A stretch of 64,000 nt of DNA, from assembly GCF_003850045.1 (NCBI RefSeq), contig NZ_RQJX01000011.1:1-64000 (forward strand), read 5' to 3'. Position 1 is the stretch's first letter; each line of letters opens with the position of its first letter. Positions 1 to 64,000 of the stretch are shown here, one piece after another. Source of the DNA: Aeromicrobium camelliae (GTDB lineage: Bacteria; Actinomycetota; Actinomycetes; Propionibacteriales; Nocardioidaceae). The position numbers were made by a program, and so were the translations under genes. The notes under the pieces are model-generated. The model was not told the DNA's origin. It saw only the letters and a list, made by a program, of their open reading frames with translations, and did not search any database.

Positions 1-2
1 AC

Positions 3-506
3 CTGCTCGTCGACGCGCTCGACCACATCGACCCCGACAACGAACCCGCCCGCACCCCGAACCTCGCGATCGGCGTCATGGTCCCCGCCTCCACCCTCGC
101 CGGAATCGACGACCAGCCCGCGATCAGCGCCGACCGCGACTGGGTCATCCCCGCGAACATCCTCCGCACACTCGCCACGAGCGGCAACCCGTTCTGGTAC
201 CGCTTGCTCGTCGACGACAACGACAACATCCTCGCCGTCAATTACCGCGGATACTCACCACCGGACCACCTGAAAAACGCCATCCGCTACCGCGACGGCA
301 CCTGCAAATACCCCGGATGCACCACCAAAGCCACCAACTGCGACCTCGACCACAGAGAACCCTGGCCCAACGGACACACCACCGCCCGAAACCTCTGGGC
401 ACTCTGCAGGCACCACCACAAACTCAAAACCTTCGACCACGCCGTCCCCGTCGAGCACGACGGGCAGTGGGCGTGGGACGTCGGCGGAACGATACTCACC
501 GAGTGA
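3..506 (+). CDS. HNH endonuclease, DUF222/13E12 family, 3' part only
   Basis: The reading frame is open from base 3 and its start lies outside the window, so only the last 167 codons are seen. The C-terminal part carries an HNH-type nuclease core: the segment YRDGTCKYPGC, then CDLDHREPW, then LCRHHHKLK, giving the paired cysteines and the D-H and H-H-H residues of an HNH/zinc fold. Proteins of this kind (DUF222 plus C-terminal HNH, the 13E12 repeat family) are multicopy in actinomycetes. Their role is not settled and they may be mobile-element relatives. It converges on helY with only 4 bp between stop codons. Confidence 0.85.
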   Translation: MLVDALDHIDPDNEPARTPNLAIGVMVPASTLAGIDDQPAISADRDWVIPANILRTLATSGNPFWYRLLVDDNDNILAVNYRGYSPPDHLKNAIRYRDGTCKYPGCTTKATNCDLDHREPWPNGHTTARNLWALCRHHHKLKTFDHAVPVEHDGQWAWDVGGTILTE

Positions 507-510
507 GAGG

Positions 511-3225
511 TCAGGCGTTGAGACTGCTGTAGGCCACGACCCCATGCCGAAGTTCGTCGAGCGCGGAACGTGCGGTGTCGCGGACCGCGCCGGGCCCTGC
601 CGCATCAGCCACCTGAGCCATGAGGTCCAGGAGTTGCTTCATGGCGCGGACGAAGTCGCCCGCGGCCATTTCGGACTCGCGCAGGACGATGTCCAGCGAG
701 GCACCACGGCACCACTGCCACACGGCCTGCGCGAAACCGAAGTCCGGCGGTCGTAGGAAGCCCACGTGATGCGAGCGCTCCAGGAGCATCAGCTCGTCGG
801 CGATGCGGTGCATGGCATCGGCTGCGGACAACGCCTTGGGACCCGGGAGTGCGGAGGGCGGGCCGTCCTCGGACCGCGACTCGTAGGTCAGGCCGCTGAC
901 GACGGCCGCCAGTTCCGCGGTGTCGAGATCCTCGAAGACGTGCTGACGGAGGCACTCCGCGACCACGAGATCGACGTCGCTGTAGATCCGCTGGAGCCGG
1001 CGGCCCTCATCGGTGACCTCGTCACCACGCAGATAGCCGAGCTCGACCAGGACCTCACACACGCGGTCGAACTGCCGAGCGACGGAGTTCGTGCGCTGTT
1101 CCACCCGCCGGCGCTGCTGCGCAGTCTTCCTCTCGAGCTTCTGGTATCGCTCGGCCCACCGGGCGTGGGATTCGCGATCAGGACACGAGTGACACGGGTG
1201 CTCGCGCAGGTCACGACGCAACTCGCCGATGCGCGGATCCTCGGCCGTCGGCTGACCGCGATGATGCTGTTGCCGGCGGTGCTCGGACGACTCCGCCCGC
1301 TCCCGCAGGGCTGACGCGAGATCGCGGCGCGACTGGGGATTGCGGGCGTTGAAACTCTTGGGAATCCGCATGCGATCGCGCGCGGAGACCGGCGTCGGGA
1401 AGTCGACCAACGCGAGGCGGCGCGCGTGTCGGTTCGCCGTCAGGACGAGTGGTCGCGGACCTTCACGATCCGCGTCGGTGCCGGGTTCGAGTACGACGGC
1501 GACCCCCGCCCACCGGCCTGCGGGGACGTCGATGATGTCGCCCGTCCGAAGCTCGCGCAGCGAGGCGAGGACTTCCTCGCGCCTTGCCGCACGGCGTGCC
1601 TTCGATCCGGCGTTCTCCAGCTCCTTGAGTTCGCGACGCAGACGCATGTACTCCATGAAGTCGCCCTTGTCGCACTGCGCAGCGTCGCGATAGCCGGCGA
1701 GCGCTTCGTCCGCCTTGTGCACCTGGCGAGCCAGGCCCACCACGGCCCGGTCGGCCTGGAACTGGGCGAACGACTGCTCGAGCAGCTCCCGTGCACGGAC
1801 TCGGCCCACCTGCCGGACGAGGTTGACGGCCATGTTGTACGACGGGTGGAACGATGACGTCAGCGGATACGTACGCGTCGAGGCGAGACCAGCGACGTGA
1901 CGCGCATCGAACCCCGGCTGCCACAGCACGACGCCGTGGCCCTCGATGTCGATGCCGCGCCGGCCCGCGCGCCCCGTCAACTGGGTGTACTCCCCCGGTG
2001 TGATGTCGACGTGGGTCTCACCGTTCCACTTGCTCAGCCGCTCGATGACGACCGAGCGCGCCGGCATGTTGATGCCCAACGCGAGCGTCTCGGTCGCGAA
2101 GACGACCTTGACGAGCCCGCGGCTGAACAGATCCTCGACGATCTCCTTGAACGTCGGCAGCATGCCGGCATGGTGCGCGGCGACACCGCGCGCGATCCCC
2201 TCGCGGAACTCGTGGAAGCCCAAGACGTACAGATCGTCCTCGGGCAGGTGCGTCGTCGCCGCGTCCACGGTCGCGAGGATCTCCTGCTGCTCCTCCTCGG
2301 TGGTCAGCGTGAGCCGCGCGTTGAGACACTGCTCCACGGCGGCCGCACATCCGGCACGACTGAAGATGAAGACGATCGCCGGCAGCAGACCCTCGGCGTC
2401 GAGCTTCGTGACGACGTCCACGCGGTCGGGCGTCTGATAGCGGCTGCGCGGGCGGCGCTGACCCTTCCCGGGCCGGCCCTTGCGAGCGCGCGACAGCTGC
2501 CAGTCCTCGCGCGCCATCCGCTCGAGGCTGTGGTTGACCCGCTGCCCATCGTCCTCGAACAGCGGATACAGCCGCCGGCCCACCATGACGTGCTGGTAGA
2601 GCGGCACGGGACGCCGCTCCTCCACGATGGTGACCGTGTTACCGCGCACCTCGGTCAGCCACGCGCCGAACTCCTCTGCGTTGGAGACGGTCGCCGACAG
2701 CGAGATCACCGACACCGACTCGGCGAGGCCGATGATGACCTCTTCCCAGACCGCGCCACGGAAACGGTCCGCCAGGTAGTGGACCTCGTCCATGACGACG
2801 TACCCCAGTCCGTCGAGGGTGCTGGAGCCCGCGTAGATCATGTTGCGCAGGACCTCGGTGGTCATGATGACGATGGGAGCGTCGCCATTGATGCTGTTGT
2901 CGCCGGTCAGCAGGCCGACCCGGTCGGCGCCGTAGCACTCCTGCAGATCGTGGAACTTCTGATTGGACAGCGCCTTGATCGGCGTCGTGTAGAAGCACTT
3001 GCGGCCGCTCGCCAGAGCGACGTGGACGGCGAACTCGCCGACGAGCGTCTTCCCGGAACCGGTCGGCGCCGCGACGAGCACGCCGTGCCCCTCCTCGACC
3101 GCCTGGCAGGCGGTGACCTGGAAGTCGTCGAGCGCGAAGTCATAGAGGTCGCGGAACTGCGCGAGATGCGGGTGACGGCGGTTCGCCCTCACCTGGGCGT
3201 AGCGCTCGGCCGGAGAGGACGACAT
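511..3225 (-). CDS. helY: Ski2/Mtr4-like DEVH-box RNA helicase HelY
   Basis: This 904-residue protein has the size and layout of mycobacterial HelY. It shows Walker A APTGSGKT at residues 53-60, the DEVH box at 146-149, a SAT motif near 177 and motif VI QLTGRAGRRG near 415. Helicase domain 1 is followed by domain 2 and a long helical C-terminal region typical of Ski2/Mtr4 proteins, which unwind RNA in an ATP-dependent way. The bacterial substrate is not established. It is the last gene of the tatAC-helY run, as in M. tuberculosis. The ATG has no Shine-Dalgarno sequence but sits six bases after TAGGCT, whose first three bases are the tatC stop codon. Confidence 0.95.
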   Translation of the reverse strand: MSSSPAERYAQVRANRRHPHLAQFRDLYDFALDDFQVTACQAVEEGHGVLVAAPTGSGKTLVGEFAVHVALASGRKCFYTTPIKALSNQKFHDLQECYGADRVGLLTGDNSINGDAPIVIMTTEVLRNMIYAGSSTLDGLGYVVMDEVHYLADRFRGAVWEEVIIGLAESVSVISLSATVSNAEEFGAWLTEVRGNTVTIVEERRPVPLYQHVMVGRRLYPLFEDDGQRVNHSLERMAREDWQLSRARKGRPGKGQRRPRSRYQTPDRVDVVTKLDAEGLLPAIVFIFSRAGCAAAVEQCLNARLTLTTEEEQQEILATVDAATTHLPEDDLYVLGFHEFREGIARGVAAHHAGMLPTFKEIVEDLFSRGLVKVVFATETLALGINMPARSVVIERLSKWNGETHVDITPGEYTQLTGRAGRRGIDIEGHGVVLWQPGFDARHVAGLASTRTYPLTSSFHPSYNMAVNLVRQVGRVRARELLEQSFAQFQADRAVVGLARQVHKADEALAGYRDAAQCDKGDFMEYMRLRRELKELENAGSKARRAARREEVLASLRELRTGDIIDVPAGRWAGVAVVLEPGTDADREGPRPLVLTANRHARRLALVDFPTPVSARDRMRIPKSFNARNPQSRRDLASALRERAESSEHRRQQHHRGQPTAEDPRIGELRRDLREHPCHSCPDRESHARWAERYQKLERKTAQQRRRVEQRTNSVARQFDRVCEVLVELGYLRGDEVTDEGRRLQRIYSDVDLVVAECLRQHVFEDLDTAELAAVVSGLTYESRSEDGPPSALPGPKALSAADAMHRIADELMLLERSHHVGFLRPPDFGFAQAVWQWCRGASLDIVLRESEMAAGDFVRAMKQLLDLMAQVADAAGPGAVRDTARSALDELRHGVVAYSSLNA

Positions 3226-3231
3226 GCTCCC

Positions 3232-3237
3232 AGCCTA
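3232..3237 (-). promoter_or_regulatory. putative leaderless -10 element of helY (TAGGCT)
   Basis: TAGGCT ends six bases before the helY ATG, so transcription would begin at or next to the start codon. The TAG is also the stop codon of tatC. No convincing -35 element is seen. Confidence 0.5.
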
Positions 3238-4080
3238 CGGGTCAAGCGGCGACGGGTCCTCGATCGACGAGGCCTCGGTGTCCTCGATGGTGTCGTCGGC
3301 GCGAGCGCGCCGACGGTCGGTCAGCCGTGCGACGAGCTCGGAGACGAGGTACAGCCCGGTCATCGGGATGGCGAGGAAGAGCATCGTCAACGGGTCGACC
3401 GTCGGGGTGGCGACAGCCGAGAAGATGAAGATACCGACGATCGTCCACGGACGGGCGCGGGCGAGTTGGCGCGCCGACACGACCCCGATCCGGTTGAGCA
3501 GCACCACGACGAGCGGAATCTGCGCGGCGACGCCGAAGACGAGCATGATCCGCAGGATGAAGCTGAGGTAGTCCGAACCCGAGGTGAGGTTCTCCCAGCC
3601 CTCGGGTACGAAGCCGATGAGCAGTTCGACGGCGGTCGGCAGGATGTAGTAGCCGGCGGCCGCTCCGCCGATGAACAGCGGTGCGCCCAGTGCGGTCAGC
3701 AGGGCCGCCCAGCGCTTCTCGTTGCGGTGCAGGGCGGGCAGGACGAACGCCCAGATCTGCCACATCCATCCCGGACTGGAGATGACCAGGCCCACGATGA
3801 GCGATGTCTTGAGCTGGAACTGGAAGGCTCCACCGATGCCCGACATGATGAGCCGCGCATCGATGCCCTGAGCCTCGAGCTCGGGAGCGACGCGATTGAA
3901 CGGTTCGGTAAGCCAGTCGAGAATCCACGGATAGGCGATCCACGCCACGACGACGCCGGCGAGGATCGCCAGCAGCCCGCGGACCAGACGCGAGCGCAGC
4001 TCACGTAGGTGCTCCATGAGCGGCATGTGGCCGCCCGGGGCCGGTCGCGGCTTGGACGGGCGGCCGCGGCGCAGGGGCAC
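3235..4080 (-). CDS. tatC: Sec-independent protein translocase TatC
   Basis: This is a 281-residue polytopic membrane protein with about six hydrophobic segments. It has the TatC N-terminal signature MEHLRELRSRL, with the conserved glutamate that helps bind twin-arginine signal peptides. TatC is the receptor of the Tat pathway, which exports folded proteins. The gene starts two bases after the tatA stop with GTG; an in-frame ATG at 4026 (MPLMEHLREL) is an alternative start close to the usual N-terminus. The basic, proline-rich first 18 residues would be an extension if GTG is used. Confidence 0.95.
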   Translation of the reverse strand: MPLRRGRPSKPRPAPGGHMPLMEHLRELRSRLVRGLLAILAGVVVAWIAYPWILDWLTEPFNRVAPELEAQGIDARLIMSGIGGAFQFQLKTSLIVGLVISSPGWMWQIWAFVLPALHRNEKRWAALLTALGAPLFIGGAAAGYYILPTAVELLIGFVPEGWENLTSGSDYLSFILRIMLVFGVAAQIPLVVVLLNRIGVVSARQLARARPWTIVGIFIFSAVATPTVDPLTMLFLAIPMTGLYLVSELVARLTDRRRARADDTIEDTEASSIEDPSPLDP

Positions 4081-4082
4081 GG

Positions 4083-4355
4083 CTAGCGGTGTTCGCCGGG
4101 ACGCTCGTTGGGCGTCGGCGTCTCCGTCGTGACCTCGGACGCGTCGACGGTGCGAGGCGGGGCCTCATCGGTCGGCGGGGTCGTCGATTCGATCGACCTG
4201 GCGTCCTCGTCCTGGCTCGCCTTGACCTCGGACTTGAAGATCCGCAGCGCCCGACCCGACCCTCGCGCCAGCTCGGGCAGCTTACGACCACCGAACAGCA
4301 GAATCACGATCCCCAGGATGATGAGGATCTCGGTGGCGCCAATTCCTCTGAACAT
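4083..4355 (-). CDS. tatA: Sec-independent protein translocase TatA
   Basis: This 90-residue protein has one N-terminal membrane helix (EILIILGIVILLFGG) followed by the amphipathic helix of TatA proteins (RKLPELARGSGRALRIFK) and an acidic, disordered tail. TatA oligomerises to form the transient pore of the Tat translocase together with TatC, encoded directly downstream. The ATG follows a good ribosome-binding site (GAGGAG). The F-G-x-x-K-L-P hinge supports TatA rather than TatB. Confidence 0.94.
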   Translation of the reverse strand: MFRGIGATEILIILGIVILLFGGRKLPELARGSGRALRIFKSEVKASQDEDARSIESTTPPTDEAPPRTVDASEVTTETPTPNERPGEHR

Positions 4356-4375
4356 GTCGCTCCTCGATCGGGTAC

Positions 4376-5338
4376 CTATTCATCGTACGCGGCGAGCGCA
4401 GCGCGAGCTTGCGCGACCACCTCGTCGGCCAGCTCGCGCGGTTCGACCACGTGAACCAGCCCGGCGTTGCGCAGCACGAGACGGCGCAACCAGCCCAGAT
4501 CCGAGCCGTACAGGCGTACACGCGTGCGCTCGGTATCGCCGGATCCCTCGACGACCTCGGCCTGATACTCGTCGATCAACCACAGTGCTTCTGGCTCGAG
4601 GTCGAGCACCGCGAACGGCGTATCGGGACCGGGCGTGAAGAGAGCCGCCGGGATGTCGCTCTCGCCCTCGGCAGACTCGCGCGATCGCTCGACCGGAAGG
4701 TCGGTCTCCTCGGCAGCGACGATGCGGTCGAGGCGGAAGGTGCGGACATCCACGGCGCGGTGGCACCAGGCGCTGAGGTACAACTGGCCCTGCTCGGTGA
4801 ACACCCGCCAGGGGTCGACGCGACGCCGTGTGCGCTCGTCACGGGCGGCGGTGACGTACTCCAGGTCGAGCTGGTGACCGCGACTGAGCGCCGACAGGAT
4901 CGTGTCCTTGATTCCGGCGTCCACGTTCGGCAGATGCACGTCGACCGGAGCGCTCGCACCGACCGCACCCTCGAGCTTCGCCAGCGCACCGTCGATCGCC
5001 TTGCGCTGATCGCCGGTCGCGGCCTGCCGCAGCGTCCGCAACGCGACGATGAGCGACGACGCCTCGCGAGTGGTGAGGGTGAGGGGACGCGGCATGAAGT
5101 CGGCATCGCGGAGGTACACGACGCCGTCGCGTTCGAGCGCGCCGAGATCCACGTCGATGAGTTCGCCGTGGTACTCCCCCACCCCGGTCATCATGAGGAC
5201 GGACAGGTCCTTGGTGATCTGGGCCTCGGAGACACCGAAGGTGGCAGCGAGCTCGGAGACCGGCACGCCGGCGTTGCTCTGCAGGTACGGCACCATCGCG
5301 AGCATGCGGATGAGCCGCTGGCTGGAGGTCGTGGTCAT
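4376..5338 (-). CDS. pafC: PafC, WYL-domain transcription factor of the PafBC pair
   Basis: The 320-residue protein has an N-terminal winged-helix region (MLAMVPYLQSNAGVPVSELA) followed by WYL and WCX-type regions (LYLSAWCHRAVDVRTFRLDR). With PafB it forms the heterodimeric activator of the LexA-independent DNA-damage response in mycobacteria. The start codon overlaps the pafB stop by 4 bp, so the two are probably made in equal amounts. PafB and PafC are separate proteins here, not the fusion seen in some actinobacteria. A matching target promoter is present at 20358-20380. Confidence 0.93.
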   Translation of the reverse strand: MTTTSSQRLIRMLAMVPYLQSNAGVPVSELAATFGVSEAQITKDLSVLMMTGVGEYHGELIDVDLGALERDGVVYLRDADFMPRPLTLTTREASSLIVALRTLRQAATGDQRKAIDGALAKLEGAVGASAPVDVHLPNVDAGIKDTILSALSRGHQLDLEYVTAARDERTRRRVDPWRVFTEQGQLYLSAWCHRAVDVRTFRLDRIVAAEETDLPVERSRESAEGESDIPAALFTPGPDTPFAVLDLEPEALWLIDEYQAEVVEGSGDTERTRVRLYGSDLGWLRRLVLRNAGLVHVVEPRELADEVVAQARAALAAYDE

Positions 5339-6294
5339 GCCTCCTCCTTCACGGCGGCGCGCAGCCGGGCGATGACGGCGGCGCGCAGCGACTCCGGGCT
5401 CTCCACCACGACGTCGGGTCCGAAGGACGCGATCTCCCCCGCGAGGACACGCGTCGAGGCGTACCGTACCGACACCCGGTCGGTCACCTCGTCGATCGAT
5501 TCCACGTGTTCGGCGATGCGCCGCAGACTCTGCGCGCGCCCGGCGCGGACCCGCAGCATCGCGGCCTCGGTAGGCGGCGCGGGGAAGAGCGCATCGGCGA
5601 GATCACGGAGGTTCACGCCCTCGGGCACGACGTAGCTGCCGGCTTCTCCCACGTGCGTCACGTCGCTCGTGACGCGCGAGAGCCGGAACAGCCGCGGCGC
5701 CCGGCGCTCGCGGTCGTAGCCGCCCAGGTACCACCGGTCGCGGACGGAGATGAGTCCCCAGGGTTCGACCTCGCGACGGCTCTCCGTGCCGTCGGCCTTG
5801 CGGTACGAGAACGCGATCGGCACACGCCGGGTGGCGGCGGTCAATACCGCGTCGAAGGACGGTTCGTGCGCAGAGAGCCGCGGTTCGACCATCCGCATCG
5901 CGTCGGTGTCGATATCCACACCGATCGACTTGAGCTTGACCACGGCTGTGGCCGACTCCCCCGCAAGGCTCGCCGAGTCCCACACCTGCGCCGCCAGGCC
6001 GATCACCGCCGCTTCCTCGCGGGTGAACGACAGATCGGGCAGTTCGGCCTCGTCGCGACGGATCCGGTAACCCACCTCGTCGTCGAAGTAAGGGTCGCGG
6101 CTACCGGTCTCGATGGCGATGCCGAGCTCGCGCAGTTCGTCCTTGTCGCGCTCGAACTTCCGCTCGAAGGCGCCCGGCGTGGAGTCGCGGTAGTCGGCGA
6201 TGGACTCCCGGATCTGCTCCTTGGTGAGGTACTGGTTGGCCGCGAGCAGTAGGAAGAAGAGGTTCATCAACCTCTCGGTCTTACGCTGCGCCAT
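5335..6294 (-). CDS. pafB: PafB, WYL-domain transcription factor of the PafBC pair
   Basis: The 319-residue protein starts with a helix-turn-helix region (KTERLMNLFFLLLAANQYLT) and has a central WYL segment (WGLISVRDRWYLGGYDRER). It is a paralogue of the downstream pafC and is the other half of the PafBC transcription activator. The position just downstream of pafA and the FKBP gene matches the mycobacterial order and explains the name (proteasome accessory factor), although PafBC acts in transcription rather than degradation. The ATG is preceded by CTCAAGGC, a moderate ribosome-binding site. Confidence 0.93.
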   Translation of the reverse strand: MAQRKTERLMNLFFLLLAANQYLTKEQIRESIADYRDSTPGAFERKFERDKDELRELGIAIETGSRDPYFDDEVGYRIRRDEAELPDLSFTREEAAVIGLAAQVWDSASLAGESATAVVKLKSIGVDIDTDAMRMVEPRLSAHEPSFDAVLTAATRRVPIAFSYRKADGTESRREVEPWGLISVRDRWYLGGYDRERRAPRLFRLSRVTSDVTHVGEAGSYVVPEGVNLRDLADALFPAPPTEAAMLRVRAGRAQSLRRIAEHVESIDEVTDRVSVRYASTRVLAGEIASFGPDVVVESPESLRAAVIARLRAAVKEEA

Positions 6295-6306
6295 GCCTTG
6301 AGGATG

Positions 6307-7224
6307 TCAGAAGGCGTCGAGCACGTCGACGACGAAGGTCAGGTCGCCCTCGGGGCGGCCCTGATCTGCGGCGTTCTCGCCGTACGCGGTGTCGACCGGG
6401 CAGGTGAGCAGGACACGGCTGCCGATCGTCTGACCGACCAGCGTCTCGTCCCAACACGGGATGACCTGGCCCTGGCCGATGGCGAAGGTCGCGGGCGCCT
6501 TACGTTCCCACGAGCTGTCGAAGACCTCGCCGCTGGGGTACTTGCTGCCGACGTACTGCGTGACGAGGGTCTGGCCGGACTCGACCTTCTCGCCCTCACC
6601 CTTGATGAGCACCTGTGCCGCGGCGGCGCCCTCGAGCGCAGCCGGCGACGCGTCGGTCTTGCTGACCCCGGTCGGGTTACCGTCCTCGTCGTAGGTCACC
6701 TCGGGGCTGTCGGCGGCGGGTTCCTGCTCCGCGCCCGACGCCTTCTGCGGGATCTTCGACACGATGTCGAAGAGGAACACCATCGTGTCGGTCTCCTCGA
6801 GACCGAGGTCCGAGGGCCCCTGCAGGAGCGACGCGCCGTCCTCGCCGGTGACGGCGATCAGCACGCGCGACCCGACCTTCTTGTCGGTGAGACCCTTGCT
6901 GAAGCCTGGGAGTGCCGTCTCGTTGAGGGTCAGCACCATGGGGCGGTCGTTGGCGTAGGAGTTGTCGAACTCCTTGCCCGTGCGGCCGTTGACGGCGATG
7001 TAGTTGACCTTGACGGTGTCGCCCTCGGCGATCTCGTCGCCGCTGCCCTCCTTGAGAACCTCCGACTCGGTCTCGTCGACCGCGAAGTCGGTGCCGACGT
7101 CCACCTTCGGCGTGCCGTCACCGGTCACCTCCACGCCGTCCAAGGAGGACGAACCGCCGCCACCGCACGCCGACACGGTCATCAGAAGCGCGGCAGTGGT
7201 GAGGGCAACTAGGGTGCGTCGCAC
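6307..7224 (-). CDS. lipoprotein with two FKBP-type peptidyl-prolyl isomerase domains
   Basis: I choose the GTG at 7224 because AAGGA precedes it and it gives a clean lipoprotein signal: RR at the N-terminus, a hydrophobic core and lipobox VSAC with Cys20. The mature 286 or so residues hold two FKBP-like domains. The first contains VNGRTGKEFDNSY and ALPGFSKGL; the second contains SGEVFDSSW, VIPCWDETLVG and TAYGE. Such proteins catalyse cis-trans proline isomerisation outside the membrane. The upstream ATG at 7302 would overlap pafA and destroy the signal peptide. TAGGGT at about 7273-7278 may be its promoter -10. Confidence 0.88.
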   Translation of the reverse strand: MRRTLVALTTAALLMTVSACGGGGSSSLDGVEVTGDGTPKVDVGTDFAVDETESEVLKEGSGDEIAEGDTVKVNYIAVNGRTGKEFDNSYANDRPMVLTLNETALPGFSKGLTDKKVGSRVLIAVTGEDGASLLQGPSDLGLEETDTMVFLFDIVSKIPQKASGAEQEPAADSPEVTYDEDGNPTGVSKTDASPAALEGAAAAQVLIKGEGEKVESGQTLVTQYVGSKYPSGEVFDSSWERKAPATFAIGQGQVIPCWDETLVGQTIGSRVLLTCPVDTAYGENAADQGRPEGDLTFVVDVLDAF

Positions 7225-7298
7225 AGTGGTTCCTTCGGATCGGGGGTTGTCACGGCCGGTGGCCGAGGACCACCCTAGCCACCGTGACAAACACCCCG

Positions 7299-8660
7299 TC
7301 ACATGCTGTCGATCAACCGCTGGACGCGATCATCGGTGGACCGGAACGGGTCCTTGCAGAGCACCGTGCGCTGCGCCTGGTCGTTGAGTTTGAGGTGCAC
7401 CCAGTCCACCGTGAAGTCGCGCCGGCGCTCCTGAGCTCGGGCGATGAACTCGCCGCGCAGCTTGGCGCGCGTGGTCTGCGGTGGGATGCTCTTGGCCCGG
7501 AAAACCTCGAGGTCGGTCGTGATCCGCGCGACGGCGCCCTGTCGTTCGAGCAGCGAGAACAAGCCGCGGTCCCGCCGGATGTCGTGGTAGGCCAGGTCGA
7601 GCTGCGTGATCCGCGGATCGCTCCACGCCAGGTCGCGGCGCTCGCGATAGCGCTCGAGCAGCCGGTACTTGATGACCCAGTCGATCTCGCGTTCCACGAG
7701 CGACAGGTCGCCGGACTCCACCGCCTTGAGAGTGCGCTCCCACAGGTCCATGACGGCGTCGATGACCGGCGTCCGCAGACCGTGGCGGTCGACGAAGTCG
7801 GCGGCTTTGCCGAAGTACTCCGCCTGGATCTCCAACGCCGAGAGCTCACGGCCGTTGGCGAGCAGCACCTTGCGTCGGCCCGTCATGTCATGCGAGATCT
7901 CGCGGATCGCCCGGATCGGGTTCTCCAGCGTGAGGTCGCGCATGACCACGCCGGCCTCGATCATACGCAGCACGAGATCGGTGGTGCCGACCTTGAGCAT
8001 CGTCGTGGTCTCGCTCATGTTCGAGTCGCCGACGATGACGTGCAGACGGCGGAACCGCTCGGCGTCGGCGTGCGGTTCGTCGCGGGTGTTGATGATGGGG
8101 CGCGACCTGGTGGTGGCGCTCGAGACGCCCTCCCAGATGTGTTCTGCGCGCTGGCTGACCGAGAAGACCGTCCCTCGTGGGGTCTGCTGCACCTTGCCCG
8201 CGCCGACGATGATCTGGCGGGACACCAGGAACGGGATGAGCACGTCGGCGATGCGGGCGAACTCGCCCCCGCGGCTCACCAGGTAGTTCTCGTGGCAGCC
8301 GTAGGAGTTGCCCGCCGAGTCCGTGTTGTTCTTGAACAGGTAGATGTCGCCCTCGACCCCGTCCTCGCGCAACCGTTCCTGGGCGTCGAGCATGAGCCCT
8401 TCGAGAATCCGCTCCCCCGCCCGGTCGTGGGTGACGAGCTCGGTGACCGAGTCGCACTCGGGCGTGGCGTACTCCGGGTGGGAACCCACGTCCAGGTACA
8501 GCCGCGCGCCGTTGCGCAAGAACACGTTGCTGCTGCGCCCCCACGACACGACGCGGCGGAACAGATAGCGCGCGACCTCGTCCGGCGAGAGGCGGCGCTG
8601 ACCCCGGAACGAGCAGGTGACCCCGTACTCGTTCTCGATCCCGAAGATTCGGCGGTCCAT
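7299..8660 (-). CDS. pafA: Pup--protein ligase PafA
   Basis: The 453-residue protein belongs to the carboxylate-amine/glutamine synthetase-like fold shared with Dop. The N-terminal GIENEYG (residues 7-13) binds nucleotide/metal, and Asp57 in [15 protein letters not shown] corresponds to the catalytic aspartate of PafA. PafA phosphorylates the C-terminal glutamate of Pup and joins it to substrate lysines. It lacks the extra loop that Dop has, which separates the two paralogues. It has its own candidate promoter overlapping the stop codon of the upstream glycosidase-like gene. Confidence 0.96.
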
Positions 8661-8666
8661 GACGTC

Positions 8667-8672
8667 AGCCTA
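8667..8672 (-). promoter_or_regulatory. putative leaderless -10 element of pafA (TAGGCT)
   Basis: TAGGCT lies six bases before the pafA ATG. Its TAG is the stop codon of the upstream 980-residue membrane protein gene. Confidence 0.5.
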
Positions 8673-11612
8673 GTGCGGTGGGGCCGACATGCGAGTGCGA
8701 ACGATTCCGGCCAGCGCGAGGACGCCGCCCAGGGCGAGAACGTACAGCGGCAACTCGGGCGGGATCCCCAGGTGCGTGGTGAGTCCGAGCGTCCGCGACA
8801 GCGTCCACGGGAGCAGCCCCATCTGGTCGTTCCAGAGCGTCAGGAACTCCTCCAATCCGAGTGCTGCCACGGCTCCGGCGAGGATCAGGAGCGCCACGCC
8901 GACAGCGAGCAGCACCGCGCCGGCCCGGCGGGCGGCGAAACCCGCGGCCGCCACGACCCAGCCACCGGCGATCACGGCGAGGACGATGTAGATCGTTCGG
9001 CTCGACGTATCGGTCCAGAAGGCGTACCAGTACCCGGTCGGACCGTGCTCGCGCAGGGCGAAGAGGCACACCGCACTGCGGACCAGCGCCGCGCCGCCGA
9101 CGGCCGCCGACCACCGGCGCCGCGAGCGCCGATCGGTCAGCAGCGCGAGCACGAGAAGGAAGGACAGCCACGCCGTTGCGGCGAGCGCCCAGTGCACGGG
9201 TGCCATGCCCCAGGTCCACAGCACCTGGGTCGCCACGACGACGAGCGCAGGAACCACTGCGAGGGCTGCGGGAGAGCGGTCGGGTCGCACGGCCCAGGGC
9301 CGCGTCACGCCGATCCAGTGATGCCGGGCGAGGCCGAGGAGCCCGGTGCGCCAGCGGGTCAGTGACGCGGCGGCGCCGAGCAGCAACCACCCGACGACGA
9401 GTCCGAGCAGCACCGAAGCCGCCGTCGCGATGAGCCCATCGCGCGACTCGCGCTCGATGCTGGCGTCCGCCGCGACCGTGTTGTACGCCGGGAGATCCAC
9501 ATCCTCGCCGTAGCGCTCGAGGTGCTCGTCGCGAGCGGCGCGGTAACGGTCACGGGCCCGTGCGGCAACGTCGGACGCCGCCTCGTCGCCCGTCGAGACC
9601 CACTCCAGATGCCTGAGCTGGGCGGTGCGGTACGCCTCGAGGAGTTCGAAGAGGTTGAGCTGGTACTCGAGGGCCGCGACAGCCTGCTCGTGGGCCTGCG
9701 CGACGTGCCACGCGCCCGGCACGGTCGAACGCACCGACGACAACATCGACCGGGCCGTCGCGACGGCCTCGCGTCCCTCGAAGACGGCCTCGTCGACCTC
9801 GTCGCCGATCACCGCATGGAGCACCGACCAGGTCGCGGTGTCTCCGGCGGGGACGTCCCACTCGAAGATCCACATCATGGGCGGCGGTTCCAAGCCGAGC
9901 GTTCGCACCTCGTGTGTGGCGTATGGGCCGATGTAGAGGCCCTTCGTGATGGCCGTGCGCGACTGAGTCATCGCGTCGGCGACGCGCTGTTGCGTCAGGT
10001 GGTCCATCGCGACGGTACTGCGGATCCAGTCACCGGTGATGTCCTCGGCCGGGGTGGACGGATCGACCGCGAGCCGGCCGATGCCGTAGGTATTGAGGTC
10101 GTACAACGGCCACCAGCCGCGCACGAGGTAGAGGGCCATCGGTCCTGCGCGCCATGGGCCGCCGTCTTGGGTCCAGGTCCAGACGCCGGTCACGTCCGGG
10201 TTCGCCGCCACCACGTCCCGCAGTGCCTCGGCGTGCACGGCCGTGAGGTCGTTCGGCAACACCCCCATCCCCTCGTACTCGCGGCGGCTCTGGAACTCCA
10301 CGATGCGCCGCGCGCCGGGGATCTCGAGGGTCGGATTGACCGGCAGAAAACTGTAGAAGTCCCCGGCGACGTACTTGGTCGACACGACCAACCGCTCGCT
10401 GTCGATGCCGTCGAACACCTCGCGGTACGTGTCCGGGTCCGTGTGCAGGTCGCCCGCGTCGCCCACGCCGACACTCCAGGTGCGGAAGACCAGATCGCGT
10501 TCGGCGCGCTCGTGCGCCTCGAGCAGTCCGGTCAGCATCGCCCGTACATCGGCCACCGACGTGACGGCGAGTTCGGACCGCACCGCCCCGGCACCGTCGT
10601 AGATCGCACCGGCCTCGCCGATCCGCACGATCGTGCCGGCGATCTGCGGCATCGCGGCGTAGAGCTCCTCGAACGCCGCCCCGTAGACGTCCCAGAACGC
10701 GGTCGTCGCGGTGTCGAGGCTGCCGAAGCGGTCGGTGAGGAACTGCTCCAGCGGGTCGGTGAGTGCGAGCATGTCGGTGCGCAGATAGACGTCGAGCCCG
10801 CGGTCGCTCGCGTACTGCCACCACGGCCCGAACGCGTCGCGCATCGCCGTCGCCCGCGCACGCAGGCCGTCGTCAGCGGCTTCCGGTAGCTCGTCGAAGC
10901 GCACATACTCGAGGAATCCTGGCACGGCCATGGCGTTGTAGCCGTTCGCGAGCGAGTGCCGCACGAACTCCTCGAAGCCGGCGCGATGGCGGTCCAGGGC
11001 CTCCTGGTCGACATACGGAGCCTCCGGCAGCACGACGTCCTCGAAGGCGCGGCTCGCATGGGAGTAATCGTCTCCGCCGCGCCACTGCGACTCGGCCGCT
11101 CGCACACCGACCGCCCCGAAATCGACCATGCGCAGTCCGAGCTCGGGCACGATCGGATCGGTGACCCACGGCTCCCGCCCGCTGCGGATACGGTCGGCGA
11201 GCGCGACGAGCCCGTGTGCGGCCCCCTCGGGCGTCCGGGCGTGCAACACCCAGCGTTCGTCTTCGACCGCGACGAGCTGCGACGCCTCGGCGCCTTCGGG
11301 GCCGTCGTCGTCGACGCGGACGGTGAGGGTCGGCTCATCGGCGACCGACACCCACCGGGGGTCGGGCCGGTTGCGATCGCGCATCGCATCACCGAGCACC
11401 CGCGCAGCCTCCACGACCTGCGGGTCGTCGACCAACGCGACTGCTCCGATGACAGGAGCTTCCTGCGCAGCGACCACCTCTGCGGCCGCACGCGGCTCAG
11501 CGGGTATCGGTTTGTCGCCCACCCGCAGGTCGAGCAACTGCGTGACCGAGTGCGCGACGAGCCAGCCCACCAGCGCGGACATGAGGATCCACGCGACCGC
11601 CCGCCGCACCAT
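8670..11612 (-). CDS. membrane protein with extracytoplasmic GH67-like (alpha-glucuronidase-like) domain, function unknown
   Basis: This 980-residue protein has an N-terminal membrane anchor (about 6-25), a large soluble region (about 30-720) and six or so membrane segments near 727-748, 780-800, 807-825, 840-852, 873-920 and 955-972. The soluble part looks like a glycoside hydrolase with an N-terminal hexosaminidase-like subdomain and a TIM-barrel-like middle. The segment VEFQSRREYEGMG (438-450) recalls the EFQ-x-x-QEY motif of GH67 alpha-glucuronidases, followed by similar context (WTWTQDGGPW, LNTYGIGRLAVDP). E333 and E439/E446 are candidate acids. It is embedded in the proteasome operon, 18 bp after prcA, with no known proteasome role. 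Activity is not proven. Confidence 0.7.
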   Translation of the reverse strand: MVRRAVAWILMSALVGWLVAHSVTQLLDLRVGDKPIPAEPRAAAEVVAAQEAPVIGAVALVDDPQVVEAARVLGDAMRDRNRPDPRWVSVADEPTLTVRVDDDGPEGAEASQLVAVEDERWVLHARTPEGAAHGLVALADRIRSGREPWVTDPIVPELGLRMVDFGAVGVRAAESQWRGGDDYSHASRAFEDVVLPEAPYVDQEALDRHRAGFEEFVRHSLANGYNAMAVPGFLEYVRFDELPEAADDGLRARATAMRDAFGPWWQYASDRGLDVYLRTDMLALTDPLEQFLTDRFGSLDTATTAFWDVYGAAFEELYAAMPQIAGTIVRIGEAGAIYDGAGAVRSELAVTSVADVRAMLTGLLEAHERAERDLVFRTWSVGVGDAGDLHTDPDTYREVFDGIDSERLVVSTKYVAGDFYSFLPVNPTLEIPGARRIVEFQSRREYEGMGVLPNDLTAVHAEALRDVVAANPDVTGVWTWTQDGGPWRAGPMALYLVRGWWPLYDLNTYGIGRLAVDPSTPAEDITGDWIRSTVAMDHLTQQRVADAMTQSRTAITKGLYIGPYATHEVRTLGLEPPPMMWIFEWDVPAGDTATWSVLHAVIGDEVDEAVFEGREAVATARSMLSSVRSTVPGAWHVAQAHEQAVAALEYQLNLFELLEAYRTAQLRHLEWVSTGDEAASDVAARARDRYRAARDEHLERYGEDVDLPAYNTVAADASIERESRDGLIATAASVLLGLVVGWLLLGAAASLTRWRTGLLGLARHHWIGVTRPWAVRPDRSPAALAVVPALVVVATQVLWTWGMAPVHWALAATAWLSFLLVLALLTDRRSRRRWSAAVGGAALVRSAVCLFALREHGPTGYWYAFWTDTSSRTIYIVLAVIAGGWVVAAAGFAARRAGAVLLAVGVALLILAGAVAALGLEEFLTLWNDQMGLLPWTLSRTLGLTTHLGIPPELPLYVLALGGVLALAGIVRTRMSAPPH

Positions 11613-11618
11613 GCGGCG

Positions 11619-11624
11619 ATCGTA
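11619..11624 (-). promoter_or_regulatory. putative leaderless -10 element (TACGAT) of the GH67-like gene
   Basis: TACGAT is exactly six bases before the ATG at 11612 and lies in the 18-bp gap after prcA. The gene may thus be expressed separately from the proteasome genes. Confidence 0.45.
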
Positions 11625-11630
11625 GTGCGA

Positions 11631-12323
11631 TCAGGAGAGAGCGTCGGCCACCACGGGGTCGGCGAGTCGCTTGAACTTTCGCGGTTGGCTGCGCGTGCGG
11701 TCCAGGACGGCCACCTCGAGATCGGCTGCGTCGATCGTCCGCGCGGGTGTGACGTCCTGTCCGAGCGCCGTCGCCGCAAGGCGCAGCGCCGTCACGAGGT
11801 CGGCATCCGCGGTGTAGTGCTCCGTGAGGTAGGCCTCGATGTTCTCGCTCTGCCCGCCCATGACGCCGTGGCCCTGGACGTCGGCGACCGAGCCGTCGTA
11901 GGTCAGGCGGTAGATCTGATCATCCGCCGCGGTGTCACCGACCTCGGCGACGAAGATCTCCACCTCATAGGGCTTCTCTCCGCCGGAGGAGAAGATCGTG
12001 CCGAGCGTCTGCGCGTAGGCATTGGCGAGCCCGCGCCCGGTGACATCGCGCCGGTCGTAGGAGTAGCCCCGAAGGTCCGCAAGCCGGACACCGGCGATGC
12101 GCAGGTTCTCGAACTCGTTGTAGCGGCCGACCGCGGCGAAGCCGATACGGTCGTAGATCTCGCTGATCTTGTGCAGCGCGCGCGAGGGGTTCTCCGCGAC
12201 GAACAGGATGCCGTCCGCGTACCGGATGACGATGACGGAGCGACCACGGGCGATGCCCTTACGAGCGAAATCCGCCCGGTCCTTCATCAGCTGTTCGGGC
12301 GAGACGTAGAACGGTGCACTCAC
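11631..12323 (-). CDS. prcA: 20S proteasome alpha subunit PrcA
   Basis: The 230-residue protein has the proteasome alpha N-terminus ([19 protein letters not shown]), which forms the gated entry pore, followed by an Ntn-hydrolase sandwich without an N-terminal catalytic threonine. The gene overlaps the end of prcB by 4 bp, as expected for subunits made in a 1:1 ratio. Alpha rings cap the catalytic beta rings and bind the C-terminus of the ARC ATPase, encoded at 16663-18387. Confidence 0.96.
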
Positions 12324-13168
12324 GAGAGGTCACCTCCTTCGGTGAGCGACGCGACCGGGCCGTCGGGCCGCTGCATGCGCCCGCCGATGACTTCGTCGGC
12401 GATCGCGGCGGTCTTGCTCTCGTCCCACGCCCGGTAGCCGTCGGCGGTGATGACCGAGATCAACGGGAAGATGCGGCGGGTCAGATCGGGCCCGCCCGTC
12501 GCGGTGTCGTCGTCGGCGGCGTCGTACAGCGCCTGGATGACGGCCGTGACGGCCTCGGACTCGGACATGCCCGGACGGTAGAGCTTCTTGAGCGAACCGC
12601 GGGCGAACGTCGAGCCTGAGCCCACGGAGTGGAAGGTGCGCTCCTCGTTCTTGTTGCCGGTGACGTCGAAGGCGAAGATCCGGCCGATCTCCAAGTCGAC
12701 GTCGTAAGCGGCGAACAGGGGCACCACGGCGAGCCCCTGCATGGCCATCCCGAGGTTGCCGCGGATCAGCGCGGCGAGCCGATTGGCCTTGCCGTCCGTC
12801 GAGAGCGTGGTGCCCTCGATCTTCTCGTAGTGCTCGAGCTCCACCTGGAACAAGCGGGTCATCTCCACCGCGATTCCTGCGGTACCGGCGATGCCGACGC
12901 AGGAGAACTCGTCGGTCGGGAAGACCTTCTGGATGTCGCGTTGCGCGATGACGTTGCCCATCGTGGCGCGACGGTCACCGCCCATGACGACACCGCCCTC
13001 GAACGTGGCGGCCACGATCGTGGTGCCGTGGGTGATGTCGAGCTGGCTCACGTTCGCTCCACCGGCGTTGGGCAGCATCTCGGGCGCATGGGCGCTCAGG
13101 AACTCGGCGAAGGACGAGCTGCCGACCGCGCGGAAAGTGTCATCGAGGCGTCCGCTGGCGTGGCTCAT
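12320..13168 (-). CDS. prcB: 20S proteasome beta subunit PrcB (threonine protease precursor)
   Basis: The 282-residue precursor has a 48-residue propeptide ending in ITHG, after which autocleavage exposes Thr49 ([19 protein letters not shown]). The mature chain of about 234 residues keeps the Asp and Lys partners (GGDRRAT) of the catalytic threonine. Its start overlaps the pup stop by 4 bp and its stop overlaps prcA by 4 bp, so pup-prcB-prcA is a tightly coupled operon. The product degrades pupylated proteins in the cytoplasm. Confidence 0.97.
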
Positions 13169-13359
13169 TCGCCGCCCTTCTGGACGAAGCTGCGCACGAA
13201 CTCCTCGGCGTTCTCCTCCAGGACGTCGTCGATCTCGTCGAGAATCGAATCGACGTCGTCGTCGAGCTTCTCCTTGCGCTCGGCATCGACCGTCGGCGTC
13301 TCGACCTCTTCGGTGTCCTCGCTGCTCTTGCGAGGGTTCTTCTGCTGATGCTCGGCCAT
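13165..13359 (-). CDS. pup: prokaryotic ubiquitin-like protein Pup, ending Gly-Gly-Glu
   Basis: This 64-residue protein is polar, acidic and disordered in character, with the C-terminal helix region ([19 protein letters not shown]) that binds the ARC coiled coil, then [11 protein letters not shown]. It ends with Glu rather than Gln, so PafA could attach it to lysines without prior deamidation by Dop. The start is the ATG at 13359, six bases after TAGGGT; there is no ribosome-binding site. dop lies 20 bp upstream. Confidence 0.97.
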
Positions 13360-13365
13360 GTCGTC

Positions 13366-13371
13366 ACCCTA
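13366..13371 (-). promoter_or_regulatory. putative leaderless -10 element of pup (TAGGGT)
   Basis: TAGGGT sits six bases before the pup ATG, inside the short dop-pup gap. It would let pup-prcB-prcA be transcribed apart from dop. Confidence 0.5.
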
Positions 13372-13379
13372 GTCCAATC

Positions 13380-14897
13380 TCAACGTCCCGTGATGGCAGC
13401 GAACAGCTCGGTCGCGGTGCCGCTCCTCGCGAACAGCTCCTCGACGTGTTCGGCGGTGCCGCGCAGCGGTTCCATCGTCGGCACCCGTTGCAAGGAGTCG
13501 TACCCCGGCAGGTCGAAGATCACCGAGTCCCACGAGGCCGCGGCGATCTGCGAGGCGTACTGCTCGAGGCACTTCCCGCGGAAGTAGGCGCGCGTGTCGC
13601 GCGGCGGCTCGCTGACCGCATCAAGCACCTCGGCGTCGGTCACCAGCCGCTCGATACGACCCGCCTGGTCGAGGCGGTGGAACAGCCCCTTGCCGGTGCG
13701 CACGTCGTGATACTGCAGGTCGACCAGATGCAGTTTCGCGTCGTCCCAGTCCAGCCCGTCACGTTCGCGATACCGCTCCAGCAAGGAGAGCTTGGCGACC
13801 CAGTCGAGTTCGCGCACACATTCCATCGGATCGCGTTCGAGCCGGGTCAGGACACTCTCCCACCGGTCCATCAACGCGGAGGTCTGCTCGGCGACGGGGT
13901 CGGCGTCGCCGAGCTTGTCCAGGTAGGTCCGCGCCTTCTCGAAGTAGTGCCACTGCAGTTCGAGCCCGGTGATCGTGCGGCCGTCCGCACGCTCCACGGC
14001 CACGCGCAGCGTCGGATCGTGCGAAATCGTCTGCAGCGCCCGCACCGGATCGGCGAGCTCGACCTCCTCCTCGTTGAGGAAGCCGTCCTCGATCATCGCC
14101 AGCACGACCGATGTGGTGCCGTGCTTGAGGTAGAGCGCGACGTCGGCCAGATTCGCGTCGCCGATGATGACGTGGAGCCGGCGGTACTTCTTCGGATCCG
14201 CGTGCGGCTCGTCGCGGGTGTTGATGATGGGCCGCTTGAGCGTGGTCTCGAGGCCGACCTCGACCTCGAAGTAGTCGGCGCGCTGGCTGAGCTGGAAGGC
14301 GTGAACGCTGCCGTCCTGCTCCTGGCCGACGCGTCCGGCGCCGCACATCACCTGACGGGAGACGAAGAACGGTGTGAGGTGGCGGACGATCTGCACAAAG
14401 GGCACGTCGCGGCGCATGAGGTAGTTCTCGTGCGCACCATACGAGGCGCCCTTGTTGTCGACGTTGTTCTTGTACAGCACGATCGGGCCGACGCCCGGAA
14501 TCTGTCCGGCGAGCTCTGCGCCCCGGCGCATGACCGCCTCGCCCGCCTTCTCCCAGCGCACCACGTCGAGTGGCGTGGTGACCTCCGGACCCGAGTACTC
14601 CGGATGAGCGTGATCGACGTAGAGACGGGCGCCGTTGGTCAAGATGATGTTCGCGAGACCGAGGTCCTCGTCCGTGAGCTGTGACGGATCGGCGGCCTCG
14701 CGGCTGAGGTCGAAACCGCGCGCGTCGCGAAGCGGGTTCTCCTCCTCGTAATCCCACTGGGCACGGCGGGTCAGCCCGTGGGCGGCGGCGTAGGCGTTGA
14801 CCACGTGCGTCGCGGCGACCATGGGGTTGGCCTGGGGCTGGCCCTGCACGGCGATGCCGTACTCGACCTCGCTGCCCTGGATGCGTCGGACTGTCAC
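13380..14897 (-). CDS. dop: depupylase/deamidase Dop
   Basis: The 505-residue paralogue of PafA starts with GTG. It shows the nucleotide-binding strand QGSEVEYGI, the Dop-specific loop region around [13 protein letters not shown] (51-63) and the nucleophilic Asp95 in [13 protein letters not shown]. Dop removes Pup from substrates and, where Pup ends in Gln, deamidates it. Because the Pup encoded here already ends in Glu, depupylation should be its main task. It is the first gene of the dop-pup-prcBA block and diverges from a glycosyltransferase gene. Confidence 0.96.
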
Positions 14898-14903
14898 ATC
14901 GTC

Positions 14904-14909
14904 AGCCTA
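14904..14909 (-). promoter_or_regulatory. putative leaderless -10 element of dop (TAGGCT)
   Basis: TAGGCT lies six bases before the GTG of dop. The first nine bases, TAGGCTGAC, match the start region of PAC2 and pafA, which suggests a shared promoter type. Confidence 0.5.
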
Positions 14910-14944
14910 CGCGCGCGGTGCAGGATTCACGGGCCCGTCGTGTC

Positions 14945-14963
14945 GTGTTCGCCGCCCGAACAC
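14945..14963. promoter_or_regulatory. 19-bp perfect palindrome between dop and the GT4 gene
   Basis: GTGTTCG-CCGCC-CGAACAC has two perfect 7-bp arms with a 5-bp spacer. It lies 48 bp before dop and 22 bp before the glycosyltransferase ATG, so a dimeric repressor could control either gene. The arms have the opposite order to the Gram-positive LexA box (CGAAC first, GTTCG second), so it is not a standard SOS box. Confidence 0.4.
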
Positions 14964-14985
14964 CTGGCGCGCAGAGCCTGAAGCC

Positions 14986-16158
14986 ATGAAGGTCGCGATC
15001 GTCGCCGAATCGTTCCTGCCTCAGACCAACGGCGTCGTGCACACGGTCTCGCGCATCCTGGACACCGTCCGTGCGCGTGGGATCGAGGCCGTCGTCATCG
15101 CGCCGGAGGACCCTGCCGGCGTCCCCGATCGTGTGAGCGGCGTGCCTGTGCGCACGGTCGCCTCGCTGCCCCTGCCGGGGTACCCGGACGTGCGCGTCGC
15201 CAGCGGCCCGATCGGCCCCGTCGAGCGACTGCTGCGCGACTTCGCGCCCGACGTGGTCCACCTCGCCTCGCCGTTCGTCCTCGGCTGGCGCGCCACGCTC
15301 GCCGCCCACTTCCTCGGGCTCCCGACCGTCGCGGTCTACCAGACCGACATGCCGGGCTTCGCGCGCCGCTACGGCATCCCCCTGGCCGAACGGGCCCTGT
15401 GGCGCCGCGTGGACGACATCCACAGCAGGGCCGCGCTCAACCTCGTACCGTCGCACGCCACCTACCGGGCGCTCGCCGACCGCGGGCTGGACAACCTCGT
15501 GCTGTGGCGGCGTGGGGTCGACGTCCGCCGGTTCGACCCCGCCCACCGTGACGAGGCCTGGCGTGCGAGCGTCCGCCGCGACGACAGCGAACGTCTCGTC
15601 GGCTTCATCGGCCGGCTGGCACCGGAGAAGCGCGTGTCCGACCTCATCGCGCTCCAGCGCCTCCCCCGCACACGGCTCGTCATCGTCGGCGACGGCCCCG
15701 ACCGACCGCAGCTCGAACGACTTCTGCCCGACGCGGTCTTCACGGGGATGCTGCACGGCGACGAACTCGCGCGGGTCGTGGCGAGCCTCGACCTGGCGGT
15801 CCACACCGGTGAGAACGACACGTTCTGCCAGGTGATCCAGGAGGCCATGGCCAGCGGGCTGCCGGTCGTGGCCGCGGGAGCCGGCGGTCCGCTCGACCTC
15901 GTCGATCCGAGCCGGACCGGTTGGTTGTACGAGCCCGGCAACCTCGCGGCGATGCGCGGTTACGTCGCGGACCTCGTCGGGGACGACGCCAAACGCCAGG
16001 CGATGGGTCGCCAGGCCCGGGCCTCAGTGCTGGGGCGGACGTGGGAGTCGGTGTGCACCGCACTGGTGGGCCATTGGGCGCGCGCCGCGGACACGGTCGG
16101 CGCGCCGACGCCGATGACGTTGCGGCACCGGGTCGTGCGTCGGATGGCGCCCCGCTGA
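14986..16158 (+). CDS. GT4 family glycosyltransferase, alpha-mannosyltransferase-like
   Basis: The ATG at 14986 gives the usual N-terminus of this family (MKVAIVAESFLPQTNGVV), so I reject the longer frame that begins inside dop. The 390-residue GT-B enzyme has a donor-binding region with E-x7-E (ENDTFCQVIQEAMASGLPVV) and the GRLAPEKR loop. Close relatives in actinomycetes are GDP-mannose-dependent mannosyltransferases such as MgtA/PimB-type enzymes that build cell-envelope glycolipids; the exact acceptor cannot be told. It interrupts the minus-strand proteasome block and converges with the acetyltransferase gene, 10 bp apart. Confidence 0.85.
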   Translation: MKVAIVAESFLPQTNGVVHTVSRILDTVRARGIEAVVIAPEDPAGVPDRVSGVPVRTVASLPLPGYPDVRVASGPIGPVERLLRDFAPDVVHLASPFVLGWRATLAAHFLGLPTVAVYQTDMPGFARRYGIPLAERALWRRVDDIHSRAALNLVPSHATYRALADRGLDNLVLWRRGVDVRRFDPAHRDEAWRASVRRDDSERLVGFIGRLAPEKRVSDLIALQRLPRTRLVIVGDGPDRPQLERLLPDAVFTGMLHGDELARVVASLDLAVHTGENDTFCQVIQEAMASGLPVVAAGAGGPLDLVDPSRTGWLYEPGNLAAMRGYVADLVGDDAKRQAMGRQARASVLGRTWESVCTALVGHWARAADTVGAPTPMTLRHRVVRRMAPR

Positions 16159-16168
16159 GGCGGCGTCG

Positions 16169-16654
16169 TCAGGCGCCGGGCGCGGACGCGGCCACCGCCA
16201 ACGTCTTGCCCAGGTGGAGGCTGTCGGGATATCCGGCGTAGTAGCCGAACGGTTCGACGTCGTCGTACCCGGCCGAGCGATACAGCGCGATCGCCTCGGG
16301 TTGCTCGAGACCGGTCTCCAGCACGAGTCGGGTCAACCCCGCCTCCCGGGCGCTGGACTCGAGTTCGGACAGCAGACGTCGTGAATAGCCGCGTCCGCGG
16401 AACTGCGGGCGCACGTACATGCGCTTGATCTCGCCGTCGGTGTCCCCCGCCGGGCCACCGCGGCGCCACCCGCCCATGCCGGCCGCGACATCATCGACGT
16501 AGGCCACGAAGAACACCCCACGTGGCGCCACGAACTGCTCGGCCTCGATCGGCGACGCGTCCCCTGAGGAACCCCCGTAGCGTCGCCGGTACTCCTCCTG
16601 CACCTCGGCCGTCATCGCCTCGACGTCGGGATCGTCGTAGCGGGCGACCGTCAC
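16169..16654 (-). CDS. GNAT family N-acetyltransferase
   Basis: From the GTG at 16654 this encodes 161 residues with the GNAT core: VFFVAYVDDVAAGMGGWRR (beta strands 2-4), then the acetyl-CoA loop RMYVRPQFRGRGYSRRLL (motif R-x-x-G-x-G) and a C-terminal strand ALYRSAGYDDVEPFGYYAG. The substrate is unknown. The start lies 8 bases after the ARC stop, so it is probably translationally coupled to arc. The frame stays open into arc, but upstream codons are the shadow of that gene. The start codon is uncertain. Confidence 0.8.
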   Translation of the reverse strand: MTVARYDDPDVEAMTAEVQEEYRRRYGGSSGDASPIEAEQFVAPRGVFFVAYVDDVAAGMGGWRRGGPAGDTDGEIKRMYVRPQFRGRGYSRRLLSELESSAREAGLTRLVLETGLEQPEAIALYRSAGYDDVEPFGYYAGYPDSLHLGKTLAVAASAPGA

Positions 16655-16662
16655 CTTGAGCG

Positions 16663-18387
16663 TCAGAGGTACTGCCCCGTGTTCGCGACGGTGTCGATCG
16701 ACCGTCCGGGCTCGTTGCCGCCCTTGCCGGTCACGAGCGTGCGGATGAACACGATGCGTTCGCCCTTCTTGCCCGAGATCCGCGCCCAGTCGTCGGGGTT
16801 GGTGGTGTTGGGAAGGTCCTCGTTCTCCTTGAACTCGTCGACGCACGCCTGGAGCAGGTGCTGGACGCGCAGCCCCTTCTGGCCGTGCTCGAGCAGATCC
16901 TTGATCGCCATCTTCTTGGCGCGGTCGACGATGTTCTGGATCATCGCGCCGGAGTTGAAGTCCTTGAAGTAGAGGATCTCCTTGTCGCCGCCCGCGTAGG
17001 TGACCTCGAGGAACTGGTTGTCCTCGCTCTCGGCGTACATCCGCTCGACGGTGCGCTGGATCATCGCCTGCACGCAGGCCTGCCGGTCGCCGCCGAACTC
17101 GGCGAGGTCGTCGGCGTGCAGCGGCAGGCGGTCGGTGAGGTACTTGCTGAAGATGTCGCGCGCCGCCTCCGCGTCGGGACGCTCGATCTTGATCTTGACG
17201 TCGAGACGACCCGGCCGCAGGATCGCGGGGTCGATCATGTCCTCGCGGTTCGAGGCACCGATGACCAGCACGTTCTCGAGGCCCTCGACGCCGTCGATCT
17301 CGCTCAGCAACTGCGGGACGATGGTGTTCTCGACGTCGGACGAGACCCCCGATCCACGAGTGCGGAACAGGGAGTCCATCTCGTCGAAGAAGACGATCAC
17401 CGGCGTGCCCTCGCTCGCCTTCTCGCGCGCCCGCTGGAACACGAGCCGGATGTGCCGTTCGGTCTCGCCGACGTACTTGTTGAGCAACTCGGGACCCTTG
17501 ATGTTGAGGAAGTACGAGCGGCCTTCCTCGCCGGTCTTCTGCGAGACCTTCTTGGCCAGGCTCGACGCGACCGCCTTCGCGATCATGGTCTTGCCGCAGC
17601 CGGGCGGGCCGTACAGCAGCACACCTTTGGGCGGCTTGAGTTCGTGTTCGACGAACACGTCGGGGTGCAGATAGGGCAGCTCGACCGCGTCGCGGATGTT
17701 CTCGATCTGTCCCGCGAGTCCGCCGATGCTGTCGTAGTCGATGTCGGGAACCTCTTCGAGGACGAGTTCCTCGACCTCGCTCTTGGGGATGCGCTCGAAG
17801 GCGTAGTTGGAGCGGCTGTCGACGAGCAGGGAGTCCCCGGCACGCAATCGCAGCGCCGCGAGGCTGTCGGCGAGTCGTACGATCCGCTCCTCGTCGGCGT
17901 TACCGATCACCAGGGCCCGTTCGCCGTCGGCGAGCAGCTCCTTGAGCATCACGACCTCGCCGACGGATTCGAAGTCGAGCGCCTCGACGACGTTCATCGC
18001 CTCGTTGAGGATGACTTCCTGCCCGCGGCGCAGCGCGTCCTTGTCGACCGCAGGGCTGACGTTGACGCGCAGCTTGCGGCCGCCGGCGAACACGTCGACG
18101 GTGTCGTCGGCGTTGCGCTGCAGGAACGTGCCGAAGCCCGTGGGCGGCTGCGCCAGCCGGTCGACCTCTTCCTTGAGCGACACGATCTGGTCGCGCGCCT
18201 CCCGCAGGGTGCCGGTGAGTCGTTCGTTCTGCGATGTCGTCGATGCGAGTTTGGCCTCGAGCTCGGACACGCGTGGATCGGTGGTGCCCGTCATGGCGAG
18301 CCTGCGACGCAGGTGCTCCACCTCCGCGCGCAAGTACGCCAGCTCCTCGGCCGGGCCGGGGTTGAACTGATCGCCTGTGGTGCTCAT
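16663..18387 (-). CDS. arc: proteasome-associated AAA ATPase ARC/Mpa
   Basis: The ATG at 18387 has a strong AGGAGG site, giving 574 residues instead of the longer frame from 18417. An N-terminal coiled coil (about 12-78) captures Pup; an OB-fold interdomain follows; then the AAA module with Walker [15 protein letters not shown], Walker [13 protein letters not shown] and the [18 protein letters not shown] region with the arginine finger. The chain ends in GQYL, the motif that docks in the alpha-ring pockets and opens the 20S gate. ARC unfolds pupylated substrates and feeds them to PrcAB. Confidence 0.97.
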
Positions 18388-18505
18388 GAGCCACCTCCTG
18401 CTCGATATCGACGACATTACCCGCCGATGCCCTCATGTGAAGGCCATCTGATCGTATGGGCGTTGCGAGTGTGTTGCCGTCTCGTGCAGCGGGCGGTCTC
18501 GCGCG

Positions 18506-19393
18506 TCAGTCGTCGAGGTCGATCGGACGCGGACCGAGGTAATCGGGGCCGTAGGCACCGGGCGCGGGACGCCGGGACTTACCGAGCGAACGATGCCCGG
18601 GAGCCATGCGACGGGCGGTGACGAGGAAGGCGGTGTGGCCGTTCATCTTGTGGTCCGGCCGGACTGCCAGCCCCTCCAGGTGCCAGTCCCGCACGAGCGT
18701 CTCCCAGGCGTGCGGTTCGGTGAAGCCGCCGTCCGCGCGCAGCGTCTCGACGAAGCGCGACAGCTGCGTCGTCGTGGCGACGTACGCGCACACGATCCCC
18801 CCGGGGACGAGCCGCTCGGCGGCCAGCGGAACGCACGTCCACGGGTCGACCATGTCGAGGATGAGCCGGTCGATCTCCGACTCGGTCATCGCGACGCGTA
18901 CGTCGCCCACGGTGAGGGTCCACCCCGCCGGGTCCTCACCCATGACCTGCTCGACGTTGCGCCGCGCGGTCTCGGCGAAGTCCTCACGCAGCTCATACGA
19001 ACCGACGTGGCCGTCGGGTCCGACGGCCCGCAGCAGGTACGTGGTGAGGCTTCCGGAGCCGGCGCCGGCCTCGACCACGCGAGCCCCCGGGAAGATGTCG
19101 GCCATCGCCAGGATCTGGGCCGCATCCTTGGGATAGATGATGGCCGCGCCCCTCGGCATCGAGACGACGTACTCGAACAGCAGCGGACGGAAGACCTGGT
19201 AGGGGTGGCCGAGCGACGTCTCGACGACGATCCCCTCGGGATGGCCGATGATGTCGTCGTGGCGGATCTGACCCTTCTTGGTCGAGAACTCCTTGCCCGG
19301 GACGAGCGCGATATTGTGACGCCGCCCCTTCGGATCGGTCAGGCGCACCCAGTCACCCTCGACGAACGGCCCACTGCGACGGGGCGTACTCAC
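18506..19393 (-). CDS. trmI: tRNA (adenine-58-N1)-methyltransferase TrmI
   Basis: The GTG at 19393 follows GAGAGGAG and gives 295 residues. The longer frame is a shadow of the M50 protease gene. It has the N-terminal beta domain (VEGDWVRLTDPKGRRHNIAL) and a Rossmann methyltransferase with SAM motif I VVEAGAGSGSLTTYLL and IDRLILDMVDPW (motif IV). The enzyme methylates A58 in the T-loop of tRNA and works as a tetramer. GTG and the stop codon of the M50 gene overlap by 4 bp. Confidence 0.93.
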   Translation of the reverse strand: MSTPRRSGPFVEGDWVRLTDPKGRRHNIALVPGKEFSTKKGQIRHDDIIGHPEGIVVETSLGHPYQVFRPLLFEYVVSMPRGAAIIYPKDAAQILAMADIFPGARVVEAGAGSGSLTTYLLRAVGPDGHVGSYELREDFAETARRNVEQVMGEDPAGWTLTVGDVRVAMTESEIDRLILDMVDPWTCVPLAAERLVPGGIVCAYVATTTQLSRFVETLRADGGFTEPHAWETLVRDWHLEGLAVRPDHKMNGHTAFLVTARRMAPGHRSLGKSRRPAPGAYGPDYLGPRPIDLDD

Positions 19394-20325
19394 CGGCTCT
19401 CCTCTCGATAGGCGCGGTCGACGGCGGACGCGTCGAGCCGACCGACGACGGTACCGTCCGGCTCGACGAGCGCGTAGACGTGGGCCGGGTGCTCGACCAT
19501 CGCGACCAGCAGGCGCCGCCCGCGCAGCTCCGCCGGCAGCTGCGGCGCGTCCGGGGGCGGCGGCGCGCTGCGGTCGACGAGTTCGCGCGCGACGATCCGG
19601 TCCACGCGGGCCAGGCGCCGCCCGTGGACGAGAGCCGCACTCGATCCCTGCCAGAGGAAGAGGGCGACGACGGCGAAGAGCAGCGAGCGGGTCAGCGAGA
19701 CGGGCTGGTCGAGGTCGGCGGCGACGATCGCCCAGACGACGAGTGCCACGGCCGCGAGCCGACCCAGCCACGCGGCGGCGATGACGCCGGTGGACTCGTT
19801 GCCGGTGAGGCCCCAGATGAGCGCGCGGAACACGCGGCCGCCATCGAGCGGGAGGCCGGGGAGCATGTTGAAGCCCGCCACGAGCACGTTGATGAAGCCG
19901 ACCGACCACAACACGGCGTAGGTCAGGCCCGGCGGAAGCTGCAGAGCGGTCCACCAGGCGGCGAACCCGATGCCGAGCGACGTGAGCGGTCCGACCACGG
20001 CGATGACGAACTCCTGCAGGGGCCGGCGCGACTCGCCTTCCAGGTGGGTCTCACCACCGAGGAGGTGGAGCGTCACCGAGGGCACGCGCATCCCGAACGC
20101 ACGCGCTGCGACGACGTGGGCGACCTCGTGCACGAGGATCGAGGCGTACAGGGCGACGACGAACACCGCGGCGATGGCGTAGGGGTTGCCGCCGAGCCGG
20201 TCGAACTGCGGTGCGAAGACCAGCACGAGGACGAGCCCCATCGCCAGGAGCGAGGGACGGATCAGCAGCTCGGCGCCCGCAACGCGACCGATACGCCAGG
20301 TGCCTGCAGGTCGACGCGCGTTCAC
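19390..20325 (-). CDS. M50 family site-2-type intramembrane metalloprotease
   Basis: The 311-residue membrane protein has the zinc motif HEVAHVV in ILVHEVAHVVAARAFG and the second conserved motif NMLPGLPLDGGRVFRA, which supplies the aspartate ligand. About six membrane segments are followed by a cytoplasmic C-terminal region of about 80 residues that resembles a degraded CBS pair (LVAMVEHPAHVYALVEPDGTV). It is similar to the Rip3 group of actinobacterial site-2 proteases, which cleave membrane-bound regulators; its substrate is unknown. The gene starts with GTG six bases after TAGGTT. Confidence 0.9.
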   Translation of the reverse strand: MNARRPAGTWRIGRVAGAELLIRPSLLAMGLVLVLVFAPQFDRLGGNPYAIAAVFVVALYASILVHEVAHVVAARAFGMRVPSVTLHLLGGETHLEGESRRPLQEFVIAVVGPLTSLGIGFAAWWTALQLPPGLTYAVLWSVGFINVLVAGFNMLPGLPLDGGRVFRALIWGLTGNESTGVIAAAWLGRLAAVALVVWAIVAADLDQPVSLTRSLLFAVVALFLWQGSSAALVHGRRLARVDRIVARELVDRSAPPPPDAPQLPAELRGRRLLVAMVEHPAHVYALVEPDGTVVGRLDASAVDRAYREESR

Positions 20326-20331
20326 GGACCC

Positions 20332-20337
20332 AACCTA
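20332..20337 (-). promoter_or_regulatory. putative leaderless -10 element of the M50 protease-trmI pair (TAGGTT)
   Basis: TAGGTT lies six bases before the GTG at 20325. This promoter faces the PafBC-type promoter at 20358-20380 back to back. Confidence 0.5.
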
Positions 20338-20357
20338 CCCGCCGTGCCTGCGCCGGA

Positions 20358-20380
20358 TTGTCGGTGGCGACGCCTACGGT
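20358..20380 (+). promoter_or_regulatory. PafBC-dependent DNA-damage promoter (RecA-NDp type)
   Basis: TTGTCGGTG, eight bases, then TACGGT fits the published PafBC/RecA-NDp consensus TTGTCRGTG-N8-TANNNT at every defined position. It ends seven bases before the ATG of the RecB-type nuclease, a placement that makes sense for a leaderless mRNA. Both halves of the predicted activator, pafB and pafC, are at 4376-6294. Confidence 0.8.
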
Positions 20381-20387
20381 GGAGGTC

Positions 20388-21254
20388 ATGACGCAGGTCG
20401 ATCTCGAGACGCCGGTGACGCTCAAGCGCTCGCTCTCGCCGAGCCGCGCGAGCGACTTCACCACCTGTCCCCTGCTCTACCGTTTCCGCACGATCGATCG
20501 CCTTCCCGAACCTCCGGACCCGGTGGCGGCCCGCGGAACCCTCGTGCACGCCGTCCTGGAGCGCCTCTTCGACGCCCCGGCGGCCGAACGCACTCTCGAC
20601 CATGCGGCCTCGCTGCTGCCGAGCGAGTGGGACGCCCTCCGCGAGGAGGATCCCCGTCTCGCCGAGCTCTTCGCGTCCGGCGAGGACGCCGCGGCGCAGG
20701 CCGGTTGGCTCGCCTCGGCCACCGATCTGCTCGGCTCGTACTTCGCGATCGAGGACCCGCGGTTCCTCGAGCCCGCGGCGCGCGAGGAACGTCTCGAACT
20801 CGCCCACGACGCCGGAGTGACGCTCACCGGCATCGTCGATCGCATCGACGTGTCCCCCGAGGGACTCGTCCGGGTGGTCGACTACAAGACCGGCAAGGCG
20901 CCCGGTCCGTTGTTCGAGGACAAGGCCCTCGCCCAGCTCAAGTTCTACGCCCTCGTCATCTGGCGCACCCGCGGCGTGATTCCGACGCTGCTGCAGCTGT
21001 ACTACCTCGCCGACCAGTCGGTGTTGTCGTACTCGCCGACCGAGCAGGACCTGCTGGTCACCGAACGCCGCCTGGCGGCGTTGTGGGCGGCGATCGCCGG
21101 CGCCGCCGAGCGCCGCGAGTTCGTCGCCAAGCCGGGTCCGCTGTGCCGGTTCTGCGCGCACCAGAAGCTCTGCCCGGAGTTCGGCGGGACCCCGCCGGAG
21201 CTGCCCGTGATTCAGCTCGTCGACGTCAACGCGCAGAGCCCCGAGGGCGTCTGA
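20388..21254 (+). CDS. RecB-family (PD-(D/E)XK) exonuclease, probably Cas4/AddB-C-terminal-like with Fe-S cysteines
   Basis: The ATG at 20388 gives 288 residues starting just before the conserved SLSPSRASDFTTCPLLYRFR motif. It has the nuclease motifs H-A-V-L-E (helix 1), E and D-Y-K-T-G-K (residues near 164), plus C-terminal cysteines in LCRFCAHQKLCPEF. Together with the N-terminal cysteine (TTCPLLY) these can bind a 4Fe-4S cluster as in AddB-type and Cas4 nucleases. It corresponds in position to Rv2119 of M. tuberculosis. The promoter indicates induction by DNA damage through PafBC. Its end overlaps the convergent HAD gene by 43 bp. Confidence 0.9.
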   Translation: MTQVDLETPVTLKRSLSPSRASDFTTCPLLYRFRTIDRLPEPPDPVAARGTLVHAVLERLFDAPAAERTLDHAASLLPSEWDALREEDPRLAELFASGEDAAAQAGWLASATDLLGSYFAIEDPRFLEPAAREERLELAHDAGVTLTGIVDRIDVSPEGLVRVVDYKTGKAPGPLFEDKALAQLKFYALVIWRTRGVIPTLLQLYYLADQSVLSYSPTEQDLLVTERRLAALWAAIAGAAERREFVAKPGPLCRFCAHQKLCPEFGGTPPELPVIQLVDVNAQSPEGV

Positions 21255-21859
21255 TCCTCCAGCGTGCGAAGGATCGTCCGCCGCGCCGCCTCCGGAACCT
21301 TGACGGCGTGCGGTACCGCCACGACCCAGCAGCCGGCGGCGTTCGCCGAGGTCGCCCCGGTCTTGGAGTCCTCCACGGCGAGGCATCGCGCCGGGTCGAC
21401 GCCGAGCTTCTCAGCCGCCACCAGGTAGGGCTGCGGGTGCGGCTTGGGATGCTCCACCGCGTCGCCCGTCACGACCACGTCGAAGTCCAGGGCGTCCGCG
21501 ACGGGCGCGGCGACCGAGGCATAAGACATCGTCACCAGGGCCTGCGGGACCCCCGCGTCGGCGAAGGCGTGGACGAGTTCGCGTGCGCCGGGCCGCCACG
21601 GCAGGTCGCCCTGCAGTTTGAGAGAGACCCGCTCGATCATGTAGTCGACGATCTGCGCCGCCGTCATCGAGGAGTCGAGGCGCCGCCGGATATAGGCGCC
21701 GGCCTCGAGCAGGCCGCTCCCCACCAGGGCGAGGCTGTCCTCCTCGGTCCACGGCTTGTCATGTGCGGCGGCCAGTTCATGCTCGCTCGCGATCCAGAAC
21801 GGCTCGGTGTCGACGAGAGTTCCGTCCATGTCCCAGAGCACGGCGTCGGGAAGAGTCAC
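21212..21859 (-). CDS. HAD superfamily phosphatase (beta-phosphoglucomutase/phosphoglycolate phosphatase-like)
   Basis: The GTG at 21859 gives 215 residues with the HAD nucleophile motif LWDMDGTLVDTEPFW near the N-terminus, motif II VTMSYAS (Thr/Ser), the motif III lysine in HPKPHPQPYL and motif IV AVEDSKTGATSA. A helical cap lies between motifs I and II (type C1). It should hydrolyse a small phosphate ester; the substrate is unknown. The GTG is six bases after TACTGT. The last 43 bp overlap the end of the RecB-type gene on the other strand. Confidence 0.9.
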   Translation of the reverse strand: MTLPDAVLWDMDGTLVDTEPFWIASEHELAAAHDKPWTEEDSLALVGSGLLEAGAYIRRRLDSSMTAAQIVDYMIERVSLKLQGDLPWRPGARELVHAFADAGVPQALVTMSYASVAAPVADALDFDVVVTGDAVEHPKPHPQPYLVAAEKLGVDPARCLAVEDSKTGATSANAAGCWVVAVPHAVKVPEAARRTILRTLEDQTPSGLCALTSTS

Positions 21860-21865
21860 GCATCC

Positions 21866-21871
21866 ACAGTA
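21866..21871 (-). promoter_or_regulatory. putative leaderless -10 element of the HAD gene (TACTGT)
   Basis: TACTGT ends six bases before the GTG at 21859 and fixes the likely start codon. It lies in the short region shared with metH. Confidence 0.45.
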
Positions 21872-21923
21872 GACTCGTCCCAGCGTTCGATCGTTCGCGG
21901 TAGCCGAGGCGAGCCCGCCGTAG

Positions 21924-21938
21924 GCTGGAAACTCCAGC
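21924..21938. promoter_or_regulatory. short inverted repeat upstream of metH
   Basis: GCTGGA-AAC-TCCAGC is a perfect 6-bp stem with a 3-base loop, 25 bp before the metH start. It could be an operator or a leader hairpin; it is far too small to be a cobalamin riboswitch. Confidence 0.3.
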
Positions 21939-21963
21939 AACTACATGTCGAGGTGTGCTCAAC

Positions 21964-25707
<3,744 letters not shown>

Positions 25708-25716
25708 GCTGACTGC

Positions 25717-26574
25717 GTGACCGAGATCTGGCCCTCCGAGGAGCTCATCGCCTCGCTGCGTCGTCCGTGGCTCGTGGCTGCCTTCGAAGGGTGGAACGAC
25801 GCTGCCGACGCCGCCACCGGCACCATCGACCACCTCATCGAGGAGTGGGACGCCCAGGAGTTCGCCGAGTTCGACGCAGAGGATTTCTACGACTTCCAGG
25901 AGACTCGACCGGTCGTGCGCGGCGAGGACGAGGAGCGGCGCATCTTCTGGCCGACCCCCACGATCTACCTGGCCCGGCCGCCGCACGGGAATCGCGACGT
26001 GCTGCTCCTGCGGGCGATCGAACCGAACTACCGCTGGCGCACGTTCAGTCGTCACATCGTCGACCTTGCGGTCAGGGCCGGTGTGAGCGAGCTCGTGTGC
26101 CTGGGCGCACTTCTCGCCGACGCGCCGCACTCGCGTCCGGTGCCGGTCACCGGAAGTACGGACGACCCCGCCATGGGCCGACGGCTGTCGCTGCAGGCCT
26201 CGCGCTACAACGGGCCCATCGGCATCACGACCGTTCTCGCGGACACCGCGCAGGCGGCGGGCATCGCGTCCGCCTCGCTGTGGGCCGCGGTGCCGCACTA
26301 CCTGGCCGACCCACCCTGCCCGAAGGCGACGTTCGCGCTCCTCGGGGCGCTCGAGGATGCGGTCGGGCAACCCCTGCCCGAAGGCTCGCTCAGCGAGCTC
26401 GCCGCGGCCTGGCAGCGGGGCGCCGACGACGTCACCTCTCAGGACGAGGAACTCGCCGAATACGTGCAGGCGCTCGAGCAGGAGCGCGATTCGGCGGGAG
26501 CGCCGGAGGCGTCCGGCGAGTCCATCGCTCGCGAGTTCGAGCGCTATCTGCGCCGACGCGACCTCGGCCAGTGA
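25717..26574 (+). CDS. PAC2 family protein
   Basis: The 285-residue protein belongs to the PAC2 family (named for a eukaryotic proteasome assembly chaperone), with the typical core P-W-L-V-A-A-F-E-G-W-N-D-A-A-D-A-A near the start, LLRAIEPNYRWRTF, and LVCLGALLADAPHSRP in the middle. It matches Rv2125 of M. tuberculosis in size and position. The bacterial function is not known. Although it sits near proteasome genes, assembly of the actinobacterial 20S core is not known to need it. Confidence 0.88.
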   Translation: MTEIWPSEELIASLRRPWLVAAFEGWNDAADAATGTIDHLIEEWDAQEFAEFDAEDFYDFQETRPVVRGEDEERRIFWPTPTIYLARPPHGNRDVLLLRAIEPNYRWRTFSRHIVDLAVRAGVSELVCLGALLADAPHSRPVPVTGSTDDPAMGRRLSLQASRYNGPIGITTVLADTAQAAGIASASLWAAVPHYLADPPCPKATFALLGALEDAVGQPLPEGSLSELAAAWQRGADDVTSQDEELAEYVQALEQERDSAGAPEASGESIAREFERYLRRRDLGQ

Positions 26575-26580
26575 CCAGCG

Positions 26581-27807
26581 TCAGCGCAGGCTGACGCCCA
26601 GCAGCGCGTCGACCGCGACGGCGACGTCGTCGGCGGCGTCGGGGTCCTCGCCCTCGCTCTGCGCCCACGTGTCGACCGCTGTGAGCGCACGTGGCGCGTC
26701 GAGGTCGTCGGCGAGCGCCTCACGCATCGAGGCGATGACCGGTGCTGCGCCCGGCGCGGCGTCCCGCGCGACGGCCGCGCGCCAGCGGGCGAGCCGCTGC
26801 TCGGCCTCATCGATCTCGTGGCCGAACCACTCCCAATCCTCGCGGTAGCGGTGGGACAGGAGCGCCAGCCGGATCGCCATGGGATCGCGGCCCTCGGCGC
26901 GCAGGCGCGATACGAGAACGAGATTTCCCTTGGACTTCGACATCTTCTCGCCCTCGTAGCCCACCATTCCCCCGTGGACGTAGAACCGCGCGAACGGGTG
27001 GCCGGTGGCGACGGCCGCCTCCGCGGCGCTCATCTCGTGGTGCGGGAAGACGAGATCGGATCCGCCGCCCTGCACGTCGAATGTCACGCCGAGGTGGTGC
27101 AGCGCGATCGCGGCGCACTCGATGTGCCAACCGGGCCGGCCGGGGCCGAGCTCGGACTCCCAGAACGGTTCGCCGGGCCTCGCCGCCTGCCACACCAGAC
27201 AGTCGAGCGGATCACGCTTGCCCGGCCGATCGGGGTCGCCGCCGCGTTCGGCGAACAGCGTGCGCATCGTCGCGTCGTCGTAGTTGCCGACCTGGCCGAA
27301 AGCGGGATCGGCGTGGACGTCGAAGTACAGGTCGTCGTCGACCTCGTACACCGCTCCGGCCTTCTGCAGCTCCTGGATGCGCTCGATCACCAACGGGATG
27401 GACTCCACCGCTCCCGTGTAGTCGTCGGGCGCCAGAACGCGAAGCGCGGTCATGTCGTCGCGGAACAACTGGGTCTCGCGCTCGGCGAGCTCCCGCCAGT
27501 CGACGCCCGTCGCGGTCGCGCGGTCGAGCAGCGGGTCGTCGACGTCGGTGACGTTCTGGGTGTAATGCACGTCGAGGCCGCGATCGCGCCACACCCGCTG
27601 CAGCAGGTCGAAGGCGAGGTAGGTGTTCGCGTGGCCGAGATGAGTCGCGTCGTAGGGCGTGATGCCGCAGACGTAAAGGCGCGCCTCGCGCGGCGGGTCG
27701 ATCGTCTGGAGCGTCCCCGTCGCGGTGTCGTGCACCCGTGCTGCGGGCCCGTGCCCATAACCTCGTGGTGCGAGCGACGGAACCTCAGGACGCGGCCAAC
27801 TCTGCAT
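26581..27807 (-). CDS. mshC: mycothiol cysteine ligase MshC
   Basis: The 408-residue protein is a cysteinyl-tRNA synthetase paralogue without the anticodon-binding domain. Cys47 in [17 protein letters not shown] is a zinc ligand next to the HIGH-like HLGHA, and [10 protein letters not shown] is the KMSKS loop. MshC joins cysteine to the amino group of GlcN-inositol with ATP in mycothiol synthesis, so this organism should make mycothiol. MshC is told from true CysS by its length (about 410) and by the N-terminal PRPEVP-x-LP-like segment. Start ATG is six bases after TAGGCT. Confidence 0.95.
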
Positions 27808-27813
27808 GCGCCG

Positions 27814-27819
27814 AGCCTA
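27814..27819 (-). promoter_or_regulatory. putative leaderless -10 element of mshC (TAGGCT)
   Basis: TAGGCT lies six bases before the mshC ATG. The divergent corA gene starts only 29 bp from the mshC start, so the two promoter regions overlap. Confidence 0.5.
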
Positions 27820-27836
27820 TCGGGCACCATAGCCGG

Positions 27837-28805
27837 ATGATCATCGACTGCGCGGTCTACCGGGACGGCGCACGCCTCACGACGGTGCCGAAGGACGCAT
27901 CGAGCGCGGATCTGTCGCGCACGGTCGCGGCGCTCACCGATAAGGAGTTCATCTGGATCGGTATCAGTGATCCGAACCCACCCGAACTCGAGACGATCGG
28001 CGCGGCGTTGCGACTCCATCCGTTGGCGGTCGAGGACATGCTCGAGCCGCACCAGCGTCCGAAGGTAGAGCGCTACCGCGACTACGTCCTCGTTTCCCTG
28101 CGCGCCGTCCATTACGCCGACGACGACGTCACCACGTCCGAGGTCAACGTGTGCCTCGGCGCCCGGTTCGTGGTGACAGTGCGCCGCGGAGAAGGGTCGA
28201 TCGCTCACGCTCGTGCCCAGCTGGAGGCTGACCCTGAGCGTCTAGCGCACGGCCCGATCGCCGCGCTGCACGCGGTGCTCGACCTCCTGGTCGACGGCTA
28301 CGACCAGGTGGCCGCCGAGCTCGAGAACGATGTCGTGGAAGTCGAGGAGTCGGTCTTCTCTGAGGCCCGGACCAAGGACTCCCCGCGGATCTACCGGCTC
28401 AAACGCGAGACGCTCGAGTTCCGCAGAGCCGTCGCGCCACTGAAGGACCCGATCACGCGCTTGTCGGAGGCCGTGCTGCCGGAGCCGGCGCGCCCGTACA
28501 TCCGCGACGTCGCCGACCATCTGTCCCGCGCGATGGAGACGATCGAGACCATCGACAGCCTGCTGGACAACGCCCTGGCGGCTCACCTGGCTCAGCTGAG
28601 CGTGCGGCAGAACGAGGACATGCGCAAGCTCACCGCCGGCGCCACGATCTTCGCAGTCCCCACCGCCATCGCCGGGATCTACGGGATGAACTTCCGCTAC
28701 ATGCCCGAACTCGACTGGCACTTCGGTTACCCGCTCGTGCTCGCCGTGATGGGCGGGTTGTGCGCCTACATCTACTACCGGTTCAAGCGGTCGGGCTGGT
28801 TGTAG
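27837..28805 (+). CDS. corA: CorA-type magnesium/cobalt channel
   Basis: From the ATG at 27837 this encodes 322 residues; the frame is open upstream but only as a shadow of mshC. A cytoplasmic alpha/beta domain is followed by a long stalk helix and two C-terminal membrane helices separated by YGMNFRYMPE, the GMN signature of the CorA pore. Homologues carry Mg2+ and sometimes Co2+ or Ni2+ as pentamers. A role in cobalt supply for B12 would be speculation. The stop overlaps the convergent bluB gene by 23 bp. Confidence 0.92.
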   Translation: MIIDCAVYRDGARLTTVPKDASSADLSRTVAALTDKEFIWIGISDPNPPELETIGAALRLHPLAVEDMLEPHQRPKVERYRDYVLVSLRAVHYADDDVTTSEVNVCLGARFVVTVRRGEGSIAHARAQLEADPERLAHGPIAALHAVLDLLVDGYDQVAAELENDVVEVEESVFSEARTKDSPRIYRLKRETLEFRRAVAPLKDPITRLSEAVLPEPARPYIRDVADHLSRAMETIETIDSLLDNALAAHLAQLSVRQNEDMRKLTAGATIFAVPTAIAGIYGMNFRYMPELDWHFGYPLVLAVMGGLCAYIYYRFKRSGWL

Positions 28806-29442
28806 GCCAGCGGTTCTCCGCGATGAGCTCAGAGAGCGGCCGGGCGGTGGTCCAGCCGGCGTCCTCGAGCATCGGCCGCGGATAGAACTCCTCGACCGGG
28901 CCGAGGCACAGCACGGCGATCGGCTCGGCGCCGTCGGGAAAGCCCAGCAAGGCGGCGAGGTCGTCGGGCTCGAACAACGAGACCCAGCCCATGCCGAGGC
29001 CCTCCGCGCGCGCGGCCAGCCAGAGGTTCTGGATCGCACACGACGCCGAGGCCAGATCCATGTGCGGCATCGTGCGGCGACCGAAGACGTGTCGCTCTCG
29101 ATCCTCGGTCAGGGCCACCACGAGCAGTTCGGCGCAGTCGGTCACCCCCTCGACCTTCAGTCGAGCGAACTCCGCGCCGCGCTCCCCCAGCGCCTCCGCC
29201 GTCCGCTCCGTCTCGGCGCGCACCAGGTCATGGATGCGCGACCGGAGCTCGGCGTCGGTGATGCGGACGAACCGCCAAGGCTGCATCAGCCCGACGCTCG
29301 GCGCCTGGTGTGCTGCCGCCAGGACACGCTGGAGCACGTCCGCAGGGACCTCGCCGCCGCAGAAATGCCGCATGTCCCGGCGCTCGGCGATCGCCCGGTA
29401 GACCGCCGCGCGCTGTGCGGGGGGAAAGGCGTGCGTGCTCAC
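28783..29442 (-). CDS. bluB: 5,6-dimethylbenzimidazole synthase BluB
   Basis: The GTG at 29442 gives 219 residues of a nitroreductase-fold flavoprotein with the BluB hallmarks RRDMRHFCGG (FMN phosphate site), APSVGLMQPWRF and LWLAARAEGLGMGWVSLFEP. BluB breaks down FMNH2 with oxygen to form the lower ligand of vitamin B12. That fits the B12-dependent MetH encoded 3 kb away. The GTG overlaps the uppP stop by 4 bp, an unusual operon partner. A general nitroreductase is the alternative, but the motif set favours BluB. Confidence 0.88.
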   Translation of the reverse strand: MSTHAFPPAQRAAVYRAIAERRDMRHFCGGEVPADVLQRVLAAAHQAPSVGLMQPWRFVRITDAELRSRIHDLVRAETERTAEALGERGAEFARLKVEGVTDCAELLVVALTEDRERHVFGRRTMPHMDLASASCAIQNLWLAARAEGLGMGWVSLFEPDDLAALLGFPDGAEPIAVLCLGPVEEFYPRPMLEDAGWTTARPLSELIAENRWPTTSPTA

Positions 29443-30272
29443 GCCGCGACGGTCGCGCTCAAGGCGCCGGTCGACAGCAGGACGATCACCACGATGCCCA
29501 ACACGATGCGGTAGGCGACGAACGGCGCGTACGAGCGGGTGCTGACGTACCGCAGCAGCCAGTGGATCACCGCCAGGCCCACGACGAACGCGACGACGGT
29601 GCCGACGATCGTGGGCATGGTGCCGTAGGCGTTCTCGCCGCCGGGGATGTCCTTGAGCTTGTAGACACCCGCGCCGACGACCGCTGGAATCGCGAGCAGG
29701 AAGGCGTAGCGCGTGGCGGCCTGCCGCTCGTATCCGAGGAACAGCCCCATCGAGATGGTGGCACCTGAGCGCGACACCCCCGGCACGATCGCCGCCGCCT
29801 GGGCCATGCCGAAGAGCACCGCGTGGCGCGGGGTGAGCTGGTCGATCGCTCGGTTCTTCCGGCCGAACCGTTCGGCGAGGCCGAGCACGACGCCGAGCAC
29901 GATGAGCGTCGTCGCGATGACCCACAAGCTGCGGAACTCGCGGTCGATGAGGTCTTCGAGCAGGAGTCCGAGGATCACGATGGGCAGCGAGCCGATGATG
30001 ATGAACCAGCCCGTGCGCCACGGAGGCTCGCGCCGCGCGTCGGCGGAGAACAGCCCGCGGACCCAGCCCGAGCCGATCGTCCAGATGTCTCGCCAGAAAT
30101 AGAGGACGACCGCCAGCTCGGTGCCGATCTGGACCACCGCCGTGTACGCGGCACCCGGATCCCCCCAACCGAACAGCTGGGGGAAGATCGCCAGGTGCGC
30201 GCTGCTGGAGATCGGAAGGAACTCGGTCAGGCCCTGCAAGAGACCCAGGACGACAGAACGCAGCAGATCCAC
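29439..30272 (-). CDS. uppP: undecaprenyl-diphosphatase UppP (BacA)
   Basis: The 277-residue polytopic membrane protein has the two UppP signature loops: LTEFLPISSSAHL near the N-terminus and PGVSRSGATISMGL in the middle, which hold the catalytic Glu, Ser, His and Arg. It recycles undecaprenyl pyrophosphate to the phosphate used as lipid carrier in peptidoglycan synthesis and gives some bacitracin resistance. It starts with GTG six bases after TAGGCT. Confidence 0.96.
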   Translation of the reverse strand: MDLLRSVVLGLLQGLTEFLPISSSAHLAIFPQLFGWGDPGAAYTAVVQIGTELAVVLYFWRDIWTIGSGWVRGLFSADARREPPWRTGWFIIIGSLPIVILGLLLEDLIDREFRSLWVIATTLIVLGVVLGLAERFGRKNRAIDQLTPRHAVLFGMAQAAAIVPGVSRSGATISMGLFLGYERQAATRYAFLLAIPAVVGAGVYKLKDIPGGENAYGTMPTIVGTVVAFVVGLAVIHWLLRYVSTRSYAPFVAYRIVLGIVVIVLLSTGALSATVAA

Positions 30273-30278
30273 CGTGCG

Positions 30279-30284
30279 AGCCTA
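30279..30284 (-). promoter_or_regulatory. putative leaderless -10 element of uppP-bluB (TAGGCT)
   Basis: TAGGCT lies six bases before the uppP GTG. The divergent aldo/keto reductase has a matching element at 30309-30314 only 24 bp away. Confidence 0.5.
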
Positions 30285-30308
30285 CACGCGCGCTGAGGCG
30301 CGACTGGC

Positions 30309-30314
30309 TACCCT
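30309..30314 (+). promoter_or_regulatory. putative leaderless -10 element of the aldo/keto reductase gene (TACCCT)
   Basis: TACCCT ends six bases before the ATG at 30321; no ribosome-binding site is visible. Confidence 0.45.
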
Positions 30315-30320
30315 GCTGCC

Positions 30321-31262
30321 ATGTTGTCGCGTCGCCTTGGCGGTTCTGGCCTGGAGGTCTCGCGCCTGGGCTTGGGGACGATGACGTGGGGCACCGTCGT
30401 CGACGAGTACGGCGCCGAGGACCAACTCACCACGTTCCTCGACGCGGGCGGCACGCTCCTGGACACCGCGCCCATCTACGGCGAGGGACGCACCGAGGAA
30501 CTCGTCGGAAGGTTGCTGTCCAAGCACGGCGTCCGTGATCGGCTGGTCCTGGCGGGCAAGGCCGGCCTGGTCCACCGTGACGACCAGGTCGTGCGGGACT
30601 CGTCGCGGCGCACGCTGCTGGCGCAACTCGATCGGTCGCTCCGTGACCTCGGCACCGATCACCTCGACCTCTGGCAGATCCATCGCTTCGACACCCGGAC
30701 CCCGCTCGACGAGGCGGTCGCGACGCTCGACGAGGCGGTCCGGTCCGGTCGAGTGCGGTATGCGGGCATCAGCAATTTCACGGGGTGGCAGGCCTCGCTC
30801 GCCCATGCTCGCTTCGACGCACGCGGCACCGGCGTTCCCCTGGTGAGCACGCAGATCGAGTATTCGCTGCTCCATCGTGAGCCGGAGAACGACGCGATCG
30901 CTGCCGCGGACTACCTGGGCATGAGCGTCCTTGCGTGGTCGCCGTTGGGTCGCGGTGTCCTCACGGGCAAGTACCGGGCTGGCATCCCTGGAGATTCGCG
31001 CGGCGCCGACGCACACTGGGAGGCGTTCGTGCATACCTATCTGACTCCCGAGAAGTCCCGGATCGTCGAGGCCGTCGCCAAGGCCTCGGACGGACTCGGC
31101 GTACCGCTGACCCACACTGCCCTGGCGTGGGTCCGCGACCGTCCAGCCGTGGGCGCCGTCATCGTGGGCGCGCGCACGGTCGCGCAGCTTCAGGAGAGCC
31201 TCGCGTCCGAACACCTGACCCTTCCCGCACAAATCGCCGACGCGCTGTCGGACGTCTCGTGA
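30321..31262 (+). CDS. aldo/keto reductase
   Basis: The 313-residue TIM-barrel oxidoreductase has the catalytic tetrad of the family: Asp and Tyr in LLDTAPIYGEGRTEELVG, Lys in LVLAGKAGL and His in DLWQIHRFD. The C-terminal NADPH-binding loop is VIVGARTVAQLQESL. It reduces aldehydes or ketones with NADPH; the substrate is unknown. The small DUF5703 gene follows after 8 bp and is probably in the same transcript. Confidence 0.93.
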   Translation: MLSRRLGGSGLEVSRLGLGTMTWGTVVDEYGAEDQLTTFLDAGGTLLDTAPIYGEGRTEELVGRLLSKHGVRDRLVLAGKAGLVHRDDQVVRDSSRRTLLAQLDRSLRDLGTDHLDLWQIHRFDTRTPLDEAVATLDEAVRSGRVRYAGISNFTGWQASLAHARFDARGTGVPLVSTQIEYSLLHREPENDAIAAADYLGMSVLAWSPLGRGVLTGKYRAGIPGDSRGADAHWEAFVHTYLTPEKSRIVEAVAKASDGLGVPLTHTALAWVRDRPAVGAVIVGARTVAQLQESLASEHLTLPAQIADALSDVS

Positions 31263-31270
31263 GGAGCCCC

Positions 31271-31456
31271 ATGGTCGAATACGAGTTCTGGGACCTGCCC
31301 ATCTCTCGTTCGCAGTCGCGCCAAGCCGTCTGTCGGCTTCTGACCGACGCGGCGGAGTTCCAGGGCTGGGAGCTGGACCGGCTTCGCAAGGACCGCAGCG
31401 GCCAGGGCACCGTCCGTCTGCGCCGCAAGATCATCCGCATGCGCGCCACCTACTGA
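31271..31456 (+). CDS. DUF5703 family small protein
   Basis: A 61-residue protein with an ATG after GAGGAG. It starts MVEYEFWDLPISRSQSRQ and is rich in Arg and Gln with the core LTDAAEFQGWELDRLR. Proteins of this size and sequence are widespread in actinomycetes near uppP/M20-peptidase genes (the Rv2137c region of M. tuberculosis) and have no known function. No membrane segment or cysteine pair is present. Confidence 0.8.
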   Translation: MVEYEFWDLPISRSQSRQAVCRLLTDAAEFQGWELDRLRKDRSGQGTVRLRRKIIRMRATY

Positions 31457-31460
31457 CGAC

Positions 31461-31488
31461 GCCCCGGCACCGCTCAGCGGGTCGGGGC
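31461..31488. terminator. putative bidirectional terminator between DUF5703 and M20 peptidase genes
   Basis: GCCCCG ... CGGGGC encloses an inner ACCGC/GCGGG stem in a convergent intergenic region. It has no T-run, as is common in high-GC genomes. Confidence 0.45.
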
Positions 31489-31518
31489 GCGGTCCCACTC
31501 ACCTCCCCCGTGCGCGCC

Positions 31519-32811
31519 TCAGGCGAGGTCGAGGAAGGTGTCGAACACCCGCGAGCCGAACTCGAGAGCGTCGACGGGGACGCGCTCGTCGACGCCGTGG
31601 AAGAGCGCCGTGAAGTCCAGGTCGCCCGGCAGCCGCAGCGGCGTGAAGCCGTACGAGGTGATGCCGAGCTTGTCCCAGGACTTGGCGTCGGTGCCGCCGG
31701 ACATGAGGAACGGGGCGATGTGCGCCTCCGGGTCGTGCCGATGCAACGAGACCGTCATGGCGTCGACGAGGTCGCCCTCGAAGGGGTACTCCAGGGCGCG
31801 ATCGACGATGTGCGGTTCGACCCGGATCTTGTCACCGACGATCTCCTGAACCACCGGGAGGAACGTCTCGGCGTGCCCGGGAAGGTAGCGGCCGTCGACG
31901 TAGGCGACAGCCTCCCCCGGCACCACGTTGTGCTTGTAGCCAGCCTGCAGCATCGTCGCGTTGGTGCTGTTGCGCAGTCCTGAACCGATCATCCGCACGG
32001 CCGGCCCGAAGTGTTCGATCAACTCCGAGGGGCTGCCATCGGCGCCGGTCAGTTCCCTGACCTTGGCCAGCAAGGCCTGCATCGACGGACCCGGTTCCTC
32101 AGGCCACACGTGCTCGCCCAAGGCGGTGAGGCCACGGGCGAGATTGACCACCGGGTTGTCGTCGTTGCGCATCGACCCGTGGCCCGCCGTGCCGTGGGCG
32201 CTCAGGCGCATCCAGGCGATGCCCTTCTCGCCCGATTCGATGAGGTAGAGGCGCTGGCCGCCGATCTCGGTCGAGAAACCCCCGACCTCGCCGATGGCCT
32301 CGGTGTACCCCTCGAACCACTCCGGATGGTGTTCGACGAGCCACTGCGCACCCTTGACGCCGCCCGCCTCCTCGTCGGCCGTGAAGACCAGCAGGATCGG
32401 CCGGTCCGGGATCTGACCCGCGGCCTGCCGCGCGCGGACGACCGAGAGGAGCATCGCGTCGAAGTCCTTCATGTCGACCGCGCCGCGACCGTAGAGGTAG
32501 CCGTCGACCACCTCGGCGGCGAACGGATCGACCGACCAGTCGGCCGCCTGCGCCGGGACGACGTCCAGATGCCCGTGGATCACGAGGCCGGGCCGCGGGG
32601 AGTCCTGGTTGCCCCACCGGGCGAGCACGGATGCGCGGCCCGGTTCCGACTCGTAGATCTGGGAGTCGATCCCTACCTCGGCGAGGGCCGCCGCCACATA
32701 CTCGGCGGCGGCACGCTCCCCCGGCCCGGAATCGTCGCCGAAGTTGGACGTGTCGATACGGATCAGATCGCGGCAGATCTGCAGTGTCTCGGCCTCAGGC
32801 AGGTACCCCAT
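31519..32811 (-). CDS. M20 family metallopeptidase (dipeptidase/acylase-like)
   Basis: The 430-residue protein has the di-zinc ligands of the M20 family: His and Asp in VIHGHLDVVPA, Asp in GRGAVDMKDF, the catalytic Glu pair in FTADEEAGG and a C-terminal ligand region near SGGTDAKSWDKLG. A lid/dimerisation domain lies in the middle. It matches the position of Rv2141c. The likely role is cleavage of dipeptides or N-acyl amino acids in the cytoplasm. ATG is six bases after TACGAT. Confidence 0.93.
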   Translation of the reverse strand: MGYLPEAETLQICRDLIRIDTSNFGDDSGPGERAAAEYVAAALAEVGIDSQIYESEPGRASVLARWGNQDSPRPGLVIHGHLDVVPAQAADWSVDPFAAEVVDGYLYGRGAVDMKDFDAMLLSVVRARQAAGQIPDRPILLVFTADEEAGGVKGAQWLVEHHPEWFEGYTEAIGEVGGFSTEIGGQRLYLIESGEKGIAWMRLSAHGTAGHGSMRNDDNPVVNLARGLTALGEHVWPEEPGPSMQALLAKVRELTGADGSPSELIEHFGPAVRMIGSGLRNSTNATMLQAGYKHNVVPGEAVAYVDGRYLPGHAETFLPVVQEIVGDKIRVEPHIVDRALEYPFEGDLVDAMTVSLHRHDPEAHIAPFLMSGGTDAKSWDKLGITSYGFTPLRLPGDLDFTALFHGVDERVPVDALEFGSRVFDTFLDLA

Positions 32812-32817
32812 GCCCCG

Positions 32818-32823
32818 ATCGTA
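32818..32823 (-). promoter_or_regulatory. putative leaderless -10 element of the M20 peptidase gene (TACGAT)
   Basis: TACGAT is six bases before the ATG at 32811, in the 25-bp gap after the SRPBCC gene. Confidence 0.45.
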
Positions 32824-32836
32824 CGGGCCGGGCAGG

Positions 32837-33217
32837 TCACTCCAACAACTGCGCGAGCGTCCTGCGGACCATCCAGCGGGCGGCCGGCGCGACGACGGCG
32901 TCGGGGATACCGACGAACGACATCTCCTCCTGCCACGTCACGACGCTTCCGTCGCCGTCGGGCTCGACCTCGATGATGGCCCAGCCGCTGACCACCTGCC
33001 CCTCCTTGACGATCTGCACGCACCGCGGCGGGTCGGAGCGGATGATGCGCATGGGGTCGTCGAAGGCGAGCGGGCCGACGCCTGTGCGGGCCACGAAGCC
33101 CTCCGGACGACGCCGGATCTGCGTGAAAGGGACACGATGACGCTCCCACGTCGTCACCCGGTCAAAGGCCTCGGCAGCCGGGTACGTCGTGTGCATCGTC
33201 GCCTCGACGTACACCAT
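32837..33217 (-). CDS. SRPBCC family (polyketide cyclase/START-like) protein
   Basis: The 126-residue protein begins MVYVEATMHTTYPAAEAFDRVTTWERH, the typical first strand and helix of the SRPBCC helix-grip fold, and continues with alternating strands (VQIVKEGQVVSGWAIIEVEP). These proteins bind hydrophobic ligands or act as cyclases; no function can be assigned here. It diverges from the MoxR gene, with only 17 bp between the two start codons. Confidence 0.8.
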   Translation of the reverse strand: MVYVEATMHTTYPAAEAFDRVTTWERHRVPFTQIRRRPEGFVARTGVGPLAFDDPMRIIRSDPPRCVQIVKEGQVVSGWAIIEVEPDGDGSVVTWQEEMSFVGIPDAVVAPAARWMVRRTLAQLLE

Positions 33218-33222
33218 GGGTC

Positions 33223-33228
33223 TAGATT
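33223..33228 (+). promoter_or_regulatory. putative leaderless -10 element of the moxR gene (TAGATT)
   Basis: TAGATT ends six bases before the ATG at 33235 in a 17-bp divergent gap with the SRPBCC gene. Confidence 0.5.
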
Positions 33229-33234
33229 GACGCC

Positions 33235-34113
33235 ATGACGCGCACGATGCACTTCGAATCGGTGGCCGACGTGAAGTCGAAGCTGGCCGATGTCGGCTAC
33301 CTCGCCTCCGACGCCGTCGCGACGACGGTCTTCCTCGCCAGTGAGCTCGGCAAGCCGCTGCTCGTCGAGGGACCTGCCGGCGTCGGCAAGACGGAACTCT
33401 CCCGGGCCGTCGCGGCCGCGTGTGGCGCGGAGCTCGTGCGCCTGCAGTGCTACGAGGGCGTCGACGAGGCGCGGGCGCTGTACGAGTGGAATCACGCCAA
33501 GCAGCTGCTGCGCATCAGCGCCGCCCGCGGCGAGGAGACCTGGGACGAGGCCAGGTCCGATGTCTTCAGCGAGGAGTTCCTCCTTCCCCGCCCCCTCCTG
33601 ACCGCGATCCGCAACGAGGGTCCCACCGTGCTGCTGATCGACGAGACCGACAAGGCGGACGTGGAGATCGAGGGGCTACTGCTGGAGGTCCTCGGGGACT
33701 TCCAGGTGACGGTCCCCGAACTCGGCACCATCACCGCGACGCAGCGGCCGTTCGTGGTGCTGACGTCGAACGCCACGCGCGAGCTGAGCGAGGCGCTGCG
33801 GCGGCGGTGTCTGTTCCTGCACATCGACTTCCCCTCACCCGAGCTCGAGCGCGACATCGTCGCGCTGAAGGTCCCGGATCTCGACTCAGCACTCGGCGAT
33901 TCGGTCGTGCGGGTGGTCAGCGCACTGCGATCGGCCGGTCTGCGCAAGGCGCCCTCCGTCGCCGAGACGCTGGACTGGGCGCGCACGCTGGTGGCGCTCG
34001 GCGCGTCGGTGCTCACCGACGAGGTCGTCGAGGAGAGCCTCGGCGTGGTCCTCAAGCATCAGGACGACATCGACAAGGCACGCGCGACACTGAATCTCAG
34101 CGAGTTGGTATGA
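33235..34113 (+). CDS. MoxR-type AAA+ ATPase
   Basis: The 292-residue ATPase has Walker A GPAGVGKTELSRA, Walker B LLIDETDKAD, sensor 1 LTSNATRE and the arginine finger region LRRRCLFLHIDFP. MoxR proteins act as chaperone-like remodellers with a VWA-domain partner. That partner is encoded next, with a 4-bp ATGA overlap. In related operons with CoxE-like proteins they mature metal enzymes such as carbon monoxide dehydrogenase (CoxD/CoxE), but no cox genes are seen here. Confidence 0.92.
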   Translation: MTRTMHFESVADVKSKLADVGYLASDAVATTVFLASELGKPLLVEGPAGVGKTELSRAVAAACGAELVRLQCYEGVDEARALYEWNHAKQLLRISAARGEETWDEARSDVFSEEFLLPRPLLTAIRNEGPTVLLIDETDKADVEIEGLLLEVLGDFQVTVPELGTITATQRPFVVLTSNATRELSEALRRRCLFLHIDFPSPELERDIVALKVPDLDSALGDSVVRVVSALRSAGLRKAPSVAETLDWARTLVALGASVLTDEVVEESLGVVLKHQDDIDKARATLNLSELV

Positions 34114-35486
34114 CCACGCAGGTCGCCGAACGGCTGGTCGAGTTCGTCGAGGCGCTACGCCTCAAGGGGATCAACGCCGGCCCGAGCGAGACCATCGACG
34201 CCGCCGCTGCGGTGCAGGTGCTGGGGTTCGACGATCGCGACGTCCTGCGCGAAGGCCTCGCGGCGGCACTCGTGCGCCGGGACGGACAGCGCGACGTGTT
34301 CGATATGACCTTCGACGTCTTCTTCCCCGCCGGTATCGGCACCCCGACCTCGGCGGAGGCAGCCGACGGTGACCTGGACACCGAACAGCTGCGCGCACTC
34401 CTGGCCATGGCGCTCGCCGACAACGACGGCCGAGCGCTGGCGCAGGTCGCTGAGGTGGCCGTCGACGCCCTCGGACCGGTCGGTCAGCCGGGTACGGGTA
34501 CACACGGCTGGTCGGCGTACCAGACGCTCGAACGACTGCGGCCGCAGACCGTCGTCGCCCAGGCACTCGCGATGCGCGGTGGCGGATCCGGAGGCGGACA
34601 GGGTCACTCCGGCCAGTTCACCGACCGGCTCGAACGTGAGGAGATCCGACGGAGCGTCGCCCGGTTCCGGGATCTCGTCGCTGCCGAGGCGCGACGGCGC
34701 ACTGCGGAGGTTCGCGGCCGTCAGATCGTCGCACGGCACGTCGTCACCCAGAGCACGGACCGCGTCGACTTCCTCAGCGCCAACGCCCACCAACTGTCGG
34801 AGCTCCGGCGGACGGTGCAACCCCTCGCCCGCAAGCTCGCGACCCGGCTCGCCGCCCGCCGGCGACGTCGTCGCCGCGGCCAGATCGACATCCGGCGGAC
34901 GTTGCGCAGCGCCATGAGCACGGGCGGCGTCCCGGTCAAACCGGTGTATGCGGCGCCGCGTCCGTCGCGCCCCGAACTCGTGCTGCTGTGCGACGTGTCC
35001 GGGTCGGTCGCCGGCTTCTCGCAGTTCACGATGCTGCTGGTGAAGGCGCTGAGCGACCAGTTCAGCAAGATCCGGGTGTTCGCGTTCGTCAACGCGATGG
35101 ATGAGGTCAGCTCGTTGGTCAAGGACGCCGACGGCGACCTCATCAGCCGGATTCAGTCAGATGCCCGCATCACGAAATGGCACACGAGCAGCGACTATGG
35201 CGAGGCGTTCGGCGACTTCGTGGAGGACCACCTCGACGCGGTCGGACCACGGACGGCGGTCATCGTGCTCGGCGACGCGCGCAACAACAACCAGCACCCG
35301 CGCTTCGAGGCGCTGCGGCGGATCGCGGAGCGTTCTCGGCGCACCTACTGGCTGAACCCCGAGCACGGCTCACGCTGGGGCCTCGGTGACTCCGAGGCGC
35401 TCGCCTACGCCGAGATCGTGCCGATGTACGAGTGCTGCAACGTCGAGCAGCTCAGCAGTTTTGTGGGACGCATCCTGCCGGTGTGA
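34110..35486 (+). CDS. VWA domain protein, CoxE-like
   Basis: The ATG at 34110 overlaps the moxR stop and gives 458 residues. The N-terminal half is helical and charged; the C-terminal half is a von Willebrand A domain with an intact MIDAS motif (LLCDVSGSVAGFS, D-x-S-x-S). A basic patch ([18 protein letters not shown]) separates the halves. It should work with the MoxR ATPase as a metal-dependent adaptor. The much longer frame that begins inside moxR is a shadow. The target protein is unknown. Confidence 0.9.
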   Translation: MTTQVAERLVEFVEALRLKGINAGPSETIDAAAAVQVLGFDDRDVLREGLAAALVRRDGQRDVFDMTFDVFFPAGIGTPTSAEAADGDLDTEQLRALLAMALADNDGRALAQVAEVAVDALGPVGQPGTGTHGWSAYQTLERLRPQTVVAQALAMRGGGSGGGQGHSGQFTDRLEREEIRRSVARFRDLVAAEARRRTAEVRGRQIVARHVVTQSTDRVDFLSANAHQLSELRRTVQPLARKLATRLAARRRRRRRGQIDIRRTLRSAMSTGGVPVKPVYAAPRPSRPELVLLCDVSGSVAGFSQFTMLLVKALSDQFSKIRVFAFVNAMDEVSSLVKDADGDLISRIQSDARITKWHTSSDYGEAFGDFVEDHLDAVGPRTAVIVLGDARNNNQHPRFEALRRIAERSRRTYWLNPEHGSRWGLGDSEALAYAEIVPMYECCNVEQLSSFVGRILPV

Positions 35487-35489
35487 GGC

Positions 35490-36578
35490 TCAGGGCTTGA
35501 GCCCGTGCTCGGCCATGATCGGCAGCGGATCGACCGGGTCGGCGTTCTTCCCCGGACGCACCTCGAGATGCAAGTGCGGTCCGGTGACGTTGCCGGTAGC
35601 ACCGACGGCGCCGATCCGATCCCCCTTGCGCACCATCTGTCCGGCCTCGACATCGATGCGTGACTGGTGTGCGTACCAGAGCTCGGTGCCATCGGCGAGC
35701 CGCAGGACCGTGCGGTTGCCGTAGGCCCCGGCGTAACTCGTGGACACCACGACCGCGTCCTGCATGGCGACCAGCGGAGTCCCAGTGGGCGCGGAGAGAT
35801 CGATGCCGGTGTGCCGGCCGCTCGACCAGAGACTGCCCGCCTGGCCGAAACGCGCCGACAGCCGGTACTTCGACAGGGGCATGACCCACTCGTTCGCGCG
35901 ACGCGCCTCCTCGGCAGCGCGCGCCTCCTCCTCCGCCTTGAGCTCGGCGACGCGCTGCTCCACGAGTGCGGCGATCCGCGCCTGTTCGGCGGCGAACGCC
36001 TCCTGCTGAGCTGCGACGTCGGGAAGCATCGGCGGCAACACGGCCGACGCCAGGCTGGCCAGGCCCGGTGCAGCCGGTTCCTCGGCCTGCGACTGCGCCT
36101 GCAATTGGGCCGCGAGCGGACTCGTGTCGCTGGTCAGGGGCGTGGGATCGGGCGCTGCGACCGAACCCGCGGGAGATTCGTGCGGCGCTTCCACGGGCGT
36201 GTCCGGCGGTGCCTCCGCCGGATCGGCGGCAGACGCGTCGGCGGATCGCTGCTCGGGCGCCTGCGTGGAGGACGTGGGGGGCTCCGGAGCCGCCGGCTCG
36301 AGACTGACCGACTCCGATCCGTCGAGGGCCGGGTCGAGCGTCCGGCGCGCGTCAGGGGAAGCAGCGGTGAACTCATCGGTGACGAGCGCCGTGTCCTGAG
36401 GTCCGGCCTGACGCGCGTCGCCGGTGAGAGCGACGCCGCCTCCCGCCACTGCGAGGCTCAAGACGCCGGCCAGAAGCGGCGACACCACTGGGGCGCGGCG
36501 ACGCTTGCGACGGCGGGATCCACCGGGGACGCGGGTCGACGACGGACTCGTCGATCGGTGCGTACCAGCAGAACTCAT
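35490..36578 (-). CDS. secreted M23 family metallopeptidase
   Basis: The start is set at the ATG at 36578, giving 362 residues. A basic N-terminus and one membrane helix (VVSPLLAGVLSLAVAGGGVAL) lead to a long Pro/Ala/Glu-rich linker and a coiled-coil stretch (QQEAFAAEQARIAALVEQ). The C-terminal LytM domain has the zinc ligands in GRHTGIDLSAPTG and HLHLE. Such enzymes cut peptidoglycan cross-links or activate amidases. The catalytic ligands are complete, so it may be an active hydrolase. Confidence 0.88.
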   Translation of the reverse strand: MSSAGTHRSTSPSSTRVPGGSRRRKRRRAPVVSPLLAGVLSLAVAGGGVALTGDARQAGPQDTALVTDEFTAASPDARRTLDPALDGSESVSLEPAAPEPPTSSTQAPEQRSADASAADPAEAPPDTPVEAPHESPAGSVAAPDPTPLTSDTSPLAAQLQAQSQAEEPAAPGLASLASAVLPPMLPDVAAQQEAFAAEQARIAALVEQRVAELKAEEEARAAEEARRANEWVMPLSKYRLSARFGQAGSLWSSGRHTGIDLSAPTGTPLVAMQDAVVVSTSYAGAYGNRTVLRLADGTELWYAHQSRIDVEAGQMVRKGDRIGAVGATGNVTGPHLHLEVRPGKNADPVDPLPIMAEHGLKP

Positions 36579-36741
36579 CAATGGCCTCAAGACAAGGGGG
36601 TCGGGGTCGTGTACATGGTAGCGGCCCGAGGGTGGAGCGAGGGCGATTTTCCCCAGGAGTCGGATGAACATCCGAACCGTGGCGACCAACGCCTCCGGGC
36701 GGCGAAGGTCCATTCGAGATGCGGGCCGTGCCGAACCCTGC

Positions 36742-36747
36742 CACTGT
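36742..36747 (+). promoter_or_regulatory. possible -10 element (CACTGT) of the DUF6458 gene
   Basis: CACTGT is six bases before the ATG at 36754, a weaker form of the TANNNT-N6-start pattern. Confidence 0.3.
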
Positions 36748-36753
36748 CGCAGT

Positions 36754-36942
36754 ATGTATATCGGAGGCTCGCTGTTTCTGCTCGCACTCGGCGCCATTCT
36801 CGCGTTCGCGGTGCAAGACGCCATCAACGGCATCGATCTGGTGACGACCGGCTACATCCTCATGGCCGTGGGAGTCCTCGGCTTGCTGCTCTCGCTGCTC
36901 ATGGCAGGACGTACGCGGCGCGATCTGGATCCGCCGCGCTGA
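36754..36942 (+). CDS. DUF6458-like small membrane protein
   Basis: This 62-residue protein has two membrane helices (GGSLFLLALGAILAFAV and GYILMAVGVLGLLLSLLMA) joined by a short loop (QDAINGIDLVTT) and a charged tail. The pattern is that of actinobacterial DUF6458 proteins, whose function is unknown. The frame is open to 36664, but the MYIGGSLFLL start is conserved-looking and has the promoter-like element upstream. Confidence 0.75.
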   Translation: MYIGGSLFLLALGAILAFAVQDAINGIDLVTTGYILMAVGVLGLLLSLLMAGRTRRDLDPPR

Positions 36943-36959
36943 CGCGTCGCGTCAGGCGG
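36931..36959. terminator. putative bidirectional terminator hairpin
   Basis: CTGACG-CGTCG-CGTCAG with flanking CCGCC/GGCGG arms spans the convergent stop codons of the DUF6458 and hypothetical genes. Confidence 0.4.
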
Positions 36960-37233
36960 TTCCCGCCACGGCCGTGAGCATCCCGGCGTATTCGTCAAGC
37001 GCCTCCACGTAGGCGGGCAGCTTGCCTGCATCGTGGATGCGCAGCACCGCGTCGACCTGATGCCGAGCGAAGGCGCAGACACCCTCGGCCTGCTGCTCAT
37101 GCTCGGGTGCGTCGGGATGCTCGAGGCACACCATGAGGCCCACGCCGGCGGTGAGGTACATCTCGCAGCCGAGCTTCTTCATCATCACCAGGGACATCTC
37201 GAATGCCAGCCGTTCGCGATCGAGGTCGCGCAT
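36952..37233 (-). CDS. hypothetical protein, 93 residues
   Basis: I do not recognise this protein. It is soluble and largely helical, with three cysteines (GCEMYL, MVCLEH, GVCAF) and many His/Met residues (EMSLVMMKKLGCEMY). A GAGGGAG site precedes the ATG at 37233, and codon use is like that of its neighbours, so it is probably a real gene. The cysteine/histidine content might allow metal binding, but no known motif is formed. Confidence 0.6.
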   Translation of the reverse strand: MRDLDRERLAFEMSLVMMKKLGCEMYLTAGVGLMVCLEHPDAPEHEQQAEGVCAFARHQVDAVLRIHDAGKLPAYVEALDEYAGMLTAVAGTA

Positions 37234-37483
37234 GTCACCACTCCCTCACACCTTGCAGGCACGCGTTCGGCGCCGGCTTTTGTCTCTGCTCAAACCATCG
37301 CACTCGTGACGCGGCGAATCAATGGCGCCGACCCACCTTCCGGAGTCAGGCACCAGGCGGTCGGGTACCGGTGCAGTCGTTCGGCCTGCAATGCCGGTCA
37401 CAACCTTCGCGCGACGGTTCCCTCACCCTACACAGACGGATGCGCGACGCGGGGAGCGGGGCGACGAGCTCGACTGACCTGGT
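37234..37483. other. 250-bp non-coding gap, no feature recognised
   Basis: It lies between the start of the 93-residue gene and the end of the signal peptidase gene, both on the minus strand. It should hold the promoter of the former and the terminator of the latter. I see no tRNA, riboswitch or strong hairpin in it. Confidence 0.5.
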
Positions 37484-38455
37484 TCAGGCGCACCGCACAC
37501 CCAGGCCGAGGAGCACAGCCGTCGTCCGCACGCGCGTCGTGGTCCCGGCGGCCTCCCACGTGGGCGCCGCGCGCAGACGAGCATGGATCACCACGTCATA
37601 CGTCGTCACGCCGAGGCCGAGGTCGAGTACGGAGGTTCGGATCTCCAGCACGCCCGAGCCGCCAGGCCCCGGCTGAACCGATTCGGAACGCACCACTCGC
37701 CCGGAGGACGTGTGGTGCATCTCCCAGCGGTAGTCGTAGCGCGGATCCGCATGCGTCCAGCTCAGGCGCGCATACTCGCCGATGCCGAGCAGTCCCCCCT
37801 CGTTGTCGCAGGTGGGCTGAGGCTGGGGGACGACGCGGTGCGCCCCCAGTTCGCCTGTGGTGACGGTGCCCGCGTCGTCGAAGATCGCCCACGCCTGCGA
37901 CGCGGGAAGCACCACCGGAAGTACGAGCGCGGCGCCGACGAGCACGGGAGCGACACCACGTCGGCGAGCACGGCGAGCATGTGCAGGAGTGCGCCGTGGC
38001 AACGCCACCGCGAGCCAGCACAGCGCGACGAGGCCGACGGCGACCGATCGGCCTGGCGTGCTGTCGACGAACGCAGCCACCCGCCCGACTCCTGGGAGCA
38101 CCCACGCCACGCGTTCGGCCGTGCCCAGCGTGTACGCCTCAGGGTCGGTCACAGCGTTCGCATCACCGCGCAGTCGAACGAGCCGCTCGGCACCGTCGCC
38201 GGACAGCTCCACGATGCGGTGCGTGACGCGGACGCCGGCCTCGTCGACGACGCTCACGACGTCGCCGACTTCGAGGTCCGCCGCCTCGACGGAGCGGGTC
38301 AGCAGCAGGTCGCCGGCGGCGATCTCCGGCGCCATGGAATCGGACTGCACGACCAACGGGCGGCTTCCGGTCATCCAGAGTGCGACGACGGCCAGCAGGC
38401 ACAGGCCCCCGAGAAGCGCTCCGGCGTTGAGGACGAGGAGGCGCAGCCGACTCAC
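37484..38455 (-). CDS. ER/SipW-type signal peptidase I fused to a SipW-substrate-like domain
   Basis: The 323-residue protein starts with a membrane helix and an S26B peptidase: catalytic Ser40 in VVQSDSMAPEIAAGD and His79 in RVTHRIVEL, the Ser/His pair of ER and SipW enzymes instead of Ser/Lys. After a second membrane helix (about 135-152) comes a third hydrophobic stretch (170-186) followed by QAWAIFDDAGTVTTGELG (187-204). This resembles the cleavage region of the SipW-type preproteins encoded upstream. Residues 205-323 form a beta-rich, Fn3/camelysin-like tail. It is the last gene of a five-gene cluster and overlaps its neighbour by 4 bp. Confidence 0.82.
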   Translation of the reverse strand: MSRLRLLVLNAGALLGGLCLLAVVALWMTGSRPLVVQSDSMAPEIAAGDLLLTRSVEAADLEVGDVVSVVDEAGVRVTHRIVELSGDGAERLVRLRGDANAVTDPEAYTLGTAERVAWVLPGVGRVAAFVDSTPGRSVAVGLVALCWLAVALPRRTPAHARRARRRGVAPVLVGAALVLPVVLPASQAWAIFDDAGTVTTGELGAHRVVPQPQPTCDNEGGLLGIGEYARLSWTHADPRYDYRWEMHHTSSGRVVRSESVQPGPGGSGVLEIRTSVLDLGLGVTTYDVVIHARLRAAPTWEAAGTTTRVRTTAVLLGLGVRCA

Positions 38456-39042
38456 GGGGCACCTCGCTGGACGCCGTTGACCACGAACGACGCCGTCGCC
38501 GTCGCGCCCTGCAGCGAGGACGTGGCCGATCGGTCCAAGGTCACCGTGATGCAGAGGGTCTCACTCGCACCCGCGGCCAGCGGCCGTCGCGCGGGGACGA
38601 CCGGGGTGGGCGCGCTGAAGGTGAGCGTGCCGCCCGTGCAGGTGCCGGTCCGATTGCCGTTCGTGGAGGACCCGGAGTTGGTGGCGGTGCCACCGGCGAC
38701 GACACTCCACCGCAGCCCGGGTCCGAGCGCTCCGTTCGTGTGGGCGACGGCGGTGTAGTCCAGCGGGACGGTGCCCGCGTTCCCGACCGTGATGGCACGA
38801 GCGAAGCTCTCGCCCGGCACGAGGTCACCGACGGTGAACGCCGTGTCAGCGGTCGTGCCGCCAGGTCCGGCCAGCTGTCCGTTGAGCGTGAGGTCGAGGC
38901 GCCCCGCAGCCAGCTGCCCGGTGGCCACCGTCGCCTGATCGGTCCAGTACGCCATGGTGCCGCTGACTCCGAGCCCGAGAAGGAGGCCGAGGCTCAGCAC
39001 GGCGCGCAGCAGGCCCGACCGGCGTGCTCGGTGCTTGCTCAT
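38452..39042 (-). CDS. secreted protein with SipW-type alternate signal peptide (TasA/camelysin-like)
   Basis: The ATG at 39042 has an AGGAG site and gives 196 residues. The N-terminus has basic residues, a hydrophobic stretch and VSGTMAYWTDQATVATG, then AAGRLDLTLNG: the signature of the SipW-dependent signal peptide class (A-Y-W-T-D followed by T/V-x-x-G-x-x-A-G-x-L-x-L). The mature part is beta-rich and Ser/Thr/Gly-rich (LVPGESFARAITVGNAGTVPLDY), like TasA or camelysin. It probably forms or joins a surface fibre. Cysteines occur only in GTCTGG and ETLCIT. Confidence 0.82.
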   Translation of the reverse strand: MSKHRARRSGLLRAVLSLGLLLGLGVSGTMAYWTDQATVATGQLAAGRLDLTLNGQLAGPGGTTADTAFTVGDLVPGESFARAITVGNAGTVPLDYTAVAHTNGALGPGLRWSVVAGGTATNSGSSTNGNRTGTCTGGTLTFSAPTPVVPARRPLAAGASETLCITVTLDRSATSSLQGATATASFVVNGVQRGAP

Positions 39043-39647
39043 GCCACTCTCCTTCGCGACGCACGTCGCACCGTTGTTCCGACCAACGTCACCACCAGGC
39101 CGATCAGGATCGCGGCGGGCCCGAGCATCGAGCCCGTCGCCGGAAGGCCGTCCGGCGCCTGAACCGCACCGTCCTGCTGCCCGCTCATCCCCACCAGCAG
39201 CGGAAGATCGAGCGTCGAGCGCTGCGTGCTGTTGCCGGCTGTCGCCTCGAACGTCGCGCGCAGCGTCACCGTGGCCGCGGCGCCCGCAGCGATGTCGGCG
39301 TCGGGCACGACAGCACGCGCGCCATCGGTCGGCAGTCGACGCCACTCCCCCGTGTCGACGCGGACGTCCAGCCGCACGTCCTCGTCGGCGAGCAGTGCAT
39401 CCGGGTCTCCGGCGTCCTCCAGCGCGACCCAGACGGCGGATGCACTGGTGTCGCCGTCGTTGCGGACCGAAAGCACTGCGCTCCGGTCCTCACCCGGAAC
39501 CCATCGGCGATCACCGTGGAAGAGTGCGTCCAACGGCACCGCGGCGGTGTACCGCTCTCCGGGCACCAGTCGCACCTCCGGCGCCGTCACGCCCGCAGCC
39601 GGCTGTGCGATCAGGACGAGCGCCGCGATCATCGCCAGCGACCTCAT
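39039..39647 (-). CDS. LPXTG-anchored secreted protein of the SipW-type cluster
   Basis: From the ATG at 39647 this encodes 202 residues. A short signal peptide (MRSLAMIAALVLIAQPAAGVTA) is followed by a beta-rich domain with VLSVRNDGDTSASAVWVAL. The C-terminus is a complete sortase signal: LPATG at 168-172, a hydrophobic helix and the basic tail RRASRRRVA. It should be linked to peptidoglycan by a sortase, none of which is encoded in the window. It could tether the fibre proteins made from the neighbouring genes. Both ends overlap adjacent genes by 4 bp (ATGA). Confidence 0.82.
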   Translation of the reverse strand: MRSLAMIAALVLIAQPAAGVTAPEVRLVPGERYTAAVPLDALFHGDRRWVPGEDRSAVLSVRNDGDTSASAVWVALEDAGDPDALLADEDVRLDVRVDTGEWRRLPTDGARAVVPDADIAAGAAATVTLRATFEATAGNSTQRSTLDLPLLVGMSGQQDGAVQAPDGLPATGSMLGPAAILIGLVVTLVGTTVRRASRRRVA

Positions 39648-40201
39648 GTCGCCAGCTTTCGCCCACGGAGCCGGTCGCGTGCCGCGCCAGCCAGCATGAC
39701 CGCGGCATACCCGAACAGCGCCGACGCGACGCCCGCGACGGCAAGCCCTCGCTGGGCCGGCTCGAGCCACGTGTGGACGTAGCCGAGGTAGGGCACGGAG
39801 TACCACACCTCTCCGCGGATCTGGACCGGGCGGACGGGCAGCGGATCGGCTGCCGGGTTCGCGTCGCCCTGCGTGATGAACTCGCGTTCGCCGTCGAGTT
39901 GCTGGTGGACGGCCACGACCCGGTGCGTCGCGGTCTGCGGTTCGCCCGAGCGCAACTGGTAGGTCACCACGTCTCCCACACCGAGGGTCGCCGGATCCAC
40001 GTCTCGAGCGACCACGAGCGCGCCGACGCCGTAGGTCGGCGTCATGGAGCCGCTCAGCACCGCGTAAGGCGTGGCGCCAGCCAGCCGCGGCACGGCCACG
40101 GCGACCACGATCGCTGCTGTCACTGCGACGATGACGCCCCACGCAGCGGCGTGGCCGACCAAGCGGGCCGCGCTCCGGCGCCGGGGCCGGACGTGACGCA
40201 T
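39644..40201 (-). CDS. SipW-type signal peptidase I
   Basis: This 185-residue S26B peptidase has an N-terminal membrane helix (about 18-38), catalytic Ser52 in YAVLSGSMTPTYGVG, a DVVTYQL box D segment, His93 in TATHRVVAV, and a second membrane helix near the C-terminus. It is the minimal form of the enzyme, next to the two alternate-signal proteins that are its likely substrates. It lies one base after the 184-residue preprotein gene, in the same transcript. Confidence 0.87.
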   Translation of the reverse strand: MRHVRPRRRSAARLVGHAAAWGVIVAVTAAIVVAVAVPRLAGATPYAVLSGSMTPTYGVGALVVARDVDPATLGVGDVVTYQLRSGEPQTATHRVVAVHQQLDGEREFITQGDANPAADPLPVRPVQIRGEVWYSVPYLGYVHTWLEPAQRGLAVAGVASALFGYAAVMLAGAARDRLRGRKLAT

Positions 40202-40202
40202 C

Positions 40203-40757
40203 TCAGGGGTTGGGGTCGGCCTGCGTGAGCGTCACCGTCAGCGAGTCCAGCGTCGCGGTGATGCCCTGCATGTCGTTCGTGTTGACCGCCGTCGTGTCAC
40301 CGAAGGGGATCGCGACCTCGAAGGTGGCCGACAACACTTGGCCGTCGTTCACGTCGGTGATGGTGGCGCCGTCGGCCAGCGCGGCGCCGTCGAGCGTGTA
40401 GCTCGCGTCGACGTCGGCCGTGAAGGTCGTTCCCGCCGGGGTGCTGGTGAACGTCAGCGTGTCCGGTGCGTCGACCGTCGCCGCCAGGTTGTCACCCTCG
40501 GCGCCGACCGTGAAACTGCAGGTGGCCGTCACGACGTCGCCGGGCACGAACGCCGTCACCGGGCTCCCGGCCGAGGCGGACCCGTCGGCGTACAGCCAGC
40601 CGCTGCAGTCATCGTTCGAGGTCAGCGTGAGGCTGCCCGCCGTGATCGATCCTCCGTCGACATCGGCCTCGGCAGTCCAGTAGGCCAGCGTGCCGGCGCC
40701 GCCGATGAGCAGCGCGCCCGCCGCGGCGGCCATGAGGCCTTTACCTGTCTTGTTCAT
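40203..40757 (-). CDS. alternate signal-mediated exported protein (RER_14450-like family)
   Basis: The 184-residue preprotein starts MNKTGKGLMAAAAGALLIGG and continues AGTLAYWTAEADVDGG...ITAGSLTL, the pattern of the actinobacterial alternate signal family related to SipW substrates. The mature part is acidic, Thr-rich and predicted all-beta, with one cysteine pair (DDCSGW and ATCSF) and no other cysteines. It is the first and probably most expressed gene of the cluster, and a candidate major fibre or matrix subunit. It has its own promoter, a leader hairpin and a good AAAGGGA site. Confidence 0.83.
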   Translation of the reverse strand: MNKTGKGLMAAAAGALLIGGAGTLAYWTAEADVDGGSITAGSLTLTSNDDCSGWLYADGSASAGSPVTAFVPGDVVTATCSFTVGAEGDNLAATVDAPDTLTFTSTPAGTTFTADVDASYTLDGAALADGATITDVNDGQVLSATFEVAIPFGDTTAVNTNDMQGITATLDSLTVTLTQADPNP

Positions 40758-40770
40758 GTGTCCCTTTCCG

Positions 40771-40787
40771 TTCCATCCACGATGGAA
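40771..40787 (-). promoter_or_regulatory. leader hairpin/operator of the SipW-type cluster
   Basis: TTCCATC-GTG-GATGGAA is a perfect 7-bp inverted repeat between the putative -10 and the ribosome-binding site of the first cluster gene. It could be an operator or an mRNA hairpin. Confidence 0.5.
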
Positions 40788-40796
40788 AACCCAGGC

Positions 40797-40802
40797 ATTG
40801 TA
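40797..40802 (-). promoter_or_regulatory. putative -10 element of the SipW-type cluster (TACAAT)
   Basis: TACAAT matches five of six bases of the TATAAT consensus and lies about 40 bp before the first ATG. No good -35 is seen at 16-18 bp (TTCGGG at best), so an activator or another sigma factor may help. Confidence 0.5.
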
Positions 40803-41004
40803 ACCTGAATCGAGAGAGGGCCCGAAGGGGTGAATTCAACCCGCAGACAGTTATTTCTCGCTGAAACCAAAGGAACAAAGGGGCGCGACAGTGCCGGACG
40901 GAGCGCCGACGACTTCACCCGCAAGTTCACCCTCGCAGCGCCTGAACACGCTGACCGGCGCACCCTCGCTCGCCCCGAGCGTGAAGAGCCAGCTGAACGA
41001 CGAA

Positions 41005-41032
41005 GACCGTCCGACCCGAAGGCCGGACGGTC
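41005..41032 (-). terminator. intrinsic-type terminator of tRNA-Leu with UUCG tetraloop
   Basis: On the minus strand the stem GACCGTCCG/CGGACGGTC continues through a G-T pair and CC/GG to a TTCG loop, about 12 bp in all. It starts 10 bp after the tRNA 3' end and is followed by TCTTCG. Confidence 0.8.
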
Positions 41033-41042
41033 TCATGTGCTG

Positions 41043-41128
41043 TGTCCGAGGGGGGACTTGAACCCCCATGCCCGTAACCGGGCACTAGCACCTCAAGCTA
41101 GCGCGTCTACCTATTCCGCCACCCGGAC
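41043..41128 (-). tRNA. tRNA-Leu(GAG)
   Basis: The 86-nt class II tRNA has a 7-bp acceptor stem starting GTCCGGG and ending CTCGGAC plus discriminator A. The anticodon stem-loop is GCTAGC-TTGAGGT-GCTAGT, so the anticodon is GAG (Leu, CUC codons). A long variable arm (GCCCGGTTACGGGC) and the T-loop GGTTCAAGTCC follow. CCA is not encoded. A putative -10 (TAGAGT) is at 41165-41170. Confidence 0.96.
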
Positions 41129-41211
41129 AGTGGGCCCCGCGAGGAACCCTTGGTGCGATCCACCACTCTAGCAAACCGCTCCCAGGGCTCCACACGGGGT
41201 GGGGGTCGAAC

Positions 41212-43980
41212 TCAGCGGCGCGTGACCGTGACGTCGACGGGCACTGTCGTCGCAGGGAATTGACCGTCTCCGACATAACTCAGCGACAGGCGATGCGTGC
41301 CGGGTCCCAGCACCAGCGGCAGCACGGACGCGCGTGCCTCACCGTGGTGCAACCGCCCGATGCCCAGCGGAATCCAGCCTGCCCGCACGATGACCGTTCC
41401 CGACGCCTCGGGGTGGGCCGAGACGTCGATCTTCGGGCCTCGGGGCCAGCGCACCGGCTCCGCGGTGCCGCGCAGGTCGAGTTGCGGCTCGGCCTCCTCG
41501 GCGGCGATACCGATGATCGCCGGATTGTGGTCGCTGGCCCGGTACGGCGTCCGGTCGTACAGCTGGGTGACGTTCTGGTTGTACCGGCTGTACTCGCGGG
41601 CGATGGACTCCTCGGCGTTGATCGCCCAGATGTCCGAACCTGTCACCTGCTCGAAGGCCGACGGGGAGGCGAAGACGTGATCGAGCGAACCCATCTGACC
41701 GTCGAACTGGTAGGTGGGTGCGTCGGTGAACTGCGCCGGCACGTTCACGTACCCAGCCTCCGCGAAGACCTGGACAGGGTCCTCCTGGCTGTAGGCGTTG
41801 AAGTCTCCGGTGAGGAACACCCGGTCGGTGTCCGCGCGGTCCTGCTCGGACTGGGCGAACGCCACGAGCGCCGCGGCCTGGCGGACTCGCGAGGCGTTCG
41901 ACGCCCCCTGGCCGTCGCCCTGGTCGGCGTCCTCACCCTCACCGGAGCCCTTGGACTTGAAGTGGTTGACGATGACCAGGAAGTCGTCCTGCTCGCCGCT
42001 GCCCACGGGCCGGAACTCCTGCGACAACGGATCGCGCGCGTTGTCGAACGCCGGATCGTCGAGGATGACCGACTCCCCCACCGGTGCCACCGCGTCGGGG
42101 CGGTAGATGAACGCCGTGCGGATGACGTCCTCCGCCTCGGGGACCGCCGCCGGGGAGGCGACCGCCGCCCACTCCTCGCGTCCGGCGTGCTCGTTCAGCG
42201 CGGCGACCAGCGCCCGCAAGGCGGTGTCCCGGTCGATGCCGAAGGCGGCCGAATTCTCGATCTCCTCCAACGAGACCACGTCAGCTCCGAGCTGCGAGAT
42301 GGCCGCGACGATCTTGTCCTGCTGCCGCTGCAGGTTCTCGGCGTCAGCGGCGCCACGCGGCCCCTCGTTGCTGCAGCGATTGACGGTGATCGGATCACCC
42401 GCCCGATCCGTGTAGTACGTGCACGAGCCGAGGCCGTTCGCCTCGTAGTCCTCACCGACCGTGGTGAAGTAGTTGAGCACGTTGAAGGTGGCGAGGCGGA
42501 CGTCTCCGCCGACGTCCGCCGGGCGCTCGGGACGCGTGTCGTCCTCGATCCGCAGCGGCTCAGCGTCCCCGGCCTGCACGTGTGCGGTCGGCTGGAGCTT
42601 CCACGTGTCGTTGCGGAAATCGAGGATCATCGGCTCCTCGATCTGCACGGCCGCACCGACGCGCACCTCGTTCTCGGGCGTCAGCCACGGCACGGGGATC
42701 TCACGGTTCGCCCCGTTGAGGAAGTTGATGGTGGCAGCGTCGTCGACCGTCACCGCTCGACTGGCGTTCTCGGCCACGACGGCGTCGTACTCCGGCGTGC
42801 GCGGTCGAGCGACATCCGTCGGCTGGCGCAGCGGTTCCTCCCCGGCCGCAAGACCGATCTCGCCGTACTGGTGCGTGGTGTAGTTGTTGGTGACCGTGAA
42901 GTCGTTCGCCGGGGCCAGCAGCATGCCTTCGAGTGACTCGCGTTCAGCCTCACTGAGCGGGAACTCGACGACGGCCGGCTTGACCGCCGCGACCGGTTCG
43001 TCGAGGACCGTCCAGGCGCCCGCATCCGGGACGATCTGGGTGAGGCCGTAGTACTCCCCCACCCGCCCGGTCAGCTCGAGGTGATCACCCTCGTGGACGG
43101 ACCGGGCGAGTTCGGCGGAGTACACGAACACGCCTTGAGACGCCTCGTGGACCTCCAGGTCCACATCGCCGCCGCTTCCGGGCGTCTGCAGGTAGATCCC
43201 GTTGAAGCCACCGGTCGGGTAGGCCGCGGTCACGACACCGCGCGTGGTCACTCGGTGGTTCAGCAGGGGGCTCTCGTCGCCTGTCCCCTGAATGTCCGCG
43301 ATGTCGACGACCTCGGGCTCCTCCGGTTCCGGCGTCTCCCCGCCGTCGCACGCCACGCCGCACGCTTCTGGCGTGGGTGACGCCGCGGTGAAGTCGGCAC
43401 GGTTGTCGTCGGTGTCGGTGAGGGCGTCGTCGCGCGTCAGCGCCGTGGTCCTCGAGTAGCCCGCGGCCTGTCCCGCGCCCTCGTACGTGCTCGATGACCC
43501 GTACCCGAGGAGATCGACGAGTTGCGGGTGCGACAGCACGCCGTCCCGGTCGCCGGACAGCGGCTGCGTGGTGCGCGCCAGCGCGAGTGTTCCGCCGGCG
43601 CTCCCGGAGAACGCGATGCCGCTCGTGACGTCGGGTTCGGGCAGCGAGGCGCCCGCGGTGCCGTTGCTGTTGCCTCCGACGAGCAGGCGGCCGCCAGCAG
43701 GGATGGTGTGATCACCGAGCGGGATCACCCCGCTGAAGGCGTTGGAGCTGGTCGCGGAGCGATACTGCACCGACCACCCGGCGACGCTGATGGCCTCGTC
43801 GGTGGGGTTGGCGATCTCCACGAACTTGTGCGAGAACGCGGCGCCCGCACTCCCGCCGTTCAGATAGGCCTCGGCGATGACGAGGTCATCACCCTCGGGG
43901 GCCGCCCCGGCGGCCGTCGGCGCGACGAGAAGGCCGGCCCCGAGCGCGAGCGCGCCGGCGATGCGGGTCAGGGTCTTCAT
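41212..43980 (-). CDS. ExeM/NucH-like secreted endonuclease with lamin-tail and Ig-like domains
   Basis: The 922-residue protein has a signal peptide (residues 1-27, ending AAGA-AP), a lamin-tail domain (about 30-150: VIAEAYLNGGSAG, FVEIANPTDEAISVAGW), an OB-fold region and a DNase I-like endonuclease/exonuclease/phosphatase domain (about 490-850) with ATFNVLNYF, SLEEIENSAA, VFLTGDFNAY and YRASDHNPAI. A C-terminal Ig-like domain (about 860-922) follows. It probably degrades extracellular DNA. It is 13 bp downstream of the 5'-nucleotidase gene in the same operon. Confidence 0.93.
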   Translation of the reverse strand: MKTLTRIAGALALGAGLLVAPTAAGAAPEGDDLVIAEAYLNGGSAGAAFSHKFVEIANPTDEAISVAGWSVQYRSATSSNAFSGVIPLGDHTIPAGGRLLVGGNSNGTAGASLPEPDVTSGIAFSGSAGGTLALARTTQPLSGDRDGVLSHPQLVDLLGYGSSSTYEGAGQAAGYSRTTALTRDDALTDTDDNRADFTAASPTPEACGVACDGGETPEPEEPEVVDIADIQGTGDESPLLNHRVTTRGVVTAAYPTGGFNGIYLQTPGSGGDVDLEVHEASQGVFVYSAELARSVHEGDHLELTGRVGEYYGLTQIVPDAGAWTVLDEPVAAVKPAVVEFPLSEAERESLEGMLLAPANDFTVTNNYTTHQYGEIGLAAGEEPLRQPTDVARPRTPEYDAVVAENASRAVTVDDAATINFLNGANREIPVPWLTPENEVRVGAAVQIEEPMILDFRNDTWKLQPTAHVQAGDAEPLRIEDDTRPERPADVGGDVRLATFNVLNYFTTVGEDYEANGLGSCTYYTDRAGDPITVNRCSNEGPRGAADAENLQRQQDKIVAAISQLGADVVSLEEIENSAAFGIDRDTALRALVAALNEHAGREEWAAVASPAAVPEAEDVIRTAFIYRPDAVAPVGESVILDDPAFDNARDPLSQEFRPVGSGEQDDFLVIVNHFKSKGSGEGEDADQGDGQGASNASRVRQAAALVAFAQSEQDRADTDRVFLTGDFNAYSQEDPVQVFAEAGYVNVPAQFTDAPTYQFDGQMGSLDHVFASPSAFEQVTGSDIWAINAEESIAREYSRYNQNVTQLYDRTPYRASDHNPAIIGIAAEEAEPQLDLRGTAEPVRWPRGPKIDVSAHPEASGTVIVRAGWIPLGIGRLHHGEARASVLPLVLGPGTHRLSLSYVGDGQFPATTVPVDVTVTRR

Positions 43981-43993
43981 TCCAGGTCCCCGC

Positions 43994-46216
43994 TTATCGC
44001 TTGATCTCGACGGTGACCGGCACGGAGCTGCGCTCGTACCGACGGTCGCCCCAGTGGGTCACCGTCAGTTCGTGCGTGCCCGGGCGGAGAACGAAGGGAA
44101 GGGTCAGGGCGGTGGCGCGACCGTTCTTGAGGTAACCGGCGCCGACCGGCAGACCGTTCTTCGAGATCGTGATGACACCCCGCGCGTCGCGTGCCGCCGT
44201 CACCTGAATGCGAACCGGAGCCGGGTACTGCGACGGCTTGGCCGTCGCCTGGAGTCCGGCGACCGGCTGCTCCGGTTCTGTCACGGTGACGCTGGGTGTG
44301 GCGACCGTCGTCCCTGTCGGCTGCGCGGTGGCACGGAATCGCACCTCGCCGGAAAGGCCGGCAGGAAGCGTGGCCTCCACTCGGGCGGCTCCGCCGCTCA
44401 CCGGGAAGGAGCCGAGCTCGACCGGGTCGCCGCCTTCTGCCACCGCCTCGACCGTGACGTCGGTGTTGGCAGGGCTGCCCAGCGAGGTGAGGTCGAGCCG
44501 CGGCAGCGTGAACGACACCGTGTCGCCGGCCGCGTACTCGGGCTGCAGCCCCTGCACCTCGACCGAACGGCGGGCGAAGTCGGGGCTGATCGGCTGGTTG
44601 TTCTCGAGGTAGTCGATCCACGCTTCGTAGTCGACGAGACCAGTGTCGGTGTTCGTACCCTCGGCGAAGGCGTGGAAGTTGTCGCCACCCTGCGCGAGGA
44701 AGGAGAACGTCGCGACGCGGTAGGTGCGCTGCGGGTCGAGCGGTTCGCCGTCGATCCACACCCCGGTGATCCGGTCCCCCTCGGGACGGGTCGAGTCGAA
44801 CGTGTACGACACGTTGTCCGAGACGCCGAGCTGGAGGTAGGCGCGGCTGGGCACGTTGCCCGCGGCGTCGCGCTGCCACTGCTGTTCGAAGATGCGCTTC
44901 AGCGTGTCGCCGGTGACCGCGACGGAGCTGACGTTGTTGACGAACGGGAGGACGGCGTTCGCCTCCGCGTAGGTGATCTCACCGGGCTGTTCCTGCCCCG
45001 TCGGCGCGTAGAGCAGGTCGGCGCGCAGGCCACCGGGGTTGACGAGGCCGAGATCGGCGCCGGCCTGGGTCTGCGCCACGCGCGACAGCAGGGCATCGGC
45101 CACCACTCCGCCGAGAGTCGACTCGGCGCCACGGTCCTCGGTCGTCCCGTTGAACGCGCGGGTGATGTCCGCGGTCTGGGTGCCCTTGACCTCGCGCCCG
45201 ATGATGTCGGCGTGCTCGAGCGCCGCCTGAACGATCGCTTGCACCTCGCCCACGCGGGGGAACTGGTCGACGAGGGTGGCGTCGTCGGTCGTGGTCCGCG
45301 GGACGTTCCGCGCCGTGGAGGCCGTCACGTCACCGGTCGCCTCGTCGACGGTCAACGTGACCTCGCCGATGTTCGCGCCGTAACTGCCGGTCTGGACGAT
45401 GGGCCGCGTCTCGCCCGGAGAGCCGGGGACCGGTGCGTCCCACGCGTACTCCTGATGCGTGTGGCCGGTGAAGATCGCGTCGACCTCCGGCGAGATGCCC
45501 TCGGCGATCTCCCGGAAGGCCGGGCTGCTGGCCACGGCCTCCTCGTAGGTGGCTCCGCCGTCGGGAGCGCCTTCGTGGATCTGTGCCACGATGACGTCGG
45601 GTGGTGCTGGCAGGGCCTGCAGTTCTTCAACGGTCTCGTTGACCGCGGCGGTCGGGTCCGCGAAGGTCAGTCCTTCGACGCCTCCGGGACTCACCAGGGA
45701 CGGAGTCTCCTCGGTCACGGCACCGACGACCGCGACCTCCATGCCGGCGGCCTCGACGATCTCGTAGGCCGGCAGGATCGGTTCGCCGTCGGGACCGAGC
45801 ACGTTGGCGGCGAGGTACGGGAAGTCGGCTGCGTCGCCGACACGCGTGACCAGATCCTCGGCGCCCCGGTCGAACTCGTGATTGCCGACGGCGCTCGCGT
45901 CGAGTTCGAGCGCGTTGAGCACGTCGAGCGTCGGGATGTCGTCGGCGACGGCGGACGCGAACAGCGAGGCGCCGATGTTGTCGCCGTTGGAGAGGACGAC
46001 GGTGCTCTCCTCACCGCCTTCGGCACGCAACTGCTCGATCGTCCCTGCGACCTTGACGGTGTTCGCGTCGATCCGGCCGTGGAAGTCGTTGACGCTCAGC
46101 AGCGTCAGTGTCACATCCTGCGCGTGTGCCGGTGCCGCGGCCAGGGCCGTGAGCGATCCGGTGGCGAGGAGCGAGCCCAGCGAGGCCGTGAGGACACGGC
46201 GCGGCACAGCAACCAT
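43994..46216 (-). CDS. secreted 5'-nucleotidase/UDP-sugar hydrolase family protein
   Basis: The 740-residue protein has a signal peptide (to about AHA-QD, residue 32), a metallophosphatase domain (LLSVNDFHGRID, VVLSNGDNIGAS, AVGNHEFDRG, IFTGHTHQEY), a C-terminal nucleotide-binding domain with NPGGLRADL and GGDNFHAFAEG, and an Ig-like domain at about 655-740. It releases phosphate and nucleosides from nucleotides outside the cell. With the nuclease downstream it would convert DNA to nucleosides. A PHO-box-like repeat upstream suggests control by phosphate. Confidence 0.94.
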   Translation of the reverse strand: MVAVPRRVLTASLGSLLATGSLTALAAAPAHAQDVTLTLLSVNDFHGRIDANTVKVAGTIEQLRAEGGEESTVVLSNGDNIGASLFASAVADDIPTLDVLNALELDASAVGNHEFDRGAEDLVTRVGDAADFPYLAANVLGPDGEPILPAYEIVEAAGMEVAVVGAVTEETPSLVSPGGVEGLTFADPTAAVNETVEELQALPAPPDVIVAQIHEGAPDGGATYEEAVASSPAFREIAEGISPEVDAIFTGHTHQEYAWDAPVPGSPGETRPIVQTGSYGANIGEVTLTVDEATGDVTASTARNVPRTTTDDATLVDQFPRVGEVQAIVQAALEHADIIGREVKGTQTADITRAFNGTTEDRGAESTLGGVVADALLSRVAQTQAGADLGLVNPGGLRADLLYAPTGQEQPGEITYAEANAVLPFVNNVSSVAVTGDTLKRIFEQQWQRDAAGNVPSRAYLQLGVSDNVSYTFDSTRPEGDRITGVWIDGEPLDPQRTYRVATFSFLAQGGDNFHAFAEGTNTDTGLVDYEAWIDYLENNQPISPDFARRSVEVQGLQPEYAAGDTVSFTLPRLDLTSLGSPANTDVTVEAVAEGGDPVELGSFPVSGGAARVEATLPAGLSGEVRFRATAQPTGTTVATPSVTVTEPEQPVAGLQATAKPSQYPAPVRIQVTAARDARGVITISKNGLPVGAGYLKNGRATALTLPFVLRPGTHELTVTHWGDRRYERSSVPVTVEIKR

Positions 46217-46276
46217 CGATGCATTCCCCCGATATGTGTGGTGTAGCGGTCTTCCGCCCTGACACCATCACCTGAG

Positions 46277-46305
46277 GGTGAACGCGCTGTCAACGGTGGG
46301 CGAAC
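46277..46305 (-). promoter_or_regulatory. PHO-box-like triple direct repeat upstream of the 5'-nucleotidase-nuclease operon
   Basis: On the minus strand GTTCGCC-N4-GTTGACA-N4-GTTCACC forms three heptamers spaced exactly 11 bp. This is the layout of the PhoP-binding PHO box of Streptomyces (GTTCACC units every 11 bp). It is about 60 bp before the ATG at 46216. Confidence 0.7.
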
Positions 46306-46319
46306 CCCACCGCACCAGA

Positions 46320-47039
46320 TCAGTACGAGGACGCGTCCTCGCCACCCGTGCCGGTGCCGCCGGCGAGGCGGTCACGCAGATCGTCGAGGATCACCCGTGT
46401 GGCGCTCGTCCCGAAGCGCGTGACGCCGGCCTCGCGCATCTGCAGCAGCGTGTCGAGCCCGCGCACACCGCCGGACGCCTTGACCTGCACGCGGTCGCTC
46501 ACGGTCGCTCGCATGAGCACCACGTCGTCCAGCGTCGCGCCGCCCCCGGCGAAACCGGTCGACGTCTTGACGAAGTCGGCACCGGCACGCTCCGCGGCCT
46601 GGCACGCGGCGACCTTCTCCTCATCCGTGAGCAGAGCCGTCTCGAGGATGACCTTCACGACATGGTCGCCGGTCGCTTCGACCACCGCCCGGATGTCGTC
46701 CTCGACGTCGTCGAGCAGTCCGCTGCGCAGTCGACCGATGTTGAGCACCATGTCGAGCTCGGCGGCGCCGTCGGCGAGCGCCTGACGCGCCTCAGCGACC
46801 TTCGCCTGGGTGGACGTGGTGCCGTGCGGGAAGCCGATGACGGTGCCCACGGCGACGCCCGAGCCGTCGAGCGAGGCGACCGCGTGGGCGATGTCGCTGG
46901 GACGCACGCAGACGCTGAAGATCCCGTACTCGCGGGCGAGCGCGAGGTCCTCGTCCACGGCCGCACGGGTGAGTTCGGGCTTCAAGATGGCGTGATCGAT
47001 CTGCCCGGCGATCTCCGCGACGGTCGGCAAGCTGCTCAT
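46320..47039 (-). CDS. deoC: deoxyribose-phosphate aldolase DeoC
   Basis: From the ATG at 47039 this is a 239-residue TIM-barrel aldolase. The Schiff-base lysine lies in AGADFVKTSTGF, the second lysine in VQVKASGGVRG and the proton relay aspartate in IDHAILKPE. It splits deoxyribose-5-phosphate into glyceraldehyde-3-phosphate and acetaldehyde, the last step of deoxynucleoside breakdown. The genes for cdd, deoA and add lie nearby. TAGACT lies eight bases before the ATG. The frame stays open upstream, but the N-terminus chosen is the usual one. Confidence 0.95.
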   Translation of the reverse strand: MSSLPTVAEIAGQIDHAILKPELTRAAVDEDLALAREYGIFSVCVRPSDIAHAVASLDGSGVAVGTVIGFPHGTTSTQAKVAEARQALADGAAELDMVLNIGRLRSGLLDDVEDDIRAVVEATGDHVVKVILETALLTDEEKVAACQAAERAGADFVKTSTGFAGGGATLDDVVLMRATVSDRVQVKASGGVRGLDTLLQMREAGVTRFGTSATRVILDDLRDRLAGGTGTGGEDASSY

Positions 47040-47122
47040 GGAGATCGAGTCTAGGCGTCCTGGCCAGGCGGACCGGCGGGTCGGGCACTGCCGATGTGGT
47101 CGCGCGTGTTTCCATAGGAGCC

Positions 47123-47185
47123 ATGCCGTGGCACGTCTCCCTCCCCTGCCGCCGGTCCCACCGGCCTGTGGAGGCGTCGGCGTGA
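47123..47185 (+). CDS. possible 20-residue leader peptide coupled to the acyltransferase gene
   Basis: An ATG seven bases or so after AGGAG opens a 21-codon frame (MPWHVSLPCRRSHRPVEASA) whose TGA overlaps the GTG of the acyltransferase gene by the GTGA motif used elsewhere in this window. It may be a translated leader that couples or regulates the downstream gene. It is too short to be judged from sequence alone. Confidence 0.35.
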   Translation: MPWHVSLPCRRSHRPVEASA

Positions 47186-49062
47186 GCACTACCCTCGGTG
47201 ATCGTTTCGAGGCGCAGACGCCTCCGGAACGGTCGTCCTCCTCCGTTGCTCCGGCCCGGCTCGCGTCTCTCGACGGTCTTCGCGCCGTGGCCGTGCTCCT
47301 GGTCATCGGCTACCACGCCGCTCCCGAGTGGGTGCCGGGAGGTTTCGTCGGCGTCGACGTCTTCTTCGTGCTCAGCGGGTTCCTCATCACGGCACTGCTG
47401 CTGCGCGAACTGCACCGCGACGGCCGGGTCCGGCTTCGAGCCTTCTGGATCCGGCGGTTGCGCCGTCTCGCTCCTGCTCTCGCGACGATGGTCGGTGCGA
47501 CCGCGGCGCTCACTCTCGTGGTGGGCCACGAGACGGCGGCCGGTTTGCGCAGTCAGGTGATCGGCGCGCTGACTTGGACCAGCAATTGGGTGCAGATCCA
47601 CGAGGGGTGGTCCTACGCGGACGAAGGCCTCCCCCCGGTGCTGAACCATCTGTGGTCGCTGGCGATCGAGGAGCAGTTCTACCTCGCGTGGCCGCTCGTG
47701 TTCGTGGTGCTCATGACGCTGGGAGGTCGGCGCCTCACCCGGGTGGCGACGGTTCTCCTCGTCGTCACCTCGGCAGCCCTGCTCGCGGTCTGGTATCTCA
47801 CCGCCGATCCCACGCGCGCGTACCTGGGCCTCGACAGCCATGCCTTCGGTCTGCTGCTCGGCGCGACGCTCGCCCTCGGCGGCCGCCCCCACCTGCTGCG
47901 CGACGACGTCGCGGCCACCGCGGGCGACACGAAACGGATGGCGGTGGGGGGCGTGTGCGGGCTCATCGCTCTCGGTGGCTACGCGGCGTTCGTGCCGTGG
48001 GATTCGCAGATCACCTATCTCGGCGGCTTGGTGGCGGCCAACGTCGCCGCGGCGGCGATCGTTCCTGCCGCCGCCAACGGCACCGTACTCGCTCGCGTGC
48101 TGGCTGCGGCGCCGCTGCGGTGGCTCGGCGAGCGTTCGTACGGGCTATACCTGTGGCACTGGCCGCTCATCGTCATCGCGACCCGGCTGACTCCCGCAGA
48201 GCATGTCCGGCTCGCGGCCTGGGGCGCGGTCCTCCTCGCGGTGCTCGCTGCGGCGGCGTCCTACCGGTTCATCGAACTCCCCATGCGCCGCGACGGGATC
48301 GGCTGCACCTTCCGCCGCTGGACGGAGTCGCTCAGCACGAAGGGCTACCGCCCGCGGCGTTCACGGGCGATCGCCACGGCGGCGTGCGTGACCTTGGTGA
48401 CGGCACTGTTCGCCGTGTGGACCGCGCCCGAGGAATCTCGGATCGCCTCCACCCTCCGTGAAGGGCAGCGGGCGGTCTCCGCGTCGATGGAGAACCTCGA
48501 CGACGCGAGGTCGCCTGAGCCCAAGGACGCTCCGACGGCAGACAAGGCGACGCCCGAACCCGAGCCGCCCGGCTGCGAGCCCGTTCCCGCCGGTGAGCCG
48601 GTGAGCGCGTTCGGGGATTCGGTCACGGTCGCCATCGCGCCCCAGCTCATGCAGCGACGCCCCGAATCGGCGGCCGTCGCCACCGTCGGGTGGCAGTACC
48701 AGGACGTCGCCCGGGCGGTCCGCGACGCCACTGCCGCAGGTCAGGTGCGCCGCGGGGTCCTCATCGCGACGGGTACCAACGGGGCCATCGATCAAGCCGA
48801 TCTCGATGCGCTCGTGTCCAGGGATCTCGCCGGCCGCCAGGTCACGCTCGTCGCTCCGTACGTCCCCGGGCGTTCGTGGTCGGAACAGGCGCTCGCCGCC
48901 GTCCGGGCGGTGGCCGATGCTCACCCCCACGTGCATCTGGCGGACTGGAACACGCTCGCCTCCAGCCGACAGGACCTCACGGGCGCTGACCGCGTACACC
49001 CCACGGGTGCCGGGCAAGGAGCGTTCCTGGACACCGTCGATCACGCCTTCGCGACGTGCTGA
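47182..49062 (+). CDS. acyltransferase family 3 (OafA/YrhL-like) with SGNH domain
   Basis: The GTG at 47182 follows GGAGG and gives 626 residues. The N-terminal part (about 25-400) is an acyltransferase-3 membrane domain with ten or so helices and the active-site segment LDGLRAVAVLLVIGYHAAP. After a Pro/Glu-rich linker comes an SGNH hydrolase domain (about 470-626) with Ser in SAFGDSVTVA, a central Asn (ATGTNGAID) and DRVHPTGAGQ. Such fusions O-acetylate cell-wall polymers or exported glycans: the membrane domain moves the acyl group across and the SGNH domain transfers it. Confidence 0.93.
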   Translation: MSTTLGDRFEAQTPPERSSSSVAPARLASLDGLRAVAVLLVIGYHAAPEWVPGGFVGVDVFFVLSGFLITALLLRELHRDGRVRLRAFWIRRLRRLAPALATMVGATAALTLVVGHETAAGLRSQVIGALTWTSNWVQIHEGWSYADEGLPPVLNHLWSLAIEEQFYLAWPLVFVVLMTLGGRRLTRVATVLLVVTSAALLAVWYLTADPTRAYLGLDSHAFGLLLGATLALGGRPHLLRDDVAATAGDTKRMAVGGVCGLIALGGYAAFVPWDSQITYLGGLVAANVAAAAIVPAAANGTVLARVLAAAPLRWLGERSYGLYLWHWPLIVIATRLTPAEHVRLAAWGAVLLAVLAAAASYRFIELPMRRDGIGCTFRRWTESLSTKGYRPRRSRAIATAACVTLVTALFAVWTAPEESRIASTLREGQRAVSASMENLDDARSPEPKDAPTADKATPEPEPPGCEPVPAGEPVSAFGDSVTVAIAPQLMQRRPESAAVATVGWQYQDVARAVRDATAAGQVRRGVLIATGTNGAIDQADLDALVSRDLAGRQVTLVAPYVPGRSWSEQALAAVRAVADAHPHVHLADWNTLASSRQDLTGADRVHPTGAGQGAFLDTVDHAFATC

Positions 49063-49649
49063 CGCCGACCCGCGTCGTCATCGTCGCCGGGCCCTCCGGA
49101 GCAGGCAAGTCGCACCTCGCGCGCCGCCTCGCTTGGCCGGTCCTCCGGCTCGACGACTTCTACCGGGAAGGTCACGACCCCGATCTGCCGATGAGCCCCC
49201 TGGGCATCCCCGACTGGGACGACGTCCGCAGCTGGGATGCTCCGGCCGCTCTCGAGGCCATCGTGGCCTTGTGCGCCGAAGGCGAGGCAGACGTCCCCGT
49301 CTACGACCTCGGGCTGAGCCGGCGCACGGGGATGCGCCGCGTGAGCGTCCCGGGCCAGCGGTTTATCGCCGAAGGTCTGTTCGCGCCCAACATCGTCGGC
49401 GCCTGCCGGGACGCCGGTGTGCTCGGCGACGCGATCTGCCTCGTCCGTCCGCGTCTGCTGACCTTCGCGCTCCGGCTGGCGCGCGACCTGCGGGAGGCCC
49501 GTAAACCGCCGAGCGTGTTGATCCGGCGCGGATGGCAGCTCCTCGGCGCCGAGGGTGAGGTCGTGGCCCGGGCGGTCGCCGCGGGCTGCGAGCCGATGAG
49601 TCCGCGACGTGCCTACGCCCGCCTTGCACCGCAGGAGCCTGCCCGCTGA
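49056..49649 (+). CDS. P-loop kinase, uridine kinase-like
   Basis: The 197-residue protein starts with GTG overlapping the previous stop by 7 bp. It has Walker A GPSGAGKS at residues 12-19, then LRLDDFYREG with the DDFY motif typical of uridine kinases, and VPVYDLGLSRR. It may phosphorylate a nucleoside such as uridine or cytidine, which would fit the nearby nucleoside uptake and salvage genes. The C-terminal half is short compared with Udk, so the substrate remains uncertain. Confidence 0.8.
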   Translation: MLTPTRVVIVAGPSGAGKSHLARRLAWPVLRLDDFYREGHDPDLPMSPLGIPDWDDVRSWDAPAALEAIVALCAEGEADVPVYDLGLSRRTGMRRVSVPGQRFIAEGLFAPNIVGACRDAGVLGDAICLVRPRLLTFALRLARDLREARKPPSVLIRRGWQLLGAEGEVVARAVAAGCEPMSPRRAYARLAPQEPAR

Positions 49650-49663
49650 GGAGGGCTCAGGCG
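49632..49663. terminator. possible bidirectional terminator at convergent kinase/add ends
   Basis: CCGCTGAG pairs with CTCA-G-GCGG (one bulge) across the 7-bp gap between the two stop codons. Confidence 0.3.
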
Positions 49664-50739
49664 GTCGCCTCGAGGGCCGCGTAGGCCGGCTTGATGGCGT
49701 CGTTGATCAGCGACAGCCGCTCGTCGAAGGGCAGGAACGCGCTCTTCATCGCGTTGACGGTGAACCACCGCAGGTCGCCCAACGAGTACCCGAAGGCGTC
49801 CGTCAGCAGGCGCATCTCGCGTCCGATCGAGGTCTGGCTCATGAGCCGGTTGTCGGAGTTGATGGTCACTCGGAAGCCCAGCTCGGCGAGCATCGCGATC
49901 GGATGCTCAGCCACCGACGCGGCGGCTCCGGTCTGGACATTCGACGACGGGCACATCTCGAGCGGGATGCGCCGGTCCCGGATGTACGCGGCCAGCCGGC
50001 CGAGGTGCGGCCGCTCCGCGCCGGCTTCGATGTCGTCGACGATGCGCACACCGTGCCCCAGCCGGTCGGCCCCGCAACGCTGCACCGCCTGCCAGATCGA
50101 CGGCAGCCCGAAGGCCTCCCCCGCGTGGATCGTGAAGTGCGCGTTCTCGCGGCGCAGATATTCGAACGCCTCGAGGTGCAGGATCGGCGGGAACCCGTCC
50201 TCGGCTCCGGCGATGTCGAAACCGAAGACCCCGCGGTCGCGGTAGTCCACGACGATCTTCGCGATCTCCAGACCGCGTGACGCATGGCGCATCGCAGTCA
50301 GCAGCTGTCCGACCACCATGGGCGTACCCGACGCTCGCACCGCCGCCACGCCGTCGTCGATGCCCGCCTGGACGGCGTCGACGGCCTCGGTCAAGCTGAG
50401 TCCGGCCTGCTGATGCTGCTCCGGCGCCCAGCGCAGCTCGGCGTAGACCACCCCGTCGGCCGCGAGATCCTCCACCGCCTCGCGGGCCACCCGCCGGAGG
50501 TCCTCGGGCCGCTGCATCACGGCGACGGTGTGCGCGAAGGTCTCCAGATAGCGCTCGAGCGAGCCCGAGTTGGAGGCGACGGCGAACCACTCCCCCAGAT
50601 CGTCCGGCGAGGCGGGAAGCTCGTGACCGATCTGCTGAGCGATGTCCGCGACCGTGCTCGGGCGCACGCCGCCGTCGAGGTGCTCGTGCAACGCCACCTT
50701 GGGGCAACGGGCGATCTGCTCGTGCGTGGCGCGGGTCAT
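49657..50739 (-). CDS. add: adenosine deaminase Add
   Basis: From the ATG at 50739 this encodes 360 residues. The zinc ligands are H18-x-H20 in [10 protein letters not shown], a third His in TIHAGEAFG and Asp near INSDNR; the catalytic Glu is in HAGEAFG, and DRLGHGVRI is conserved. It converts (deoxy)adenosine to (deoxy)inosine. The ATG overlaps the maoC-like stop by 4 bp. It is the last gene of the nucleoside uptake and salvage run. Confidence 0.96.
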
Positions 50740-51206
50740 GACGTGGCTCCTCCGTTGTCCATCAGCAGCACGACCGCCTCGGCAACGCACGCCGGACGGT
50801 CGCCGCCCTCGATCTCGACGGTGTGCTGGAGCGTCACCTGCTGCCCCTTGGCGATGTCGCGGACCTCCAGCACCTTGACACGGTCGCGAATCCGCGAGTT
50901 GACCCGCACCGGCGCCACGAAGCGCACCGTGTTGAGCCCGTAGTTGACCCGGGCGACGTCGCCGGCGAAGGCGTACACCTGGGCGCCGAGGAACGGCAGC
51001 ATGGACAACGTGAGGTAGCCGTGTGCGACGGTGGCGCCGAACGGCCCGTCGACCGCGCGCTCGGGATCGATGTGGATCCACTGCCGGTCGCCCGTGGCGT
51101 CGGCGAAGAGGTCGATGCGTTCCTGCTCGATGGTGATCCACGCGCTCACCCCCAGTTCGGTGCCTGCGGCGTCGGCAATCTCCTGGCGGTTGTTCAGCAC
51201 ACGCAT
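50736..51206 (-). CDS. MaoC-like (hotdog) dehydratase
   Basis: The 156-residue hotdog-fold protein has the (R)-hydratase active-site signature: [18 protein letters not shown] with the Asp/His pair, followed by [17 protein letters not shown]. It normally adds water to trans-2-enoyl-CoA. Its place inside the nucleoside operon, between deoA and add, is unexplained; it might act on a product of the P450 or be a bystander. It has its own leaderless-type promoter overlapping the deoA stop. Confidence 0.9.
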
Positions 51207-51212
51207 GAGCCG

Positions 51213-51218
51213 ACCCTA
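51213..51218 (-). promoter_or_regulatory. putative leaderless -10 element of the maoC-like gene (TAGGGT), overlapping the deoA stop
   Basis: TAGGGT is six bases before the ATG at 51206, and its TAG is the deoA stop codon. Confidence 0.45.
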
Positions 51219-52502
51219 ACCAATCCGGTCGATGACGACGCGACGCAGGTCACACTCAGCATCGGCGATCTCCCACGCGCCGTCGAGGGCCTCGCGAGCC
51301 CATCCGAAGCGCTCAGGCGTCTCGGTGTGCAACGTCAGCAGCGGCTGTCCGGCGGTCACACGGTCACCAGGCTTGGCGTGCAGTTCGACGCCGGCTGTCG
51401 CCTGCACGGACTCCCCCGGTCGGCTGCGACCGGCACCGAGGCGCCAAGCTGCGACACCGACCGACAGCGCATCGAGGCGCTGCAGGACTCCGCTGTCGGC
51501 GGCGGTGATGGTCTCGGTCGCGGGAGCCACCGGCAGCGGCGCGTCGGGGTCGCCGTCCTGGGCCCGGATCATGCGCCGCCACACGTCCATGGCGCGACCG
51601 TCAGCCAACGCGTCGGCAGGATCGACGTCGCCGCGGCCCGCCGCGGTCAGCATCTCGCGGGCCAGGGCGAGCGTGAGCTCGACGACGTCGGCGGGGCCGC
51701 CTCCGGCCAGGACCTCGACGGATTCGCGCACTTCGAGAGCGTTGCCGACGGTCAGGCCCAGCGGGGTGCCCATCTCGGTCAGCAGCGCGACCGTGTGGAC
51801 GCCGGCGTCGGTGCCGAGGGCCACCATCGTCTCGGCGAGTTCACGCGCGTCGGACTCCGCCTTCATGAAGGCACCCGAGCCGGTCTTCACGTCGAGCACC
51901 AGCGCGCCGGTGCCCTCGGCGATCTTCTTGCTCATGATCGAGCTCGCGATGAGCGGGATGCACTCGACGGTGCCCGTCACGTCGCGCAGGGCGTACAGCT
52001 TCTTGTCTGCGGGAGCCAGGCCGGAGCCGGCCGCGCAGATCACCGCCGCGACGTCGTCGAGCTGCTGCAGCATCTCCTCGTTGGTCAGCGCCGCCCGCCA
52101 GCCCGGAATGGACTCGAGCTTGTCGAGCGTGCCGCCGGTGTGCCCGAGACCGCGGCCGGACAGCTGCGGCACCGCGACACCGCACGCCGCCACGAGCGGG
52201 GCCAGCGGCAGGGTGATCTTGTCGCCCACGCCTCCGGTGGAGTGCTTGTCGGCCGTGGGCCGCGAGAGCGAGGAGAAGTCCATGCGCTCGCCCGAGGCGA
52301 TCATCGCGGCCGTCCAGCGGGCGATCTCCGCGCGGCTCATCCCGTTGAGGAAGATCGCCATCGCGAGCGCCGACATCTGCTCGTCGGCCACCACCCCGCG
52401 CGTGTAGGCGTCGACGACCCAGTCGATCTGCTCGTCGGTGAGCGTCTTGCGGTCGCGCTTGGCCGCGATGACGTCGGTGGCGGCGAACGGCTCGATGCTC
52501 AT
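51216..52502 (-). CDS. deoA: thymidine phosphorylase DeoA
   Basis: The 428-residue protein has the signature of pyrimidine nucleoside phosphorylases, [22 protein letters not shown], the [20 protein letters not shown] segment and [10 protein letters not shown]. It splits thymidine or deoxyuridine with phosphate into base and deoxyribose-1-phosphate. The ATG overlaps the P450 stop by 4 bp. Assignment as thymidine rather than general pyrimidine phosphorylase is by family habit in actinomycetes. Confidence 0.94.
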
Positions 52503-53713
52503 GAGCGGGACTCCTTCGCTGTGACGGGGATGCTCTCGTAACCGCGCAGCACCCAGGTGGGCCGGCGAGGTGCGTCGCCCGCGAGGGCCAGGTCCGGGAA
52601 GCGCGCGAGCAGCTCGGCGATGCTGATCTGGAGCTCGAGCCGCGCCAGCGGCGCTCCCAGGCAGAAGTGCAGCCCCATGCCGAACCCCACGTGGGGGTTG
52701 GGGTCGCGCGCGACGTCGAACCGGTCCGGATCCTCGAAGGTCTCGCCGTCGCGGTTGGCCGACCCCATCAGGCAGGCGACCTTCTGCCCGCGGCGTACGG
52801 TCACTCCGGCGACCTCGACGTCCTCGGTGGCGGTGCGCTCGAAGAGCTGGAGCGGCGCGTCATAGCGGATGAGCTCCTCCAGCGCCGTCTCGACGGTGAC
52901 CTCGCCGCTGGTCACCCGGGCCAGCTGCGCCCGGTCGGCCAGGAGGGCATGCATGCCGTTGCCGAACACGTTCACGGACGCCTCGTGCCCGGCGTTGAGC
53001 AGGAGCACGACCGACGCCACGAGCTCGTCCTCGGACAGGCGGGTTCCGCCGTCACGCTCGGCGATGAGGTCGGTGATGAGATCGTCTCCGGGGTGGTCGC
53101 GGCGATGGGTCACCACCTCGCGTACGTAGGCGGAGAAGTCCTCGCTCGCGGCGACCGACGCCTTGCGGGTGGACTCGTCCACGTCAGGCTCGTACATCCG
53201 CACGATGGCCTGGGACCAACGCCGCAGATCGTGGTGATCGCGCCGCGGCACGCCGAGCAGGTCGGCGATCACGAAGACCGGCATCGGCTCCGCGTAGTCG
53301 GCCAGGATGTCGACCGAAGCGCCCGACTGCAGCTGCTCGCCCACGGCCCCGGCGCCGTCGAGCATGTCCGCGGCGAGTTCGGCGATCCGGGGACGCATGC
53401 GTTCGACGTGACCTCGGCCGAACGCACCGGCGACGAGCCGTCGCAGGCGCGTGTGCGCCGGCGGCTCGTTCTCCATCATCTGGTGACGGTGCAGGGCGTT
53501 GAAGGGGGCCATCTGCTCGACCGGCTCGTGGTCGGACCAGAGGCGGCCGAACCGGCGGTCGCGCAGGACCGCGCTCACCGACGCGTGAGTCGTCGCGAGC
53601 CACAGACCCCACGGTTCGTGCCACACCATCGGCGCCTGCGCACGCAACGCCGCGAGGACCGGATACGGGTCGGCGAGGAACTGCGGATCGGTGGTGTCGA
53701 GCAGGGTGTTCAC
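52499..53713 (-). CDS. cytochrome P450
   Basis: The GTG at 53713 gives 404 residues with all P450 landmarks: I-helix LLLNAGHEASVNVFGN (oxygen-activation motif AGHEAS, Ala/Ser in place of Thr), ExxR in LEELIRY, and the heme-binding loop FGMGLHFCLGAPLARLE with the cysteine ligand. It lacks membrane segments, so it needs separate redox partners, which are not encoded here. It overlaps cdd by GTGA upstream and deoA by ATGA downstream, so it is locked into the nucleoside salvage operon. The substrate is unknown; a modified nucleoside is a guess from context. Confidence 0.94.
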   Translation of the reverse strand: MNTLLDTTDPQFLADPYPVLAALRAQAPMVWHEPWGLWLATTHASVSAVLRDRRFGRLWSDHEPVEQMAPFNALHRHQMMENEPPAHTRLRRLVAGAFGRGHVERMRPRIAELAADMLDGAGAVGEQLQSGASVDILADYAEPMPVFVIADLLGVPRRDHHDLRRWSQAIVRMYEPDVDESTRKASVAASEDFSAYVREVVTHRRDHPGDDLITDLIAERDGGTRLSEDELVASVVLLLNAGHEASVNVFGNGMHALLADRAQLARVTSGEVTVETALEELIRYDAPLQLFERTATEDVEVAGVTVRRGQKVACLMGSANRDGETFEDPDRFDVARDPNPHVGFGMGLHFCLGAPLARLELQISIAELLARFPDLALAGDAPRRPTWVLRGYESIPVTAKESRS

Positions 53714-54132
53714 TGCCGCAAGTCTGTCACGTCGAAGGCGTCGGGAAGCACCTCGGCCATCGACACCGGACCCCGTGCGGTGAGCAGTTCGCACTCCGCA
53801 CCCCCGTGCTCCCACAGGAGCTGACGGCAACGTCCACACGGCATGACCGGCTCGCCCTTGCCGTCCACGCACACGACCGCGCGCAACCGACCACCACCGG
53901 TCGAGTGCAGGGCGGAGACCATCCCGCACTCGGCGCACAACGCGACGCCGTACGCCGCGTTCTCGACGTTGCAGCCGAGCACCACCCGCCCGTCGGCGAC
54001 CAGTCCGGCCGCGCCGACCTTGTACTCCGAGTAGGGGGCGTACGCGCGCTGCATGACCTCTGTGGCGTAGCGGCGCAGTGCGTCCCAGTCCACCGGGCCG
54101 TCAGCCGGGGTGAAGCCGAAACCTGCGCTCAT
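53710..54132 (-). CDS. cdd: cytidine deaminase Cdd
   Basis: The 140-residue homotetrameric-type cytidine deaminase has the zinc site formed by CAECGMVSAL (Cys and catalytic Glu) and MPCGRCRQLLWE (two Cys), plus the substrate motif GCNVENAAYG. It deaminates cytidine and deoxycytidine to uridine and deoxyuridine, feeding DeoA encoded two genes further on. Both ends overlap neighbours by 4 bp. Confidence 0.96.
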   Translation of the reverse strand: MSAGFGFTPADGPVDWDALRRYATEVMQRAYAPYSEYKVGAAGLVADGRVVLGCNVENAAYGVALCAECGMVSALHSTGGGRLRAVVCVDGKGEPVMPCGRCRQLLWEHGGAECELLTARGPVSMAEVLPDAFDVTDLRQ

Positions 54133-55370
54133 CCTGCCTGCCCCCTTCGGTAGGGTTTGCCGCTCGCCGCCGGCATGCGTAGTCGCTGTGATGCGACCGC
54201 GAGGACGAACAACGTCAACAGATAGGGCGTCATGCCGGTGAAGTCGGCCGGCACCGAATCCACTGCGAGGTACCAGACCAGCAGCGCGACGGCGATGAGC
54301 GCGACGACGATACCCGTCACCCGTTCGCCGCCCAGGTACTTCACGGCCGCGTAACCGAGCAGGATCAGCGACAAGAGCAGCAGCAGCGCGTGCACGAGCG
54401 GACCGTTGTCGGACAGCAAGCTCACCCCGTCGGCGTAACCGAACATGAGCGAACTGGCCAGCACCCCCGTGGGGTTCCAGTTGCCGAAGATCATCGAAGC
54501 CAGACCGATGTAGCCGCGACCATTCGTCTGGCCCGTGGTGAAGGACGACGAGGCCACCATGGCGAGGTAGGCCCCGCCGAGTCCGGCGAACGCGCCGGAG
54601 ATGAGCACGGCGATGTACTTGTAGCGGTAGACGTTGACACCGAGTGTCTCGGCCGCCTGGGGGTTCTCACCGCACGAACGCAGGCGAAGGCCGAACGGGG
54701 TACGCCAGAGCACCCACGCGGTCAACGCCACGAGAGCGACGGCGAGGATCGTGAGCAGCGAGAGACGCGTCGTGACACCCGCCACCGCCGCCGCGATGTC
54801 GGAGACGAGGAACCAGCGCTGGTCCGACACCCATAGCGCGGCGTCGGAGATGCCAGGGATAGTGATCTGCGCCGGTACGGCGTACCCGGAGAGATTGCGC
54901 GGACCGCCGCCGTCGAGGTCGGTGAAGAAGGTCTGGGCGAGATACCCCACGGCGCCCAGCCCCGCGATGTTGATCGCCACGCCGGAGATGATGTGGTCGA
55001 CGCCGAAGGTGATGGTGGCGACCGCGTGCAGCAGTCCGCCGAGCGCTCCCATCAGCAGCGCGCCGAGGACCCCCGCCCACGCGCCGAAATGGTAGGCGAA
55101 GAACGCCGCACCCCAGGTGCCCAGCAGCATCTGCCCCTCGAGTCCGATGTTGACCACGCCCGCCCGCTCGGCCCACAGGCCGCCGAGACCGGCGAGCAGA
55201 ATCGGACACGCCGCGATCAGCGCGAGTCGCAACGTTCCGGGTGTCGTCATCCGACTCTCGTCGGTGAACACGCGGACGAGAGAGACGGTCACGACCGCGG
55301 CAAGAGCGAGGAGCAACGTGAGGTGGCGGTACTGGCGGACCGCGGGGGGAGCTGAAGCGAGGATCGTCAT
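54129..55370 (-). CDS. nucleoside ABC transporter permease (NupQ/BMP type)
   Basis: From the ATG at 55370 this encodes 413 residues with about ten membrane helices and the conserved region LWAERAGVVNIGLEGQMLLG of BMP-type permeases, then GVDHIISGVAINI and NVYRYKYIAVLISGAFAGLGG. It pairs with the second permease to form the channel of a nucleoside (basic membrane protein type) importer. The ATG overlaps the other permease's stop by 4 bp. The last helices are followed by a short basic tail. Confidence 0.93.
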   Translation of the reverse strand: MTILASAPPAVRQYRHLTLLLALAAVVTVSLVRVFTDESRMTTPGTLRLALIAACPILLAGLGGLWAERAGVVNIGLEGQMLLGTWGAAFFAYHFGAWAGVLGALLMGALGGLLHAVATITFGVDHIISGVAINIAGLGAVGYLAQTFFTDLDGGGPRNLSGYAVPAQITIPGISDAALWVSDQRWFLVSDIAAAVAGVTTRLSLLTILAVALVALTAWVLWRTPFGLRLRSCGENPQAAETLGVNVYRYKYIAVLISGAFAGLGGAYLAMVASSSFTTGQTNGRGYIGLASMIFGNWNPTGVLASSLMFGYADGVSLLSDNGPLVHALLLLLSLILLGYAAVKYLGGERVTGIVVALIAVALLVWYLAVDSVPADFTGMTPYLLTLFVLAVASQRLRMPAASGKPYRRGQAG

Positions 55371-56488
55371 GCCGAAGCTCCTGTCGTCGTCGCGGGCTCG
55401 AGTTCTCGGGCGACCCGCTCCTGCTCGCGCCGCACCTTGATCCGCCGGGCGATCTCGAAGGCGATGACGACCATGAGGACGACGATGCCTTGCGTGATCT
55501 CCACGACGTCTCGCGCCACTCCGACGCTCTGGAGGCGGTTGGACTGCGTCGCCAGGAAGGCGAAGAGCAGCGATCCGAAGCCGATCCCGAGCGACGTGTT
55601 CCGCCCGAGGAGGGCCACCGCGAGGCCGGTGAACCCGAGACCACGCTGGAAGTACTCCGGAATGCCGAAGGTGTGCGTGCTGCCGAAGAAGCTCGGCATC
55701 CACACCAGTCCGGCGATCGCTCCGGAGATCGCCATGACGATCAGCACCATGCGCCGCGGATCGATGCCGTTGGCGAGCGCCGCCGTCCGCGACTCCCCCG
55801 TCGTGCGCAGATCGAAGCCGAACCGGGTCCAGCCGAGCAGGAACGAGTACCCGATGCCGACGATGACGGCCAGGATCGCGAGCGCCCAGACGTCCGGCGC
55901 GTCGGCGAAGAGACCGAAACCGAGCGGCTGGCTCGACGGCGGGATCTTGGGAGTCGTGAACGTGTAGCCGCTGCGCTCACCGTAGGTCTTGACCAGATAG
56001 CCCGCCAGCGTGAGCGCGACGTAGTTGAGCATGATCGCGGAGATGACCTCGCTGACGCCACGGGTGACGTTGAGGACGGCGGCGATCATCGCCCACACGA
56101 TGCCGGCGAGCATCGCGACGATGAGCGTGGCGAGGATGTTCAGCGGTCCGGGCACGATCCCCGACCCGGCGAAGAAGGCGCCGGCGCACGCCCCGACGAT
56201 GTACTGGCCTTCCACGCCGATGTTGAACAAGCCCATACGAAAACAGATGGCCGCGGCGAAGGCCGACAGCGCGATCATCGAGGCCTGGTTGACGATGATG
56301 ATGGTGTCGCGATTGCTCGGGACCGACAGCATCGTGTCGACGAACCCGCCGATGGGCGCGCCGGTCGCCCACACCACGACGCTCGTGGCGACGAGGGCCG
56401 CCACGATCGCGACGATCGTCGGCAGGATCGAGTACGTGATGGCCTGCGTGACCCGACGCGTCACCTGCCCGTTCTGCTGCCCGCTCAC
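55367..56488 (-). CDS. nucleoside ABC transporter permease (NupP/BMP type)
   Basis: The GTG at 56488 overlaps the ATPase stop and gives 373 residues. It has about eight to ten membrane helices with FRMGLFNIGVEGQYIVGA, the matching motif of the first permease type, and VSEVISAIMLNYVA. The basic C-terminus (RRIKVRREQERVAREL) is cytoplasmic. It forms the heterodimeric membrane part of the importer with the protein encoded downstream. Confidence 0.93.
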   Translation of the reverse strand: MSGQQNGQVTRRVTQAITYSILPTIVAIVAALVATSVVVWATGAPIGGFVDTMLSVPSNRDTIIIVNQASMIALSAFAAAICFRMGLFNIGVEGQYIVGACAGAFFAGSGIVPGPLNILATLIVAMLAGIVWAMIAAVLNVTRGVSEVISAIMLNYVALTLAGYLVKTYGERSGYTFTTPKIPPSSQPLGFGLFADAPDVWALAILAVIVGIGYSFLLGWTRFGFDLRTTGESRTAALANGIDPRRMVLIVMAISGAIAGLVWMPSFFGSTHTFGIPEYFQRGLGFTGLAVALLGRNTSLGIGFGSLLFAFLATQSNRLQSVGVARDVVEITQGIVVLMVVIAFEIARRIKVRREQERVARELEPATTTGASA

Positions 56489-57978
56489 GCGGCGCCTCCT
56501 GTCATCGCCGTGCCGAGTTCTTGCGCGGTCACGTGGTCGGGGTCGAAGTGAGCCGTGATGCGGCCACGCAAGATGACCTCGAGCCGGTCCGAGAGCCCGA
56601 TGAGTTCGTCGAGGTCCGCGGAGATCAGGAGCACCCCGAGCCCGTCGTGACGGGCGCGGCGGATGTGATCCCAGATGGCCGCCTGCGCGCCGACATCGAC
56701 GCCGCGGGTGGGATGGGAGGCGAGCAGCAGCACCGGTTCGCCGCTCATCTCCCGCCCCACGATGAACTTCTGCTGATTCCCGCCCGAGAGCGCACGCGCT
56801 GAGGTGTGGACCGACGGGGTCCGCACGTCGTAGTCGGCGATGATCCGTTCGGCGTCCGCACGAGCCCCGCCCGGGTTGAGGAGCGGGCCGCGGGTGACCC
56901 GGCGCGTCGTCTGATGTCCGAGGATCCGGTTCTCCCACAACGGGAAGTCGAGGACCACTCCGTGCCGGTGTCGGTCCTCGGGGATGAAACCGACGCCTCG
57001 TTCACGGACCTTACGCGTGGAGAGCCGTGTGATGTCCTCCTCGGCGAGCGTGATCGCGCCGCTCGTGGCGCGCCGCATCCCCATGATGACCTCGACGAGT
57101 TCGGTCTGGCCGTTGCCTTCCACGCCGGCGATCCCCACGATCTCGCCGCGATGAACCGTGAGATCGACGTCGTCGAGCAGTCGACGGCCGGTGTCGCTGG
57201 TGAGTCCGATGCCGCTCAAGGTCAAGATCGGGACGTCCGTGACGGTGTCCTCGCCGAGCTCGGGACTAGGAAGTTCGGCCCCCACCATGAGCTCGGCGAG
57301 CTCCTGCTTGGTGGCGGTGCGGGGGTCGGCCGTACCGACGGTGGTGCCGCGGCGCATGACCGTGATGTCGTCGGCGATCTCGAGCACTTCGTCGAGCTTG
57401 TGCGAGATGAAGAGGACCGAACGGCCGCTCGCGACGAGGTCGCGGAGGTTGGCGAACAACGCCTGCACCTCTTGCGGGACCAGCACGGCGGTCGGCTCGT
57501 CGAGGATGATGAGCGTCGCTCCGCGGTAGAGCACCTTGAGGATCTCGACCCGCTGACGGGCCGCGACGCCCAGGGTCGCGACGAGCGCATCGGGATCGAG
57601 ATCGAAGCCGTACGCCTCGCAGATCTCCCGGACCTGGGACCTGGCCTTCTCCCCGATACCGTGGAGCTTCTCGGCCCCGAGGACCACGTTCTCCAGCACC
57701 GTGAGGTTGTCGGCGAGCATGAAGTGTTGGAAGACCATGCCGATGCCGATGTCGATCGCATCGGTGGGAGAGGCGAAACGGCGCTCCTCACCGTCGACGA
57801 CGATCGTGCCCCCGTCGGGCGCCTGCACGCCGTAGAGGATCTTCATGAGGGTCGATTTCCCCGCCCCGTTCTCCCCGATCAGGGCGTGAACGGCTCCGGG
57901 CCGGATGGTGAGGTCGACGTCGTGGTTGGCGACGACCCCTGGGAAGCGCTTCTCGATCCCCCGCAACTCCACGTGCAT
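56485..57978 (-). CDS. nucleoside ABC transporter ATP-binding protein, two ABC domains (NupO-like)
   Basis: The 497-residue protein has two fused ABC domains as in sugar and nucleoside importers (RbsA/NupO type). The first has a full Walker A GENGAGKSTLMKI and Walker B TLIILDEPTAVL with a poor signature (LGVAARQRVEILK). The second has a degenerate Walker A (GVEGNGQTELVE) but a good signature ALSGGNQQKFIVGRE and VLLLASHPTRGVD. It energises import of nucleosides. It begins 84 bp after the substrate-binding protein gene, beyond a strong hairpin. Confidence 0.94.
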   Translation of the reverse strand: MHVELRGIEKRFPGVVANHDVDLTIRPGAVHALIGENGAGKSTLMKILYGVQAPDGGTIVVDGEERRFASPTDAIDIGIGMVFQHFMLADNLTVLENVVLGAEKLHGIGEKARSQVREICEAYGFDLDPDALVATLGVAARQRVEILKVLYRGATLIILDEPTAVLVPQEVQALFANLRDLVASGRSVLFISHKLDEVLEIADDITVMRRGTTVGTADPRTATKQELAELMVGAELPSPELGEDTVTDVPILTLSGIGLTSDTGRRLLDDVDLTVHRGEIVGIAGVEGNGQTELVEVIMGMRRATSGAITLAEEDITRLSTRKVRERGVGFIPEDRHRHGVVLDFPLWENRILGHQTTRRVTRGPLLNPGGARADAERIIADYDVRTPSVHTSARALSGGNQQKFIVGREMSGEPVLLLASHPTRGVDVGAQAAIWDHIRRARHDGLGVLLISADLDELIGLSDRLEVILRGRITAHFDPDHVTAQELGTAMTGGAA

Positions 57979-58010
57979 GCTCGGCCTGTCTCGCTCTCCG
58001 TCTCGCTGGT

Positions 58011-58052
58011 CGAGGCCCGGGGCCGCACCTCGCGGTGCGGCCCCGGGCCTCG
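58011..58052 (-). terminator. very strong hairpin between bmp and the ABC ATPase gene (19-bp stem)
   Basis: A perfect 19-bp G+C-rich stem (CGAGGCCCGGGGCCGCACC and its complement) closes on a 4-base loop. It lies just after the bmp stop and has no T-run. It probably stabilises the bmp mRNA or partly stops transcription so that the binding protein is made in excess. Confidence 0.7.
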
Positions 58053-58062
58053 TGGGTCAGCC

Positions 58063-59139
58063 TCAGGGCTGCTCGGGGACCTCGATCTCCCCGTCGATGA
58101 TCTGCTGCTTGTAGTCCTCGATCGACGCGACGATGTCCTCGGAGAGGAAATCACCGGACGTCGAGTAGCCCACGCCCTCGTCGGCGAGGGTGAACAGCGA
58201 GTAGCTCGACAGCGGCTCACCGTCGACCGCCGACTTGATGAAGTCGTAGGTCGCCACGTCGACGCGCTTGAGCATCGACGTGAGGATGTGCGGCTGCTGC
58301 TCCGGCGACGCCGTGAGGTACTGGTCGGAGTCGACGCCGATGGCCCAGATGTCGGCGCTCGTCACGGCGTCGAAGACACCGATCCCCGACGCGCCGGCGG
58401 CGTGGAAGATCACGTCCGCGCCGTCGTTGATGAGGCCCTCGGCCGCGGCCTGGCCACCGGCCGGGTCGCCGAAGCCGCGCGGGTCGGTCTCCTCGATGTA
58501 CGTGGAGACGACCTCGATGTCGGGGTTGACCGCCTCGACACCGGCGGCGAATCCGGCCTCGAACTTCTGGATGAGCGTGTTGTTGACGCCGCCGACGAAG
58601 CCGACGGTGTTGCTCTCGGTCTGCTCCGCGGCCGCGACGCCGACGAGGAAGGAGCCCTCGTTCTCGGCGAACGTCAGGTACGCGACGTTGCAGTTCTGCT
58701 CGTCCTCGGTCGGGTCGAAGCCGTCGATCACCGCGAAGGCGACGTTCGGGTAGTCCGGGGCGACCTTGTCGACCGACTCGCTATACGCGAAGCCGACGCC
58801 GACGATGACGTTGAAGCCGTCGTCGGCGAAACCGCGGAGGCGCTGCTCGCGCACTTCCTCGCTCTCGTCGGAGCTGGCCTCGCCTTCGGTGCCTTCGAAG
58901 CTGAACTCGCCCTGGGCCTTCTCGAAACCGGCGTAGGCGGCGTCGTTGAACGACTGGTCGCCGCGGCCACCCACGTCGTAGGCGAGCGCGACCTTCGGGT
59001 CGCCCTCGAGCTGAGTGACCTCGCACTCCTGGGCGTCGGTGTCCTCACCGCCGCCATCGTTGTCCGCTGCCGTGCCACACGCACTCAGCGCCAATGCGGC
59101 CGCGCCCGCGAGAGCGGCAGCCCTGGTCAAACGACGCAC
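58063..59139 (-). CDS. BMP family nucleoside-binding lipoprotein
   Basis: The GTG at 59139 follows GAGGAGGAG and gives 358 residues. The N-terminus is a lipoprotein signal with LSAC at Cys21. The mature part is a PBP1-fold binding protein of the BMP/PnrA class: YDVGGRGDQSFNDAAYAGFEK, GVGFAYSESV and GGVNNTLIQKFEAGFAAG are family motifs that contact purine nucleosides. As first gene of the run it should be the most expressed. A leader hairpin lies between its promoter region and ribosome-binding site. Confidence 0.94.
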   Translation of the reverse strand: MRRLTRAAALAGAAALALSACGTAADNDGGGEDTDAQECEVTQLEGDPKVALAYDVGGRGDQSFNDAAYAGFEKAQGEFSFEGTEGEASSDESEEVREQRLRGFADDGFNVIVGVGFAYSESVDKVAPDYPNVAFAVIDGFDPTEDEQNCNVAYLTFAENEGSFLVGVAAAEQTESNTVGFVGGVNNTLIQKFEAGFAAGVEAVNPDIEVVSTYIEETDPRGFGDPAGGQAAAEGLINDGADVIFHAAGASGIGVFDAVTSADIWAIGVDSDQYLTASPEQQPHILTSMLKRVDVATYDFIKSAVDGEPLSSYSLFTLADEGVGYSTSGDFLSEDIVASIEDYKQQIIDGEIEVPEQP

Positions 59140-59154
59140 TTCTCCTCCTCGTCT

Positions 59155-59175
59155 CGCGCCAGGTGGTCTGGCGCG
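59155..59175 (-). promoter_or_regulatory. inverted repeat in the bmp leader
   Basis: CGCGCCAG-N5-CTGGCGCG is a perfect 8-bp inverted repeat just upstream of the GAGGAGGAG site. It may be the operator for a nucleoside-responsive repressor or an mRNA hairpin. Confidence 0.5.
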
Positions 59176-59300
59176 TCCACTGCACCCAGCAGACCTTATC
59201 GGCGGGCAGGTGCGGTTGGGGAGAGCATCGGGGCGATTGAGCCTGCCTGACACCGATTTGTAACCTGCCCGCATCACGAGGGGCGACGGGTGGCTGCCAC

Positions 59301-59306
59301 TACGCT
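59301..59306 (+). promoter_or_regulatory. putative leaderless -10 element of the uspA-like gene (TACGCT)
   Basis: TACGCT is six bases before the ATG at 59313. Confidence 0.45.
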
Positions 59307-59312
59307 GAGGTC

Positions 59313-59795
59313 ATGAGCACCGCAGCCTCCACCATCGTCGTCGGACACGACGGATCGCGCTTCGCCGACACCGCCCTGGAGTGGGCGCTGGACTGGGCCG
59401 AGAAGACCGGTCTGAGCGTGACGGTCGCCCGCAGCTGGACGATCCGCACCGCGCCGCGTCCCAGCACCTGGGAGCCGGGCTACGTCCCGCCCGCCGAGGA
59501 CTTCGCCGCAGCCGTCCGCGAGCGGCTCGAAGCCGACGTCGCCGGCGTCGTCAAGGCGCACTCCGGCGTCGAGGTCACCTACGCGACCCCGCGTGGCCCG
59601 GCAGCCAACGGACTGCTCGAGCTGTCCGAGAACGCCGCTCTCGTCGCAGTGGGCCCGCGCGGGCTCGGCGGCTTCAAGGGTCTCGTGCTCGGGTCGGTGA
59701 GCGAGGCGGTCGTGCGGCACGCCAAGTGCCCCGTGGTGGTGGTTCGCGGCGACGACGACCCTGCTGACGCCGAGCGCGCCCTCGACCTGGACTGA
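59313..59795 (+). CDS. universal stress protein (UspA family)
   Basis: The 160-residue single-domain Usp begins with TIVVGHDGSRFADTALEWA and ends with the ATP-binding motif G-x2-G-x9-G-S in GPRGLGGFKGLVLGSVSEAV, followed by HAKCPVVVV. This is the ATP-binding type. Usp proteins respond to stress and growth arrest; no specific role can be read from the context. It diverges from the nucleoside importer genes. Confidence 0.93.
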   Translation: MSTAASTIVVGHDGSRFADTALEWALDWAEKTGLSVTVARSWTIRTAPRPSTWEPGYVPPAEDFAAAVRERLEADVAGVVKAHSGVEVTYATPRGPAANGLLELSENAALVAVGPRGLGGFKGLVLGSVSEAVVRHAKCPVVVVRGDDDPADAERALDLD

Positions 59796-59815
59796 GCGTC
59801 CTGGCCGCGTGACGG

Positions 59816-60994
59816 CTAGCTCGCGCCGAGCGACGCGGCCGTCGCGAGAACGCGGGCACCGACCGCGATAGCCCGCTCGTCGACGCGCAGGTTGCCCTGG
59901 TGCAGGTCGTAGGTGGGCCCGTCAGGAGTTCGTGTCCCGAGCCGCCCCATCGCCCCGGGGATGGACTCGACGTACCACGCGAAGTCCTCGCCGCCGAGGC
60001 TCTGCAACGTCGTCGCCGTGCCGGCCGGACCGAGCGCCTGCGCGACGGCCTGACGGAACGTCTGGGTGGCCGCGAAGTCGTTGACCACGGGCGGCACGCC
60101 CCGCGTGTAGGTCACCTCGGCGCTCACACCGAACGGTTCGATGATGTCGGCGATGAGCCCGCGCACGAGTCGCTCGGCTTCGTGCCAGGCTGCGGCGTCG
60201 AGCATGCGCAACGTGCCGGTGAGCTCGCCGACCGACGGGATGACGTTGGCGGCGTTGCCAGCCGACACCTGTCCCCACACGAGGCTGGCACCGGCGCGCG
60301 GATCGAAACGGCGGGACAGCACGGCCGGCATCTGCGTGATGAGGCTGCCGAGCGCGTATGTCAGATCCTCGGTCAGATGCGGGCGCGACGTGTGACCGCC
60401 GCGGCCGCTGAGCACGACGTGGATGTGGTCCGAAGCGCCCGTGATCGGGCCCTCCCGCAGACCGACATGTCCCACGTCGAGCGAGGGATCGCAGTGCAGC
60501 GCGTAGATCCGGCTGACGCCCTGGAGCGCGCCCTCGCGGAGCACCCGCAACGCGCCGCCGGGCATGACCTCCTCGGCCGGCTGGAAGAGCAGCCGGACGC
60601 GGTGACGTAGGCCGATGGTCTCGTCGACCCGGGCCAGCGCGTGGGCGGCTCCGACGAGCGCGGCGACGTGGACGTCGTGACCGCAGGCGTGAGCGATGCC
60701 GGGCTGACGCGACCGCCACGGGTCCTGCGTCGTGTCCAGCACGGGGAGGGCGTCGAGATCCGCGCGCAGTGCCACGATCGGGCCTTTGTCTGGTCCGAGG
60801 TCGCACGTGAGACCGGTGCCCGAAGCGAGCCGCTCGGGGTTGAGTCCGGACTTCTCCAGCTGAGCGGCGACGACGTCGGTCGTTCGATGTTCCTGCCACG
60901 ACAGCTCGGGGAAGGCGTGGAGGTCGCGACGTAGCTCGATCAGATCGGGGGTGATCACCTCGATCGTGTGGGCAATGACGTCCTGGACACTCAC
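59816..60994 (-). CDS. M20D amidohydrolase (N-acyl-amino-acid/aminobenzoyl-type)
   Basis: GTG at 60994 is six bases after TATCCT and gives 392 residues beginning at the family N-terminus (DLIELRRDLHAFPELSW). The metal site is formed by AHACGHDVHVAAL (Cys, His), LFQPAEEVMPGG (Glu pair) and YALHCDPSLDVG (His). It should cleave amide bonds of acylated or conjugated amino acids. A frame starting with ATG at 61036 would overlap the MFS gene and add an unlikely extension. Confidence 0.92.
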   Translation of the reverse strand: MSVQDVIAHTIEVITPDLIELRRDLHAFPELSWQEHRTTDVVAAQLEKSGLNPERLASGTGLTCDLGPDKGPIVALRADLDALPVLDTTQDPWRSRQPGIAHACGHDVHVAALVGAAHALARVDETIGLRHRVRLLFQPAEEVMPGGALRVLREGALQGVSRIYALHCDPSLDVGHVGLREGPITGASDHIHVVLSGRGGHTSRPHLTEDLTYALGSLITQMPAVLSRRFDPRAGASLVWGQVSAGNAANVIPSVGELTGTLRMLDAAAWHEAERLVRGLIADIIEPFGVSAEVTYTRGVPPVVNDFAATQTFRQAVAQALGPAGTATTLQSLGGEDFAWYVESIPGAMGRLGTRTPDGPTYDLHQGNLRVDERAIAVGARVLATAASLGAS

Positions 60995-61000
60995 CGCGTC

Positions 61001-61006
61001 AGGATA
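61001..61006 (-). promoter_or_regulatory. putative leaderless -10 element of the amidohydrolase gene (TATCCT)
   Basis: TATCCT is six bases before the GTG at 60994, which supports that start codon. Confidence 0.45.
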
Positions 61007-61028
61007 TCGGTCGGCTCGCGAGCCCCGC

Positions 61029-62270
61029 TCAGGCACGGAGCACCAGCGATCGCAATGTCACCTTGCGCATCCGCGCGTAGGCGAACCCCGCGAGTCCGAC
61101 GCCGGCGCCCGCGATCAGCCCGCTGATCACCAGCGCCCAGCGCGCCCCGAGGTGCTCGCCGATGTATCCGATCAACGGCGCGCCCAACGGGGAGCTGCCC
61201 ATGAAGACCATGAGGTAGAGCGAGACGACCCGGCCCCGCATCGAGGGCGCCGACGTCAGCTGGATCAACGCGTTGGCCGTCGTGATCGTGGTCAGCACAC
61301 TCACTCCGACCAGCGGCAGCACCGCCGCGTACGTGCCGTAGGTCGGCATGAGGCCCGAGAGGATCTGCGCGAAGGCGAAGGTCAGGCCCGCACCGACGAT
61401 GAAGCGCAGTCGCGGTTTCGGCCGGCGGGCGGCGAGCAGCGCACCCGCGAGGGACCCGATCGCCAGGATCGAGCCGAGGATGCCGAACTCCCCCGCGCCC
61501 TTGTCGAACACGTCGGTGGCCATGAGGGCCGAGGTGATCTGGAAGTTCATGCCGAACGCGCCGAGGAAGAACACGCAGGTGAACAGGAGCACCAGGTCCG
61601 GCCTCCCGGCCACGTACCGCACACCTTCGCGCACGGCGCCGCGATGCCGCTCGGCGAGCGGAGCCGGATGAAGTCGGCTCGAGTCCATCAACAGCAGGGC
61701 GCCGAGGACGAAGCCGTAGCTGAGCGCGTTGGCGAGGATGACCCAGCCGGTCGCATCGATGCCGGACCCCAGTGCGGCGATCAGCAGGCCGGCGATGCCC
61801 GGGCCGATGAGGCGTCCGGAGTTGAACGACGCCGAGTTCAAGGCCACCGCGTTGGACAGCTGCTCGGCGTCGACCATCTCGCTGACGAACGACTGGCGTG
61901 CTGGCGCCTCGAAGGCTCGCGCGGCACCGAACACGAACGCGAGCACGTAGGCATGCCACGGTTGCGCGACCCCGAGGATCGCGAGCACTCCGAGCACGGC
62001 CGAGGGCACCGCCATCGCGAGCTGCATCCAGGCGAGCAGCCGTCGTTTCGCGACCCGGTCGGCGAGGAGTCCGGCCAACGGTGAGAACAGCAGTGAGGGA
62101 AGCAGCTGGAGCGCCACGACGAAACCGAGCGCCGCGCCACTGCCGGTCAGCTGAAGGACCAGCCAGGCTTGGGCGGTGTTCTGCAACCAGGTTCCGACGT
62201 TCGAGGCGAGGGCGCCGGTCGCGTAGATGCGGTAGTTGCGGACGGCGAGTGCGCTGAACGTCGGGCTCAT
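61029..62270 (-). CDS. MFS transporter (drug/siderophore exporter-like)
   Basis: The ATG at 62270 overlaps the marR stop by 4 bp and gives 413 residues with twelve membrane helices. The N-terminus (FSALAVRNYRIYATGALASN VGTWLQ, read with the break) and the loop LLADRVAKRRLLAWMQ carry the MFS motif A pattern of the EntS/MdtG-like group. Coupling to a MarR repressor suggests export of a toxic compound whose presence relieves repression. The substrate is unknown. Confidence 0.92.
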   Translation of the reverse strand: MSPTFSALAVRNYRIYATGALASNVGTWLQNTAQAWLVLQLTGSGAALGFVVALQLLPSLLFSPLAGLLADRVAKRRLLAWMQLAMAVPSAVLGVLAILGVAQPWHAYVLAFVFGAARAFEAPARQSFVSEMVDAEQLSNAVALNSASFNSGRLIGPGIAGLLIAALGSGIDATGWVILANALSYGFVLGALLLMDSSRLHPAPLAERHRGAVREGVRYVAGRPDLVLLFTCVFFLGAFGMNFQITSALMATDVFDKGAGEFGILGSILAIGSLAGALLAARRPKPRLRFIVGAGLTFAFAQILSGLMPTYGTYAAVLPLVGVSVLTTITTANALIQLTSAPSMRGRVVSLYLMVFMGSSPLGAPLIGYIGEHLGARWALVISGLIAGAGVGLAGFAYARMRKVTLRSLVLRA

Positions 62271-62680
62271 TCGGCCTCCGCCAGTCGCGTGAGGATCGGC
62301 ACGGCCCGGCGAAGCAGCTCGCGCTCCTCGCGGTCGAGCTCGGAGAGCTGGTGTTCCAGCCACGCGTCCCGGCGCTGTCGCTCGTCATCGAGGATGCGTT
62401 CGCCGCGGTCGGCGAGCGCGACGAGCACCTGACGCCCGTCGTCGGGGCTGGGGGTCTTGGTCGCATAACCGCACTCGACGAGTTGGTTCAAGGTGCGGGT
62501 GATGGACGGCGGCCGGACTCGTTCACGCGCCGCGATCGCACCCGGCGTTGCCGGGCCGATCTTGGCGAGCGTGCCGAGGACGGAGAGCTGCGTCGGTGTC
62601 AGATCAGACTGGCGCTCTTGGCGCAGCCGCCGGTTGAGTCGGGCCACCGCCAGGGCGAGTCTCTGGGAATCGGTGGGCAT
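62267..62680 (-). CDS. MarR family transcriptional regulator
   Basis: The 137-residue winged helix protein has LTPTQLSVLGTLAKIGPATPG, the recognition helix region RPPSITRTLNQLVECGY and the wing KTPSPDDGRQVLVALADRG. It should bind as a dimer to the inverted repeat that spans its own promoter and repress itself and the MFS gene. ATG is six bases after TATGCT. Confidence 0.93.
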   Translation of the reverse strand: MPTDSQRLALAVARLNRRLRQERQSDLTPTQLSVLGTLAKIGPATPGAIAARERVRPPSITRTLNQLVECGYATKTPSPDDGRQVLVALADRGERILDDERQRRDAWLEHQLSELDREERELLRRAVPILTRLAEAE

Positions 62681-62686
62681 ATCTTA

Positions 62687-62714
62687 AGCATAGCTCATTA
62701 CCTATGCTAATCAA
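62687..62714 (-). promoter_or_regulatory. marR-mfs promoter with overlapping operator
   Basis: On the minus strand: -35 TTGATT, 16-bp spacer, -10 TATGCT, six bases, ATG. The inverted repeat AGCATAG-N8-CTATGCT (62687-62708) covers the -10 and most of the spacer, an ideal site for a MarR dimer. Confidence 0.75.
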
Positions 62715-62723
62715 AACCGATCA

Positions 62724-63347
62724 TCACTGAAACGGCGCGGGATCTCCGGCGCCCACGCGGACCACCGTGGCGATGCCTTCGGACAGGTCCACCACCGTCG
62801 TCGGAGTCCCCAGTACGTCGTCGCCGGAGTCCAGGATCGCCTCCACGCGACCGTCGAGCGCTTCATTGATCTCCCATGCCGTCGTCATCGCCTCGGTCTC
62901 ACCGGGGAGGATCAGCGTGGTCGACAGCAGCGGCTCCCCGAGCGCCTCGACCAGCGCCAGACTGATGCGGTGGTCGGGAATGCGCACGCCGACGGTCTTC
63001 TTCTTCTCCTGCAGCAGCCGCTTGGGCACCTCGCGGGTGGCGGGAAGGATGAACGTGTACGGGCCGGGAGTCGCCGCCTTGACCGCCCGGAACACCGTGT
63101 TGTCGACGTGCACCATCTGCCCGAGCTGCGAGAAGTCGCGACAGACGAGCGTGAAGTGGTGCTTCGCGTCGAGGTCGCGGATGGACCGGATGCGGTCCAG
63201 CGCCTCGGCGTTGCCCAGCTGCGCGCCCAGGGCGTAACCGGAGTCCGTGGGGTAGGCGATGAGACCGCCTTCACCGAGGACCGCGACGGCCTGGTCGACG
63301 GAACGCTGTTGCGGATTGACCGGGTGGATGTCGATGAAGCGAGCCAT
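62724..63347 (-). CDS. YciO/YrdC/Sua5-family protein (threonylcarbamoyl-AMP synthase-like)
   Basis: The 207-residue protein has the YrdC fold with GGLIAYPTDSGYALGAQL (ATP/carbamoyl site), LVCRDFSQLGQMV, PGPYTFILPAT and KKTVGVRIPDH. The sequence looks closer to YciO than to TsaC/Sua5, so a role in the t6A modification of tRNA is possible but not sure. A second family member may exist elsewhere. The start is the ATG six bases after TAGGGT. Confidence 0.88.
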   Translation of the reverse strand: MARFIDIHPVNPQQRSVDQAVAVLGEGGLIAYPTDSGYALGAQLGNAEALDRIRSIRDLDAKHHFTLVCRDFSQLGQMVHVDNTVFRAVKAATPGPYTFILPATREVPKRLLQEKKKTVGVRIPDHRISLALVEALGEPLLSTTLILPGETEAMTTAWEINEALDGRVEAILDSGDDVLGTPTTVVDLSEGIATVVRVGAGDPAPFQ

Positions 63348-63353
63348 GATTCG

Positions 63354-63359
63354 ACCCTA
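63354..63359 (-). promoter_or_regulatory. putative leaderless -10 element of the YciO-like gene (TAGGGT)
   Basis: TAGGGT is six bases before the ATG at 63347, in the gap after the 48-residue membrane protein gene. Confidence 0.45.
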
Positions 63360-63386
63360 GGCCGAACGGGTCATGGCGTCGATTCG

Positions 63387-63533
63387 TCAGGTGAAGATGC
63401 TGACTCCGCCGGGTCCGATCAAGAGCGCCACGACGATCAGCACGATGCCCATGATGAAGTCGCGCTGGACGAGCCGCACCACACCGAGAAGGCCGATGAT
63501 CACGGCCGCGATCCACAAGATGGTTGCCCACAT
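63387..63533 (-). CDS. 48-residue membrane protein with GPGGxSIF ending
   Basis: From the ATG at 63533, preceded by GGGAG, this encodes 48 residues: one or two membrane helices (ILWIAAVIIGLLGVVRLVQ and GIVLIVVALLIGPGG) ending in GPGGVSIFT. Very short proteins with a G-P-G-G-x-S-I-F end are common in actinomycetes and have no known function. Confidence 0.65.
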   Translation of the reverse strand: MWATILWIAAVIIGLLGVVRLVQRDFIMGIVLIVVALLIGPGGVSIFT

Positions 63534-63673
63534 GGGAGTCTCCCTTCGTTGATCCCTCCAGCATGTCGCGCTACGACGACTTCCGCACGGCGAGCGGAGC
63601 GCCGTGGATCGAGCGCCGTCCGGCATGCGGACACCGGTCCGTAGCGGGAGACGCGCACCTAGGGTGGAGCGCG

Positions 63674-64000
63674 ATGAGCACCCCCGTCTCGAGCCTTGCC
63701 GAACGGCGCGAGCGCCAGTTGGCGCACGATCGCGCCCGCGACGAGCACCACGCGCGTCGTCCCGAACTCCTGCGTCCTCGACGCGACCGCTCCGAGCTGC
63801 AGGCGATCGCCGCCGAGGCGTCGACGCGTCTCGCTGATGCGAGCACCGACGACGTGCTCGCTTGGGTCGCCGAGGAGTTCGGCTACCGCACCGCCGTCGC
63901 ATGTTCGATGGCCGATGCCGTCCTCCCCCACGTCGTCGCCCGCCACCTTCCCTGGGTCGACACCCTGTTCCTCGAGACGGGCTACCACTTCGCCGAGACG
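63674..64000 (+). CDS. cysH: phosphoadenylyl/adenylyl-sulfate reductase, 5' part only
   Basis: The first 109 codons are seen; the gene runs off the window. A basic N-terminal region ([17 protein letters not shown]) precedes a PP-loop-like segment AVACSMADAVLPHVVA and DTLFLETGYHFAET, the signature of the CysH/PAPS reductase fold. It reduces activated sulfate to sulfite in assimilation. The cysteines that separate APS from PAPS reductases lie outside the window. TAGGGT is eight bases upstream of the ATG, with GGAG between. Confidence 0.88.
   Translation, partial: MSTPVSSLAERRERQLAHDRARDEHHARRPELLRPRRDRSELQAIAAEASTRLADASTDDVLAWVAEEFGYRTAVACSMADAVLPHVVARHLPWVDTLFLETGYHFAET

Follow-up and report, generated by a model that had tools for sequence, protein, structure and literature searches.

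SipW and TasA-like proteins form a kind of fibre that is already known, in which mature TasA starts at residue 28. According to the consulted part of PMC9674648, residues 28–38 of TasA enter the next subunit of the fibre, the first strand perhaps being supplied by TapA; the consulted part of PMC10151520 describes a TapA that donates its N-terminus and has a complete Ig fold of its own. In the part of PMC13082335 that was available, the Bacillus cereus sipW-tasA/calY system with CapP pairs two TasA-like subunits with a single peptidase and has an assembly protein, one part of which is wall-associated; it differs from the locus reported here in being described there as sortase-independent, with neither a peptidase–substrate fusion nor an LPXTG TasA-like protein. 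Clostridium perfringens sipW-bsaABCRSD depends on SipW for BsaA secretion and polymers and has a sortase gene nearby, but in the available part of PMC7395162 this sortase is not needed and the system appears without a peptidase–substrate fusion.

The Bacillus subtilis tapA-sipW-tasA operon resembles the present locus in placing a dedicated S26B-type peptidase beside TasA-like preproteins with an aromatic P2′ residue, whereas the peptidase of the present locus is joined to an initiator-like domain, and a second, free peptidase and an LPXTG protein of TasA-like type accompany it. Gram-positive sortase pili and usher pili follow a logic of tip, shaft and base, with a wall-anchored base that ends growth; in contrast to these, joining here would be by donor strand rather than by sortase cross-links, with no usher or periplasmic chaperone. 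Among the papers listed in searches of a mostly open-access literature, none describes a natural SipW–substrate fusion or this actinobacterial unit; within that scope, the peptidase–initiator fusion, the TasA-like LPXTG protein and the donor/groove split are new.

A five-gene locus in Aeromicrobium camelliae

The window, which is the whole stretch of 64,000 nucleotides analysed, carries on its minus strand, from 40757 to 37484, five genes in the order A-B-C-D-E (Table 1). A and B are separated by a 1-bp gap and a 4-bp overlap occurs at each of B/C, C/D and D/E, so that the five coupled minus-strand genes described in an earlier note on this DNA are all present. That note had assigned to them two S26B signal peptidases, two preproteins with SipW-type signals and an LPATG wall-anchored protein, had read the whole as a dedicated surface-fibre or matrix system, and had proposed TasA-type folds and co-occurrence in other genomes as checks.

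Table 1. Features of the five-gene locus (positions in the window).
Feature	Positions	Strand	Description
Gene A	40203–40757	minus	Secreted protein of 184 aa with SipW signal, TIGR04089 member; shaft subunit proposed (donor strand + groove)
Predicted mature part of A	40206–40682	minus	Signal = residues 1–25; N-terminus YWTAEA
Gene B	39644–40201	minus	Free S26B (SipW-type) signal peptidase, 185 aa
Gene C	39039–39647	minus	LPATG protein, 202 aa; predicted TasA-like beta-sandwich, seemingly with no donor strand at its N-terminus; base anchored in the wall (proposed)
LPATG motif of C (residues 168–172)	39132–39146	minus	Followed by hydrophobic stretch and basic tail (by eye)
Gene D	38452–39042	minus	SipW-signal secreted protein, 196 aa, PF12389/TasA-like; proposed second shaft subunit
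Predicted mature part of D	38455–38949	minus	N-terminus YWTDQA
Gene E	37484–38455	minus	Fusion of S26B signal peptidase and SipW-type preprotein, 323 aa
Peptidase part of E (residues 1–150)	38006–38455	minus	Ser40, His79, Asp98
Internal SipW-like signal of E (~residues 166–190)	37886–37960	minus	Preceded by a basic stretch; cut predicted after Ala190 (QAWA↓IFDD)
Ec, domain proposed as released	37487–37885	minus	133 aa; donor-strand-like N-terminus, weakly FN3-like domain; proposed initiator/tip

A scan of 37200–41200 found no promoters or terminators. A tRNA-Leu gene lies upstream of gene A at 41042–41128 and is itself preceded, on the minus strand at 41212–46216, by genes for an extracellular endonuclease of the ExeM/NucH family (596.9 bits against a cut-off of 300) and a 5′-nucleotidase-like protein whose matches all fall under their cut-offs, a pair that perhaps serves extracellular DNA/nucleotide scavenging. 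Downstream of the cluster, the minus strand encodes at 35490–36374 a secreted M23-type murein peptidase-like protein (13/13 NCBIfam matches below cut-off), and the plus strand at 33235–35486 encodes what we take, from the look of the sequence, to be a MoxR-type ATPase and, next to it, a protein with a VWA domain.

Between the window and locus L045, dN is lower than dS in all five genes (dN/dS values of 0.029/0.367 for A, 0.083/0.555 for B, 0.271/0.676 for C, 0.067/0.736 for D and 0.171/0.776 for E). The nearest named relative among the matches listed, Aeromicrobium phragmitis (Nocardioidaceae), has an A protein that is 94% identical. We rejected a plasmid- or phage-borne origin: D has no plasmid match and E matches no phage record. 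E does match 11 plasmid records, 0/11 of which cover 80% of it.

Two S26B peptidases as old paralogues

B and E score 86.8 and 55.7 bits against TIGR02228 (cut-off 51.85), which together with the catalytic Ser/His and GDxN motifs places both among the S26B/archaeal-type signal peptidases; neither reaches the cut-off of 190 of the Bacillus SipW equivalog NF046067 (62.7 and 41.8). The two S26B peptidases of the earlier note are thus retained, but E also carries a C-terminal part of 133 aa. B and E are the only S26B peptidases over the cut-off in their genome, where a third place with a weaker score belongs to an ordinary signal peptidase I (62-aa stretch; TIGR02227 61.4 against 47). The residues Ser40, His79 and Asp98 are invariant in 24/24 E proteins, and a looser active-site pattern fits 40/40 fused E and 62/72 rows filed as B, most of the remaining ten missing, by eye, only its Pro or one exact letter.

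In a quick tree built from 219 distinct peptidase domains, all 79 fused rows (71 called by profile and 8 by site motif) fall with 11 unfused ones into one set (support 96), and 123 B rows form the other set (support 89, not starred). This split indicates that B and E are old paralogues and that the fusion is old. The fused/unfused label needs six changes on the tree, two of them forced by starred branches, which may reflect some later losses of the fusion or unsure placing of a few rows. A further peptidase gene lacking the tip domain, E-type by the tree, follows the fused E in L037, L042, L046, L048, L051, L052 and L054. Five other S26B-like proteins (L072:10035, L107:13540, L120:13778, L142:5596 and L157:12945) sit on a long branch (2.41), share an extra tail with a Trp-rich hydrophobic end, and are encoded near these loci in Nocardioidaceae/Propionibacteriales.

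A predicted internal SipW-like site in E

E is laid out as a peptidase, a transmembrane stretch, a basic linker, a hydrophobic stretch (by eye), the sequence QAWA↓IFDDAG and the 133-residue domain Ec. The SipW-type signal model TIGR04088 (cut-off 19) returned no row for the internal signal of E at E-values up to 1. An alignment of 40 fused and 7 free forms, with three ORFs of other domain mixes left out, has Ala at P1 and an aromatic residue at P2′ throughout (each 40/40 fused and 7/7 free; the overall share of aromatic residues in the fused proteins is 6.5%). The P4′ residue is Asp in 37/40 fused and 6/7 free forms. Because the Ec profile had included the site, all peptidase ORFs whose tail measures 90 aa or more were tested too: these 111 ORFs comprise 91 distinct tails, and A-x-[FWY]-x-[DN] occurs within the first 130 residues in 76 of the 91. 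By reading, the 15 others divide into five of a separate peptidase family, two B–C fusions, one C-type-looking tail, three of low complexity, one with a linker beyond the tested stretch, two with Ser at P4′ and one with Pro at P2′.

In 35/40 fused proteins, the 28-residue segment that precedes the hydrophobic stretch carries a positive net charge, which would suit a signal entering from the cytoplasm. According to the consulted part of PMC10269814, an aromatic P2′ makes a poor site for Escherichia coli LepB, yet that of TasA is cut by SipW. In loci L041 and L044, the E homologue is a protein of 164 aa that consists of the terminal domain alone with its own SipW-like signal.

Fusions of another kind occur at L074:4568-6199 and L088:8618-9805, where the partner of the S26B peptidase is a C-type protein that ends in an LAxTG-like motif and whose internal signal is non-aromatic and looks classical. 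Among seven matches to the E query outside its own genome whose sequences were read (L178–L184), none has a SipW-type internal site, and L181 and L182 resemble these B–C fusions by eye, with a C-type-looking tail on the peptidase. Such B–C fusions elsewhere in the class speak for a physical connection of this type of peptidase with the end pieces of the proposed fibre.

Profile and fold comparisons of the secreted proteins

Protein A belongs to NCBIfam TIGR04089 (exp_by_SipW_III) by the curated cut-off (146.9 bits against 60, model positions 1–179 of 179); this model covers A alone and its name gives no function. The signals of A and D pass TIGR04088 with 34.5 and 34.2, as expected for the two SipW-type preproteins proposed earlier, and are the only ones in the genome to do so, a third place (E-value 0.15) failing the cut-off. 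The P2′ residue is aromatic in 67/67 A-type signals (one partial row of 68 left out) and in 65/67 D-type signals (four rows longer than 260 aa of 71 left out). D passes the gathering cut-off of the TasA/camelysin family PF12389 (30.6 against 22.5) and A stays under it with 11.6, the relation between A and D being one of profile–profile likeness only.

The profiles of A, D and C resemble one another. Compared with solved structures, the D profile matched the fibre proteins AbpX and TasA weakly, both ranked below an unrelated top match, and the A and C profiles matched nothing relevant. Among the predicted structures, the C model has TasA as its best match, and the A model matches TasA weakly. 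The A model aligns to the TasA fibre from residue 28. The C model does so from residue 44, and to TasA crystal chains, which may not show earlier residues, from residue 39; in profile comparison C matches A only from A residue 14. The distance from the predicted cut to a PG[D/E] motif is also 15–17 residues shorter in C (median 29, against 46 and 44), with a range of −7 to 41 in the 29/46 C proteins in which it was measurable.

The signal peptide of C looks classical rather than SipW-type (by eye). Its LPATG motif, hydrophobic stretch and basic tail agree with the wall-anchored protein of the earlier note, but the Pfam anchor model PF00746 gives it 10.9 against a cut-off of 20. LPxTG is present in 29/46 C homologues and any LxxTG in 37/46, rising to 25/32 and 30/32 within the genus; a Pfam scan of 32 C family members returned the LPXTG anchor in 7/32 and one other single match. 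The only sortase domain detected in the genome lies on another contig and has class E sortase as its best family (147.1 against a cut-off of 160).

Ec matches the D profile over residues 1–18 only (probability 64%, E 6e-5), and its positions 5–18 are somewhat better conserved than the remainder (2.10 against 1.76 bits). Beyond this N-terminus the Ec profile weakly matches FN3 domains: 53 PDB sequences at E up to 1, with a best E of 0.003, are mostly fibronectin/monobody chains, and TapA is absent from them. A Pfam scan of 36 Ec family members returned no domain. Cys26 and Cys132 are invariant in 36/36. Ec has the lowest mean pairwise identity (23%, against 35% for A, 36% for D and 33% for C, in sets picked alike or nearly so); the peptidase part of E reaches 48% in an unthinned set. 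The length after the cut varies from 106 to 470 aa (47 rows), with Ig-like extra domains in 2/6 E scanned and a lectin-like LamG domain in 1/7 E-type proteins scanned (E 8.7e-21). This variability, length range and domain content would fit an exposed adhesive tip.

The unit is conserved in the genus and recurs in the class

TIGR04089 is found in 28/49 genomes of the genus, including that of the window; with a single stretch taken per genome, the other 27 and the window's own gave a set of 28 same-genus loci. Annotation profiles were grown from the window's proteins and trained on these loci and on 30 loci outside the genus. The order A-B-C-D is kept in 28/28 same-genus loci, which argues that the cluster is not a chance assembly; a fused E comes next in 26/28, in one of them with an additional D in between, and the other 2/28 have Ec as a gene of its own. 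Co-occurrence, a check named in the earlier note, is seen in these loci. At least two A genes are present in 8/28, mostly as tandem modules, the first module lacking C in the tandem loci L046, L051 and L052.

Class-wide, TIGR04089 matches 39/394 genomes, 33 of them over the cut-off and 9/39 from the same genus. In the 30 class loci outside the genus, A adjoins B in 16/30 and A-B-C-D occurs in 7/30, with fused E in 7/30, free Ec in 5/30 and C in 13/30. In a set of 79 loci from named organisms, the best of 130 confirmed, mostly from Nocardioides and Aeromicrobium and in part repeating genomes of the other sets, A-B-C-D occurs in 53 and C in 67; E is fused in 51, and 10 have Ec as a free gene. 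Other families have orders of the A-D-B-C type. Used alone, the E query (P0005) matches 75/396 genomes and finds both halves only in its own, a single-sequence query that misses divergent tips. In one genome of the genus where TIGR04089 has no match, an E-like match (G006:C1:720815-721411; query residues 9–198) contains one in-frame TGA and is perhaps a decayed locus.

A proposed wall-fixed TasA-type fibre

The conserved five-gene unit probably builds TasA-like surface fibres. From its genes, their order and conservation, the internal site and the profile and fold similarities, we infer cleavage, assembly, subunit order and polarity, and anchoring. The alignments suggest a division of the secreted proteins into donor-only (Ec), donor-plus-groove (A and D) and groove-only (C), and we hold it narrowly probable that the unit makes a wall-fixed fibre with Ec as initiator and tip, A and D as shaft and C as base. 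A, D and Ec would be exported by their SipW-type signals and cut by B, by the peptidase of E or by both, and cleavage would free an N-terminal strand to act as donor. Ec, with a donor strand and no groove domain, would give the first strand, as TapA may do in B. subtilis; TapA may be a functional parallel, with a donor N-terminus on a complete beta domain. The variable body of Ec could sit at the tip as an adhesin while A and D, having both strand and groove, would extend the shaft. C, with a groove domain and no donor strand, would accept the last strand and end growth, and the single class-E-like sortase encoded elsewhere in the genome would link it to peptidoglycan. The fusion of peptidase and initiator would ensure that both are made together at the membrane. 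The weakest links are the 18-residue match between D and Ec, the A model, the blank of TIGR04088 on the E signal and the presence of LPxTG in 29/46 C proteins.

The locus might instead be an ordinary SipW/TasA-type matrix operon in which E is not cut and stays in the membrane, its ectodomain serving only to recruit substrates or to tether the fibre. The first part of E is indeed a membrane peptidase, TIGR04088 leaves the internal signal unscored and, in the consulted part of PMC10151520, TapA colocalizes with the membrane; yet the site is kept in 40/40 profile-selected fused E and 76/91 distinct tails, and free Ec genes bear the same kind of signal. We regard an uncut E as unlikely, though far from negligible. 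That the secreted proteins do not polymerize at all, and as distinct proteins of the surface or matrix have only their route of export in common, strikes us as quite improbable: A, D and C are alike as profiles, C is modelled closest to TasA, and the D profile reaches AbpX and TasA, if weakly and below an unrelated first match, all of which has to be set against the weak fold match of A.

The Pfam label Peptidase_M73 would make A and D camelysin-type metallopeptidases, and D does exceed the PF12389 cut-off. We rejected this reading as scarcely credible, as the HExxH zinc site is absent (0/36 A-type and 0/36 D-type mature sequences) and the A of the window is devoid of His. The wall-fixed fibre remains our preferred reading. 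The dedicated surface-fibre or matrix system of the earlier note is partly supported: the conserved unit and the similarities in profile and fold are observed, and the fibre itself we infer.

A tentative extension, which falls short of probable, is that Actinobacteria possess a donor-strand pilus complete in its three parts (donor-only tip, donor-plus-groove shaft and groove-only base in the wall) and initiated from a polyprotein: the signal peptidase would carry the initiator as an internal substrate, and one cut would both make the donor strand and start the fibre at the peptidase. The role of TapA has been worked out recently, and we judge how TasA-type fibres start and attach to the cell to be still open in Bacillus. 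If true, the model would offer a clean, testable account of the initiation and wall anchoring of TasA-type fibres, together with an unusual protein arrangement in which a signal peptidase is also a preprotein.
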